A stretch of DNA of 49,925 bases from Candidatus Saccharimonadota bacterium. Its GTDB lineage: Bacteria > Patescibacteriota > Saccharimonadia > Saccharimonadales > UBA4665. Position 1 is the first letter of the stretch. Every line of letters begins with the position of its first letter. Below the pieces are notes generated by a model, which was given only the letters and a program-made list of their open reading frames with translations, was not told the DNA's origin and made no database searches. Shown here in pieces: positions 1-49,925 of this stretch. The position numbers and the translations under genes were made by a program. The stretch is from the NCBI GenBank assembly GCA_028286405.1, contig JAQBRP010000003.1, forward strand, positions 1 to 49,925. The letters run 5' to 3'.

Positions 1-105
1 TCAGGCTCTCTCACCGTGCCTGTGACAGTTGTCACCAAACAAGACGACAGCCGTGAAGTGGTTGTTGGCTACAACCTGGCAAAATTAGCCCCCGCCTGGG
101 TCTAA
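1..105 (+). CDS. C-terminal fragment of a glutaredoxin/thioredoxin-fold-like protein (truncated by window start)
   Basis: Open frame from base 1 to TAA 103-105, ending SGSLTVPVTVVTKQDDSREVVVGYNLAKLAPAWV; TVP cis-Pro-like motif; immediately upstream of trxB. Confidence 0.5.
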   Translation, partial: SGSLTVPVTVVTKQDDSREVVVGYNLAKLAPAWV

Positions 106-114
106 TTGGCGTCT

Positions 115-1074
115 ATGGCTGATTCCGAGAAGACCGTTCATGATGTGATTATTGTTGGCGCTGGCCCGGCAGCGCTGGCAGCCGCTATTTATACTACCCG
201 TGAAGACATCGAAACCCTGCTGTTCGAGCGCGGTGTCCCCGGCGGCCTGGCCGCTGTTACCGACAAAATTGATAACTACCCTGGCTTCTCAGAAGGTATC
301 GAAGGCCTCACTCTAGCGGCCGAGCTGCAAAAGCAGGCCGAGCGCTTTGGTGCAGTGATTGAATTTGGCGAAGTGACTAGTATTCACGATGAAGGCAAAA
401 TAAAGCGTCTCGAGACCACCAGCGGCGACATGTACGCCAAGGCGGTGCTGATTGCAACCGGCTCCGATTATAAAAAGCTCGGTATACCCGGTGAGCAGGA
501 ATTCTATGCCCGTGGCGTGCACTACTGCGCCACCTGTGACGGAGCCTTCTACCGCGATAAGCGCTTAGTGGTTGTTGGCGGCGGCAACAGCGCCGTGCAA
601 GAAGCGATTTTTCTAACTCGTTTTACTACCCACATCGACTTATTGGTGCGCTCATCTATTAAGGCCAGCGATGTACTGCAGCGTGATTTACAAAGACTGG
701 TTGATGAAGGCAAGATTACTGTTCACCTGGGTACTGCGACCGACGAAATCATCGGTGATCCTGAAAACTTCGTGACTAAAGTAATCGGCACCAAAGACGG
801 TCAAAAAGTCGAATTTAAAACCGACGGCGTATTTGTATTTGTTGGCCTCGACCCCAACTCACAGTTTATTAAGAGCACCTCAATTAAATGCGATGACATT
901 GGTTTTATTCTGACCGATGAGCATCTGCGAACCAGCATGCCTGGCGTGTTTGCCGCCGGTGACATTCGCAGCGGTGCGACCATGCAAATTGCTTCTGCTG
1001 CCGGGGAGGGCGCTACGGCCGCTCTTAAGCTCCGCGAATTCCTCGAAGCTCGGCCGCACCCCGTCCAAAATTAG
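115..1074 (+). CDS. trxB: Thioredoxin-disulfide reductase
   Basis: FAD GxGxxG (IVGAGPAALAAAIY), CATCDG redox motif, VVGGGNSAVQEA NADPH motif, AAGDIRSG; ATG at 115 preferred over TTG at 106. Confidence 0.95.
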   Translation: MADSEKTVHDVIIVGAGPAALAAAIYTTREDIETLLFERGVPGGLAAVTDKIDNYPGFSEGIEGLTLAAELQKQAERFGAVIEFGEVTSIHDEGKIKRLETTSGDMYAKAVLIATGSDYKKLGIPGEQEFYARGVHYCATCDGAFYRDKRLVVVGGGNSAVQEAIFLTRFTTHIDLLVRSSIKASDVLQRDLQRLVDEGKITVHLGTATDEIIGDPENFVTKVIGTKDGQKVEFKTDGVFVFVGLDPNSQFIKSTSIKCDDIGFILTDEHLRTSMPGVFAAGDIRSGATMQIASAAGEGATAALKLREFLEARPHPVQN

Positions 1075-1092
1075 TGCTATACTGCTGTCATT

Positions 1093-1521
1093 ATGAACAG
1101 CAGTAGCGAAGTTACAGGTATGTTCGACCGGCGGATTAACCGGATAGGGTATCTGCTCGGTAATGTTTATTTGTGGTTAATGCTTCTTGGCGGTGCCGGA
1201 ATTGCGTCAATCGCCGATGCAGCAAAAGGCACTAGCTGGGAAGCGATAGGTACTATCGTGGGATTTGTCGGCGGTCTACTGATCATTGCGGCGGTTGTTG
1301 TACTTTTACCGATTACTTTCTCGCTGGCTGTGCGTCGACTCCACGATGTGGGCCGCAGCTGGGCATATCTACTGCTAACGTTTATACCGTTCGGCGGCAT
1401 ACTGTTAGGGCTATATTTATTATTTGCACGCGGTGAGAGTGCTCCAAATCAATACGGGCTCCCAGTGCGTGATAATCGCTTCTTTGTGGTTCTAGGACCG
1501 CAAAAGCCACGCCTAAGTTAG
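1093..1521 (+). CDS. DUF805-family membrane protein
   Basis: Hydrophobic helices and 'AVRRLHDVGRSWAYLL' typical of DUF805/YhaH. Confidence 0.8.
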   Translation: MNSSSEVTGMFDRRINRIGYLLGNVYLWLMLLGGAGIASIADAAKGTSWEAIGTIVGFVGGLLIIAAVVVLLPITFSLAVRRLHDVGRSWAYLLLTFIPFGGILLGLYLLFARGESAPNQYGLPVRDNRFFVVLGPQKPRLS

Positions 1522-2222
1522 ACGCCGTCGTAGCCTTGGAATTCGTCGAGGACAATCTGTTGGTGTGATACGCCAAGCTGTTGTAGGTCGTGCTGCATTT
1601 GCTGCACGAACGGCTCGGGTCCAGACAAGTAAATCAAGGTGTCGTCGGCTGGTTTTTCGAGGCCGCAGATAAGTTCGGCAGTTAGCTGGCCCCGTTCACC
1701 ACCCCAGGCCGCGGCTGGCTCCTGCACGACAATGGTGACGTGCTGCTTGGCCGCGTCAAAGGTATCCTGAAAAATAATATCGTCTTCATTGCGCACGCCG
1801 TAGAGCATTTTAATAGGCCGGGCTTCATCGGTGTACGTTAGCCACTCCAGAATGCTATGGAATGGAGTAATACCAATGCCACCAGCTACAAAAATCAGTG
1901 GTGCTTGAATAAGTTTTGGCAAGACGAAATCGCCCATTGGCTCACTAATGTCGACTTCAGCGCCAACCTGTAGATCGTTAAGAGCTCGTTTGAAGGGGGT
2001 ATGAGCGGCTTTACCGACGCGAGTGGTTATGGTTAGTACGTCTTCATGGGGGGAGCTTGAAAGCGTAAACCAGCGCCTTGCTGAATGGCCATCTTCTTGG
2101 TGGCCAGTAAGTGTCAGCTCAATAAATTGGCCAGCGGTGTAGCTGAAGGGCTGCTCTGGCTCAAACGAAAAGCTCGTAATAACATTTGTTAAATCATTGC
2201 GTTCGACAAACCTAGCTCTCAT
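1518..2222 (-). CDS. Ferredoxin-NADP reductase-like FAD/NAD(P)-binding oxidoreductase
   Basis: FAD-binding RRWFTLSSSP, NAD-binding FVAGGIGITPFHSIL, C-terminal YLSGPEPFVQQM. Confidence 0.85.
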   Translation of the reverse strand: MRARFVERNDLTNVITSFSFEPEQPFSYTAGQFIELTLTGHQEDGHSARRWFTLSSSPHEDVLTITTRVGKAAHTPFKRALNDLQVGAEVDISEPMGDFVLPKLIQAPLIFVAGGIGITPFHSILEWLTYTDEARPIKMLYGVRNEDDIIFQDTFDAAKQHVTIVVQEPAAAWGGERGQLTAELICGLEKPADDTLIYLSGPEPFVQQMQHDLQQLGVSHQQIVLDEFQGYDGV

Positions 2223-2237
2223 TAGTACTAGTCTAGC

Positions 2238-2924
2238 CTATTTTTTCGTGTAGAGGTTGGGATAATCGGTAACCACGCCGTATAGCCCATGCTTTTCCCA
2301 TTTGCGGGTTTTAAAGTGGTCGAAGCCCGGCAGGGTAGTGCCAAAGTAGGTGTAGGTTATAAGTTTGTAGCGTTTCGAAACCATGGCTACGTAGCCCCAC
2401 CAGATATATTGCTGGTCGAGCAGAATGTAGGGCGTATCCAGCCGGCGGGCTAGCCATTGAACGCGTACGCCCGACCAGTTGCCCTGAATAATGCGCTCAA
2501 TGGCCGGTAGTTCGGTCTTCAACTCCTTTAATACCTGGTAGCTGGCGGAATTAAACATAAAGTCTGTCGGTTGCCAGCCCTGGTCCAAGAATTTTTTTAT
2601 AACTTTTACGACTGGCGCGGTCGGCACGCCTTTTTTGACCTCGACCATCAAACGCACTCGGCGGTCAATGAATGCAATAGCTTGTTCCAAAGTAATAATC
2701 CGGTCATCATGGCGCATGACTTCGTCGTAGGGTGTTTGGGCAATCCGTAGGGGGCGGCCGAGCTCTACTGGCAAGTGCTTATGGACCAGAACTAGCTTGC
2801 CGTCACTGGTCAACCGCACGTCGGTTTCGATTGTATCGACCTGGCAATCGATGGCTTTCTGGAAAGCCTCTAGGGTATTTTCGGGGGCTATGCCCATAGC
2901 ACCACGGTGGCCGATGATTTTCAT
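2238..2924 (-). CDS. Glycerophosphodiester phosphodiesterase family protein
   Basis: GHRGAMGIAPENTLEAFQKAI, ETDVRLTSDGKLVLVHK. Confidence 0.92.
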   Translation of the reverse strand: MKIIGHRGAMGIAPENTLEAFQKAIDCQVDTIETDVRLTSDGKLVLVHKHLPVELGRPLRIAQTPYDEVMRHDDRIITLEQAIAFIDRRVRLMVEVKKGVPTAPVVKVIKKFLDQGWQPTDFMFNSASYQVLKELKTELPAIERIIQGNWSGVRVQWLARRLDTPYILLDQQYIWWGYVAMVSKRYKLITYTYFGTTLPGFDHFKTRKWEKHGLYGVVTDYPNLYTKK

Positions 2925-2936
2925 ATCCCACCAGTG

Positions 2937-2942
2937 TACAAT
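2937..2942 (+). promoter_or_regulatory. Putative -10 box (TACAAT) for ppa
   Basis: TACAAT 28 bp upstream of ppa ATG; leader has SD-like aaaagga. Confidence 0.5.
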
Positions 2943-2969
2943 AGATCGTAATAAGTAAAAGGAACATTA

Positions 2970-3503
2970 ATGGCTGACTTCAACCAAGTACTGACACCAG
3001 GCGACTATCAAAACGGCATCGTGAACACGGTGGTCGAAATTCCACAGGGAAGCATCCTCAAAGTTGAATGGGACCGCCAGCGGGCTGCCTTCATGCTTGA
3101 TCGCGTTGAGCCAGCTATTTTTGCCAAACCTGTTAGTTATGGCTTTATTCCACAGACGCTCGATGAAGATGGTGACGAACTCGACACGTTAGTTGTTTGC
3201 GATGAACCAATCCCCACTGGTGTCTGGCTAGAGGCCCAAATTCTTGGTGTTATGAAATTTGAAGATGACGGCGAAGTGGATGACAAGATTGTTGTTCGCC
3301 CGGCTGATGACCGGAACTCTGGCGACTGGTTAAACTCATTAAATGATTTGGGAGAAGCCTGGAAGCAGCGCGTAGAGCACCACTTTACGCACTACAAAGA
3401 TCTCAAAAAGCCTGGTTCCACCAAAGTTCTGGGCTGGTACGACGCCGAAGAAGCCAAAAAGATCATTGCTGAGTGCATTGAGCGCTACAAACAGCAGGCC
3501 TAG
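2970..3503 (+). CDS. ppa: Inorganic pyrophosphatase
   Basis: VEIPQGSILKVEWD, YGFIPQTLDEDGDELDTLVV. Confidence 0.95.
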   Translation: MADFNQVLTPGDYQNGIVNTVVEIPQGSILKVEWDRQRAAFMLDRVEPAIFAKPVSYGFIPQTLDEDGDELDTLVVCDEPIPTGVWLEAQILGVMKFEDDGEVDDKIVVRPADDRNSGDWLNSLNDLGEAWKQRVEHHFTHYKDLKKPGSTKVLGWYDAEEAKKIIAECIERYKQQA

Positions 3504-3582
3504 ACCAAGGTTGCAGCAGCAGTACGTTCTCCCGTACAATAAAGCCATAAGCTGTATAACGTAACGCTAGGAGACTGACTGC

Positions 3583-4605
3583 ATGAAAACACGGGTGGCT
3601 ATAAATGGGTTTGGACGAATTGGGCGCATTGCCTTCCGGATTGCCAACGATCGAACTGACTTAGAAGTTGTGGCCGTCAATGATTTGACCGATACCAAAA
3701 CGCTGGCTTACTTATTGGCGCACGATTCCAACTACGGCAACTATCACTGCAAGGTTGAACACGACGACAAGCATATTATTGTCGATGGCGTAAAAATTCC
3801 GGTATTGGCCGAAAAAGACCCAGCCGTGTTGCCATGGGGAGATATGAAGGTCGACGTGGTTATTGAGTCAACAGGTCGCTTTACCACCGGCGAAGCTGCC
3901 GGCGCTCACATTAAAGCCGGTGCCAAAAAGGTTGTTATCTCAGCGCCCACTAAGAGCGACGAAGTGAAAACCGTTGTCATCGGCGCCAACGACGCCGAGT
4001 TAAAAGATAGTGGTGATGTTATTAGCAATGCTTCCTGCACCACCAACAGCGTAGCGGCCATCATGGACATTTTGGATCGCGAATTTGGCGTTGAAAAAGC
4101 CATGCTGACTACCGTGCACAGCGATACCGCAAGCCAGACCCTAACCGATGCGCCGTCCAAGGATTTACGTGAAGGCCGCGCTGCGCCGCAAAACATTGTG
4201 CCAACCTCAACTGGTGCCGCCATTGCCGTCGCCCTGACCGTGCCAAGCCTGAAGGGCAAGTTTGATGGTTTGAGTATACGTGTGCCAACCCCCGTGGTGT
4301 CTTTAAGTGACGTTACTATGGTCTTCAAGCGCTCCACAACTAAGGAAGAAATCAACGAAGTGCTCAAAAAAGCCGCTGCCGAGCCATATTACCAGGGCAT
4401 CGTTAGCGTATCTGACGAGCCATTGGTGAGCAGTGATTACATTGGTAATAGCTCATCGGGCACGGTAGATTTGGCGCTGACAAATGTTGTAGCCGGAACC
4501 CTGGCTAAAGTTGTCGTGTGGTATGACAACGAATGGGGCTACTCCAACCGTCTCGTCGAAATCGTGGCCGATGTCGGTCGCCTGCTGCACGCTGCTAAAC
4601 AGTAA
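3583..4605 (+). CDS. gap: Glyceraldehyde-3-phosphate dehydrogenase
   Basis: INGFGRIGR, SNASCTTNSVAAIM, WYDNEWGYSNRLVEI. Confidence 0.97.
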   Translation: MKTRVAINGFGRIGRIAFRIANDRTDLEVVAVNDLTDTKTLAYLLAHDSNYGNYHCKVEHDDKHIIVDGVKIPVLAEKDPAVLPWGDMKVDVVIESTGRFTTGEAAGAHIKAGAKKVVISAPTKSDEVKTVVIGANDAELKDSGDVISNASCTTNSVAAIMDILDREFGVEKAMLTTVHSDTASQTLTDAPSKDLREGRAAPQNIVPTSTGAAIAVALTVPSLKGKFDGLSIRVPTPVVSLSDVTMVFKRSTTKEEINEVLKKAAAEPYYQGIVSVSDEPLVSSDYIGNSSSGTVDLALTNVVAGTLAKVVVWYDNEWGYSNRLVEIVADVGRLLHAAKQ

Positions 4606-4610
4606 TATTT

Positions 4611-5822
4611 ATGCGATACAAGCTTCTGTCACAAAAACTGCCGAGGCGGTCCTGGTGGCACTATGCGCTCTGGGTTTTACCGCTTGCCATTGTATTGCTT
4701 GGAGCGGCAGTGTGGTGGGGTTTTATACGGTCTGATGCACCGCCTCCATCCGTAAAGCAGTCAGTTGGCGCTACCAAGCGACAAGCCGAAGCCATGACAA
4801 CGCATCTGCTGTTTGTCGGTGACGTCAACTGGGGCAGACAAACGCAACGTCGAGCCGAATCTAGTGGCAAGAGCTATGACTATATCACCAGTGGCTTAAG
4901 TACCGCCGACCGTTCCGGCTACGATGCCTGGATCGGTAATTTTGAGTGCCCAATCACCAACCGGGACGTAGCCTATGCGGAGCAGGTTAGTATACTAAAG
5001 TTTAATTGTCGCCCAGAATATTTGCCGACCCTGGCCAAGTATTTTACGGCCTCCACACTAGCTAATAATCACATGGATAACAATGGTGGCCAGTGGGGGC
5101 TGGATCAAACTCGACAAAATCTTCAGCAAAACGGCATTCAGTATTTTGGCACCTATAACATGAGTGATACCAATGACATCTGTGAAGTTATTAGTTTGCC
5201 AGCCAAGACAACACCCGGCCAGCAAGACGTATGGTTGCCAGTGGCCCTGTGCGGCTACATGTATGTTGTAGATGCGACGCCGACCGAGGCCCAACTGGCC
5301 GTTATGCACCAGTACGCCACGGTCATGCCAGTGATTGCCATGCCGCACATGGGTATCGAATATCGAGCCACCGCTGAAGCTGAAAAAGTCAGCGCCTACC
5401 ACCGGATGATCGACAATGGTGCCGACCTGGTCATCGGTGCCCACCCGCATGTTATTCAGAATAGCGAGAGCTACCAAGGGAGACTGATAGCCTATTCCGT
5501 GGGGAACTTCTTGTTTGACCAGCAATCAGTCAGCGCTGCTACCAATCTGGCACTCGGCGTTGGTGTGCAGTTGCAAATACCGGCTGGTAAGGCAGTTCAA
5601 GCCTACCAAAAACTGGGATCGTCATGTAAGGCATTTAAGGACGATTGTCTGCAGCGGCTTGCGGCCATGAACACGAAGCGTCCGCCAATCGGCGTGGCGT
5701 ACACCTTTAGCTGCTATAGCATCACTAGCGGCATACCGGTCGCGGGTACGGACGCCCAATGCGCCACCGCCAAGCAGGCAGCCACCACTGACAAACTGGC
5801 CAGTTTGAAGGCGCAATGGTAG
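4611..5822 (+). CDS. CapA/PgsA-like metallophosphoesterase-fold protein, N-terminal TM
   Basis: LLFVGDVNWGRQ, ASTLANNHMDNNG, GAHPHVIQNSE. Confidence 0.85.
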   Translation: MRYKLLSQKLPRRSWWHYALWVLPLAIVLLGAAVWWGFIRSDAPPPSVKQSVGATKRQAEAMTTHLLFVGDVNWGRQTQRRAESSGKSYDYITSGLSTADRSGYDAWIGNFECPITNRDVAYAEQVSILKFNCRPEYLPTLAKYFTASTLANNHMDNNGGQWGLDQTRQNLQQNGIQYFGTYNMSDTNDICEVISLPAKTTPGQQDVWLPVALCGYMYVVDATPTEAQLAVMHQYATVMPVIAMPHMGIEYRATAEAEKVSAYHRMIDNGADLVIGAHPHVIQNSESYQGRLIAYSVGNFLFDQQSVSAATNLALGVGVQLQIPAGKAVQAYQKLGSSCKAFKDDCLQRLAAMNTKRPPIGVAYTFSCYSITSGIPVAGTDAQCATAKQAATTDKLASLKAQW

Positions 5823-5847
5823 TCTCGCTTATGCTACACTAAACATG

Positions 5848-6294
5848 ATGAAAATATACTTGGGTGCGGACCATAATGGCTTTGAGTATAAGCAACAAAT
5901 TGCTGACTTTTTACGCCGTTCCGGGCACGAAATAATCGATAGCGGTGATGCCGCGCTCGAACCGGGCGATGATTTTCCGCAGTTTGCCGGCAAAGTGGCA
6001 CACGGTATATTGACTGACAATGATCAGCAGGCCCGCGGTATTCTAATCTGCGGCAGTGGCCAGGGCATGTGCATGGCGGCCAATCGCTTTAAGGGCATTC
6101 GAGCTAGCCTCTGCTGGAATTTAGCCGAAGCCCACTCCTCCCGCAATGACGACAATGGTAATGTGCTGTGCCTGTCGGCCAAGCAGCTAGACATGCCAAC
6201 CACACAAGCTATTATTACCACCTGGCTCGAAACGCCGTTCGCTGCTGCTGATCGCTACGTGCGCCGCTTAAAACAACTTGATGAGTTAACATGA
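5848..6294 (+). CDS. rpiB: Ribose-5-phosphate isomerase B
   Basis: IYLGADHNGFEYK, GILICGSGQGMCMAANRFKGIRA; second of two adjacent ATGs (5845/5848) preferred, it lies 7 nt after TACACT. Confidence 0.93.
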   Translation: MKIYLGADHNGFEYKQQIADFLRRSGHEIIDSGDAALEPGDDFPQFAGKVAHGILTDNDQQARGILICGSGQGMCMAANRFKGIRASLCWNLAEAHSSRNDDNGNVLCLSAKQLDMPTTQAIITTWLETPFAAADRYVRRLKQLDELT

Positions 6295-6923
6295 CCACGA
6301 TTTGCCCGACTATTACTGCCGAAGAACCGCATGGCTACCGCGCTCAAGTAGAGCGGATTGAGCCGTTTGCCGTGCGTTGGCACATCGATGTTGCGGACGG
6401 TGAAATGGCTCCCCGTCAATTGATTGGCCTCGATAAGCTATGGTGGCCGGGCAATGTGCAGGTCGACCTGCATGTCATGTACAAAAACCCGGAGGAGCAC
6501 CTGGAATTGTTTATCGTGCAGCATCCGCGGCTGATTATTATTCAAGCTGAAGCCGAGGGGGATTTTGACCACTGGGCAGCCACACTGCACCGCCATGGCA
6601 TTGAAGTTGGCGTGGCCTTACTGCCCGAAACACCAGTTAGCTTAATTGCGTCAGCCATCGAGAGTATTGATCACGTCTTAATCTTTTCGGGTAACTTGGG
6701 TTACCAAGGCAATAGCCACGCCGATCTGGGGTTGCTTGATAAAGTAGCTGAACTTCGCAAACTGAAACCGCTACTGGAAATTGGCTGGGATGGCGGAGTT
6801 AACGATGAAAACGCCCGTCAACTCGCCGAAGGCGGCATTGACGTTTTAAACGTCGGCAGTTTTATTCACGGTGCCCACAATCCAGGTGCCGCTTATGCTA
6901 CACTGAAAGAAGTAATTAGCTAA
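6291..6923 (+). CDS. Ribulose-phosphate 3-epimerase-like protein (divergent)
   Basis: HIDVADGEM, DLHVMYKNP, LEIGWDGGVNDENA; ATGA overlap with rpiB. Confidence 0.8.
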   Translation: MTTICPTITAEEPHGYRAQVERIEPFAVRWHIDVADGEMAPRQLIGLDKLWWPGNVQVDLHVMYKNPEEHLELFIVQHPRLIIIQAEAEGDFDHWAATLHRHGIEVGVALLPETPVSLIASAIESIDHVLIFSGNLGYQGNSHADLGLLDKVAELRKLKPLLEIGWDGGVNDENARQLAEGGIDVLNVGSFIHGAHNPGAAYATLKEVIS

Positions 6924-6927
6924 TTTT

Positions 6928-7785
6928 ATGCCCCAAAAATTGCCAATCAAACGACTAGAGACCATAGCCAACGATATCCGCGAGGATATTATTACCATGT
7001 TAGAGCACGCCGGGAGCGGGCATAGTGCTGGCCCGCTGGGTTTAGCCGATATTTTTACGGCGTTGTATTTTGATGTCTTAAAGCACGATCCTAAAAATCC
7101 CGACTGGGAAGAGCGTGACATTTTGCTACTGAGCAATGGCCACTGCGTGCCAGTGCGCTACGCCACTATGGCCCACGCTGGCTATTTTCCTAAAAAAGAG
7201 CTGCTGACATTGCGCAAATTAGGCTCACGTCTGCAGGGCCACCCCGAACGCCTCAAGCTACCCGGTATGGAGACCACCAGCGGCCCCTTAGGCTGCGGCC
7301 TCAGTCAAGCCTGCGGCATGGCGCTGGGCCTGCGCATGGATAATAAGATGCGTCGCCAGGTTTACGTTGTCATGGGCGATGGCGAGCTGGATGAGGGTAA
7401 TGTCTGGGAAGCGGCTATGCTGGCCAGCAAGTACCAGCTGAACAACATTACGGCGATTATAGATCGAAACAACATTCAAATTGACGGCCCAACTGAAAGC
7501 GTTATGCCGCTGGGTGATTTAAAAGCTAAGTGGCAAGCTTTCGGCTGGCACGTACTCGAAGTCGACGGCAACGACATGGAAGCGATCATTGATGCTTGCA
7601 CCATGGCCAAAGCCGTCACCGAAAAACCGGTCATGATTATTGCCTACACCATACCCGGCAAAGGCGTGGATTTTATGGAAAACGACTTCCACTGGCACGG
7701 TGCACCGCCTAACCACGAGCAAGCAGTAAAGGCGCTACACGAGCTGCGTACCCTAGGCGGCAAGATTCGAGGCGAACATGAGTAA
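6928..7785 (+). CDS. Transketolase, N-terminal (TPP-binding) subunit
   Basis: GHSAGPLGLADIF, GHCVPVRYA, VMGDGELDEGNVWEAA. Confidence 0.95.
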   Translation: MPQKLPIKRLETIANDIREDIITMLEHAGSGHSAGPLGLADIFTALYFDVLKHDPKNPDWEERDILLLSNGHCVPVRYATMAHAGYFPKKELLTLRKLGSRLQGHPERLKLPGMETTSGPLGCGLSQACGMALGLRMDNKMRRQVYVVMGDGELDEGNVWEAAMLASKYQLNNITAIIDRNNIQIDGPTESVMPLGDLKAKWQAFGWHVLEVDGNDMEAIIDACTMAKAVTEKPVMIIAYTIPGKGVDFMENDFHWHGAPPNHEQAVKALHELRTLGGKIRGEHE

Positions 7786-8752
7786 TATGCACCTGGTTAA
7801 TTTAAATGGCAAACTAGAATCGGAATCAATCCGGAAGGGCTTTGGCCGTGGGCTTAAAAAAGCCGGCGAACTCGACGCCAATGTGGTTGCCGCTTGTGCC
7901 GACCTAACTGATTCCACCCAAATGAGTCTGTTCAAGGCGGCGTTCCCAGAGCGGTTTATTGAAGTTGGCGTGGCCGAGCAAAACTTGGTGACGGTTGGAG
8001 CCGGGCTGGCGGCAGTCGGCAAAATTCCATTTGTATCTAGTTACGCAGCCTTTAGCCCTGGACGCAACTGGGAACAAATCCGCACGACCATTTGCTTGAA
8101 CGATCGGCCAGTGAAAATTGTTGGCTCACACGCTGGGCTTTCGGTAGGCCCCGACGGCGCCACGCACCAAATGCTGGAAGACATTGCCCTGATGCGCGTG
8201 CTTCCGAATATGGTGGTGATTGTACCTTGCGATGCCGTGGAGGCCGAAAAGGCCACGCTGGCTATGGCCAAGGACGCTCGACCAAATTACTTGCGGCTGG
8301 CTCGCGAGGCCACCCCAATTATAACGACCGATAAAACACCATTTGAAATCGGCAAGGCCTACGTCCTAGAGGCTGGAGCCGATGTAACATTGATCGCCAC
8401 CGGTACTATGACTTACCAAGCCTTGAAAGCCGCCGAGCTGCTGTTCAAAGATGGCATTGAAGCCGAGGTAGTGCATGTGCCAACTATTAAGCCGCTCGAT
8501 GCCGAAACGATTCTGAAAAGTGTACGTAAAACCGGCGCCGTAGTAACCGTTGAAGAAGGCCAAATTATCGGGGGCTTAGGCGGTGCGATCGCCGAACTGC
8601 TCGCCGAGCAGCTACCTACGCCAATGCAACGGGTTGGCATGCAAGACCACTTTGGCGAATCCGGCGCACCCGATGAACTGTTGACCCATTTTGGCCTCGA
8701 TGCCAAGCATATCCGCCTCGCCGCTCACCATGTAACCGATAGGAAGAAATAA
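7778..8752 (+). CDS. Transketolase, C-terminal subunit
   Basis: FIEVGVAEQNLVTVGAGLA, FVSSYAAF, VTVEEGQIIGGLGGAIAE; 8-bp overlap with N subunit. Confidence 0.95.
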   Translation: MSNMHLVNLNGKLESESIRKGFGRGLKKAGELDANVVAACADLTDSTQMSLFKAAFPERFIEVGVAEQNLVTVGAGLAAVGKIPFVSSYAAFSPGRNWEQIRTTICLNDRPVKIVGSHAGLSVGPDGATHQMLEDIALMRVLPNMVVIVPCDAVEAEKATLAMAKDARPNYLRLAREATPIITTDKTPFEIGKAYVLEAGADVTLIATGTMTYQALKAAELLFKDGIEAEVVHVPTIKPLDAETILKSVRKTGAVVTVEEGQIIGGLGGAIAELLAEQLPTPMQRVGMQDHFGESGAPDELLTHFGLDAKHIRLAAHHVTDRKK

Positions 8753-8753
8753 T

Positions 8754-9671
8754 ATGCCACTAACACTCCCCGAAATTCGCGATAACTGCGCCAAAGCTCG
8801 TCTGCGTATGCAACAAGCTCGCGACGAGCATTGGGCTTTCGGTGCTTTTAACCTCGACGATCAAGCCACGCTGAAAGCCGTCTGTCGAGCCGCTCAAAAA
8901 ATGAACGCCCCCGTGCTGGTCGAAGTTAGCCAAGGTGAAGTTGATGATATTGGCCTGTGGAATGTCCGTGACCTGGTCGACAATTACAAGCAGGAATACG
9001 GCATTGAAATATACATCAACCTGGACCACAGCCCCAGCGTGGAGGCGGCTAAAGACGGCATTGAAGCTGGCTTTGAGTTTATTCACATTGATGTGTCGCA
9101 AGCCAACCATGACGCCACCGACGAAGAGATTGTGGCTGCCACCAGGGAAGTTGTGGCCTACGCCCAGCTGACCGGCGCGCTGGTCGAAAGCGAGCCGCAT
9201 TACTTCGGTGGTAGCTCGAATGTGCACACCGAAACCATTGATTATGACGTCGTCAAACAAACGTTCAGTACGCCGGATGGTGCGCGGGCCTTCGTGGAAG
9301 CTACGGGCATCGATACTTTTGCGGCGGCCATTGGCAATCTGCACGGTAAATACCCGGTACCCAAAGTGCTTGATCTGGAATTACTGAAGCAAATCAGAGG
9401 GGCTATTAACTGCAATATTTCACTGCACGGTGGTAGCGGCACGCCGGGGCACTACTTTAGAGATGCCGTGGCGATTGGTGTGACCAAAGTAAACATTAAC
9501 TCCGATATGCGCTTTGCTTACCGTACGACACTCGAAAAAATCCTCAAAGAGCACCCCGACGAGTACGCCACCGCCAAGCTAATCAGCAAAGATGTGGTCG
9601 ACGCCGTACAAGCGGTAGTTGAGAGCAAGCTGGTAGATTTGAACTCCGCCGGTAAAGCCGTGGTAAACTAG
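8754..9671 (+). CDS. Class II fructose-bisphosphate aldolase family protein
   Basis: NLDHSPSVEAAKDGIEAGFEFIHIDVSQ, AIGNLHGKYP, ISLHGGSGTPGHYF. Confidence 0.88.
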   Translation: MPLTLPEIRDNCAKARLRMQQARDEHWAFGAFNLDDQATLKAVCRAAQKMNAPVLVEVSQGEVDDIGLWNVRDLVDNYKQEYGIEIYINLDHSPSVEAAKDGIEAGFEFIHIDVSQANHDATDEEIVAATREVVAYAQLTGALVESEPHYFGGSSNVHTETIDYDVVKQTFSTPDGARAFVEATGIDTFAAAIGNLHGKYPVPKVLDLELLKQIRGAINCNISLHGGSGTPGHYFRDAVAIGVTKVNINSDMRFAYRTTLEKILKEHPDEYATAKLISKDVVDAVQAVVESKLVDLNSAGKAVVN

Positions 9672-9707
9672 AAGCATAAGCATTACAGATAAAGAAGGGG
9701 TGGGTCC

Positions 9708-10712
9708 GTGGCCGATAAACTAGACATACTTGCCGTTGGCGACATTGTTACCGATGCATTTATTAAGTTGTTCGACGACCAGGCACATGCCTACAGCAAC
9801 GAACACGGCAAGTGGCTGGCGATGCAGTTTGGCACTAAACTGCCGTTTGACCACACCGAAATTCTCGAAGGAGTAGGGAATGCCAGTAATGCCGCCGTAG
9901 CCTTTGCTCGACTTGGTCTAAACGCCGGCTTTGTGACCAACGTCGGTGACGACAAAGAGGGCCGCAGTATGATTCGGGCTCTACAAAAGCAACACGTCGA
10001 CACCCGTTTTGTACGCATTAACCCCGACAAAAAGAGCAATTATCACTACGTGCTGTGGTACAAAGAAGAACGCACCATTCTGATTAAACATGAAGAGTAC
10101 GACTACGACTGGCCACATCTGCGAAAAGCTGAAGTTCCGGAGTGGCTGTACTTCAGTTCGATCAGCGAGCATGCCGTGGATTATCATGATGAAGTCGCCG
10201 AGTGGCTTGATGCCCACCCCACGGTTAAGCTAGCCTGGCAGCCCGGTACGTTCCAGATGAAAGTTGGTACTGAACGTTTGCGTAAACTGTACGCTCGGGC
10301 CGAGGTAACTCTTTTAAATCGTGAAGAAGCCGTCTTTGTGACGGGCGGCGATTATCATAATCTGCATGATCTGCTAGATCGTATTCACGACCTGGGGGCT
10401 AAAATTGCCGTTATTACTGATGGCCCCAATGGTGCTTACGCCTCAGATGGCCACCAGCGCCTACAAATGCCGCTATACCCCGACCCAGCACCACCAAAAG
10501 AGCGCACCGGTGCCGGTGATGCCTTTGCCAGCACCTTTGTGGCCGCTCTCGCTAAAGGCAACACCATTGAAGGCGCATTGCAATGGGCACCGATTAATTC
10601 CATGAGCGTAGTACAACAAACGGGTGCTCAAGCCGGCCTATTGCACGAAAAAGAACTCGAAGAATTCCTGCGCAATTCACCCGACTGGTACCGCCCCTCA
10701 CCCATGAAATAG
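9708..10712 (+). CDS. PfkB-family carbohydrate kinase
   Basis: GGN-like GVGNASNAAVAFARLG, ITDGPNGAYA, ERTGAGDAFASTF; GTG start. Confidence 0.9.
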   Translation: MADKLDILAVGDIVTDAFIKLFDDQAHAYSNEHGKWLAMQFGTKLPFDHTEILEGVGNASNAAVAFARLGLNAGFVTNVGDDKEGRSMIRALQKQHVDTRFVRINPDKKSNYHYVLWYKEERTILIKHEEYDYDWPHLRKAEVPEWLYFSSISEHAVDYHDEVAEWLDAHPTVKLAWQPGTFQMKVGTERLRKLYARAEVTLLNREEAVFVTGGDYHNLHDLLDRIHDLGAKIAVITDGPNGAYASDGHQRLQMPLYPDPAPPKERTGAGDAFASTFVAALAKGNTIEGALQWAPINSMSVVQQTGAQAGLLHEKELEEFLRNSPDWYRPSPMK

Positions 10713-10771
10713 CTATACTTATTAATTGACGCTTATGGTAATCTGTAAGGAGTAGAAAAGATACTAAAAAC

Positions 10772-12022
10772 ATGACTCGCATACTCTCTGAACTCCTCCA
10801 GGCCGACCAGCCTCATTTTCAGTTGCAGTTGCGTGCCCTAGAGCGAGCCAGCGGCCACAAAAACACCGACATTAAACTATCGGTCGAGGTAGTGCAAGCG
10901 GTAAAAGAGAAAATTCGCGACTTGGGTCTCGATAAAGATGACACCACCAGTGAAGAGCTGTACCACATGCTGCTACAGCGCGTCAGCCAGGATGATGTCC
11001 GTCTAGAGCGCGCTTTACGTACCCGAGCCGCCACCTATGTTTCAGCCGATGCCGATCTGATGGCTGGCATGGTTCACGCCCTCAAACAGGATGCCGATGT
11101 GGTGAAGTGCTTTGCCATAAAGTCGTCGGTCCTCAAGCGTAACTTAAAGAAACTTGCTCCCAAGCGGGTGCAAAAAGGACTCGGCTATCGTTCGCTGGAC
11201 GCTATGCTGCGTGCTGAATCGCCAGCCACCCTGGTTGGTGCGGCGCTGATTATTGAAAGCGCCGCTTGGCGCAAGAGCTGGATCGAAGCCTATAAGCAAC
11301 TGAGTCCAACCGACTTCGAAGAACACGCCTTACGGATCCTGTCGCCGACCACCCAGCGCTGGCAGTCATTAAGTCAAAAAATGGTACACAACCGAGCGCA
11401 CACGGTATTGGGCATGTCCGAACTGGGGGCGCTTATTCTACTGCCGCTGCCGCAAGATCGACCAGCCGGCATGGTTGTTGCCAGCTTGGCGTTGGCTCTC
11501 CATGAAATTAATAGCATTGCAGCCCATACCACCTACCTACGGGCGTCGCAGGTGCATGGTGATTTTGCTCATCGAGTGCAAGCAGTCGCTCGCGGCGGCG
11601 TGCAACTACAGACGCCCGTTTCGCAGCAGACCATGTCCTGGCAGCTAGTACAGCAATACTTTTCTCGCGTTAAAGCGGCCGTCAACGAAGATGTTTTTGG
11701 ACCATATGTGCAAGCGGCTGATTTTCAGTGGCGAAACGTCGAAGAGCGCCTGGCTGACATTTGTCCGAGTATGGAATTTTGGAAGCAAACTGACTACCTA
11801 AGCTTTTTACAGCAGGGTAAACGAGTGTCGATGAACGTGCTCGATACAGCTATTAATGCCTGTAACGCGCTCGCTTATGAGTACCGCGTATCGCAGCATG
11901 CCCAACAGGCCTTATGGCATGAGTTAACGCTACGCTACCTGGACCACGAGAGCTTGGAAGCGGCTGTTGCCGGCGTACTACAACCACAGCTCGCGCGCGA
12001 AACAGTTAGTAGTAACCAATAA
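10772..12022 (+). CDS. Hypothetical protein, largely helical by inspection
   Basis: Long uninterrupted 416-aa ORF in operon context; no recognised motif. Confidence 0.75.
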   Translation: MTRILSELLQADQPHFQLQLRALERASGHKNTDIKLSVEVVQAVKEKIRDLGLDKDDTTSEELYHMLLQRVSQDDVRLERALRTRAATYVSADADLMAGMVHALKQDADVVKCFAIKSSVLKRNLKKLAPKRVQKGLGYRSLDAMLRAESPATLVGAALIIESAAWRKSWIEAYKQLSPTDFEEHALRILSPTTQRWQSLSQKMVHNRAHTVLGMSELGALILLPLPQDRPAGMVVASLALALHEINSIAAHTTYLRASQVHGDFAHRVQAVARGGVQLQTPVSQQTMSWQLVQQYFSRVKAAVNEDVFGPYVQAADFQWRNVEERLADICPSMEFWKQTDYLSFLQQGKRVSMNVLDTAINACNALAYEYRVSQHAQQALWHELTLRYLDHESLEAAVAGVLQPQLARETVSSNQ

Positions 12023-12036
12023 TAAGAGGGGGTGGG

Positions 12037-12603
12037 ATGTATCAAATTGCCGTATCAGGTGCCGCCAAAGGCGAGAGCGTAGCAGAAGGAAAGGAGTTGG
12101 CCCTGGCTATGGGTGCCGCTATCGCCCAAGCTGGACACTCACTGCTGACTGGTGCCACCATCGGCCTGCCAAACTACGCCGCCGAAGGCTATAAGGCGGC
12201 TGGCGGCAAAATGAGTGTCGGCATTAGCCCAGCAGCCAGCAAGGTCGAACATGTTATGAAATACCGCTTGCCAACACTGGCCTACGACACCATCCTGTAC
12301 ACCGGTTTGCACTACATCGGTCGTGACACGCTGCTTATTACATCGAGTGATGCGGTCATTAGTATCGGCGGTCGGCTCGGCACATTGCACGAGTTCACCA
12401 TTGCGATGGAGTCAGATACGCCTATCGGCTTCCTGCAGGGTGCCGGCGGTATTAGCGATGAGATTCAGACCATTATGGCGCTTTCCAAACCAATGCGTAA
12501 CGCCGATGCGGTGCTGTTTAATGAATCGCCAGACGACCTGATTGCCGACCTAACCAAGCTGCTTGACATCGAGAATGCCAAGTACCGAACTCTTTATAAA
12601 TAA
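12037..12603 (+). CDS. SLOG/LOG-like Rossmann-fold nucleotide-binding protein
   Basis: [32 protein letters not shown] (variant of PGGxGTxxE). Confidence 0.7.
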
Positions 12604-12668
12604 CCCTTGCCAATAGCTACTTCGTAGCCCTAGTACATCTTCGCTCGGCTCATAGTACAATAGTAAGA

Positions 12669-14639
12669 GTGACTAAATTCAAGCTTAAGAGTGATTTTAT
12701 TCCTACGGGAGACCAGCCGGCAGCCATCAAGCAATTGACGGCTGGTATTAACGACGGCCTTCACCACCAGACATTGCTGGGCGTAACCGGCTCCGGCAAG
12801 ACATTTAGTATGGCTAACGTTATTCAAAATACCGGTAAGCCTACGCTGGTACTGAGCCATAACAAAACGCTAGCTGCGCAGCTGTACGGCGAATTCAAAA
12901 GATTCTTTCCCGATAACGCCGTCCATTATTTTGTGAGCTACTTTGATTACTACCAGCCAGAAGCCTACATTGCGCGCTCCGATACCTTTATTGAAAAAGA
13001 CAGCCAGATTAACGAAGAGATTGATCGACTGCGTCACGCGGCTACCGACGCGCTGCTGAGCCGCAAAGATGTGATTATTGTGGCTAGCGTCAGCTGTATT
13101 TATGGCATTGGCTCGGTTGAAGATTACGACGGCCTGTCGGTCAATGTGCAGCTCGGTGAGCGTCGGGTGCGCGACAAGCTACTGCGCCAGCTGACTGACA
13201 TTCAGTACCAGCGTAACGACATCGATTTTCACCGTGGCACCTTCCGGGTCCGCGGTGACGTGGTTGATGTCTACCCGGCAGGTGAAGAGCTAGCTTACCG
13301 TATCGAGTTCTTTGGTGACGAGATTGACCGCATTACCCAAATTGATCCATTGACCGGCGAGATTCTTAAAACGCTGGACGATCTCAAGATTTTTCCAAGC
13401 TCGCACTACGTGACACCAAAAGAGAAATTAAAGGTAGCTCTTGGCAAGATTGAGCTTGAGCTCGAACAGCGTCTGGCCTCATTTAAAAAAGAGGGCAAGC
13501 TACTCGAGGCGCAGCGACTAGAGCAGCGCACCCGTTTTGACCTAGAAATGCTCGAAGAAACCGGCTTCGTAAAAGGCATTGAGAACTACTCACGTTACTT
13601 AACCAACCGCGAACCGGGAGAACAACCCGCTACATTACTCGATTACTTTCCGGACGATTTTTTGATGATGGTTGACGAAAGTCACATGAGTATTCCGCAA
13701 GTTCGCGGCATGTACAATGGCGACCGGGCTCGCAAAGAGTCGCTCGTCGAGTATGGCTTCCGCTTGCCCAGCGCGCTCGATAACCGGCCGCTGACCTTCA
13801 CTGAATTTGAACGTCACCTCAACCAAACTATTTACGTATCGGCCACGCCGGCCGAATATGAACTGTCGCGTAGCCCCGAACCTGCCCAGCAGGTCATTCG
13901 GCCAACGGGCCTACTTGATCCGCCAATCGAGGTTCGACCAGTCGACGGACAGGTTGACGACTTGCTGGCGGAAATTCGCGACACAGTGAGTAAGCAGCAA
14001 CGCGTACTGGTAACCACCCTCACCAAGCGCATGAGTGAAGATCTGACCGATTATCTGCACGAATTGGGAATCAAAGTGGCCTACCTGCACAGTGATGTCG
14101 ATACGCTGGATCGCACCGACATTCTGCGCGATCTACGCTTGGGTGTATACGACGTGCTGGTAGGTATTAACCTGCTTCGTGAAGGCCTCGACCTGCCAGA
14201 AGTATCACTGGTAGCCATTTTGGACGCCGATAAAGAGGGCTTCTTACGCTCTGAGCAGGCCTTAATTCAGACGGTGGGTCGAGCCGCTCGTCATGTTGAG
14301 GGCCACGTTATTATGTACGCCGACCGTGTCACTAAAAGCATGCAGAAGACTATTGATGAAACCACGCGCCGCCGCAAGGTGCAAGAGGACTACAACACCG
14401 AGCACGGCATTACGCCAACCGGCATCAGCCGCGCCGTAGAAGCCGGTATGCGCCCTGATATGCCTGAAGAAGCCAAGCGCGCCAAGCTGGACCTCAAAAA
14501 GATTCCGAAAGACGAATACGGCTCACTAATTAGAGACTTGACTGGACAAATGGACTTGGCCGCCGCCAACCTGCAGTTCGAGCTGGCTGCCGAGCTGCGC
14601 GACTTGATTGACCAGATAAAACAGAAGGCTGCCGCTTAG
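12669..14639 (+). CDS. uvrB: Excinuclease ABC subunit B
   Basis: [34 protein letters not shown]-terminal UVR motif; GTG start 7 nt after TACAAT. Confidence 0.98.
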
Positions 14640-15738
14640 CCACCTCGGCTACGATATGCGCGGCATCCAGCTCATCGGGCGTGAGCACGGTTTTAAGTAA
14701 TTCTTGTGTTAAATCAACGCGGTCAATGGTGCCGCCTTGTACGTTTCTTTCAAGTATTGATAGGTGCGTTCCATCTTGCCAATAGGTATAAACGCCCGTA
14801 AAGGGTGCAAGACGGCGCTCCCAGTCCTGGCCATGGTTGTAGGGGCTACCGTTGAAGAAGCCAACAGCAGTTCGGCTGCTGTTTGGTATATGATCCACGA
14901 ACCCACCGCCTTTACCGGCGAACAGCGCAAAACCGGTGGCTACCTGGTGGATGAGGAAGCCGGGCCACAAGCTAACCGTGCGGGCCATGCGAAGCTTCTC
15001 GGCGTTACTGTACTCAGCGGTCGCCGCAACCAGATTTTTTGGTTCTTTTACGCCAAAGTAATGCATAACTTCCTTTAGTTCCTTGGGTCTGAGCATGCGC
15101 GGGCGGACGCCGTGTTCAAGACAGGGGTCTGTTATGTCGCTGTACACCACCTCCCGCCTGAAACGAGGAGCGTAGGCTTGGACGGCGAAATTGGTGATGG
15201 CCGCCTTGGAGTCGCCGGTCTCTATGATTTCCTTGGGCGCGGCGACCTCTAACTCGTCAATATCGTCTAGGATAACGTGGTGGGCGTAGGAATCGTAGGC
15301 CAGCATGTCGTTGTCACCAACCAGTGCATCTGCCAAATTCAGTGTGGCGCTCACGATGTCGGTCTGCCGCGAACTAACGCGTACGCCGCTTGATCCACGA
15401 CGGGCGTGTTCTTCATCAATCATGTCGTAGGTGCCATCAAGGGTGGTGCACCATGGCAGGCGGTGGGAGAGTAGTATATCGTACGATTGGCTTTCGGCCA
15501 GCGTTACGCGGCCAGTGTATTTTGTAACAACCCTGTTGCTATCGATCATTCGATAGTGGCGGTCAATGTGGACACCACCGTCAAATGGTCGAGGCTTATC
15601 AACGCGGATGTCGTCGATGGAAATATCGTGGTCGGGGAGGGTTGAAGCAGTGCTTCGTTCAACCTGTTCAGGCGAAGGCAAGCTGTTAATCATCCCGGGT
15701 AAGCGGGTGACGCTAGCAAGCTGTTCGGCGGGGCTCAT
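14530..15738 (-). CDS. Hypothetical protein, convergent with and overlapping the 3' end of uvrB
   Basis: Long ORF (up to 15795); SD-like aaagga before ATG at 15738; last ~36 codons are antisense to uvrB. Confidence 0.7.
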
Positions 15739-15863
15739 CGTATTTGTTTCCTTTGTGCTCATCATATGCTTCGTGCTTATGGTTGTAAAGCACATTTTGG
15801 CAAGCGGAAATTAACAGGGGAAATTGGTGCAATTTATGCAGTAATTCTGCTATATTAATAGGA

Positions 15864-16157
15864 ATGGCCGACTTATCTCGTGATGATGTAGTAAAGCTTG
15901 CGGCTTTGGCTCGACTGGAACTTAGCGAAGAAGAGATCGCTGAGTACAGTCAGGAGCTAACCGCTATCTTGCACTACGTAGAGCAACTGCAAAACGTTGA
16001 CGTTGCTGGTTTGCAGCCGACTAACCAAGTTACCGGTCTGACAAATGTCATGCGTGACGACGAAGTCCAGGACTATGGCTACGATGCTAAAGACTTGCTC
16101 AAAAATGTGCCGACAGTCGAAAACGACCAAATCAAAGTCAAAAGGATGATTGGATAA
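15864..16157 (+). CDS. gatC: Asp-tRNA(Asn)/Glu-tRNA(Gln) amidotransferase subunit C
   Basis: VVKLAALARLELSEEEIAEYSQELTAILHYVEQL. Confidence 0.96.
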   Translation: MADLSRDDVVKLAALARLELSEEEIAEYSQELTAILHYVEQLQNVDVAGLQPTNQVTGLTNVMRDDEVQDYGYDAKDLLKNVPTVENDQIKVKRMIG

Positions 16158-17590
16158 TGCCTGTCCTGGCGTGGCAGCCAATTGCCGCTATTGCTCGTGG
16201 CGTCCAAGACGGCTCATTAAAAGCCGCCGATTTAGTGGCGCAAGCGCTAGCGGCAATTGATGGCCAGAGTGACTTTGCAGCGATCATTGCCACCACCCCG
16301 GGCCGGGCCAGCCAGCGGGCGGCCGAGATTGATGTACGAGTGGCGAAGGGTGAGCAGGTTGGTCGTTTAGCCGGCGTGCCGTTTATTGCTAAAGATAACT
16401 TCTTGGTTTTTGGTGCCGAAACCACCGCAGCCAGTAACATTCTGCGCGGTTTTACCGCGCCCTACCTGGCAACAGCTATCGAAAAGCTAGAGGCCGAAGG
16501 AGCTATTTGTGTAGCCAAGGCAAACCTCGACGCCTTTGCCCACGGTTCTTCCACCGAAAACAGCGACTTTATGACAACCAAAAACCCCCACGACCCCACC
16601 CGGGTGCCTGGTGGCTCGTCTGGCGGCTCGGCAGCGGCCGTCATGCTTAACATGGCACCGTTTGCACTCGGTACCGACACCGGTGGTTCCATCCGCTTGC
16701 CAGCTAGCTTTACCGGTGCCGTCGGCTACAAGCCAACCTATGGCTTGGTTTCGCGCAGTGGCATAGTGGCTATGGCCAGCAGCACTGACGTGGTTGGGCC
16801 GCTAACCCGCACTGTAGCCGATGCAGCGCTGGTACTCGATGTTATGGCTGGCCAAGATTCGCTCGATAGCACCACCATTGCTCGCGACGCCGAGGGTTAT
16901 GTGCTCGACGAAGCTACTGACGTACGGGGTAAAAAGATCGGCGTGGTAGCAGAATACATGGGCGAAGGGCTACAGCCAGGCGTAAAAACCCAAATCGATG
17001 AGGCTATTGCTAAGCTCAAACAAGCGGGTGCCGAAGTTATCGATGTTAGTATGCCCACACTACCGCTTGCCTTGGCCGTGTATTATGTACTCTGTCCGGC
17101 CGAAGTCAGCAGTAATCTGAGCCGCTACGACGGGCAGCGCTATGGCTTCACCGCCAAAGAAGCTAAAACGCTGGATGAAAGCATTAAACAGTCACGCTCC
17201 CAAGGCTTTGGCAAAGAAGCTAAACGCCGGATTATGATCGGCACCTACGTGCTCAGTAGCGGCTACTACGACGCTTACTACAAGCGGGCCCAAACAGTCC
17301 GTACTAAACTTATTAATGAATTTGCCGAAGCCTTCGAAAAAGTCGACTTCCTGCTGGGCCCAACCTCGCCAACCGTGGCTTTTAAAATTGGTGAGAATAC
17401 CAGTGACCCGCTGCAGATGTACCTGACCGATATCATGACCGTAGCGTCCAACCTTACTGGTAATCCAGCCATCAGCATTCCGGCGGGAACCAGCGAAGGC
17501 TTGCCAGTCGGCCTGCAGTTAATTGGTGCCCAAAAAGCTGATAAACAATTATTACAAATCGCCCAGGCGACGGAAGGAATTCTAGGATGA
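16157..17590 (+). CDS. gatA: Asp-tRNA(Asn)/Glu-tRNA(Gln) amidotransferase subunit A
   Basis: Amidase signature VPGGSSGGSAAAV, GTDTGGSIRLPASF. Confidence 0.97.
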   Translation: MPVLAWQPIAAIARGVQDGSLKAADLVAQALAAIDGQSDFAAIIATTPGRASQRAAEIDVRVAKGEQVGRLAGVPFIAKDNFLVFGAETTAASNILRGFTAPYLATAIEKLEAEGAICVAKANLDAFAHGSSTENSDFMTTKNPHDPTRVPGGSSGGSAAAVMLNMAPFALGTDTGGSIRLPASFTGAVGYKPTYGLVSRSGIVAMASSTDVVGPLTRTVADAALVLDVMAGQDSLDSTTIARDAEGYVLDEATDVRGKKIGVVAEYMGEGLQPGVKTQIDEAIAKLKQAGAEVIDVSMPTLPLALAVYYVLCPAEVSSNLSRYDGQRYGFTAKEAKTLDESIKQSRSQGFGKEAKRRIMIGTYVLSSGYYDAYYKRAQTVRTKLINEFAEAFEKVDFLLGPTSPTVAFKIGENTSDPLQMYLTDIMTVASNLTGNPAISIPAGTSEGLPVGLQLIGAQKADKQLLQIAQATEGILG

Positions 17591-18006
17591 TAACCTATTC
17601 ATGGCAACTGGTCGCGGTGCTGCTTGCTGTGTTGTTAGTGCTGTTAGTTTCGGGCGTTATAGCCAAGCGTCGTCCTTCCAAGCTAAACCAGGAACAGTTC
17701 GGCGCTAAGTGGCATGAACTGCAGAGCCTCTGTGCCGACAAAAAAACCTGGCCACTAGCGGTGATTAATGCCGACAAGTTGGTCGACGACGCCCTTAAAA
17801 AGCAGCGTTACAAGGGCAAGACCATGGGCGAGCGCTTAGTTTCGGCGCAACACGACTTATCAAGCAACGATACGATTTGGTTTGGCCACAAACTACGTAA
17901 CAAATTGGTACACGAAGATTATAAGCTGAATAGCAAAAGCGATGTTAAGAGCGCCTTGCTAGGCTTTTTGCAGGCCCTGCGTGACCTGGGAGCGATCAAA
18001 AAATGA
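17587..18006 (+). CDS. TM-anchored protein with HEPN-like R-x4-H motif, between gatA and gatB
   Basis: N-terminal hydrophobic helix; WFGHKLRNKLVHED (R104-x4-H109); ATGA overlaps on both sides. Confidence 0.85.
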   Translation: MITYSWQLVAVLLAVLLVLLVSGVIAKRRPSKLNQEQFGAKWHELQSLCADKKTWPLAVINADKLVDDALKKQRYKGKTMGERLVSAQHDLSSNDTIWFGHKLRNKLVHEDYKLNSKSDVKSALLGFLQALRDLGAIKK

Positions 18007-19475
18007 TCAGTCCCGAGCTTCGTGCTAAATATACGCCGACCATTGGTATTGAGTGTCACGTGCAGCTCAAAACTAAGACCAAGCTGTTTTCGGCCGTCGG
18101 CAACGATGCTCGTGAAGCGCCGCCCAACACCCTGGTTAGCCACATTGATTTCGGTTTGCCCGGCGCGCTACCGGTGTTAAATAAGCAAGCAGTGCAGCTT
18201 GCTGCCCGAGCAGCTTTTGCGTTGAACTCGACGCCGCAGCTATTTAGCAAGTTCGATCGCAAGCACTACTTTTACCCTGACTTACCGATGGGCTACCAAA
18301 TTACCCAGTATGACGAACCGATTGTGCTCGGTGGCTCGGTCGAAATTGTCGTCGACGGCGTACACAAAACCATTGGGATTACCCGCGCCCACCTTGAAGC
18401 CGACGCCGGTAAAAGCGTACACCCAGTCAATGCTGACTTCAGCCTGGTTGACCTCAATCGTGCCGGCACACCACTACTCGAAATTGTTTCTGAGCCCGAC
18501 ATGCACAGCGCCGCCGAAGCAAAAGCTTACGCCCGCGAACTGTTCCTGCGCATGCGCTATGCCGACGTGTCGGATGCCGACCTGTACTACGGCAATATGC
18601 GCTTTGACGTAAACGTCTCGGTCAGTACCACTGACCAAATGGGTACCCGCAGTGAAACTAAGAACCTGAACAGCTTCCGGTCGGTCGAAAAAGCTATTGA
18701 GTACGAAATTGATCGCCAAATCGAAGCTATAGAGCGCGGCGAAGCGATTTTGCAAGAAACTCGTGGCTGGGATGATGCCAAACTGAAAACTATTAGTCAG
18801 CGTACCAAAGAAAACGCCGATGATTACCGGTACATGCCCGATCCCGACTTGCCGCCAGTTATATTTACGGCCGAAGAAGTCGCCGCTATTAAGGCCCAAA
18901 TGGGTGTCACGGTCGAGGAATTACGCAACAAAATTCACGGGCTTGGTGCTAGCGAAAGCCTAACCGAAGCAATTTTAGACCAACCACCACTAGTCGACAT
19001 TTTGCTGGCCACCGAGAAGCTGCTGGTCGATGCCGGCCAAATGGATCGACCGAACCTTGGTGTCCAAGTGACCAACTGGGTCGGTCAGCTAATTCCGAAC
19101 ATCGCCGAGGAGGCCAGCAAGGCGATTGACGAACTGCAGATTGTGCCCCAGGCACTGATCGATTTATCGATTATGTACGATGAAGCCAAAGTGAGTTCCA
19201 CCCAAGCCAAAGCTATCCTAAAAGAAGTGGTATTACACGGTGCCAATCCGGCTGCTTACGCCGAAGAGGCCGGGCTAATGCAGGAGTCGGACGAGGGTGC
19301 AATTACCGCTATTGTTGACCAGGTTATCGCCGAAAACCCTAAAGCCGCCGAAGACGTCAAAAATGGTGAAATGAAAGCCATTGGTTTCTTGACTGGCCAA
19401 GTCATGAAAGCCAGTCAGGGTAAGGCTAATCCGGCTCTGGCTACGCAACTTATTAAACGACAACTAGGGATCTAG
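18003..19475 (+). CDS. gatB: Asp-tRNA(Asn)/Glu-tRNA(Gln) amidotransferase subunit B
   Basis: IGIECHVQLKTKTKLF, LPGALPVLN, YFYPDLPMGYQITQYD, YRYMPDPDLPP. Confidence 0.98.
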   Translation: MISPELRAKYTPTIGIECHVQLKTKTKLFSAVGNDAREAPPNTLVSHIDFGLPGALPVLNKQAVQLAARAAFALNSTPQLFSKFDRKHYFYPDLPMGYQITQYDEPIVLGGSVEIVVDGVHKTIGITRAHLEADAGKSVHPVNADFSLVDLNRAGTPLLEIVSEPDMHSAAEAKAYARELFLRMRYADVSDADLYYGNMRFDVNVSVSTTDQMGTRSETKNLNSFRSVEKAIEYEIDRQIEAIERGEAILQETRGWDDAKLKTISQRTKENADDYRYMPDPDLPPVIFTAEEVAAIKAQMGVTVEELRNKIHGLGASESLTEAILDQPPLVDILLATEKLLVDAGQMDRPNLGVQVTNWVGQLIPNIAEEASKAIDELQIVPQALIDLSIMYDEAKVSSTQAKAILKEVVLHGANPAAYAEEAGLMQESDEGAITAIVDQVIAENPKAAEDVKNGEMKAIGFLTGQVMKASQGKANPALATQLIKRQLGI

Positions 19476-19477
19476 CC

Positions 19478-20731
19478 TTGGCTGGTGGCTCACAGAAGTC
19501 GCTCGACACCGCAGTTGCTATGATGCAGCAGGACGGCGCGCCAGCGTACCAAATTGATCACTTTGCTCGGCAATTTAAGCTTGTCGCCGAGGGTTTCGAT
19601 GGGCTAATCCTTGAAGAAAGCATTCGGCCGCTTGAGGAGCCGATGAGATTGGAATCGCTGCCAGCGCAGCTCTATGATTCCAAGAGTGGTTACCGGGTGG
19701 CATCGTTGAAATTAAACGGAGGCATGGGGACGACTATGGGTCTGGACGGCCCGAAATCACTCTTACCGGTTAAGGACGGCAAGACATTTCTGGCAATCGT
19801 GCTTGAGCAGTACGCGCAACACCATCAAGGTGATCGTCTACTACTCATGAACTCGTTTTACACGCACGCAAAAACCACAGAGTTTCTGGGCGAAGCGCCA
19901 CCGGACGGTGTAGATTGCTTCCAGCAAGGGAGGGTACCAAGGCTACAAGAAGGCAACCTCATGCCGCTTGATGCTGCAGTGTGGGGCGATGCGGCCTGGT
20001 GCCCACCGGGGCATGGGCAAGTGCTTGATGTCTTAGCCGCCGGGCTGGCGGATGACCTACGCAGCCAGGGCGTACGCTATGTGTTTATTTCAAACATAGA
20101 TAATCTCGGCGCAACTGTTGACCCGGTCGTGCCGGAGTATATGAAAGCCAACAGCATACCGTGGTTGACTGAAGTCAGTCAACGCGACCAGACTGATATT
20201 AAAGGTGGCCATGTTGCTATATATCGCGACAGTGGAGAGCTGTTGGTTCGAGATTCGAACATGACCGCCGAAACTGACATGCCTGCCTATAGCGATATCG
20301 CCCGGCACAGGTTCTTCAGTACCAATAATCATTGGCTTGATCTTGAAGCGCTGGATACGCCAGCGTTCAAAAAGAACCATGATCTGCCTTTAATTGTGAA
20401 TCATAAGCAGGTGAAAAGTCCTACGTCGGAGGCCAAGATCATCCAGCTGGAAACAGGCATCGGTACGGCCATAGGCATGTTTAAGGGGGCTCAAGCAATG
20501 CTCGTGCCACGATCCCGGTTTATTCCGGTTAAGGATATACCGCAGTGGCTATTGGTGCGTTCTGACTGGTTCACCTTGCAGGCAGACGGCTTACTCGTCG
20601 AACCTGACGCTGCAAACCGGCCAGCGGTAAACAGTAATACGATTCATCATGGCTCTCCCGAAGAGGCGCTGCAGTACTATTTGAGCCACCCGGACTTTGA
20701 GCACCATCTTGGGCAAGAAAATTTACAGTAG
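19478..20731 (+). CDS. UDPGP-type (eukaryote-like) UTP--glucose-1-phosphate uridylyltransferase family protein
   Basis: LKLNGGMGTTMGLDGPKSLLPVKDGKTFL, FISNIDNLGATVDP; TTG start. Confidence 0.88.
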   Translation: MAGGSQKSLDTAVAMMQQDGAPAYQIDHFARQFKLVAEGFDGLILEESIRPLEEPMRLESLPAQLYDSKSGYRVASLKLNGGMGTTMGLDGPKSLLPVKDGKTFLAIVLEQYAQHHQGDRLLLMNSFYTHAKTTEFLGEAPPDGVDCFQQGRVPRLQEGNLMPLDAAVWGDAAWCPPGHGQVLDVLAAGLADDLRSQGVRYVFISNIDNLGATVDPVVPEYMKANSIPWLTEVSQRDQTDIKGGHVAIYRDSGELLVRDSNMTAETDMPAYSDIARHRFFSTNNHWLDLEALDTPAFKKNHDLPLIVNHKQVKSPTSEAKIIQLETGIGTAIGMFKGAQAMLVPRSRFIPVKDIPQWLLVRSDWFTLQADGLLVEPDAANRPAVNSNTIHHGSPEEALQYYLSHPDFEHHLGQENLQ

Positions 20732-20760
20732 CAAACTAGTATTGCTGTATACTAAAGATT

Positions 20761-21033
20761 ATGGAATTACACCTCAACACCCTCAATCAGACCCTACTAA
20801 TTATTACCGCGCTGGGCATCACCTTGTTCTTCTTACTTGGTGCCGCATTGTTCATTGCTCTGCTGGTGCTCGTCAGCAAAATCAAAAAAGTCGTGGCTAA
20901 GGCCGAAGACGCCATTGTCTCAGTCGAAGAAGCCACCGAAACCATTAAGAACATAGGCTCGCAGGCCGGTGGCCCCTTGGCGGTCTTTAAGATTATCAAA
21001 AACATTATGGATGTGGTCGGTAAGAAGAAATAA
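20761..21033 (+). CDS. Small single-TM protein (DUF948-like)
   Basis: TM helix then amphipathic coil; followed by YtxH-like gene; start 7 nt after TATACT. Confidence 0.75.
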   Translation: MELHLNTLNQTLLIITALGITLFFLLGAALFIALLVLVSKIKKVVAKAEDAIVSVEEATETIKNIGSQAGGPLAVFKIIKNIMDVVGKKK

Positions 21034-21034
21034 T

Positions 21035-21442
21035 ATGGGAAAATCAAACGCATTTAAGAAAATTGCTGTCGGTGCCGCGCTTGCTGGTGCAGCCGGCTAT
21101 GTTGTTGGTGTCCTAACTGCTCCAAACGAGGGTAAAAAAACTCGTCAGCAGCTTAAAAAGACGGCCGAAAACAGCGTCGGTGATGTTGAAAAGCAGCTCA
21201 AACAACTGCATAGCGAACTCGGCGATTTAGTAGCTGACGCCAAAGACGGCGGCAGTGAGCTATCTGGCCGTATGCAAAAGAAGTTTGGTGGCGCTGTCGA
21301 TAACGCTCGTGATGCCAAAGACAAGCTACGCCAAGTACTCAGCTCGGTACACGAAGGCGAAGCCAGCGACAAAGATCTCAAAAAAGCCCTCGAAGACGCT
21401 CGCCGTTCTCTGAACCACCTCAAGCAATTCATCAAGAAGTAA
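21035..21442 (+). CDS. YtxH-domain (gas-vesicle-like) protein
   Basis: KKIAVGAALAGAAGYVVGVLTAPNEGKKTRQQLKK; ATG at 21035 within the longer ORF 20969-21442. Confidence 0.8.
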   Translation: MGKSNAFKKIAVGAALAGAAGYVVGVLTAPNEGKKTRQQLKKTAENSVGDVEKQLKQLHSELGDLVADAKDGGSELSGRMQKKFGGAVDNARDAKDKLRQVLSSVHEGEASDKDLKKALEDARRSLNHLKQFIKK

Positions 21443-21533
21443 CCGTTGTAAAACAGTACCGGCGGGCTTCAATCGGCCGGCCTTTTGGACTATACTGAAG
21501 TATAAGCAGAAAGAGTCCAGAGGGAATAATTTA

Positions 21534-24500
21534 GTGGTAACAAAAACAAACGCGCTGCAAGCCAGCGATTATGTCCACCTCCACAACCACACGCAGTACA
21601 GCCTGCTTGATGGCCTAACAAAAGTACCGGCCCTTATTGACTATGTAAAACAAAAAGACATGGTGGCCGTCGCCCAAACCGATCACGGTACCATGAGCGG
21701 GGCGATTGAATTTTACAAAACCGCTACCGCCGAGGGTGTGAAGCCAATTATTGGTATGGAAACCTATGTGGCGGCGCGGACTCATCTTGATAAAGACCCG
21801 GGCAAAGACAAGCCCAACTTCCACCTAATACTGCTGGCCATGAACAACCAGGGCTATCAGAACCTCATGGCCCTGAGCACGACCGCCAATCTTGACGGCT
21901 TCTACTACAAACCGCGCGTTGATCATGAACTGCTCAAGAAATATAACGAGGGCCTGATTGTTCTGAGCGGCTGTATTGGCGGTGAGGTTGGCGACGCCAT
22001 CCGCAACGAACAATATGACCAAGCCAAACATATTGCCGAGTGGTATAAATCGGTATTTGGCGACCGATATTACATTGAAGTCCAAGACCACGGCCATCCC
22101 GATCACCCCAGTAAGTGGACGGAACAAGAGCGGGTTAACAAGGGCTTATTGCAGCTTGCCAAAGAGCTTAATATTCAGCTAGTAGTAACTTGTGATGCCC
22201 ACTATTTGAAGCACGAAGACCAAGAAGCGCACGAGATTTTACTGTGCGTACAGACCGGCTCGTTCCTGAGCGATGAGAAGCGTATGAGCCTCAAAAACTT
22301 TGAGCTGCACGTTACCGACCCGACCGAGATTATAGAACGCTGGAGTGCGCTGTGGCCAGAAGCTATCAGCAATACCCGGGCAATCGCCGACCGCTGTGAC
22401 GTTACCATTGAGCTTGGTAAAATCCTGATTCCCAAGTTCCCGGTGCCCAAGGGCGAAGACGAAAAATCGTACCTCGATAAGCTGACCTACCGAGGACTAG
22501 CCTGGCGCTATGGCGGCGTCAGCCCCGAAGACAGCGAAAAACTGTCGGTTGCCGAGGCTCGTAAAAAGCTCAGCAAAGAGATTATTGAGCGGGCCGACTA
22601 CGAGCTGGGCATTATGGACTCTATGGGCTTTAACGGCTACTTCCTGATTGTGCAGGACTTTATGGGTTGGGGTAAGGACCAGGGCATTGTATTTGGGCCG
22701 GGTCGTGGTTCGGCTGCCGGCTCAATTGTGGCCTACGCCTTGCGTATTACTGAAATTGAACCGCTGCGCTACAGTTTAATGTTTGAACGGTTCCTGAACC
22801 CCAGTCGTATTAGCATGCCCGACATCGACATCGACATTCAAGATACCCGCCGTGGCGAAGTTATTCAGTACTGTGTCGAAAAATATGGTGAAGACCGAGT
22901 GGCCAACATCGTGACCTTTGGCCGCATGGCAGCCCGTAATGCCGTTCGCGATGTTTCCCGCGTGCTGCAAGTGCCCTATGCCGAAGCCGACCGTCTGTCT
23001 AAGATGATCCCCCCGCCTATCCAGGGCCGGCATATTCCGCTAGCTGAGTCGATTAAAAAGGATCCCGATCTAAAAGCCGAGTACGAGCAAAACGAAACCG
23101 CTCGCCGGGTGTTTGACTTGGCCGTACAAATGGAAGGTACCATTCGCTCTCATGGCGTGCATGCCGCGGGCGTAGTGATTGCGCCTGATTCAATTGTGAA
23201 GTTTGTGCCACTCGAAATGGCTCAAAAAGGGGTTATTGCCACACAGTATCCTATGGGGCCTGTCGAAGAGTTGGGCCTTTTAAAGATGGACTTTTTGGGC
23301 CTTTCTAACTTGACCATCCTCAACAACGCCCTGCGTATTATTCGCAAGGTGTACAAGCAAGACATTAACCTCAACGAAATCCCCAATGAAGATGAAGCCA
23401 CCTTCCAGCTACTGCAGCGGGCCGACACCACGGGCGTCTTCCAGCTAGAATCCGCCGGCATGAAACGCTACCTGAAGGAACTCAAGCCGACCTTATTTGA
23501 GGACATTATTGCTATGGGTGCCTTGTACCGCCCCGGTCCGATGTCGGAAATTCCGCGCTTCATTGAAGGCAAAAACAACCCGGCCTCGATTAGCTACCTG
23601 CACGAATCATTAGAGCCAATCCTGGGTGATACCTACGGTGTGATGGTCTACCAGGAACAGATTATTAAGCTTCTGCAGATGGTTGCTGGCTACACCCCAG
23701 GCGAGGCCGATCTAGTGCGCAAAGCCATTGGTAAAAAGAACCGCAATATTATGATGGCCGAAGAACCAAAGTTCATCGACGGCTGTATTAAGCAGGGGCT
23801 AACTCCGGCTGGCGCTAAGCAGTTATGGAAACAAATCCAGCCCTTTGCCGACTACTCCTTCAACAAGGCCCACGCTACCTGCTATGCGCAGATTGCTTAC
23901 TGGACGGCCTACCTAAAGGCTCATTACCCGGCTGCCTTTATGGCCGCCTTAATGACCAGCGACTACGACGATACCGACCGCCTGGCTATTGAAATTACCG
24001 AATGTAAAAAGATGGGCATTCAGGTGTTGCCGCCCGATGTTAACGAATCATTCGTTGAGTTTGCCGTGGTGCCTGACCCTAAGAACCCCGATAACCGCCT
24101 ACCGCCTATCCGGTTTGGCATGAATGCCATTAAAAATGTTGGCACCGGGGCGGTGGAAGAAATCCTGCGAGCCCGTAAAGAAGACGGCCAGTTTGACGAC
24201 CTAGAGCAGTTTTTGAGCACCGTGAATCCGCGAGTGGTGAATCGCAAAGCCATGGAAAGCCTGGTTAAAGCCGGTGCCTTCGATCGCTTTGGCGAGCGTT
24301 CCAAGCTACTGTTTAATCTAGAAATGATGTTGGCCTTCGCCCAGCGCCTGCAAAAGCAAGCCAGCAGCGGGCAGGTCGACCTGTTTGGCAATGCTACCGG
24401 TGATGTTGTAGTCGAGCGCGCCAAGCTGGAATTGCAAGTGTCAACCGAACAGCACGATACCCGTGAGCAACTACTGTGGGAGCGTGAGCTGCTGGGGCTG

Positions 24501-25190
24501 TACCTGAGCCAGCACCCGCTAGAGCTGTTTGAAGCCTACCTAAGCGAACAATGTACGCCGCTGAAGGAGCTAAAGCCGGAACACGATGGTCGAGTGATTA
24601 GTATTGGCGGTTCCATTGCTGACGTCCGTGAGATTGTCACCAAAAACGGTAAAAAAATGGCCTTTGTGAAATTGGAAGACGGTAGTGGCGAAATTGAGCT
24701 GATTCTATTCCCCAATGCACTGCAGCAGACGCTCGGTATTTGGGAGCGCGACCGCGTTGTGTTGGTTCGTGGCCGCGTCAACGCCAAGGACCGCGACGGC
24801 AACATGAGCAGTGAAGCCAAGGTTATGGTTGATGACGCCCGTGAGGTCACCGTGCAGCAGGCCACGGGCTATCAGCCAACCGGCAAGAAACCCAAGGTTC
24901 CCAAGCCAAACACCAAAGCAGCAATGCCCGGTCCCGGTGCTAAGGCGGCCGATGCCAAGCCCAAAGATCAGAAGTTATATATTCGCCTAGAGAGCAGCCA
25001 AGACCAGGCCCAGCTCACCAGTCTGAAGCAAACGCTGGATTCCTTCCGTGGTACCACTGAAGTGGTGCTGGTGCTTGGCAGTGATAGTTCACGGCAAGCA
25101 ATTAAGCTCCCCACTGGTGTTGACCGCGAAAGCGATGCCGTCTTCCGCTTGCGCGAACTGGTCGGCGCAGACAACATCCGCTTGCAGTAA
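21534..25190 (+). CDS. dnaE: DNA polymerase III subunit alpha
   Basis: PHP domain HLHNHTQYSLLDG, FGPGRGSAAGSIVAY, MPDIDIDIQDTRRGEV, OB-fold region; GTG start. Confidence 0.98.
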   Translation: MVTKTNALQASDYVHLHNHTQYSLLDGLTKVPALIDYVKQKDMVAVAQTDHGTMSGAIEFYKTATAEGVKPIIGMETYVAARTHLDKDPGKDKPNFHLILLAMNNQGYQNLMALSTTANLDGFYYKPRVDHELLKKYNEGLIVLSGCIGGEVGDAIRNEQYDQAKHIAEWYKSVFGDRYYIEVQDHGHPDHPSKWTEQERVNKGLLQLAKELNIQLVVTCDAHYLKHEDQEAHEILLCVQTGSFLSDEKRMSLKNFELHVTDPTEIIERWSALWPEAISNTRAIADRCDVTIELGKILIPKFPVPKGEDEKSYLDKLTYRGLAWRYGGVSPEDSEKLSVAEARKKLSKEIIERADYELGIMDSMGFNGYFLIVQDFMGWGKDQGIVFGPGRGSAAGSIVAYALRITEIEPLRYSLMFERFLNPSRISMPDIDIDIQDTRRGEVIQYCVEKYGEDRVANIVTFGRMAARNAVRDVSRVLQVPYAEADRLSKMIPPPIQGRHIPLAESIKKDPDLKAEYEQNETARRVFDLAVQMEGTIRSHGVHAAGVVIAPDSIVKFVPLEMAQKGVIATQYPMGPVEELGLLKMDFLGLSNLTILNNALRIIRKVYKQDINLNEIPNEDEATFQLLQRADTTGVFQLESAGMKRYLKELKPTLFEDIIAMGALYRPGPMSEIPRFIEGKNNPASISYLHESLEPILGDTYGVMVYQEQIIKLLQMVAGYTPGEADLVRKAIGKKNRNIMMAEEPKFIDGCIKQGLTPAGAKQLWKQIQPFADYSFNKAHATCYAQIAYWTAYLKAHYPAAFMAALMTSDYDDTDRLAIEITECKKMGIQVLPPDVNESFVEFAVVPDPKNPDNRLPPIRFGMNAIKNVGTGAVEEILRARKEDGQFDDLEQFLSTVNPRVVNRKAMESLVKAGAFDRFGERSKLLFNLEMMLAFAQRLQKQASSGQVDLFGNATGDVVVERAKLELQVSTEQHDTREQLLWERELLGLYLSQHPLELFEAYLSEQCTPLKELKPEHDGRVISIGGSIADVREIVTKNGKKMAFVKLEDGSGEIELILFPNALQQTLGIWERDRVVLVRGRVNAKDRDGNMSSEAKVMVDDAREVTVQQATGYQPTGKKPKVPKPNTKAAMPGPGAKAADAKPKDQKLYIRLESSQDQAQLTSLKQTLDSFRGTTEVVLVLGSDSSRQAIKLPTGVDRESDAVFRLRELVGADNIRLQ

Positions 25191-25213
25191 GTGCGTTTCT
25201 GCCTTGAAAAAAG

Positions 25214-25278
25214 CACTCCAAAAAGTAGTATACGTTTGTTACTAATTTAGTAATCGATATATACCTGTTCTTGAAGTG
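25214..25278. repeat. Degenerate copy of 65-bp palindromic element (copy 1)
   Basis: Left arm cactccaaaaagtagtatacgtttg matches copy 2 left arm at 24/25 positions; centre TTACTAA-T-TTAGTAA is palindromic; right arm degraded. Confidence 0.8.
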
Positions 25279-25311
25279 TCTGTAGGTAGGCGCACCCTAC
25301 CGAACCAAGGG

Positions 25312-26178
25312 TTAGTGGATGAAACCGGCGGTGTGAGTGAGCAGCACGGCGCTGACGGCCACGGCTACGAATAACGTGTCGAGCAAGGGGTGATGCAGTA
25401 CGAACAGCTCGCCGCGGCTAACCAGCTTGCGCCAGGCAATGCCGTGACGGATGAGTACGGCTATGATTGCCAGGCTGCCGATCAGACCCACGATAAAGCC
25501 ACTCATAGCTGGCGCTGCCATGGCTTGTATACGACTGACATTGTCGGCAGCCAGCGGTAGCCGGGTGCTGGCGGGGGCTACCGCGCCGCCTGATGGGCTA
25601 GCGTACATGGCGACCACCACTGTTTCGGTGCCATGGCCGAGGTAATTTGCTGATTGGGCAACACCAAAACCCACTTCGCTAAATGAGGTGTCGAGCATGT
25701 TGGCGCGGTGTTCGTCGCTGTGCATCCAGGCATTAGTGACGCTGCTGGCTGAATCGAAGCCGTAGGCTAAGTTTTCGCCGGCGGTCTGGTACTGGAAGCC
25801 AGCGGCAGTTATAAATTTCCAGGGCTTTTCGCCATCCGGTGAGCTGTGTGACCAATAATTTTGAGTCACCATATCGTCGGCCTTCGATTGGGCTGCTTGC
25901 TGTAGTTGATCGTTAAGGCTGAGGGTACCACGTTGGCTGTTTTGGCGATCGACATTGGTGGAGTCCAGCAGGGCTTGCTGTGTCAGGTTGGTGTGTTCAC
26001 CGAGTACGGTAACTGATCGGCTGAGGAGGGAGTTAACAAATAGCCCAGCGGCAATAACGGCAATCATCGGCAGATAGGGCCAGTACGATTTTATGTAGTG
26101 TTTAGTCTGCCGGTGGTGGGCAGCGACGCGTTTCTTGTGGTGGGTAGTTTTTGGTTTGGTTTTAGTGGCTATAGCCAT
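25312..26178 (-). CDS. CAP/SCP-domain (PR-1-like) membrane-anchored protein
   Basis: YWSHSSPDGEKPWKFITAAGFQYQTAGENLAYGF, WMHSDEHRANMLDTSFSEVGFGVA. Confidence 0.9.
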   Translation of the reverse strand: MAIATKTKPKTTHHKKRVAAHHRQTKHYIKSYWPYLPMIAVIAAGLFVNSLLSRSVTVLGEHTNLTQQALLDSTNVDRQNSQRGTLSLNDQLQQAAQSKADDMVTQNYWSHSSPDGEKPWKFITAAGFQYQTAGENLAYGFDSASSVTNAWMHSDEHRANMLDTSFSEVGFGVAQSANYLGHGTETVVVAMYASPSGGAVAPASTRLPLAADNVSRIQAMAAPAMSGFIVGLIGSLAIIAVLIRHGIAWRKLVSRGELFVLHHPLLDTLFVAVAVSAVLLTHTAGFIH

Positions 26179-26208
26179 ACTGCCTACATTACAGCATAAG
26201 CGGTACTA

Positions 26209-26709
26209 TTATGCAACGAATCGGCAGTGGTACAGTGCCATGGCGGCGGCTTGCACCACATTGTACGATTCCTTTTGGCCAAACATCGGAATTTCTAACG
26301 CAATATCACATTGTTCTAACACCTCTGGCTCGATACCTTCCACCTCTCGACCAAGAATGATTACCAGTTGCTCCGGCGTGTGATAGTCGGGGAGCTTAAC
26401 ACTGTCTTCCGTTTGCTCCAGGGCGGCCACGGTGTAACCTTGCTGCTTGAGCCCGGCAATAACCTTGAAGATATCGGCCTGGCGGCTCCAGTTTTGGCTG
26501 CTTTCAGCGCCCAGGGCAGTTTTTTGGATAAGCTTGCCGACCTTAACCTGTTCGTGCGGCAGGCGGGGATCGTCTTGAGTAAGGGGTGGAAAAGGCGTGT
26601 AGCCGCTCAAAATTACTTCATCGATGCCCAGTCCCTCGGCAGTGCGCAGCAGGGAACCAACGTTATGGGCGCTGCGCAAGTTGTGGGCAATGACGATAAT
26701 CTGTTTCAT
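26209..26709 (-). CDS. SpoU/TrmH-family RNA methyltransferase
   Basis: AHNLRSAHNVGSLLRTAEGLGIDEVILSG, IILGREVEGIEPEVLEQCD, IPMFGQKESYNVVQAAAMALY; start at MKQ. Confidence 0.93.
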   Translation of the reverse strand: MKQIIVIAHNLRSAHNVGSLLRTAEGLGIDEVILSGYTPFPPLTQDDPRLPHEQVKVGKLIQKTALGAESSQNWSRQADIFKVIAGLKQQGYTVAALEQTEDSVKLPDYHTPEQLVIILGREVEGIEPEVLEQCDIALEIPMFGQKESYNVVQAAAMALYHCRFVA

Positions 26710-26760
26710 TCCCCTACTATAACGCACTAAACTGCTCATGCTTTTGCTATACTGATAGAT

Positions 26761-28365
26761 ATGTCACAAGACGCTCGTTATGATGAAGAGCAGGCCACCC
26801 AGCGCCGAGCCCAGGTACTTAACTTTCCTTATTTTGATACCTCGCAAGTTGGCGACAAGCAGCTCTTCCATGAACTGTTAACGGTTCCAGAGCTGTACAG
26901 TATGCGAGCTATTCCGCTGCAGTCGGTAAAGGGTAATATTCACTTTGGCATTACCACCACCACTTCGCAGCAGGCCATTAAGCAATTGCAACAGCGCTTT
27001 GCCGATGTGCGCACTGACTTTTCAATTATTTCGGACGCCGGTTACCGGGATTACATGCGACTCTACGACCCGCCCAAACAAGTGGTGTATCAGGATATTG
27101 CTATAAATCAGACCGGCGGTGGCCAAGTTGATCAGATTTCGGCCATGCTTGAGCAAGTTCGGGCCGACGACATGTTGGCTTACCTGGTGGCCCAAGCCCA
27201 CAACTTAGCCGCTTCTGACATTCACATTGAATGTCAGGTTGATAATGTGCGGATTCGCTTCCGCATTGACGGCGTGTTGCACTCAATTGCGGTGCTGAGT
27301 TATGAAAAATACCGCGTGCTGCTATCGGCTATTGCGAGCGCCGGTAACATTTCGACGGCCGCCGACGAGGCTCAGCAGGGCCACATTGCCCAAAAGGTCA
27401 AAATGGCCGACGGCAACGAAGTTGATGTCAATGTGCGGTTGGAAACGGTGCCGACGATTCATGGCATTGATGCGGTGATGCGTTTATTTAACATGGATGC
27501 CGAGCGCTACACCTTGGATCGTCTGGGTCTGTCTGATAGCGAACGTAAGGTGATCGACGAGATTATTGCCAAGCCAACTGGTCTAGTAATGGTTGTTGGC
27601 CCGACTGGCTCGGGTAAAACCACCACGCTGTACTCGGTGCTCAATTCGCTGAACAGTGATGAGCGCAAAATTATCACCGTTGAAGATCCGGTGGAATACC
27701 AGTTCCCGGGCATTGTCCAAATTCCGGTGCACGCCAGCGAGGGCGGCAACGACAACAAGTTTGCCGACAAGCTTCGCGCTATTTTGCGCCTGGATCCCGA
27801 TATTGTCATGGTGGGCGAAATTCGTGATAACGACACCGCCCACACTGCGCTGCAAGCTGCTTTGACTGGTCACTTGGTGTTGGCCACCTTCCACGCCGCC
27901 TCAGCAGCAGCTGCTCTGACACGCCTGCAAGATGTCATTGGTCAAAACCCGCTGTTCGTGTCGGCCATTCGTTTGGTGATGGCCCAGCGCCTCGTGCGCA
28001 AGCTGGATGATTCCCTGAAGCAGCCGGTTGACCCAACTGAGGCTGAATGGAACAAGATTGTCGAAGTTATTAACAGCCTGCCACAAGGTACCGAGCGACC
28101 AAACCTCGACGGACTCAAGCTGTATAAACCGGGTAGCTCACCCGAAAATCCCTATGGCTTTAGAGGACAAATAGCGATTCGTGAACAATTTGTAATGACC
28201 GATGAGCTACGCAGTATTCTGGAACGTCCCAACCACATCTTGAGCTCGCAAGACATTGAAGCCGCGGCTACCAAGAGCGGCATGCGCACCATGCTACAGG
28301 ACGCTATGCTCAAAGTAGTGGCCGGCGAAACGACGCTGGACGAAATTTTCCGCGTTGTTGGCTAG
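26761..28365 (+). CDS. GspE/PilB-family type II secretion/type IV pilus ATPase
   Basis: Walker A GPTGSGKTTTLYSVL, Asp box PDIVMVGEIRDNDTAHTALQAALTGHLVLATFH. Confidence 0.95.
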   Translation: MSQDARYDEEQATQRRAQVLNFPYFDTSQVGDKQLFHELLTVPELYSMRAIPLQSVKGNIHFGITTTTSQQAIKQLQQRFADVRTDFSIISDAGYRDYMRLYDPPKQVVYQDIAINQTGGGQVDQISAMLEQVRADDMLAYLVAQAHNLAASDIHIECQVDNVRIRFRIDGVLHSIAVLSYEKYRVLLSAIASAGNISTAADEAQQGHIAQKVKMADGNEVDVNVRLETVPTIHGIDAVMRLFNMDAERYTLDRLGLSDSERKVIDEIIAKPTGLVMVVGPTGSGKTTTLYSVLNSLNSDERKIITVEDPVEYQFPGIVQIPVHASEGGNDNKFADKLRAILRLDPDIVMVGEIRDNDTAHTALQAALTGHLVLATFHAASAAAALTRLQDVIGQNPLFVSAIRLVMAQRLVRKLDDSLKQPVDPTEAEWNKIVEVINSLPQGTERPNLDGLKLYKPGSSPENPYGFRGQIAIREQFVMTDELRSILERPNHILSSQDIEAAATKSGMRTMLQDAMLKVVAGETTLDEIFRVVG

Positions 28366-29504
28366 ATTATTATCTTGGCTATTTCTGGCACCAGACGCTC
28401 GTCCCCAATAGGCGGTACGATGTGTTCGACATCAGGGTTCTCGACCAAGGCAGCTATGACTTCGGCGGCTTTGATTTTGTGTTGATCGGTGATTTGCCGG
28501 ACGCGGTTGTCGAGGGCTCCACGGAAAATGCCTGGGAAAGCCAAGGCGTTGTTTACTTGGTTTGGGAAGTCGCTACGACCAGTCGCCACAATGGCCGCAC
28601 CGGCTGCCAGGGCTTCGTCAGGAAAGATTTCAGGGGTTGGATTAGCCATAGCAAAAATAATCGGGTCTTTAGCCATGCTTTTGACCAGTTCGGCAGTTAG
28701 TAGGCCTGGTTGCGAAACGCCAATGAAAATATCGGCACCACTCACGGCGTCGGCAAGTGAGCCTTCTACGTTGTTGGGGTTAGTGAACTCCAGCAGTAGT
28801 TCTTTGCTGGTGTTAAGCTTTGCACGACCCTTATAAATAATGCCGGTGCTGTCGACGGCAATAACCTCTACGCCGGGGGCGTATAGGTGCAGTAGTTTAG
28901 CTATGGCTACGCCAGCGGCACCTGCCCCAACTAAAACAACTTTAGAGTTTTTGAGCTCACGGTCAGTAAGCTTCGTGGCGTTAATAAGACCGGCCAGCGT
29001 CACCACGGCGGTGCCGTGCTGATCATCATGAAATACCGGGATGGGCAACATTTTTTTAAGGCGCTCTTCGATTTCAAAACACAGGGGTGCGGCAATGTCT
29101 TCGAGGTTTATGCCGCCAAAACTCGGCGCTATGGCAGCCGCAGCAGCTACAATTTCGTCGGCGGTGTGGACATTCAAAACTATCGGCACGGCGTCGATGT
29201 CGGCAAAGTGCTTGAACAGCATGCTTTTACCCTCCATGACGGGTAAGGCACCTTCGGGGCCAATATTGCCTAAGCCCAAAACGGCCGAGCCATCACTAAT
29301 AACAGCGACGTTGTTATTAGTCCAGGTGTAATCACGGGTTTCTTCGGGGTGCTTCGCCAGGTGGCTCGACACGGCACCGACACCAGGCGTGTAATAGGTG
29401 CTCAGCTTGTCTTTGCTGTCGAGCGTGTCACGCAGCTGAATGCTGATTTTACCCTTCAGCGCCTTGCTTTGGTCGAGGGCGAGTTGCTTGTAGTCTTTTG
29501 GCAT
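28362..29504 (-). CDS. NAD(P)-dependent malic enzyme
   Basis: YTPGVGAVS, DGSAVLGLGNIGPEGALPVMEGK, FHDDQHGTAVVTLAGL. Confidence 0.95.
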   Translation of the reverse strand: MPKDYKQLALDQSKALKGKISIQLRDTLDSKDKLSTYYTPGVGAVSSHLAKHPEETRDYTWTNNNVAVISDGSAVLGLGNIGPEGALPVMEGKSMLFKHFADIDAVPIVLNVHTADEIVAAAAAIAPSFGGINLEDIAAPLCFEIEERLKKMLPIPVFHDDQHGTAVVTLAGLINATKLTDRELKNSKVVLVGAGAAGVAIAKLLHLYAPGVEVIAVDSTGIIYKGRAKLNTSKELLLEFTNPNNVEGSLADAVSGADIFIGVSQPGLLTAELVKSMAKDPIIFAMANPTPEIFPDEALAAGAAIVATGRSDFPNQVNNALAFPGIFRGALDNRVRQITDQHKIKAAEVIAALVENPDVEHIVPPIGDERLVPEIAKIII

Positions 29505-29511
29505 ACCTATA

Positions 29512-29649
29512 TTATAACAATGTTTGGTTGGGTGTTCGCTCGAACATCACACCGGTCATGTATATGAACCTGTCGGCGAGTAACGTAGCTCTGTCTAGCT
29601 CTGGGGCGTTATCTTCTATGTGCAATGTGGGTTCTTCTGGAGTAGTCAT
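29512..29649 (-). CDS. Possible 45-aa small protein upstream of malic enzyme
   Basis: MTTPEEPTLHIEDNAPELDRATLLADRFIYMTGVMFERTPNQTLL*; start 6 nt after extended -10 TGgTATACT. Confidence 0.45.
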   Translation of the reverse strand: MTTPEEPTLHIEDNAPELDRATLLADRFIYMTGVMFERTPNQTLL

Positions 29650-29755
29650 GTTGTTAGTATACCAATCTTTGACGCCTCACTATGCAATTTGTGTTGGTCT
29701 GCCACAAACCGCAGGGTGTGGAACAACGCAAGAGTTACAAAACTAGGCTGGGCTC

Positions 29756-29784
29756 TTGCAACAGATACAAAAATGCTGTAGTAT
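29756..29784 (+). promoter_or_regulatory. Sigma70-type promoter of rplS: TTGCAA-N17-TAGTAT
   Basis: -35 29756-29761, -10 29779-29784, 9 nt before ATG. Confidence 0.65.
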
Positions 29785-29793
29785 ACATCAGAT

Positions 29794-30318
29794 ATGCCAA
29801 ATGTGATTCAACAAATAAATGCTAAGTACCGCAAGCCGGCTGTTGTCGACGTGCGCAGTGGTGACACCGTTAAGGTTCACCAAAAAATTCGTGAAGGTAG
29901 CAAAGAGCGCGTCCAGATCTTCCAAGGTCTAGTTATTCGCACCGACATGAAGGGCGGCCACATGAGCCGCATTACCGTTCGCCGTATTGCCAGCGGTGTT
30001 GGTGTCGAAAAAAGCTTCCTGCTGAACAGCCCCCTGGTTATGCAAGTAGAAGTTACTAAGCGAAGCAAAGTTCGCCGCAACTACTTAAGCTACATGCGTG
30101 ACCGTACCGGTAAAGCTGCTCGTATGACGGGCCTCGACTTCGATAAGCGCGCTGTAAACAGCATTCACGACGAAGCTGCCGAAGTCGAAGAAGCTAAACT
30201 CAAAGAGCAAGTCGCTGCCGAAGCAACCGCTAAGGCCGAAGTTGCCGAAGCCGAACAGGCTGAACTCGACGCTAAGGCCGAAGCTGTTCAGGCCTCACAC
30301 GATGAAGCCAAAGCTTAA
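29794..30318 (+). CDS. rplS: 50S ribosomal protein L19 with long C-terminal extension
   Basis: VRSGDTVKVHQKIREGSKERVQIFQGLVI, ITVRRIASGVGVEKSFLLNSPLV, KVRRNYLSYMRDRTGKAAR. Confidence 0.97.
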   Translation: MPNVIQQINAKYRKPAVVDVRSGDTVKVHQKIREGSKERVQIFQGLVIRTDMKGGHMSRITVRRIASGVGVEKSFLLNSPLVMQVEVTKRSKVRRNYLSYMRDRTGKAARMTGLDFDKRAVNSIHDEAAEVEEAKLKEQVAAEATAKAEVAEAEQAELDAKAEAVQASHDEAKA

Positions 30319-30339
30319 CTAAGCAAACTGTAATTACCA

Positions 30340-30365
30340 AAAACTCCCCGTTTCCGGGGAGTTTT
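30340..30365 (+). terminator. Rho-independent terminator after rplS
   Basis: Perfect 11-bp stem AAAACTCCCCG-tttc-CGGGGAGTTTT. Confidence 0.9.
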
Positions 30366-30501
30366 CTTGTTGCAGATTGTGAAATTGACGCAGTGAACTG
30401 GGATGGGAAGAAAGGAGGGGGGAGGGGTGTGGTGTGGACTATCCGTGTTGCAAGCTTCAGCTCATCAGATCTTCGATGTCTTCAGAGCGCTGCCGGTTGA
30501 G

Positions 30502-30690
30502 CTAGTCCTTGTTGTATGCGCTGTAAAGGCGACCTCCGAGCACAATGACAGCCAGCATGATCAGGCCTACCACGCCCATTGATGCCGTGTCGGCTCCAAT
30601 CCGCCACATGACGAGGAGGAGGACAGCCGTGATGGCACATGTGATCGCCGTATAGGTGATCGCCGAGGGCCTGTGACTTGTGTCAGTCAC
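30502..30690 (-). CDS. Small two-TM hypothetical membrane protein
   Basis: 62 aa, two hydrophobic segments, GTG start preceded by strong SD-like aaagaaggtga. Confidence 0.6.
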   Translation of the reverse strand: MTDTSHRPSAITYTAITCAITAVLLLVMWRIGADTASMGVVGLIMLAVIVLGGRLYSAYNKD

Positions 30691-30831
30691 GAGTACTTCA
30701 CCTTCTTTCTAAAGATCAACCAGAACACTGCGTCGGTTGTGATTCCAGGTTTGGAAACACTTAACAACTATAACACAAAACAGCAGTAAAAGCAATAATC
30801 CTTACGCTTATGACCTGCTACAATTGCTAGC

Positions 30832-31386
30832 ATGATAGTCGGGATCGATGAGGTAGGCCGTGGTTGCTGGGCGGGGCCGCTGGTGGCAGGCGCTGTGCTG
30901 TTGCAGACTGAAATTCCTGGCCTGAAAGATTCCAAAAAGCTGAGCAAACTACAGCGTGAACGCTTGGCCGCCGCTGTGTACGATTCCGACGCGGTGGTGG
31001 GCATTGGCTGGGTAACGCCAGCGGAAGTCGATCAGATGGGGTTAACCATTGCTGTGCGAACTGCCATGGAACGAGCGCTGGTTCAAATTACCGTCGAGTA
31101 TGAAGAAGTGATCATTGATGGCAACCTTAACTTTCTGGCCCACCTACCTAAAACTAGAGAGTTAATTAAGGCTGACGATCTAGTGCCAGCCGTCAGTGCC
31201 GCCAGTATTGTCGCCAAAGTGGCGCGCGACAACTACATGGCTGAGCTGGCCAAGCTGTACCCGGGCTACGGCTTCGAAAAGCATGTTGGTTACGGAACGG
31301 CGCTGCACCTTGCCGGACTGCAGCAGTTGGGCATCAGCGATATGCATCGTAAATCGTTCAAACCTATCCGGGCTTTGCTACAATAG
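30832..31386 (+). CDS. rnhB: Ribonuclease HII
   Basis: IVGIDEVGRGCWAGPLVAGAV, DSKKLSKLQRERL, AASIVAKVARDNYM. Confidence 0.97.
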   Translation: MIVGIDEVGRGCWAGPLVAGAVLLQTEIPGLKDSKKLSKLQRERLAAAVYDSDAVVGIGWVTPAEVDQMGLTIAVRTAMERALVQITVEYEEVIIDGNLNFLAHLPKTRELIKADDLVPAVSAASIVAKVARDNYMAELAKLYPGYGFEKHVGYGTALHLAGLQQLGISDMHRKSFKPIRALLQ

Positions 31387-31393
31387 ACTCTAC

Positions 31394-31741
31394 ATGAGTT
31401 CTACCCAAACTGGGCGTAAAGCTGAAGCTGCCGCGGCCATGTACCTCGAAATGCGTGGGTATAGCATTATTGAACGCAACTTTCGGCGTCCGCGCTGCGA
31501 AATTGATGTTATCGCCAGTAAGGATGGGGTGGTTTATTTTGTAGAAGTAAAATACCGGCGCAATGACGACCAGGGCGGCGGCTTTGAGGCTATTACTGCC
31601 ACTAAGCTAAAACAAATGAAGTACGCCTCCGAAATTTGGGTGCAAGAAACCAAGTGGCAAGGCGCGTTTCAGTTGGCTGCCATTGAACTCAGTGGGCCGG
31701 ATTTTTCGGTACTGGGCTTTATAGACAACGTCTATTTTTGA
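31394..31741 (+). CDS. YraN/UPF0102 family endonuclease-like protein
   Basis: GRKAEAAAAMYLEMRGYSIIERNFRRPRCEIDVIASKDGVVYFVEVKYR. Confidence 0.92.
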   Translation: MSSTQTGRKAEAAAAMYLEMRGYSIIERNFRRPRCEIDVIASKDGVVYFVEVKYRRNDDQGGGFEAITATKLKQMKYASEIWVQETKWQGAFQLAAIELSGPDFSVLGFIDNVYF

Positions 31742-34317
31742 TGCTTGAAGTAGTCGCGGAGGGCCTGTAAGTCGCGCACTTTCCAGGCCGATTGCCACTG
31801 TATGGCTTCAATACCTTGTTTAATGGGGCGCTCTAGTGCTGGGCTCATATGCTGGCTAAAGAACGATTCAAATTCGGTTAAGAAGCTGACATCGCTTTGC
31901 ACTCGTGCGGCGTAGACCGGCATACGGTAAAAGCTGAGGTCATCGCCAACGTTGTCTTTGAGCCATTGCCAGTTGTCTTTGAGCCATTGCCAAGTAGTGG
32001 CCCGCGCGAAGCGGTTACCAAAGCTGTAGGCCACCCAGTACATGGCATCCTGCAGACGGACGTCGTCGCTCGTGATTTTGGACAAGGCCAGACTAATTTG
32101 GTCATCATGCTCAAAGCTGGTGAGGGCGGCGCTCAGCGTTACACGCTCCTCGCTGTTACTGCTGTCGTTGTGCAGCTGCCAGAGCTTGTCGAATTCAGCC
32201 TGGGAACCCAGGCGAGCGGCCGTGCTGTACACAATGCCGCGAATGTCGGGGGCAATGTCTTCGGGCTTGGTCATAGTAGCAAAGCGATGGAGCGCTTCCT
32301 TGACGACGGCGGGCTCGTCGGCCGCTGCTGCGAGGGCTAGAATAGTTGGCCGAAGTAGGAGGTCAAAGTGACTGTCGCCGGGCTTTTCTTCCCAACCCAA
32401 GCGAGCAAGCTGCTTGGCAACCAGCTGACGAATGTAGGGCTTAAGGCTTTCGCGCAGCTCATCGTCATTCATGACCATTTTTAGACTGCCGATACCGCTG
32501 GCTATAATATCCCAAACGACCAGGCTATCTTCGTCGCGGTAGGCTTCCAGTAGCTTGAGGGCGTCGACGCTGCTGCTGTAGCCGGCTTTGGCGGTTTCGA
32601 AAGCGTCGGCCAAGAGGCCAAGTCGATCAAGCTCGTTTAAATCACCGGCTTGGATTGCCGGCACCAAGCCCTGTTCCAAGTGATCTGAGTCGTATACCGT
32701 ACGGAAAAAGGCCGCTCGGTTGTGGTTGAGCAAAAAGCTGCCGGTTAAACTTTCGACTTCGATGGCTTGCTCTTCTTGAGACAGTGTTTCAAAGTTAAGC
32801 GGTTCGGTGGCGTCCAGCGGGATGGGCCAGGTTTCGGTTTGCTTGTCAGCAGCCGGGTTCAGGTAAAAGCGTTCTTGCCGCAGGTGTGGATCGTTGGCGG
32901 CAATGGTGGCGTGCACGATTGGGTAGCCTTCTTTGGTGGTCCAGGCGGTCATGAAATCGCCGATCGGCTTCCCAGAAGCTTCTTCCCAGGCGGCCCACAA
33001 ATCGCTCGAAGTGGTGTTGCCGTAGGCGTGTCGTTTTAGATACGTACGTAATCCATTGCGGAAATCATCGGGACCCATGTAAGCGTGTAACATGTGCAGC
33101 ACACTGCCACCCTTGGCGTAGCTAATAGTGTCAAAGATGGTGCGAATTTCGTCGGGGTGGTTAATGGCAACCTCGATGGGGTGGGTATTTTGCAAAGAGT
33201 CTTCTTTAAAGGCCTGAATTTGCTCGGCGACCACAAACTGCGTCCAGAACTGCCACTCTGGGAAGAGCTTATCGACGGCTAGGTAGGCCATCCAGGTGGC
33301 GAAGCTTTCGTTCAGCCACAGATCGTTCCACCATTTCATGGTGACTAAGTTGCCGAACCATTGGTGGGTTAGCTCGTGGGCCACGACTTCAGCGACGTAC
33401 TGCTTAATGCTAAGGCTGGTGTTTTTGGGGTCGACCAACATGACTTGCTCGCGGAAAGTAATACAGCCCCAGTTTTCCATAGCACCACTGGCGAAGTCTG
33501 GTAGCGCAATAAAGTCGCATTTGGCCAGTGGGTAGTCGAGGTCGAAATACTCGTTATAAAAGTCGAGGCATTTAACGCCAGCATCCAGCGCAAATTGGGT
33601 GAACTGCACATTGTCGGGGGTGGCGTAAGTGCGAACAGTGACGCCAGCTTTGGTTTTAGCTTCCAAGTATTCCATATCGCCGTAGACGAAAGCCAGCAGG
33701 TAGGTGCTCATACGAGGTGTTGGTTCAAAAACGGTTGTAACTTGGTGGTTTGCTGCTTGCGATGAGTTGACTGGAGTGTTAGCGACCACCGCTTTACTGT
33801 TTGCCTCGGGCGTGACGAGGGTTAGGTCAAACGTCGCCTTGGCCTCTGGTTCATCAATGCAAGGAAAAGCCTCGCGGGCATGGTGGCTTTCAAACTGGGT
33901 GGCAATCAGCTGCTTGTCTTTGCCATCGTGCTTGAAGGTGCAGGGGTACATGCCGTTCATTGGGCGAGTGATTTTGCCTTCGAACTGCATGGTCACCGTG
34001 TAATCCCCGGGGTACAGCATAGCGTCGCTGTGCAGCCGCACCTCGTCAAAACTGTCTTGATTGTTGATGCGGCTGACCGCAACTGGCTGGTCACCTTTTT
34101 TGTCGTGCTTAATAATGGTGGCGCTGGTGATTTTGAGCTGCTTTTGGTGAAAAGTAAGGCGCTGCGACGGTCGACCGGTTTTTTTGCCACGAACGATTAC
34201 CGCGCCACGGAAAGTCATGGCAGTATCGTCGAGTTCGAGCGTTAGATTATAATTTTCGGGCTGAAATTGTTCAAACAGGCGGCGGACTTTAGTAGGCATA
34301 AGTAAAGGGACCCTCAT
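31732..34317 (-). CDS. M1-family aminopeptidase (alternative start at 34299)
   Basis: FASGAMENWGCITFRE, HELTHQWFGNLVTMKWWNDLWLNESFATW. Confidence 0.96.
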   Translation of the reverse strand: MRVPLLMPTKVRRLFEQFQPENYNLTLELDDTAMTFRGAVIVRGKKTGRPSQRLTFHQKQLKITSATIIKHDKKGDQPVAVSRINNQDSFDEVRLHSDAMLYPGDYTVTMQFEGKITRPMNGMYPCTFKHDGKDKQLIATQFESHHAREAFPCIDEPEAKATFDLTLVTPEANSKAVVANTPVNSSQAANHQVTTVFEPTPRMSTYLLAFVYGDMEYLEAKTKAGVTVRTYATPDNVQFTQFALDAGVKCLDFYNEYFDLDYPLAKCDFIALPDFASGAMENWGCITFREQVMLVDPKNTSLSIKQYVAEVVAHELTHQWFGNLVTMKWWNDLWLNESFATWMAYLAVDKLFPEWQFWTQFVVAEQIQAFKEDSLQNTHPIEVAINHPDEIRTIFDTISYAKGGSVLHMLHAYMGPDDFRNGLRTYLKRHAYGNTTSSDLWAAWEEASGKPIGDFMTAWTTKEGYPIVHATIAANDPHLRQERFYLNPAADKQTETWPIPLDATEPLNFETLSQEEQAIEVESLTGSFLLNHNRAAFFRTVYDSDHLEQGLVPAIQAGDLNELDRLGLLADAFETAKAGYSSSVDALKLLEAYRDEDSLVVWDIIASGIGSLKMVMNDDELRESLKPYIRQLVAKQLARLGWEEKPGDSHFDLLLRPTILALAAAADEPAVVKEALHRFATMTKPEDIAPDIRGIVYSTAARLGSQAEFDKLWQLHNDSSNSEERVTLSAALTSFEHDDQISLALSKITSDDVRLQDAMYWVAYSFGNRFARATTWQWLKDNWQWLKDNVGDDLSFYRMPVYAARVQSDVSFLTEFESFFSQHMSPALERPIKQGIEAIQWQSAWKVRDLQALRDYFKHQK
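31951..31992. repeat. Perfect 21-bp x2 in-frame tandem duplication inside the M1 aminopeptidase
   Basis: gttgtctttgagccattgcca repeated exactly; encodes WQWLKDN-WQWLKDN. Confidence 0.95.
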
Positions 34318-34366
34318 TAACTTCTTAACCAGTGTAGCATGTGCCGACTGTCCTTCTATTCAGTAC

Positions 34367-34431
34367 CACTCCGAAAAGTAGTATACGTTTGATACTAAAT
34401 TGGTAACAAACGTATACTACTTTTCGGAGTG
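34367..34431. repeat. 65-bp palindromic element (copy 2) with perfect 25-bp arms
   Basis: cactccgaaaagtagtatacgtttg (34367-34391), 15-nt centre, caaacgtatactacttttcggagtg (34407-34431) is the exact reverse complement. Confidence 0.97.
34389..34418 (+). promoter_or_regulatory. Putative promoter toward nusA: TTGATA-N18-TATACT, inside the palindrome
   Basis: -35 34389-34394, -10 34413-34418; mirror promoter TTGTTA-N18-TATACT on minus strand (-10 34385-34380) toward the aminopeptidase. Confidence 0.6.
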
Positions 34432-34467
34432 ACACAGAAGTAAGCGATTGTGGAGAGGTCCGCCAAG

Positions 34468-34496
34468 TTGACATTAAGAGAGTGGCAGATCATAAT
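34468..34496 (+). promoter_or_regulatory. Second putative nusA promoter TTGACA-N17-CATAAT
   Basis: -35 34468-34473, -10 34491-34496. Confidence 0.5.
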
Positions 34497-34507
34497 AACG
34501 AGTGTTC

Positions 34508-34532
34508 ATCCGGCCGCGTGGTCGGATTTTTT
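34508..34532 (+). terminator. Terminator-like hairpin in nusA leader
   Basis: ATCCGGCC-gcgt-GGTCGGAT (one G-U) then TTTTT. Confidence 0.65.
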
Positions 34533-34575
34533 CATAAGAGACATGGACAATTTAGATAAACGAAAGGAAAAAATA

Positions 34576-35793
34576 ATGGACTTTGACGTCAAACAATTGG
34601 TGGTCGCGATTCGCGCCATCGCCGAAGAAAAGAACTTACCAGAAGAAACCGTACAGGATGCCGTTGAGCAAGCCCTGGCGGCTGCCTATCGCCGTGATTA
34701 CGGCGACCGCGAGCAAGAAATTCGCGTTGACATGAACCTAAACACCGGTGATGTTGATGCTTACATTTCGAAAGAAATTGTCGAAACGGTCGAAACACCA
34801 GCCTACGAGATTAGCCTGAGCGATGCTCAGGTAATGCGCAAAAACGCTCAGCTCGGCGAAACTATTGAAGTGCACGAAAAAGTTGAAAACTTTGGTCGTG
34901 TAGCAGCTCAAACTGCCAAGCAGGTTGTGTTACAGCGTCTGCGTGAAGCGGAACGCGAAATTGTGCTAGAAGAGTACGAAGATAAAATTGGTACCGTTAT
35001 TAACGCTACCGTTAGCCGTGTTGAGGGCAACATTGTACGCATCGACCTCGGTAAAGCCCAAGGTATCATGCCCCGCAGCGAGCAAATTCAGGGTGAGCGT
35101 TACTACCCCGGCCAACGCCTTAAAGTGTTCTTAAAGGATGTTGAGCGTGGCTTCCGTGGCCCACAGCTCGTTGTTAGCCGTGGCAATCGTGAATTTGTTG
35201 AATGGTTATTCCGTGGTGAAGTTCCCGAAATGGAAAGCGGTGCTGTCGAAATCAAGGGCTTGGCCCGTGAAGCCGGCGTCCGCAGCAAGATTGCTGTTTG
35301 GAGCAACGTCCCTGGCGTTGACCCGGTTGGAACCTTTGTTGGTGGCCACGGTACCCGTGTAAACGCGGTTATGAGTGAAATTGGCGAACAAGAAAAAATC
35401 GACATCATTGTATTTAGCGACAATATTTCTGACTACATCACCAACGCCCTGAGCCCAACGAAGGTCAGCAGCGTGAAGCTCGACGAAGCCAATAAGAAGG
35501 CTGTCGTACAAGTCCCTGAAGACCAGCTCAGCATTGCCATTGGTAAGGGCGGCCAGAACGTGCGTCTTGCCAGCAAGCTAACCGACTACGAGCTCGACAT
35601 CGAAGGCGACAAGCTGACACCAGCGCCTGTAGCTCAGCCCGAAAATCCTGAGGCTATCCCAACTGAAGCTGCACCAGCTCCAGTTGCCGCACCTGCCCAG
35701 GTTCAAAAGCAGAAGCCCCAGGCTCCCAAGCTGAAGAAGAAGAGCGAACTGGAAAACAGTCTGCTCGAAGCCATCGAAGAACACGGCGAATAG
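34576..35793 (+). CDS. nusA: Transcription termination/antitermination factor NusA
   Basis: YEDKIGTVINATVSRVEGNIVRIDLGKAQGIMPRSEQI, REAGVRSKIAVWSNVPGVDPVGTFVGGHGTRV, AIGKGGQNVRLASKL; ATG 34576 after SD aaagga. Confidence 0.97.
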   Translation: MDFDVKQLVVAIRAIAEEKNLPEETVQDAVEQALAAAYRRDYGDREQEIRVDMNLNTGDVDAYISKEIVETVETPAYEISLSDAQVMRKNAQLGETIEVHEKVENFGRVAAQTAKQVVLQRLREAEREIVLEEYEDKIGTVINATVSRVEGNIVRIDLGKAQGIMPRSEQIQGERYYPGQRLKVFLKDVERGFRGPQLVVSRGNREFVEWLFRGEVPEMESGAVEIKGLAREAGVRSKIAVWSNVPGVDPVGTFVGGHGTRVNAVMSEIGEQEKIDIIVFSDNISDYITNALSPTKVSSVKLDEANKKAVVQVPEDQLSIAIGKGGQNVRLASKLTDYELDIEGDKLTPAPVAQPENPEAIPTEAAPAPVAAPAQVQKQKPQAPKLKKKSELENSLLEAIEEHGE

Positions 35794-35795
35794 AT

Positions 35796-36128
35796 ATGAC
35801 GGGCGAGGGCTGTCAGCTCAACGTATTGCGGCCGATTCGTCGTGGCCTCCCCGTTATCGTTGGACGCGAAAAACTCTCTCCTGAGTGTGAGAGTTGCCTT
35901 GTCCATGGCTTTTTACGTGCGCGGCTTGAAGATGAAGTCACGGTGAAGTATGTCCACGACATACCCCTGAAGGCTAAAGATGAGTGGAAAGGCATACGAC
36001 AGGCCGTAACGGTCGAGGGTGCTATGCGGCGTAGTAGTCGGGAGGTCTTTTCTTATAGCCCGCCAGATAAGCCCTCTGAGGTAATTATGGTTGAAGACTT
36101 TACGTTTGATTGCCGAGAAGTGGAGTAA
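35796..36128 (+). CDS. Hypothetical protein downstream of nusA
   Basis: ORF starting 2 nt after nusA stop; no recognised domain. Confidence 0.6.
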   Translation: MTGEGCQLNVLRPIRRGLPVIVGREKLSPECESCLVHGFLRARLEDEVTVKYVHDIPLKAKDEWKGIRQAVTVEGAMRRSSREVFSYSPPDKPSEVIMVEDFTFDCREVE

Positions 36129-36155
36129 TTAGCACTCTTGACGTGAGAGTGCTAA
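36129..36155. promoter_or_regulatory. CIRCE element (HrcA operator)
   Basis: TTAGCACTC-TTGACGTGA-GAGTGCTAA, exact 9-N9-9 CIRCE consensus. Confidence 0.95.
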
Positions 36156-36166
36156 TTGGCTACGAT
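36138..36166 (+). promoter_or_regulatory. clpC promoter TTGACG-N17-TACGAT, -35 inside CIRCE spacer
   Basis: -35 36138-36143, -10 36161-36166. Confidence 0.7.
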
Positions 36167-36267
36167 AGATGTAGTGAATCGTATGCGCTCAGGGGAGCCA
36201 AAAGATACACATTTAACAAGAGGGAAAAGTCACAGCTTTCTCTCACAGAAAGGTGGTATAAAAAAGT

Positions 36268-38745
36268 ATGATGCCAAATTCACCAGACTTCCAAGAATTT
36301 TTGAATCATTTAACTAACAACGCGCTCAATAGCTTGAAGCACGCTGACGCCATTGCCCGTAGTTTTGGCAGCGCTTATGTTGGTACCGAGCATTTGCTGC
36401 TTGGCGTACTCGCCCAGGACTCTTCCATGGGTGCTAAGTTGCTGGAAGGCACCGGCGTAACACTCGACCGTGCTCGCATGGCCTTGAACCTAACACCTAA
36501 AACCCTAGTTATCAATATGGGTGCCAAAGGCCTCAGCGAAACCGCTAAGCTGACGCTGAAGATGGCCTACGATGTCGCCCAAGACTACGGCCAGGAATTC
36601 TGCGGCACGGAGCACATTCTGTACAGCATTTTGAGCCAGAAGAACGCTCGGGCCACAATTTTGCTGCGCGACATGAACGTTGACGTTGACGGCCTCAACT
36701 CCGAGATGGAGCACTTCCTAAACCGCCAGCAATACGAAGAAAACGATACCGAAGCCGGTAGCCGCCGCCGTGGCAAAAAGGCCAAAAAAACTGCCCTGGA
36801 CTTCTTTGGTACTGACTTAACCGTGCAGGCCCGCGAAGGCAAACTCGATCCGGTAGTCGGTCGTGAAAACCAAATCCGCCGGGTAATTACTATTTTGAAC
36901 CGTCGTACCAAAAACAACCCAGTGCTGATTGGTGAGCCCGGCGTTGGTAAAACGGCTATTGTAGAAGGCCTGGCCCAGCGCATTGTGGCCGAAGACGTCC
37001 CCGACAGCCTGCTCGACAAGCGTATTATTATGCTCGACCTGGCTGGCATGATTGCCGGCACTAAGTACCGTGGTGAATTTGAAGAGCGCCTTAAAAAGGT
37101 AATGGGCGAGCTCGAAAAAGACAAGAAGACCATTATATTCATTGATGAACTGCACCTGATTGTTGGTGCTGGGGCTGCCGAAGGTGCCATGGACGCTGGC
37201 AACATTCTAAAACCAGCGTTGGCTCGTGGCCGTATTCAGCTGATTGGTGCCACGACTACTGCCGAGTACACCAAGCACATCGAAAAGGATGCCGCTCTGG
37301 AACGTCGTTTCCAGCCAATTCAAGTGCCCGAAACCTCGCCATCGGAAACCTTGGCCATTCTAAAGGGCTTGCGTAAGCACTACGAAGCCTTCCACGGTGT
37401 AAAAATTAGTGACGAAGTGCTAGAAGACACCGTGAACTTGGCAAAGCGGTACATCCAGGATCGCTATATGCCCGACAAAGCTATCGATTTACTCGACGAA
37501 ACAGGCGCTCACTTGCGAGTCGACAAGGGCAAGACCACGCCCGAAGTTCGCAAGCTGCAAAAGGAACTAAAACTGGTCAATACCCGCATCGACGAAGCGG
37601 TTGATGCCGAAAACTATGAGCAAGCTGCTCAACATAAGACCCGTGCTTCGCAGATTCACGAGGAGCTGAACAAACTATACGATTCCGGCAAGCAACAAAG
37701 GCGAATTACCATGAATAGCGAAGACCTGGCCGATGTAGTCGCCCGTATTACTGGTGTGCCCGTGAAGAAGGTGATCCGCTCGGAAGCTAAGTACTTACTG
37801 ACGCTCGAAAAAACACTGGCTAAATACGTTATTGGGCAAGAAGAAGCCGTTACCGCTGTATCGAAAGCCGTGCGCCGTAATCGTAGCGGTATTGGCAGCG
37901 AAAAGCGCCCAATTGGCTCATTTATTTTCCTAGGTCCAACTGGTGTTGGTAAAACCGAACTGGCGCGCGTCCTGGCTCGCGAATTCTTCGGCAGCGAAAA
38001 CAACATGGTTAAGATTGATATGTCCGAATTTGGCGAGCACCACAATGTGTCGCGCCTAGTTGGTGCTCCAGCTGGCTATGTTGGCTACGACGAAGGCGGT
38101 CAGCTGACCGACAAAATTCGCCGCCAGCCATACAGCCTGGTGCTGTTCGACGAAATCGAAAAAGCCCACCCTGATGTGTTCAACATGATGCTCCAGATTA
38201 TGGAAGATGGCTACTTGACCGACGCCAAGGGCCGTCGCATCGACTTTACTAATACTATTGTCATCATGACCAGTAACATCGGTGCCGACAAGCTGCAAAA
38301 AGAAGCCAGCTTTGGCTTTAGTGCCAGTCGTGGCAAAGGCCTGAAGGAGCTTGACGAGCTACACCAAGCTAACGAAAGCCGGGTACGCGAAGAACTCAAG
38401 AAGCTGCTGCGCCCTGAGTTATTGAACCGTATCGACAAGACCATCGTCTTCCGCGCCCTGACTAAAAAAGACATTTTCAAGATTATTGATCTGCAAATTG
38501 ACGAGCTCAAGACTCGCTTGCAGCGCAAAGGCCTGAGCGTGCAACTAACGGCCGCCGCCAAGCAATACTTACTGGAGCACGGCTATGATCCACACAATGG
38601 TGTGCGTCCGTTGCGTCGCCTAATTCAAGACACCATTGAAGACCATGTGGCCCTCGACTTACTGGAAGACAAATACAGTAAGGGCGACATTGTGCAGGTA
38701 GCCGCTAAGAGTGGTGAGCTGTCCTACGTTACAGCTAACGAATAG
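36268..38745 (+). CDS. clpC: Clp protease ATP-binding subunit, ClpC type
   Basis: N-domain [13 protein letters not shown], Walker A GEPGVGKT and [15 protein letters not shown]-like linker, [15 protein letters not shown]. Confidence 0.96.
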
Positions 38746-38770
38746 CCGCTGAAATGCTACTATAGTAGCA

Positions 38771-39766
38771 ATGAAACCCACGGTAGCGACCAAACATCGT
38801 AGAGCCTCCCGGGCCACGGGCATTACTGTACTAGTTCTGCTTGCCTTGGTGCTGGGTGGCTGGTGGCAGCGGCAAGCTATGTACGACTGGCTAAGGCTGT
38901 ACAACTACACACCCTCGACTACCGCGGCCCAGTTGGCGACCGACGGTACCATGACCGATTACGCCCGGCACGTGTACTATGTAAACCATCCAGAGCTTAA
39001 AGAGCGCTCCAGCTTTTCGTCTTTCTGTAGCACTGGCACCGAGCAAACGGTGGTGTTGGGCTGCTACAAGGGCGGCCAGCGTGGCATTTACTTGCTGCAG
39101 GTGACCAATGCCGAGCTCGCCGGTATTCAACAAGTTACAGCGGCTCACGAAATGCTGCACGCCGCCTATGAGCGCCTGGATAGTGGCGAGCGTCAGCGTG
39201 TCGACAGCTTGCTCGAAGATTACTACCACAACCAGCTTACCGACGAAACCATTAAGCAAACCATCGAAGACTATAAAAAGACTGAGCCCAATGACTTGGT
39301 CAATGAAATGCATTCTATTTTTGGGACGCAGATTGCCACGCTGCCTACCGAACTCAATGAATACTACAAGCAGTATTTCACCGATCGCAGCAAGGTGACC
39401 GGCTACTACGGCTCGTATGAGCAGGCCTTCACTAGCCGTCAGCAGCAAATCAAACAGAGCGACACGCAGCTTAACAGCTGGAAAACCCAAATTGATCAAC
39501 TGGAAGCTGACGTTAAGTCGCAGCAAGCCGATCTACAAGATCGCCGCAACACGCTCAACCGCTACAAAGCCAATGGTGACGCCGAGGCCTATAACAACGG
39601 CGTTGACGGCTTTAACGCGGCTGTGGTGAGTTATAACACCAATGTGACGCGCTTACAGAACCTCATTGCCGACTACAATCGCTTGGTAGAGCAGCGTAAC
39701 AGCATTGCCTTTGAAGAGCGCCAGCTGGTGCAGTCGCTGAGTTCCTCAGGCATTCAGCAACAGTGA
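38771..39766 (+). CDS. Membrane-anchored putative HExxH metallopeptidase with C-terminal coiled coil
   Basis: N-terminal TM helix, QVTAAHEMLHAAYERL (HEMLH at 39146-39160), Q/K-rich heptad-like C-terminus. Confidence 0.75.
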   Translation: MKPTVATKHRRASRATGITVLVLLALVLGGWWQRQAMYDWLRLYNYTPSTTAAQLATDGTMTDYARHVYYVNHPELKERSSFSSFCSTGTEQTVVLGCYKGGQRGIYLLQVTNAELAGIQQVTAAHEMLHAAYERLDSGERQRVDSLLEDYYHNQLTDETIKQTIEDYKKTEPNDLVNEMHSIFGTQIATLPTELNEYYKQYFTDRSKVTGYYGSYEQAFTSRQQQIKQSDTQLNSWKTQIDQLEADVKSQQADLQDRRNTLNRYKANGDAEAYNNGVDGFNAAVVSYNTNVTRLQNLIADYNRLVEQRNSIAFEERQLVQSLSSSGIQQQ

Positions 39767-39779
39767 TACACTAGATTAT

Positions 39780-41129
39780 ATGGCTAAAAAGGCGGCAGTA
39801 AGATACGTTTGTAGTAATTGTGGTGAGCCGAGCTCTAGTTGGAGCGGGCGCTGCCCGCACTGTGGCGAGTGGAACACGCTCGAGGAGCAAATTGCGCCTT
39901 CGGCGCTAGCTGCAGTTGCTAACAGTGGTCATAAACTAGCCGCCCAAGACATTGCGGTTGTTGCCAAGCGACGTGAAGACCGTTTGGTGAGCGGCATCGC
40001 CGAAGTGGACGACGTGCTCGGTGGCGGTATTGTACCGGGGAGCGTTACGTTATTGGCAGGTCAGCCGGGCATCGGTAAAAGTACGCTGTTGTTGCAGTTT
40101 GCCCACGCTTTATCAAAAACCGCTAAAGTCCTGTACGTTAGCGGCGAAGAGTCAGCCCATCAAGTTGCCTCACGGGCCGAGCGCTTGGGCGCTGGCAGTA
40201 AAACGCTCAAACTGGCCACTAGTACTTCGGCGGATGACATCGCAGCAACCGTCGCCAGCGGCGAGTACCAACTAATCGTTATTGATTCTATTCAAACCCT
40301 GAGCTGTTCGGCGATTGCCTCGGCCGCTGGTAGTGTCTCGCAAATTACCAATAGCACTCAGCTTCTGACCGCGGCCGCAAAGCAGTCAAACACAGCGCTA
40401 TTACTTGTTGGTCACGTGACTAAGGAAGGCTCAATTGCTGGGCCAAAAGTACTGGAGCACGTGGTTGATGCCGTGCTACAGCTGGAAGGTGACCGCTATG
40501 GCGGCTTCAAAATACTGCGGGCCGTAAAGAATCGTTTCGGCTCAACTAATGAGGCTGGTATTTTTGAAATGGTTAACGAAGGTCTACAGCCAGTCAGTAA
40601 TCCGTCGGCCGCATTGCTGGCGGAACGCCAAGTAACCGACGGCTCAATCGTATTGGCAACGCTGGAAGGTACCCGACCACTACTGGTTGAAGTTCAGGCC
40701 TTAGTAAATAAGACCAGCTATGGCTACCCTAAGCGAGCCGCCAGCGGCATGGACCTGAACCGGCTAAACCTGCTGGTAGCCATGCTAGAGCGTCGTACCA
40801 AGCTGAACTTGGCCGAGTATGACATATATATCAATATTGTGGGCGGCATTCGTTTGCAAGAGCCAGCAGCTGATCTAGCTGTTTGTTTAGCCATCGGCTC
40901 GGCGGCGCGTGGTTTGCAGCTAAAGTCGAACGCTGTGGTGTTTGGTGAAGTTGGCTTGTCGGGCGAAGTGCGGCATGTTCCACATATCGAAAAACGTATC
41001 GCTGAGGCACGTAAGATGGGCTTTGAGGCCGCTATTGGCCCAGTCGACAAGCAGGCCAGTAAAAAACCAACCTTCTTGCACGGTGTGCCTGATGTGCGCA
41101 GCGCGTTAAATCAGTTTCTAGAAAAGTAG
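39780..41129 (+). CDS. radA: DNA repair protein RadA
   Basis: Zn finger CSNCGEPSSSWSGRCPHCGEWNT, Walker A GQPGIGKST, KNRFG motif. Confidence 0.97.
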   Translation: MAKKAAVRYVCSNCGEPSSSWSGRCPHCGEWNTLEEQIAPSALAAVANSGHKLAAQDIAVVAKRREDRLVSGIAEVDDVLGGGIVPGSVTLLAGQPGIGKSTLLLQFAHALSKTAKVLYVSGEESAHQVASRAERLGAGSKTLKLATSTSADDIAATVASGEYQLIVIDSIQTLSCSAIASAAGSVSQITNSTQLLTAAAKQSNTALLLVGHVTKEGSIAGPKVLEHVVDAVLQLEGDRYGGFKILRAVKNRFGSTNEAGIFEMVNEGLQPVSNPSAALLAERQVTDGSIVLATLEGTRPLLVEVQALVNKTSYGYPKRAASGMDLNRLNLLVAMLERRTKLNLAEYDIYINIVGGIRLQEPAADLAVCLAIGSAARGLQLKSNAVVFGEVGLSGEVRHVPHIEKRIAEARKMGFEAAIGPVDKQASKKPTFLHGVPDVRSALNQFLEK

Positions 41130-41136
41130 TTTTGAG

Positions 41137-44127
41137 CTAGCCGCGTCGGCTAGCGGCGTGCGGTTTTTGCTTGTTCTTGTTGCCAGCGGGGCCAGGGCCG
41201 CTGGTGGTTTGTTGGGCACCGCGTTGGAAGCTGGCTAGGTTGGCGTTGGAGTTATTGGTCATGCCGGTCTGGGGTGCAGCAATGGCGTTGACGCTCGTGC
41301 TGGTGGTAGCTTCGTACAGAACACTGTCGGTTACGGTTCCGGTTATAGATACCGTGCCGCTGGTGGTCGGTTTGTAGTAGAAGGTTTTGGTGCTTGGGGA
41401 GTCGCTGACACCTTGGGTGCCTATGACGGTGCCATTGACGCTAACACTAACTGTTCCGCCAAAGGCAGTGCCGCCAAGTGGGTGGGTGCCTTGGCTGGCT
41501 ACAACGGTTATCGTACAACCTTGGCCGGCGTTGGCCGTGCTGTTACAGGGATCGTCGGCCGTCAGGGTGATTGATGGCTTAGCATCGTCACAATTGTGGA
41601 CATTATCGTTGGTAGCCGCAGCGGTGCTGCTACTGTCGGCCGCCTTGCCGACTGGGTAGAATTCGTCAGCTGAGAAGTTGTTGTCGTTAGCACCGCCCAC
41701 GTCTTGCTTGGCAGCGGGAGGGGTACAGCTGGTGGCCAATCCACCAGATACCTTGTCAATGGTGGCAGTGCTGGAGGCACCAGACTTAGCTACATACCAT
41801 GAGGGAAAGAGGTCTGGCGATGGTCCAGGCTCGACAGAGCTAAGGCCAACGTGGGTGCGTTGTACGTAAGCACTTTCTGCTTTAATGCTCGATGGCTGTG
41901 TCCAGTTAACTGGCTTCGTGTTGAGCTTGGTGAGCGCTTCTTTCATCCAGCCTTGCGTGAGGGGGGCAGTCATGGCTTCCATGCCGCCAGGGTTCATTTC
42001 TACGTTGCGGGTGTGGTGTCCGACCCAGCTGGCTACGGCATACTGGGTATTCCAGGAGGCCATCAGACCATCGAAGTTGAAGTTGGTGGTACCGGTTTTA
42101 ACAGCTATCTTCCAACCATTCCAGTTCTGAATTTTGTAGTTTGGCCGTAAGTAGCTGGCTTTTGGGTCGCTTAAGATGTCGTTAATGATATAGGCCGTGT
42201 CTTCCTTAATTACTTGCTTGGCCTTCGGCTGCGTCCACTTGTAAATGCTCTTGTTGGAAGAGTCAGTGATGTTCAGGATGTACGTCAGTGGAATTTGTTG
42301 TCCCATGCGGGCAAAGGTAGCCAGACCGTTAACGTGCTCGTCAAGGTGCAGGTAGGCACCGTCACCAATGGCCGAGGAGCCAAAGCATTGCTTTTGGTCG
42401 GACTTACTGCCAATACGGACGTCGGTACCGCTCTTGTAGCACTTGTAGGCGTTGTCATCGCCCATCATGGCGTTGGCGGTCGAGATGGTCTTGTTGATGG
42501 ATTTAACGCGGTCCTGGCTCTTGTCGTTTGGTATGGCGCTGAGCATGGCCTTTTGGGCGGTAACGTTACGCGAACCAGCCAGCGCGTAGCGAATACTGAG
42601 GGCGCCGGGGTAACGGAAGTCGTAGTCAGTCAAACAGTTGCCACCGTCTTTGGGTTTGGCTTTGTTGGTACATGGGTAGCCCGGAATTGGAGACTGGACG
42701 TCGTAGAGCACCGAGCCGGCACCAGCATTGGTGTGGTTTTCAATAAAGGTCGCGTAGTCGTAGGGCTTAAAGCTGGAGCCGGGCGAAATGTTTAACTGGG
42801 CGTAGTTCAGCTCGCCGAATTCGGGGTTGGTGAAGTCCTGTCCACCGACCAACATAACCATCTGGCCAGTTTTGACGTCTTGAGCGGCCATAGCTTCGGT
42901 ATCGCCTTTGTACTTCTTGACGTTCGCCAGGTTCTTGAGCGCCAGGTTTTCGGCAGTTGTCTGTAAGTCCATGTTCACGGTAGTGGTGACTTTCCAGCCG
43001 CCACGAGCAACGGTTTCAGCACCATACTTTTCTTCGAGTTCTTGCTTGGCAGCCAAAACGAAGTAGGGCGCTTTCATATTGCTGAACTTGGAGCTGAGTG
43101 GTTTCACTTGGGCCAAAACATCAACGGCTTTGGCTTCTTCGGCTTGAGCTTTTGTAATGTAGCCCTGCTCAACCATTAAATCAAGAATGTAGTGCTGGCG
43201 ACCGAGTAAGCCCTCCTCGTTAAAGGTACCGCCAGCTGATGGGTTAAATCGGGGGCTGCTGTAGGGCGAAAAGCGACTGGGCGACTTTGGGATGGCGGCT
43301 AGCATAGAGGCTTGGGCCAGTGTTAGGCTCTTGGCGTCAGTGCCAAAGTAGTCACGGGCGGCCGACTCAGCACCGTATTCAATACCACCGTACGGTGCAA
43401 TATTAAGGTAGCCGGTCAGAATGTCGTTCTTGGTGTATTCGCGCTCCATTTCGACGGCCAGAATTAATTCCTTCACCTTGCGCGAAATGGTTCGGTCATT
43501 GGTCCAGTTTTCGTTGAGCTTAACCAGCTGCTGGGTAATGGTCGAACCACCCTGCAGGCTACCCCCACTATTGGTGACATCATTAATAGCAGCACGCATA
43601 ATGCCACGGACGTCAAAGGCACCTTCGTTATAAAAGTTCTTGTCTTCAATGGCGATGGTGGCGTTCTTTAGATAGTCGGTGATTTGATCACTTTTAACCG
43701 GGATACGCTTAACAGCGTCATAGTCCTGCCACAGTACGGTTTGGCCGGTGCGGTCATAATAGGTAATGCTGCCGCCGAGGTTGCCGCCAGAGATATCTTT
43801 AATTTTAGGTAGATCCTTACGAAAGTAGGCAAACAGCCCAACCGTTAAGAAGAAACAAACCACAATGCTGACACCAATAATCTTGAGCGCCATAATACCG
43901 CCTTCGCGGCTAAACCAGTAGGCGGCCACACGCTTGGGTTGCAAGCGGTAGGCAATACGCTTCCAGCGTTCTTTAGGCAGGGTGCTTAAGTATTCAGCAC
44001 GCGCCGCAGCACGACCCTGGCGCTTGGCCTTGCGGCGATCGCTTAAGCTGCTGTTTAACTTGATGCTATTTTTACCGTAGCTGGAACTGGAGCGCCGACG
44101 ACCGGTCGGGCCTTTTGGTTTGTTCAT
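41137..44127 (-). CDS. Class A penicillin-binding protein (PBP1A-like) with Ig-like C-terminal region
   Basis: GT51: IEDKNFYNEGAFDVRGIMRAA, GGSTITQQLVK, EYTKNDILTGYLNI; TP: SPGSSFKPYDYA, KTGTTN. Confidence 0.96.
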   Translation of the reverse strand: MNKPKGPTGRRRSSSSYGKNSIKLNSSLSDRRKAKRQGRAAARAEYLSTLPKERWKRIAYRLQPKRVAAYWFSREGGIMALKIIGVSIVVCFFLTVGLFAYFRKDLPKIKDISGGNLGGSITYYDRTGQTVLWQDYDAVKRIPVKSDQITDYLKNATIAIEDKNFYNEGAFDVRGIMRAAINDVTNSGGSLQGGSTITQQLVKLNENWTNDRTISRKVKELILAVEMEREYTKNDILTGYLNIAPYGGIEYGAESAARDYFGTDAKSLTLAQASMLAAIPKSPSRFSPYSSPRFNPSAGGTFNEEGLLGRQHYILDLMVEQGYITKAQAEEAKAVDVLAQVKPLSSKFSNMKAPYFVLAAKQELEEKYGAETVARGGWKVTTTVNMDLQTTAENLALKNLANVKKYKGDTEAMAAQDVKTGQMVMLVGGQDFTNPEFGELNYAQLNISPGSSFKPYDYATFIENHTNAGAGSVLYDVQSPIPGYPCTNKAKPKDGGNCLTDYDFRYPGALSIRYALAGSRNVTAQKAMLSAIPNDKSQDRVKSINKTISTANAMMGDDNAYKCYKSGTDVRIGSKSDQKQCFGSSAIGDGAYLHLDEHVNGLATFARMGQQIPLTYILNITDSSNKSIYKWTQPKAKQVIKEDTAYIINDILSDPKASYLRPNYKIQNWNGWKIAVKTGTTNFNFDGLMASWNTQYAVASWVGHHTRNVEMNPGGMEAMTAPLTQGWMKEALTKLNTKPVNWTQPSSIKAESAYVQRTHVGLSSVEPGPSPDLFPSWYVAKSGASSTATIDKVSGGLATSCTPPAAKQDVGGANDNNFSADEFYPVGKAADSSSTAAATNDNVHNCDDAKPSITLTADDPCNSTANAGQGCTITVVASQGTHPLGGTAFGGTVSVSVNGTVIGTQGVSDSPSTKTFYYKPTTSGTVSITGTVTDSVLYEATTSTSVNAIAAPQTGMTNNSNANLASFQRGAQQTTSGPGPAGNKNKQKPHAASRRG

Positions 44128-44360
44128 GTATGTTGCACCCCTTGTGTCATGAAATCTGTAAGCATTATAGCAAAGCTAGTTCAAAACATGCTCATAATTT
44201 TTATGGTTTCTCAGCCTTTGCTCAGGTGGCGTGGCGAACGATATTTCTGTTAACTTTCACGCGCACTCTTGCACTTGTGGTGGTCGTCCACCGGTTTGCC
44301 ACAAGCTCAAGAACGAGGTTATTGGTGGGCACGCTTCCTTCAGCTATACTGTTAGGCACT

Positions 44361-45599
44361 ATGACACTCTCTGAAGAACTAACCTGGCGAGGCTTCGTCA
44401 ACCAAACAACGTATAAAGATATTACCGTACTCGACGGCCAGCCGATTACCTTTTATTTGGGGGTCGATCCCAGTGCCGACTCGATGACTATCGGCAACCT
44501 AGCCGTAGTTATGATGGTCCGTCACTTTATTGCTCATGGTCACAAAGCGGTGCTACTGGTCGGCGGTGCTACCGGTATGATTGGCGACCCCGACGGTAAA
44601 AAGCAGGAACGCAACCTCTTAACACTTGAGCAAATTGCTTTGAACAAGCAGGCTATCGCCGCCCAGTATAAGCAAGTGCTCGGCGATTTGCCGTTTGAGC
44701 TGGTCGATAACTACGATTGGTTTAAGGGCGTTGGCTACCTGGACTTTTTGCGTGATGTTGGCAAGCACGTACCGATGCGCCAAATGCTGGGCCGCGACTT
44801 TGTACAGTCCCGCCTGGGCGAAGACGGCGCTGGCATTAGTTACGCCGAGTTCAGCTATTCACTTATACAGGGTTACGATTTCTTGCACATGCACCGTGAA
44901 ATGGGCGTCGATTTACAGCTAGCTGGCGCTGACCAGTGGGGGAACAGTATTACTGGTGTTGATTTAATCCGTCGCCTGACTGGTGACGAAGCGCATGTTT
45001 GGTCGGCTCCGTTAGTTGTTAACAAGGCCACCGGTGCCAAGTTTGGCAAATCGGAAGACGGCGCTGTCTGGCTTGACGCCGCTAAGACCAGTCCTTACGA
45101 CTTTTATCAGTTCTGGCTGAACGTTGATGACGAGGGCGTTGAAGATTACCTGAAGTATTACACCTTACTGAGTCCCGAAGACGTGGCTACGTTGATGGAC
45201 GAGTTTAACGCCAATAAAGCATCCCGGGCCGCCCAAAAGGCCCTGGCCTACGAGGTTACCAAAATAGTGCACGGTGAAAAGGTTGTCGGCCAAGTGCTCA
45301 AAGCCACTGAGCTATTATTTGGCGGCCAATTGCTCGACGATGCTGGTTTTACCCTTATTAAGAACGTTTTTGAATCAACACCAATTGCGGCCGATGCGCC
45401 ACTACTTGAAGCAATCGTAACCCTTGGCCTGGCCAGCAGTAATACCGAGGCTCGCCGCTTTGTTTCCGAAGGTGCAATTACCGTTAATAATGATCGTATT
45501 ACCGCCGATAAGCAGGCGCTTACCGCTTCTGATTTCCATGACGGCATTTTAGTTATGCGCCGCGGCAAAAACAGCGTGGCTGTCGCTCGCCAACAATAA
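44361..45599 (+). CDS. tyrS: Tyrosyl-tRNA synthetase
   Basis: FYLGVDPSADSMTIGNL, QGYDFLHMHREMGVDLQLAGADQWGN, KFGKSEDGAVW, S4-like C-term; ATG 44361 preceded by TTGGTG-N17-TATACT. Confidence 0.97.
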   Translation: MTLSEELTWRGFVNQTTYKDITVLDGQPITFYLGVDPSADSMTIGNLAVVMMVRHFIAHGHKAVLLVGGATGMIGDPDGKKQERNLLTLEQIALNKQAIAAQYKQVLGDLPFELVDNYDWFKGVGYLDFLRDVGKHVPMRQMLGRDFVQSRLGEDGAGISYAEFSYSLIQGYDFLHMHREMGVDLQLAGADQWGNSITGVDLIRRLTGDEAHVWSAPLVVNKATGAKFGKSEDGAVWLDAAKTSPYDFYQFWLNVDDEGVEDYLKYYTLLSPEDVATLMDEFNANKASRAAQKALAYEVTKIVHGEKVVGQVLKATELLFGGQLLDDAGFTLIKNVFESTPIAADAPLLEAIVTLGLASSNTEARRFVSEGAITVNNDRITADKQALTASDFHDGILVMRRGKNSVAVARQQ

Positions 45600-45662
45600 G
45601 TTAGACACTCCCATGATGACTGTCCAGCAGTTCTCATGATCAATCTGTATACTTAAGTAACA

Positions 45663-47696
45663 ATGATGCTCAGTACAGTGCTAACGGAGTTAAAGGGCGT
45701 AGGACCGGCGGCGGCCGCTAAATTTGGGGTGCTGGGCCTTAAGACTGTTGGCGACTTAGTAACCTACTGGCCACGTCGTTACGACGATTACTCACAGGTG
45801 GTCACCATGAAAGACCTTAAACCTGGGGCGGTAACGCTGAGTGGCACCATTGACACGATTACCAGCCGCTATGTTCGCCGAGGCATGCACATTACCGAGG
45901 CTCAGGCCCATGATGCCACCGGCGTAGTGCGCTTGGTTTGGTTTAACCAGCCCTACCGGGCAAACAGCATTAAGCCCGGGCAGCAATACTTTATTTCGGG
46001 CAATTATGAGCTCAGCCACCAGCGCTTTGGGCTGCTTAACCCTACTATTGAGTTAGCCCAAGAGTTCACCGTAAATACAGCGCGGATTGTACCTATATAT
46101 AAAGAAACAAAGGGCCTCACCTCGCGCCAAATTCGGGCGGCAGTGGCCGACGCCTTGCCGAAACTGACATTGGACGAAACATTACCCCAGTGGCTGATTG
46201 ACGAAGCCGACCTACTGGACTACTCGACGGCGGTGCATACCATGCACTTTCCAGAAAGCGCCGAAGCGCTAGCGGTAGCTAAGCGTCGCCTGGGCTTTGA
46301 AGAGGTCTTCGGACTCAGCCTAGCTAGTCAGTATGCCAAACAAGAGCTGCAACTGGAGCGAGCGCTACCAGTACAGTTCAAGCCCGAGCTTGCCAAGCTG
46401 TTTGTGAGCCAGCTGCCGTTTACGCTAACTGATGGCCAGCGGGCTACGGCCTGGCAAATCTTTACCGACATGGAGCGTCCCACGCCGATGAATCGGCTGG
46501 TCGAGGGTGATGTAGGGTCTGGTAAAACCGTAGTGGCTACCATGGCCGCAGTTATGGCAATGGACCAGGGCTACCAAGTGGCCTTTATGGCCCCCACCGA
46601 ACTATTGGCTCGCCAGCATGCCAATACTTTGGCCTTGCTACTGAGCGACAAAAAGCACCAGGATCGTGTTGGACTGCTGGTGGGCAGTATGAAAACTGCT
46701 CAGAAGACGGCCGCCCGGGAAGCCATTAAAGACGGTCGTATTCAGTGTATTGTCGGCACCCAAGCGCTGATTCAAGATAGCGTTGATATGCACAAGCTGG
46801 CGCTAGTAATTATTGATGAGCAGCACCGCTTTGGCGTCGATCAGCGCAAAGCCCTGATGCTGAAGTCGGGCCACATGCCCCATGTACTCAGCATGACGGC
46901 CACGCCGATTCCACGTTCGCTGGCCCTGACGCTGTACGGCGAAATGGACATCTCGGTGCTGCGCGAAAAGCCAGCCGGACGGCAAGAAGTCCAAACCGAA
47001 CTGGTCTCGCCGAACTCCCAGGCGCAATTATTCGACAAGGTGCAGGCCGAACTACAAGCTGGCCGCCAAGCCTTTGTGGTCTGCCCCCTGATTGCTGAGT
47101 CTGCCGTTTTGGATGCGCAGTCTGCCGAGGCAACCTATGAACGTCTGCGCCAGCATGAGCTCAAAAAGTGGCGGGTGGGACTGCTGCACGGCAAACTGAA
47201 GCCGGCTGACAAGCAAGCAGTTATGGAACAATTCGTGCGGCATGAGCTGGACGTTTTAGTGTCTACGACGGTGATTGAGGTGGGCGTCGACATCCCTAAT
47301 GCGTCAGTAATGCTGATTGAAACGCCCGAGCGCTTCGGTCTGGCCCAACTGCACCAGTTACGCGGTCGGATTGGTCGTGGTGCGCACCAGAGCTATTGCT
47401 ACGCTTTGCTCAGCGACTCAAAGGCACCGGGTCGCCGATTGCGGGCTTTTGAATCGACGTACGACGGCTTTAAACTCAGTGAACTTGACCTGCAGCTGCG
47501 TGGTCCGGGGGCTATTTATGGCACGCTGCAGCACGGTGCCCTCGACCTACGCATCGCCCAGTTAAGTGACACTGTGCTGATTGCCGAAGCCCAAAAGGCG
47601 GCCAAGGCGTTCATTAAGCGAGAAGAAAATTTGTTACACTATACTACGTTGGCGCAGACAATTACGCGCCTCCAGACCGTGACAAATCTCAACTAA
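45663..47696 (+). CDS. recG: ATP-dependent DNA helicase RecG
   Basis: GVGPAAAAKFG, VEGDVGSGKTVVA, DEQHRFGVDQR, TATPIPRSLALT, QLHQLRGRIGRG. Confidence 0.97.
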   Translation: MMLSTVLTELKGVGPAAAAKFGVLGLKTVGDLVTYWPRRYDDYSQVVTMKDLKPGAVTLSGTIDTITSRYVRRGMHITEAQAHDATGVVRLVWFNQPYRANSIKPGQQYFISGNYELSHQRFGLLNPTIELAQEFTVNTARIVPIYKETKGLTSRQIRAAVADALPKLTLDETLPQWLIDEADLLDYSTAVHTMHFPESAEALAVAKRRLGFEEVFGLSLASQYAKQELQLERALPVQFKPELAKLFVSQLPFTLTDGQRATAWQIFTDMERPTPMNRLVEGDVGSGKTVVATMAAVMAMDQGYQVAFMAPTELLARQHANTLALLLSDKKHQDRVGLLVGSMKTAQKTAAREAIKDGRIQCIVGTQALIQDSVDMHKLALVIIDEQHRFGVDQRKALMLKSGHMPHVLSMTATPIPRSLALTLYGEMDISVLREKPAGRQEVQTELVSPNSQAQLFDKVQAELQAGRQAFVVCPLIAESAVLDAQSAEATYERLRQHELKKWRVGLLHGKLKPADKQAVMEQFVRHELDVLVSTTVIEVGVDIPNASVMLIETPERFGLAQLHQLRGRIGRGAHQSYCYALLSDSKAPGRRLRAFESTYDGFKLSELDLQLRGPGAIYGTLQHGALDLRIAQLSDTVLIAEAQKAAKAFIKREENLLHYTTLAQTITRLQTVTNLN

Positions 47697-48514
47697 TGTA
47701 TTCTGGTTCCACCATTTCACCGATATCGGGAGCGCTTTTAGGCGCTCATCAAAAGATTGATCGGGTTGCTCGCCGCAACCTTGAGCGCTTATTGCCGGGC
47801 TGCAGCTTTCCGTCTATTCGCCAAATTATTCACTTTGAAGGCGACAATGGCCCCGACGCCATTAAGCGCAAAAGCCCGGCCAAAGACGAGCCCTGGCATT
47901 ACTTTCAGCCCTTTGATATGGAAGATAACCAGTTATTGCAGCTAATTGAAGAGCATTATCGCTTGCTCACCAAGGCCCTAGCGGCTAAAGACACGGTGCG
48001 TGCATCGTTCGAAGCGGCCTGGCTGGCCCACGCCGTGGTCGACGGTCTAACGCCGGCCCACCATTACCCGTACGAAGAAAAACTCGTCGAACTGCGGGGT
48101 GGTCAGGGAATGGAAACCCGTACAACCGTTAAAGAAAAAATACTGTTTCCGGGTGAAACGCTGCGCCACCAGGCCTCAAACAATTGGAAATTCTGGGGGC
48201 CTAAAGGTGTGTTTTCGACTCATGTAGCCTTTGAATGGGGTGTTTCTACCTTGATTGCACCACTGCGTTTACTTAAATCAGCGCCCACTACAGCTGACGT
48301 TGAACGATTTTCTAAACTGGGCGTTGCGGCCTGGTACCGTTCGATAGCCCAAGAAGTCGCTCGGCTGGAACTATATGATGATTTTTATGTCAGCGGCTGG
48401 ACGATCAGCTTAGGCCGACGGGTTCGTCGTGAGCTCGCTCCGGCACTGGCTCGGGCCGTTAGCTTAGCTTGGTACGGCGCATTGCTGGACGCTAAAAAGG
48501 AGCAACAGGCGTGA
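47696..48514 (+). CDS. Putative zinc-dependent phospholipase C/S1-nuclease-like protein
   Basis: WLAHAVVDGLTPAHHYPYEEK (AHxxxD...HH) plus N-terminal ISGALLGAHQKIDRVARR; overlaps recG stop (TAATG). Confidence 0.5.
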   Translation: MYSGSTISPISGALLGAHQKIDRVARRNLERLLPGCSFPSIRQIIHFEGDNGPDAIKRKSPAKDEPWHYFQPFDMEDNQLLQLIEEHYRLLTKALAAKDTVRASFEAAWLAHAVVDGLTPAHHYPYEEKLVELRGGQGMETRTTVKEKILFPGETLRHQASNNWKFWGPKGVFSTHVAFEWGVSTLIAPLRLLKSAPTTADVERFSKLGVAAWYRSIAQEVARLELYDDFYVSGWTISLGRRVRRELAPALARAVSLAWYGALLDAKKEQQA

Positions 48515-49044
48515 GAGTTATTGCTGGCACGCTTGGCGGCCGGTTATTCAACTCGCCGCGAGGTCACCGCACGCACCCAATGAGCGATAAAATGCGTGGT
48601 GCTTTGTTTAATATGCTTGGCGATATTGATGATTACACAGTGCTCGACGCCTTTTCGGGTACTGGTGCCCTGGCGTTTGAGGCTATTAGTCGCGGTGCAG
48701 CCAGCGCTCTAGCTATTGAGCAAGACCGCAACGCCCAGCGAACGCTAGCTGAAAACATTGATCTGCTAGGACTAGGAAGCCAAGTGAGATTAATTAAAGC
48801 TGGTGCTGGCAGCTGGCTCCGCCGCTCAAGGGAGAGCTTTGACCTCATACTGCTGGACCCGCCCTATGACGACTTACAGTATGACCTTATAGAATCATTG
48901 GCCAGCGTCTGTAAAGTTGGCGGTCGGCTGGTGCTATCGTGGCCCGGCAAGCAGGAAATACTACCAAGGTTTGGTAAGTTTGAGCTGCTAAGCAACAAAT
49001 CTTACGGTGATGGCAGTTTGCGGGTCTACGAGCGTAAGGTCTAG
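48511..49044 (+). CDS. rsmD: 16S rRNA (guanine966-N2)-methyltransferase RsmD
   Basis: VIAGTLGGRLFNSPRGHRTHPMSDKMRGALFNML, LDAFSGTGALAFEAISRGA, ILLDPPYD; GTG start. Confidence 0.94.
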   Translation: MRVIAGTLGGRLFNSPRGHRTHPMSDKMRGALFNMLGDIDDYTVLDAFSGTGALAFEAISRGAASALAIEQDRNAQRTLAENIDLLGLGSQVRLIKAGAGSWLRRSRESFDLILLDPPYDDLQYDLIESLASVCKVGGRLVLSWPGKQEILPRFGKFELLSNKSYGDGSLRVYERKV

Positions 49045-49742
49045 GCTTTTGGTGCCTTGGCGGCGGGCTTAATTTCGCGGTAACGGAGCACCGACAGGAA
49101 TACGTAAGAACAGGCGATGAGTTCGCCAATAATAATGCCAAAGTAGGAGAGGGCGCTCTGGGCGAGAGCAGCAGCGAAAATCAGGGCAACCTGTACGCCA
49201 ATAATGCCCCAGATGGCTCCGCTGTATGGCTTAGACATGTCGGCCGACTGCTTAAGGGCTTCGCCAAAGGGTAAATCTTGGTCCACCAACAAGTAAGTTC
49301 CCAGGAAGTATCGACGAATCACAAACAGGCCCGGGACAATGAATAGAATGAGGCCACCAATAGCCAGCACGCCGAACACGATGTAGTACATAATAAGGCT
49401 CCAGTCGTAGCGTAGACCCAAGCGGTAATAGGAGCCAACGGAATCAGTTTTACCAGCAGCTGCCCGCAACTGAAAGACGGTGAGAGGGCCAATGTTTACT
49501 AGCTGCCAGACCATACTTACGAGTAGTAATGCCAGTCCAACGGTCTGACCAGGAGCAAGCTGTAGGCTTCCATTAACGGCTACCGGTGCGCCGATAAGCG
49601 TGCTACCCAGTACGCCCACTAAGCTGGGTAGTAAAAACAAATAAATAACTCCAATATAATGTTCACGAACCAATGCCAGGTTTGGTTTAAAAAGGTCCCA
49701 ACTTGGTGTCATGGTTCTAGAAGCAGGTAATTTGTTGGCCAT
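49041..49742 (-). CDS. Multi-TM hypothetical membrane protein
   Basis: Several hydrophobic helices; stop overlaps rsmD stop in convergent orientation. Confidence 0.75.
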   Translation of the reverse strand: MANKLPASRTMTPSWDLFKPNLALVREHYIGVIYLFLLPSLVGVLGSTLIGAPVAVNGSLQLAPGQTVGLALLLVSMVWQLVNIGPLTVFQLRAAAGKTDSVGSYYRLGLRYDWSLIMYYIVFGVLAIGGLILFIVPGLFVIRRYFLGTYLLVDQDLPFGEALKQSADMSKPYSGAIWGIIGVQVALIFAAALAQSALSYFGIIIGELIACSYVFLSVLRYREIKPAAKAPKA

Positions 49743-49792
49743 TGGTAACCGTAACTATTGCTTAGGCAAGGCCCGCTTGTCAATAACCGCTG

Positions 49793-49821
49793 ATGACAAA
49801 CAGCGGCGAATTGGCTAAAAT
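49793..49821 (+). promoter_or_regulatory. Promoter of tRNA-Leu: ATGACA-N17-TAAAAT
   Basis: -35 49793-49798, -10 49816-49821. Confidence 0.6.
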
Positions 49822-49839
49822 AGACCAGTTCACCAAAAC

Positions 49840-49923
49840 GCGGATGTGGCGAAATGGTAGACGCACTAGCCTTAGGAGCTAGCGGGGCAACCCATGGAGG
49901 TTCAAGTCCTCTCATCCGCACCA
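49840..49923 (+). tRNA. tRNA-Leu(UAG), CCA encoded
   Basis: Acceptor GCGGATG/CATCCGC, anticodon arm CTAGC-CTTAGGA-GCTAG (anticodon TAG), long variable arm, GGTTCAAGTCC T-arm, CCA. Confidence 0.95.
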
Positions 49924-49925
49924 AA

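Follow-up and report, generated by a model that had tools for sequence, protein, structure and literature searches.

A 65-bp palindrome beside nusA is probably one copy of a miniature mobile element family in a Candidatus Saccharimonadota genome

The intergenic DNA between an M1 aminopeptidase gene and nusA carries a long palindrome at positions 34367-34431 of the window, the 49,925-nucleotide stretch of Candidatus Saccharimonadota DNA analysed here. Does this sequence serve its two divergent neighbours, or did it arrive there as a repeat? The initial annotation described exact 25-bp arms around a semi-palindromic 15-nt centre and a match far beyond chance, and both statements hold. Positions 34367-34391 are the exact reverse complement of 34407-34431, with the centre ATACTAAATTGGTAA between them, and because this centre is itself nearly symmetric the whole 65 bp form arms of 32 bases that mismatch at 2 positions. 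For random sequence as long as the window, the expected number of exact 25-bp arms lying within 60 nt is approximately 3e-9, and the palindrome score was 26 whereas no first-order Markov resample (280 kb of the genome) gave a score of 12 or more. A chance origin is excluded. The predicted RNA fold was likewise strong (−47.8 kcal/mol, z −12). Against the curated models of Rfam 15 the single match in the window was a tRNA, leaving the palindrome without a described RNA family, and its 65-mer had no match among plasmids or phages. Scanning 264 Gb for an exact 17-mer was uninformative, with 12 matches against about 30 expected by chance; two of the matches were Patescibacteria contigs with one identical promoter-like site, from which the palindrome was absent.

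The genome to which the window belongs (G000, 636 kb examined, approximately 75% complete; the window is its contig C9) was searched with an 18-mer from one arm and then with a covariance model. At least eight full copies were found, every one exactly 65 bp long, at C1:27433, C7:25138, C9:25214, C9:34367, C14:136, C14:21415, C14:45380 and C17:12530; on the better strand their E-values ran from about 1e-20 to 1e-13. The initial annotation had proposed such a search of the genome and its relatives, and had itself missed the recurrence. A half-match on contig C10 was rejected as a further copy, having no partner arm. Since C9 is the window, a second copy lies within it at 25214-25278, between the convergent genes for DnaE (ending at 25190) and a CAP-domain protein (ending at 25312); neither it nor the copy at 34367 is assigned a strand. 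With 10 arm mismatches, this second copy is either decayed or of a mixed arm type. The copies diverge from each other by 6 to 22 bases and contain 1 to 10 arm mismatches each, those at C14:136 and C9:34367 being the cleanest, a range that reads as age or as a mixture of two arm types.

These types, A (AAAGTAGTATAY) and B (AACAGGTATAC), were found in the combinations A/A, B/B and A/B, the copy at 34367-34431 being A/A. Common to the copies were the ends CACTC...GAGTG (with one 3′ end GAATG and one GAAGTG), an invariant core GTATA...TATAC, the centre TAC.AA...GTA and the total length. Elsewhere the two arms changed together: paired variants near columns 5-8 were CCG/CGG, CCA/TGG, CTA/TAG and CTC/GAG, and in the B/B copy a three-base block, GTA/TAC, was replaced in both arms by CAG/CTG. 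Two-sided changes occupied 16 cells against 8.8 expected in shuffles, a count reached by 0 of 500, although a set of eight is small for testing covariation. Over the same eight copies 87.9% of the cells were paired, a value reached in 2 of 500 shuffles, and pairing collapsed to 30-48% when the partner was slid by 1-3 columns. A permutation test in which the copies swapped their entire right arms gave p = 0.035; an earlier pair count on six copies had fallen short of significance, which was reached with eight. Because the copies differ by so many bases while their arms vary together, length, ends and the capacity to form a hairpin emerge as the constant features.

All eight copies are intergenic, which is not chance in a genome sample that is approximately 91% coding. 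Four lie in divergent gaps, three in codirectional gaps (one of them beside tRNA genes) and one in a convergent gap. Their neighbours include DnaE, the CAP protein, MscL, ArgS (read by eye), a GDSL lipase, a TrwB/HerA-like protein, MurJ, a ribbon-helix-helix protein, an FAD oxidase, the M1 peptidase and NusA, and share no common function. No target-site duplication was seen at any of the eight copies, whose flanks have no more than 2 bases in common.

Several of the flanking gene pairs adjoin in relatives lacking the element, and it follows that the element was inserted. Thus pepN and nusA are neighbours without it in G010 and G017, dnaE and the CAP gene form a back-to-back convergent pair in both G014 and G010, and the TrwB/HerA-like gene adjoins murJ in G014. 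By match ends, argS and mscL are 24 bp apart in G014, and the gap between the NDH and FAD oxidase genes is 57 bp in G017. The comparison is one of gene neighbours, the nearby intergenic DNA being too diverged for empty sites to be defined to the base. In the sister genome G001, pepN and nusA are approximately 4 kb apart. A recent insertion, one of the options raised initially, is thereby supported: the element is dispersed, this copy is among the best preserved, and its gene neighbours are conserved in relatives without it. Between the FAD oxidase and NDH genes of G014, where the corresponding gap in G000 carries the 65-bp element, we noticed MITE-like inverted repeats of about 20 bp (ACAACCTGGGGTACCGTATYC) roughly 80 bp apart (L184, G014:C2 692940-693160).

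When 294 genomes of the order were searched with the model, the 65-bp element appeared in G000 alone. The only other genome of the genus, G001, contained shorter repeats of 43 and 37 bp which retain the core AAAAGTAGTATA, one of the two also having the CACTC end, and these are probable cousins. The pepN-nusA gap of G014 holds a different, 45-bp palindrome, unrelated in sequence and single-copy for its exact 15-mer end sequence, and it was rejected as a family member. So was a model match in G138, a different palindrome of 53 bp; in this genome, from another family of the order, two perfect palindromes with CCTTAGG/CCTTAAGG centres, one of about 53 bp and the other of about 40 bp, lie side by side (L185 1500-1600). 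Contig C18 of G000 itself displays two related AT-rich palindromes (CATACAAA...TTTGTATG; L170, positions 3429 and 12299), possibly a second repeat family.

With a probability of roughly three in four, the sequence at 34367-34431 is one copy of a low-copy, genus-confined, non-autonomous and hairpin-forming family of miniature elements that inserts between genes. The element is probably mobile. Its spread would have gone through a hairpin or other single-stranded intermediate, mobilised in trans by an enzyme that this analysis did not find, and selection would then act on the fold and on the ends CACTC...GAGTG. No Y1 transposase (PF01797) was found in G000 (75% complete) or G001 (90%). Neither was an autonomous parent transposon with the same ends found: in the 636 kb of G000 the model returned nothing but 65-bp copies, and the transposase scan covered the Y1 family. 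An unlikely variant is a RAYT-independent element in which near-perfect palindromy is kept copy by copy, changes in one arm being transferred to the opposite arm by hairpin-templated copying; in a reduced genome this would produce the subfamilies A/A, B/B and A/B.

The initial annotation had proposed mirror-image promoters, or an operator, for both divergent genes. The aminopeptidase gene (31732-34317, minus strand; Pfam Peptidase_M1) starts 50 bp from the element, with a possible alternative start at 34299, and nusA (Pfam NusA_N, S1, KH_5) occupies 34576-35793 on the plus strand. The overlapping hexamers are indeed present within the palindrome, TTGATA-N18-TATACT on the plus strand and TTGTTA-N18-TATACT on the minus strand. 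Read in register across the copies, the −10 hexamer is TATACT (5/6) in 12 of 16 arms and TATACC in the four B-type positions, three copies losing the match in one or both arms, whereas the −35 match ranges from 1/6 to 5/6. Since the −35 varies and B arms lack the final T of the −10 while the B/B copy is still palindromic, the hexamers come with the arm sequence, and on these comparisons the mirror-image promoters are by-products of the element. Moreover, a likely native nusA promoter, TTGACA-N17-CATAAT (11/12 consensus), is located outside the element at 34468-34496 on the plus strand, 37 bp past it, and the sister genome has promoter-like hexamers at the matching place relative to the leader hairpin. 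A bidirectional sigma-70 promoter or operator selected for mutually exclusive expression of aminopeptidase and nusA is accordingly improbable. The share of copies in divergent gaps (4/8, against 41 of 214 gaps, or about 19%, in the genome sample) speaks for it but is only a mild enrichment; the other four copies are codirectional or convergent, and the equivalent divergent pair lacks the palindrome in G010 and G017 and has a different one in G014. The element may give rise to some accidental transcription outwards, and the TATACT hexamers might add weak transcription of neighbouring genes as a side effect.

The nusA leader contains a terminator-like hairpin of its own, CCGGCC-N-GGTCGG-T6 (34508-34533, plus strand), separate from the element. 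Of 28 genomes of the family, 25 have a similar hairpin in front of nusA (leaders L081-L106), in several directly after a sigma-70-like promoter. In B. subtilis, NusA is reported to be autoregulated by leader termination (PMC12288461), and by analogy the hairpin fits the same arrangement here. Further downstream, a CIRCE-like element, TTAGCACTC-N9-GAGTGCTAA (HrcA operator), was observed at 36127-36157 just upstream of a ClpC-like gene, and similar elements were present at the nusA-region loci of several relatives.

Binding by a dimeric regulator or nucleoid protein, with the eight copies as a dispersed regulon or structural sites, appears more doubtful still: the long dyad, the invariant core GTATA...TATAC and one copy adjoining a CopG/ribbon-helix-helix gene speak for it, but the flanking genes are unrelated housekeeping genes, the arms covary copy by copy with no single half-site kept, and the element, which spans 65 bp between fixed ends, does not occur outside the genus. 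Least probable is that the element acts as an intrinsic terminator in both directions or as an RNA-processing hairpin. The strong RNA hairpin, copies 21-47 bp past stop codons at four sites and other palindromes of the genome that resemble A-stem-T terminators speak for this reading. Against it, half of the eight copies sit in divergent gaps, in which no gene ends; 34367-34431 was not called as a terminator, there being no GC stem with a T-run beyond it; and the T-run is inside the stem, followed by the CGGAGTG base.

As a miniature repeat family, the 65-bp elements would be little-described repeats for Saccharibacteria and Patescibacteria; a search of the literature on palindromic or miniature repeats in these groups found nothing relevant. 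The small set of copies allows the spread and upkeep of hairpin DNA to be followed, and it cautions that promoter-like hexamers in palindromic DNA may arise as by-products of repeats.

Among known systems, CREE/NEMIS of Neisseria are mostly 104-108 or 153-157 bp long with a central core, usually target TA, and can provide an RNA hairpin as well as promoters at either end or at both (PMC2649163). The 65-bp element is similarly small, intergenic, inverted-repeated and without coding capacity, and the hexamers at 34367-34431, variable in the other copies, would be candidates for an outward promoter; unlike CREE, it is palindromic throughout and has no target duplication. MITEs likewise have terminal inverted repeats, which here span the whole element, no genes and dispersed insertions; but no target-site duplication was seen here, and no parent transposon was found in the 636 kb of G000.

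At one of their ends REP sequences carry an unpaired tag, GTAG or CGTC (PMC3733652), which the element lacks, GTAG occurring solely within the paired stem and missing from B arms. A further difference from REP and REPINs is that neither G000, which is 75% complete, nor G001 yielded a cognate RAYT, a Y1 transposase. Y1 transposases were detected in 12 of 59 genomes of the family. The RAYT-like loci of relatives were inspected for the element and carry other palindromes, several of those in other genera having unrelated ones with the core GGACGGACC. At L190-L196, L198 and L199, Y1 transposase genes of about 200-227 aa have repeated or palindromic motifs on both sides, mostly with the core GGACGGACC or GGTCGGACC, and are probable RAYT/REP systems of the family. 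REPINs are REP doublets that form hairpins, extragenic and fixed in length, with compensatory changes, and have been interpreted as non-autonomous mobile DNA (Bertels and Rainey 2011, PMC3116915). The same extragenic inverted doublet of fixed length and the same compensatory changes preserving a hairpin were found here, in eight copies where REPINs number hundreds. These sequences are best read as a new family of short and probably mobile palindromic repeats which, with no detectable RAYT, has a REPIN-like architecture.
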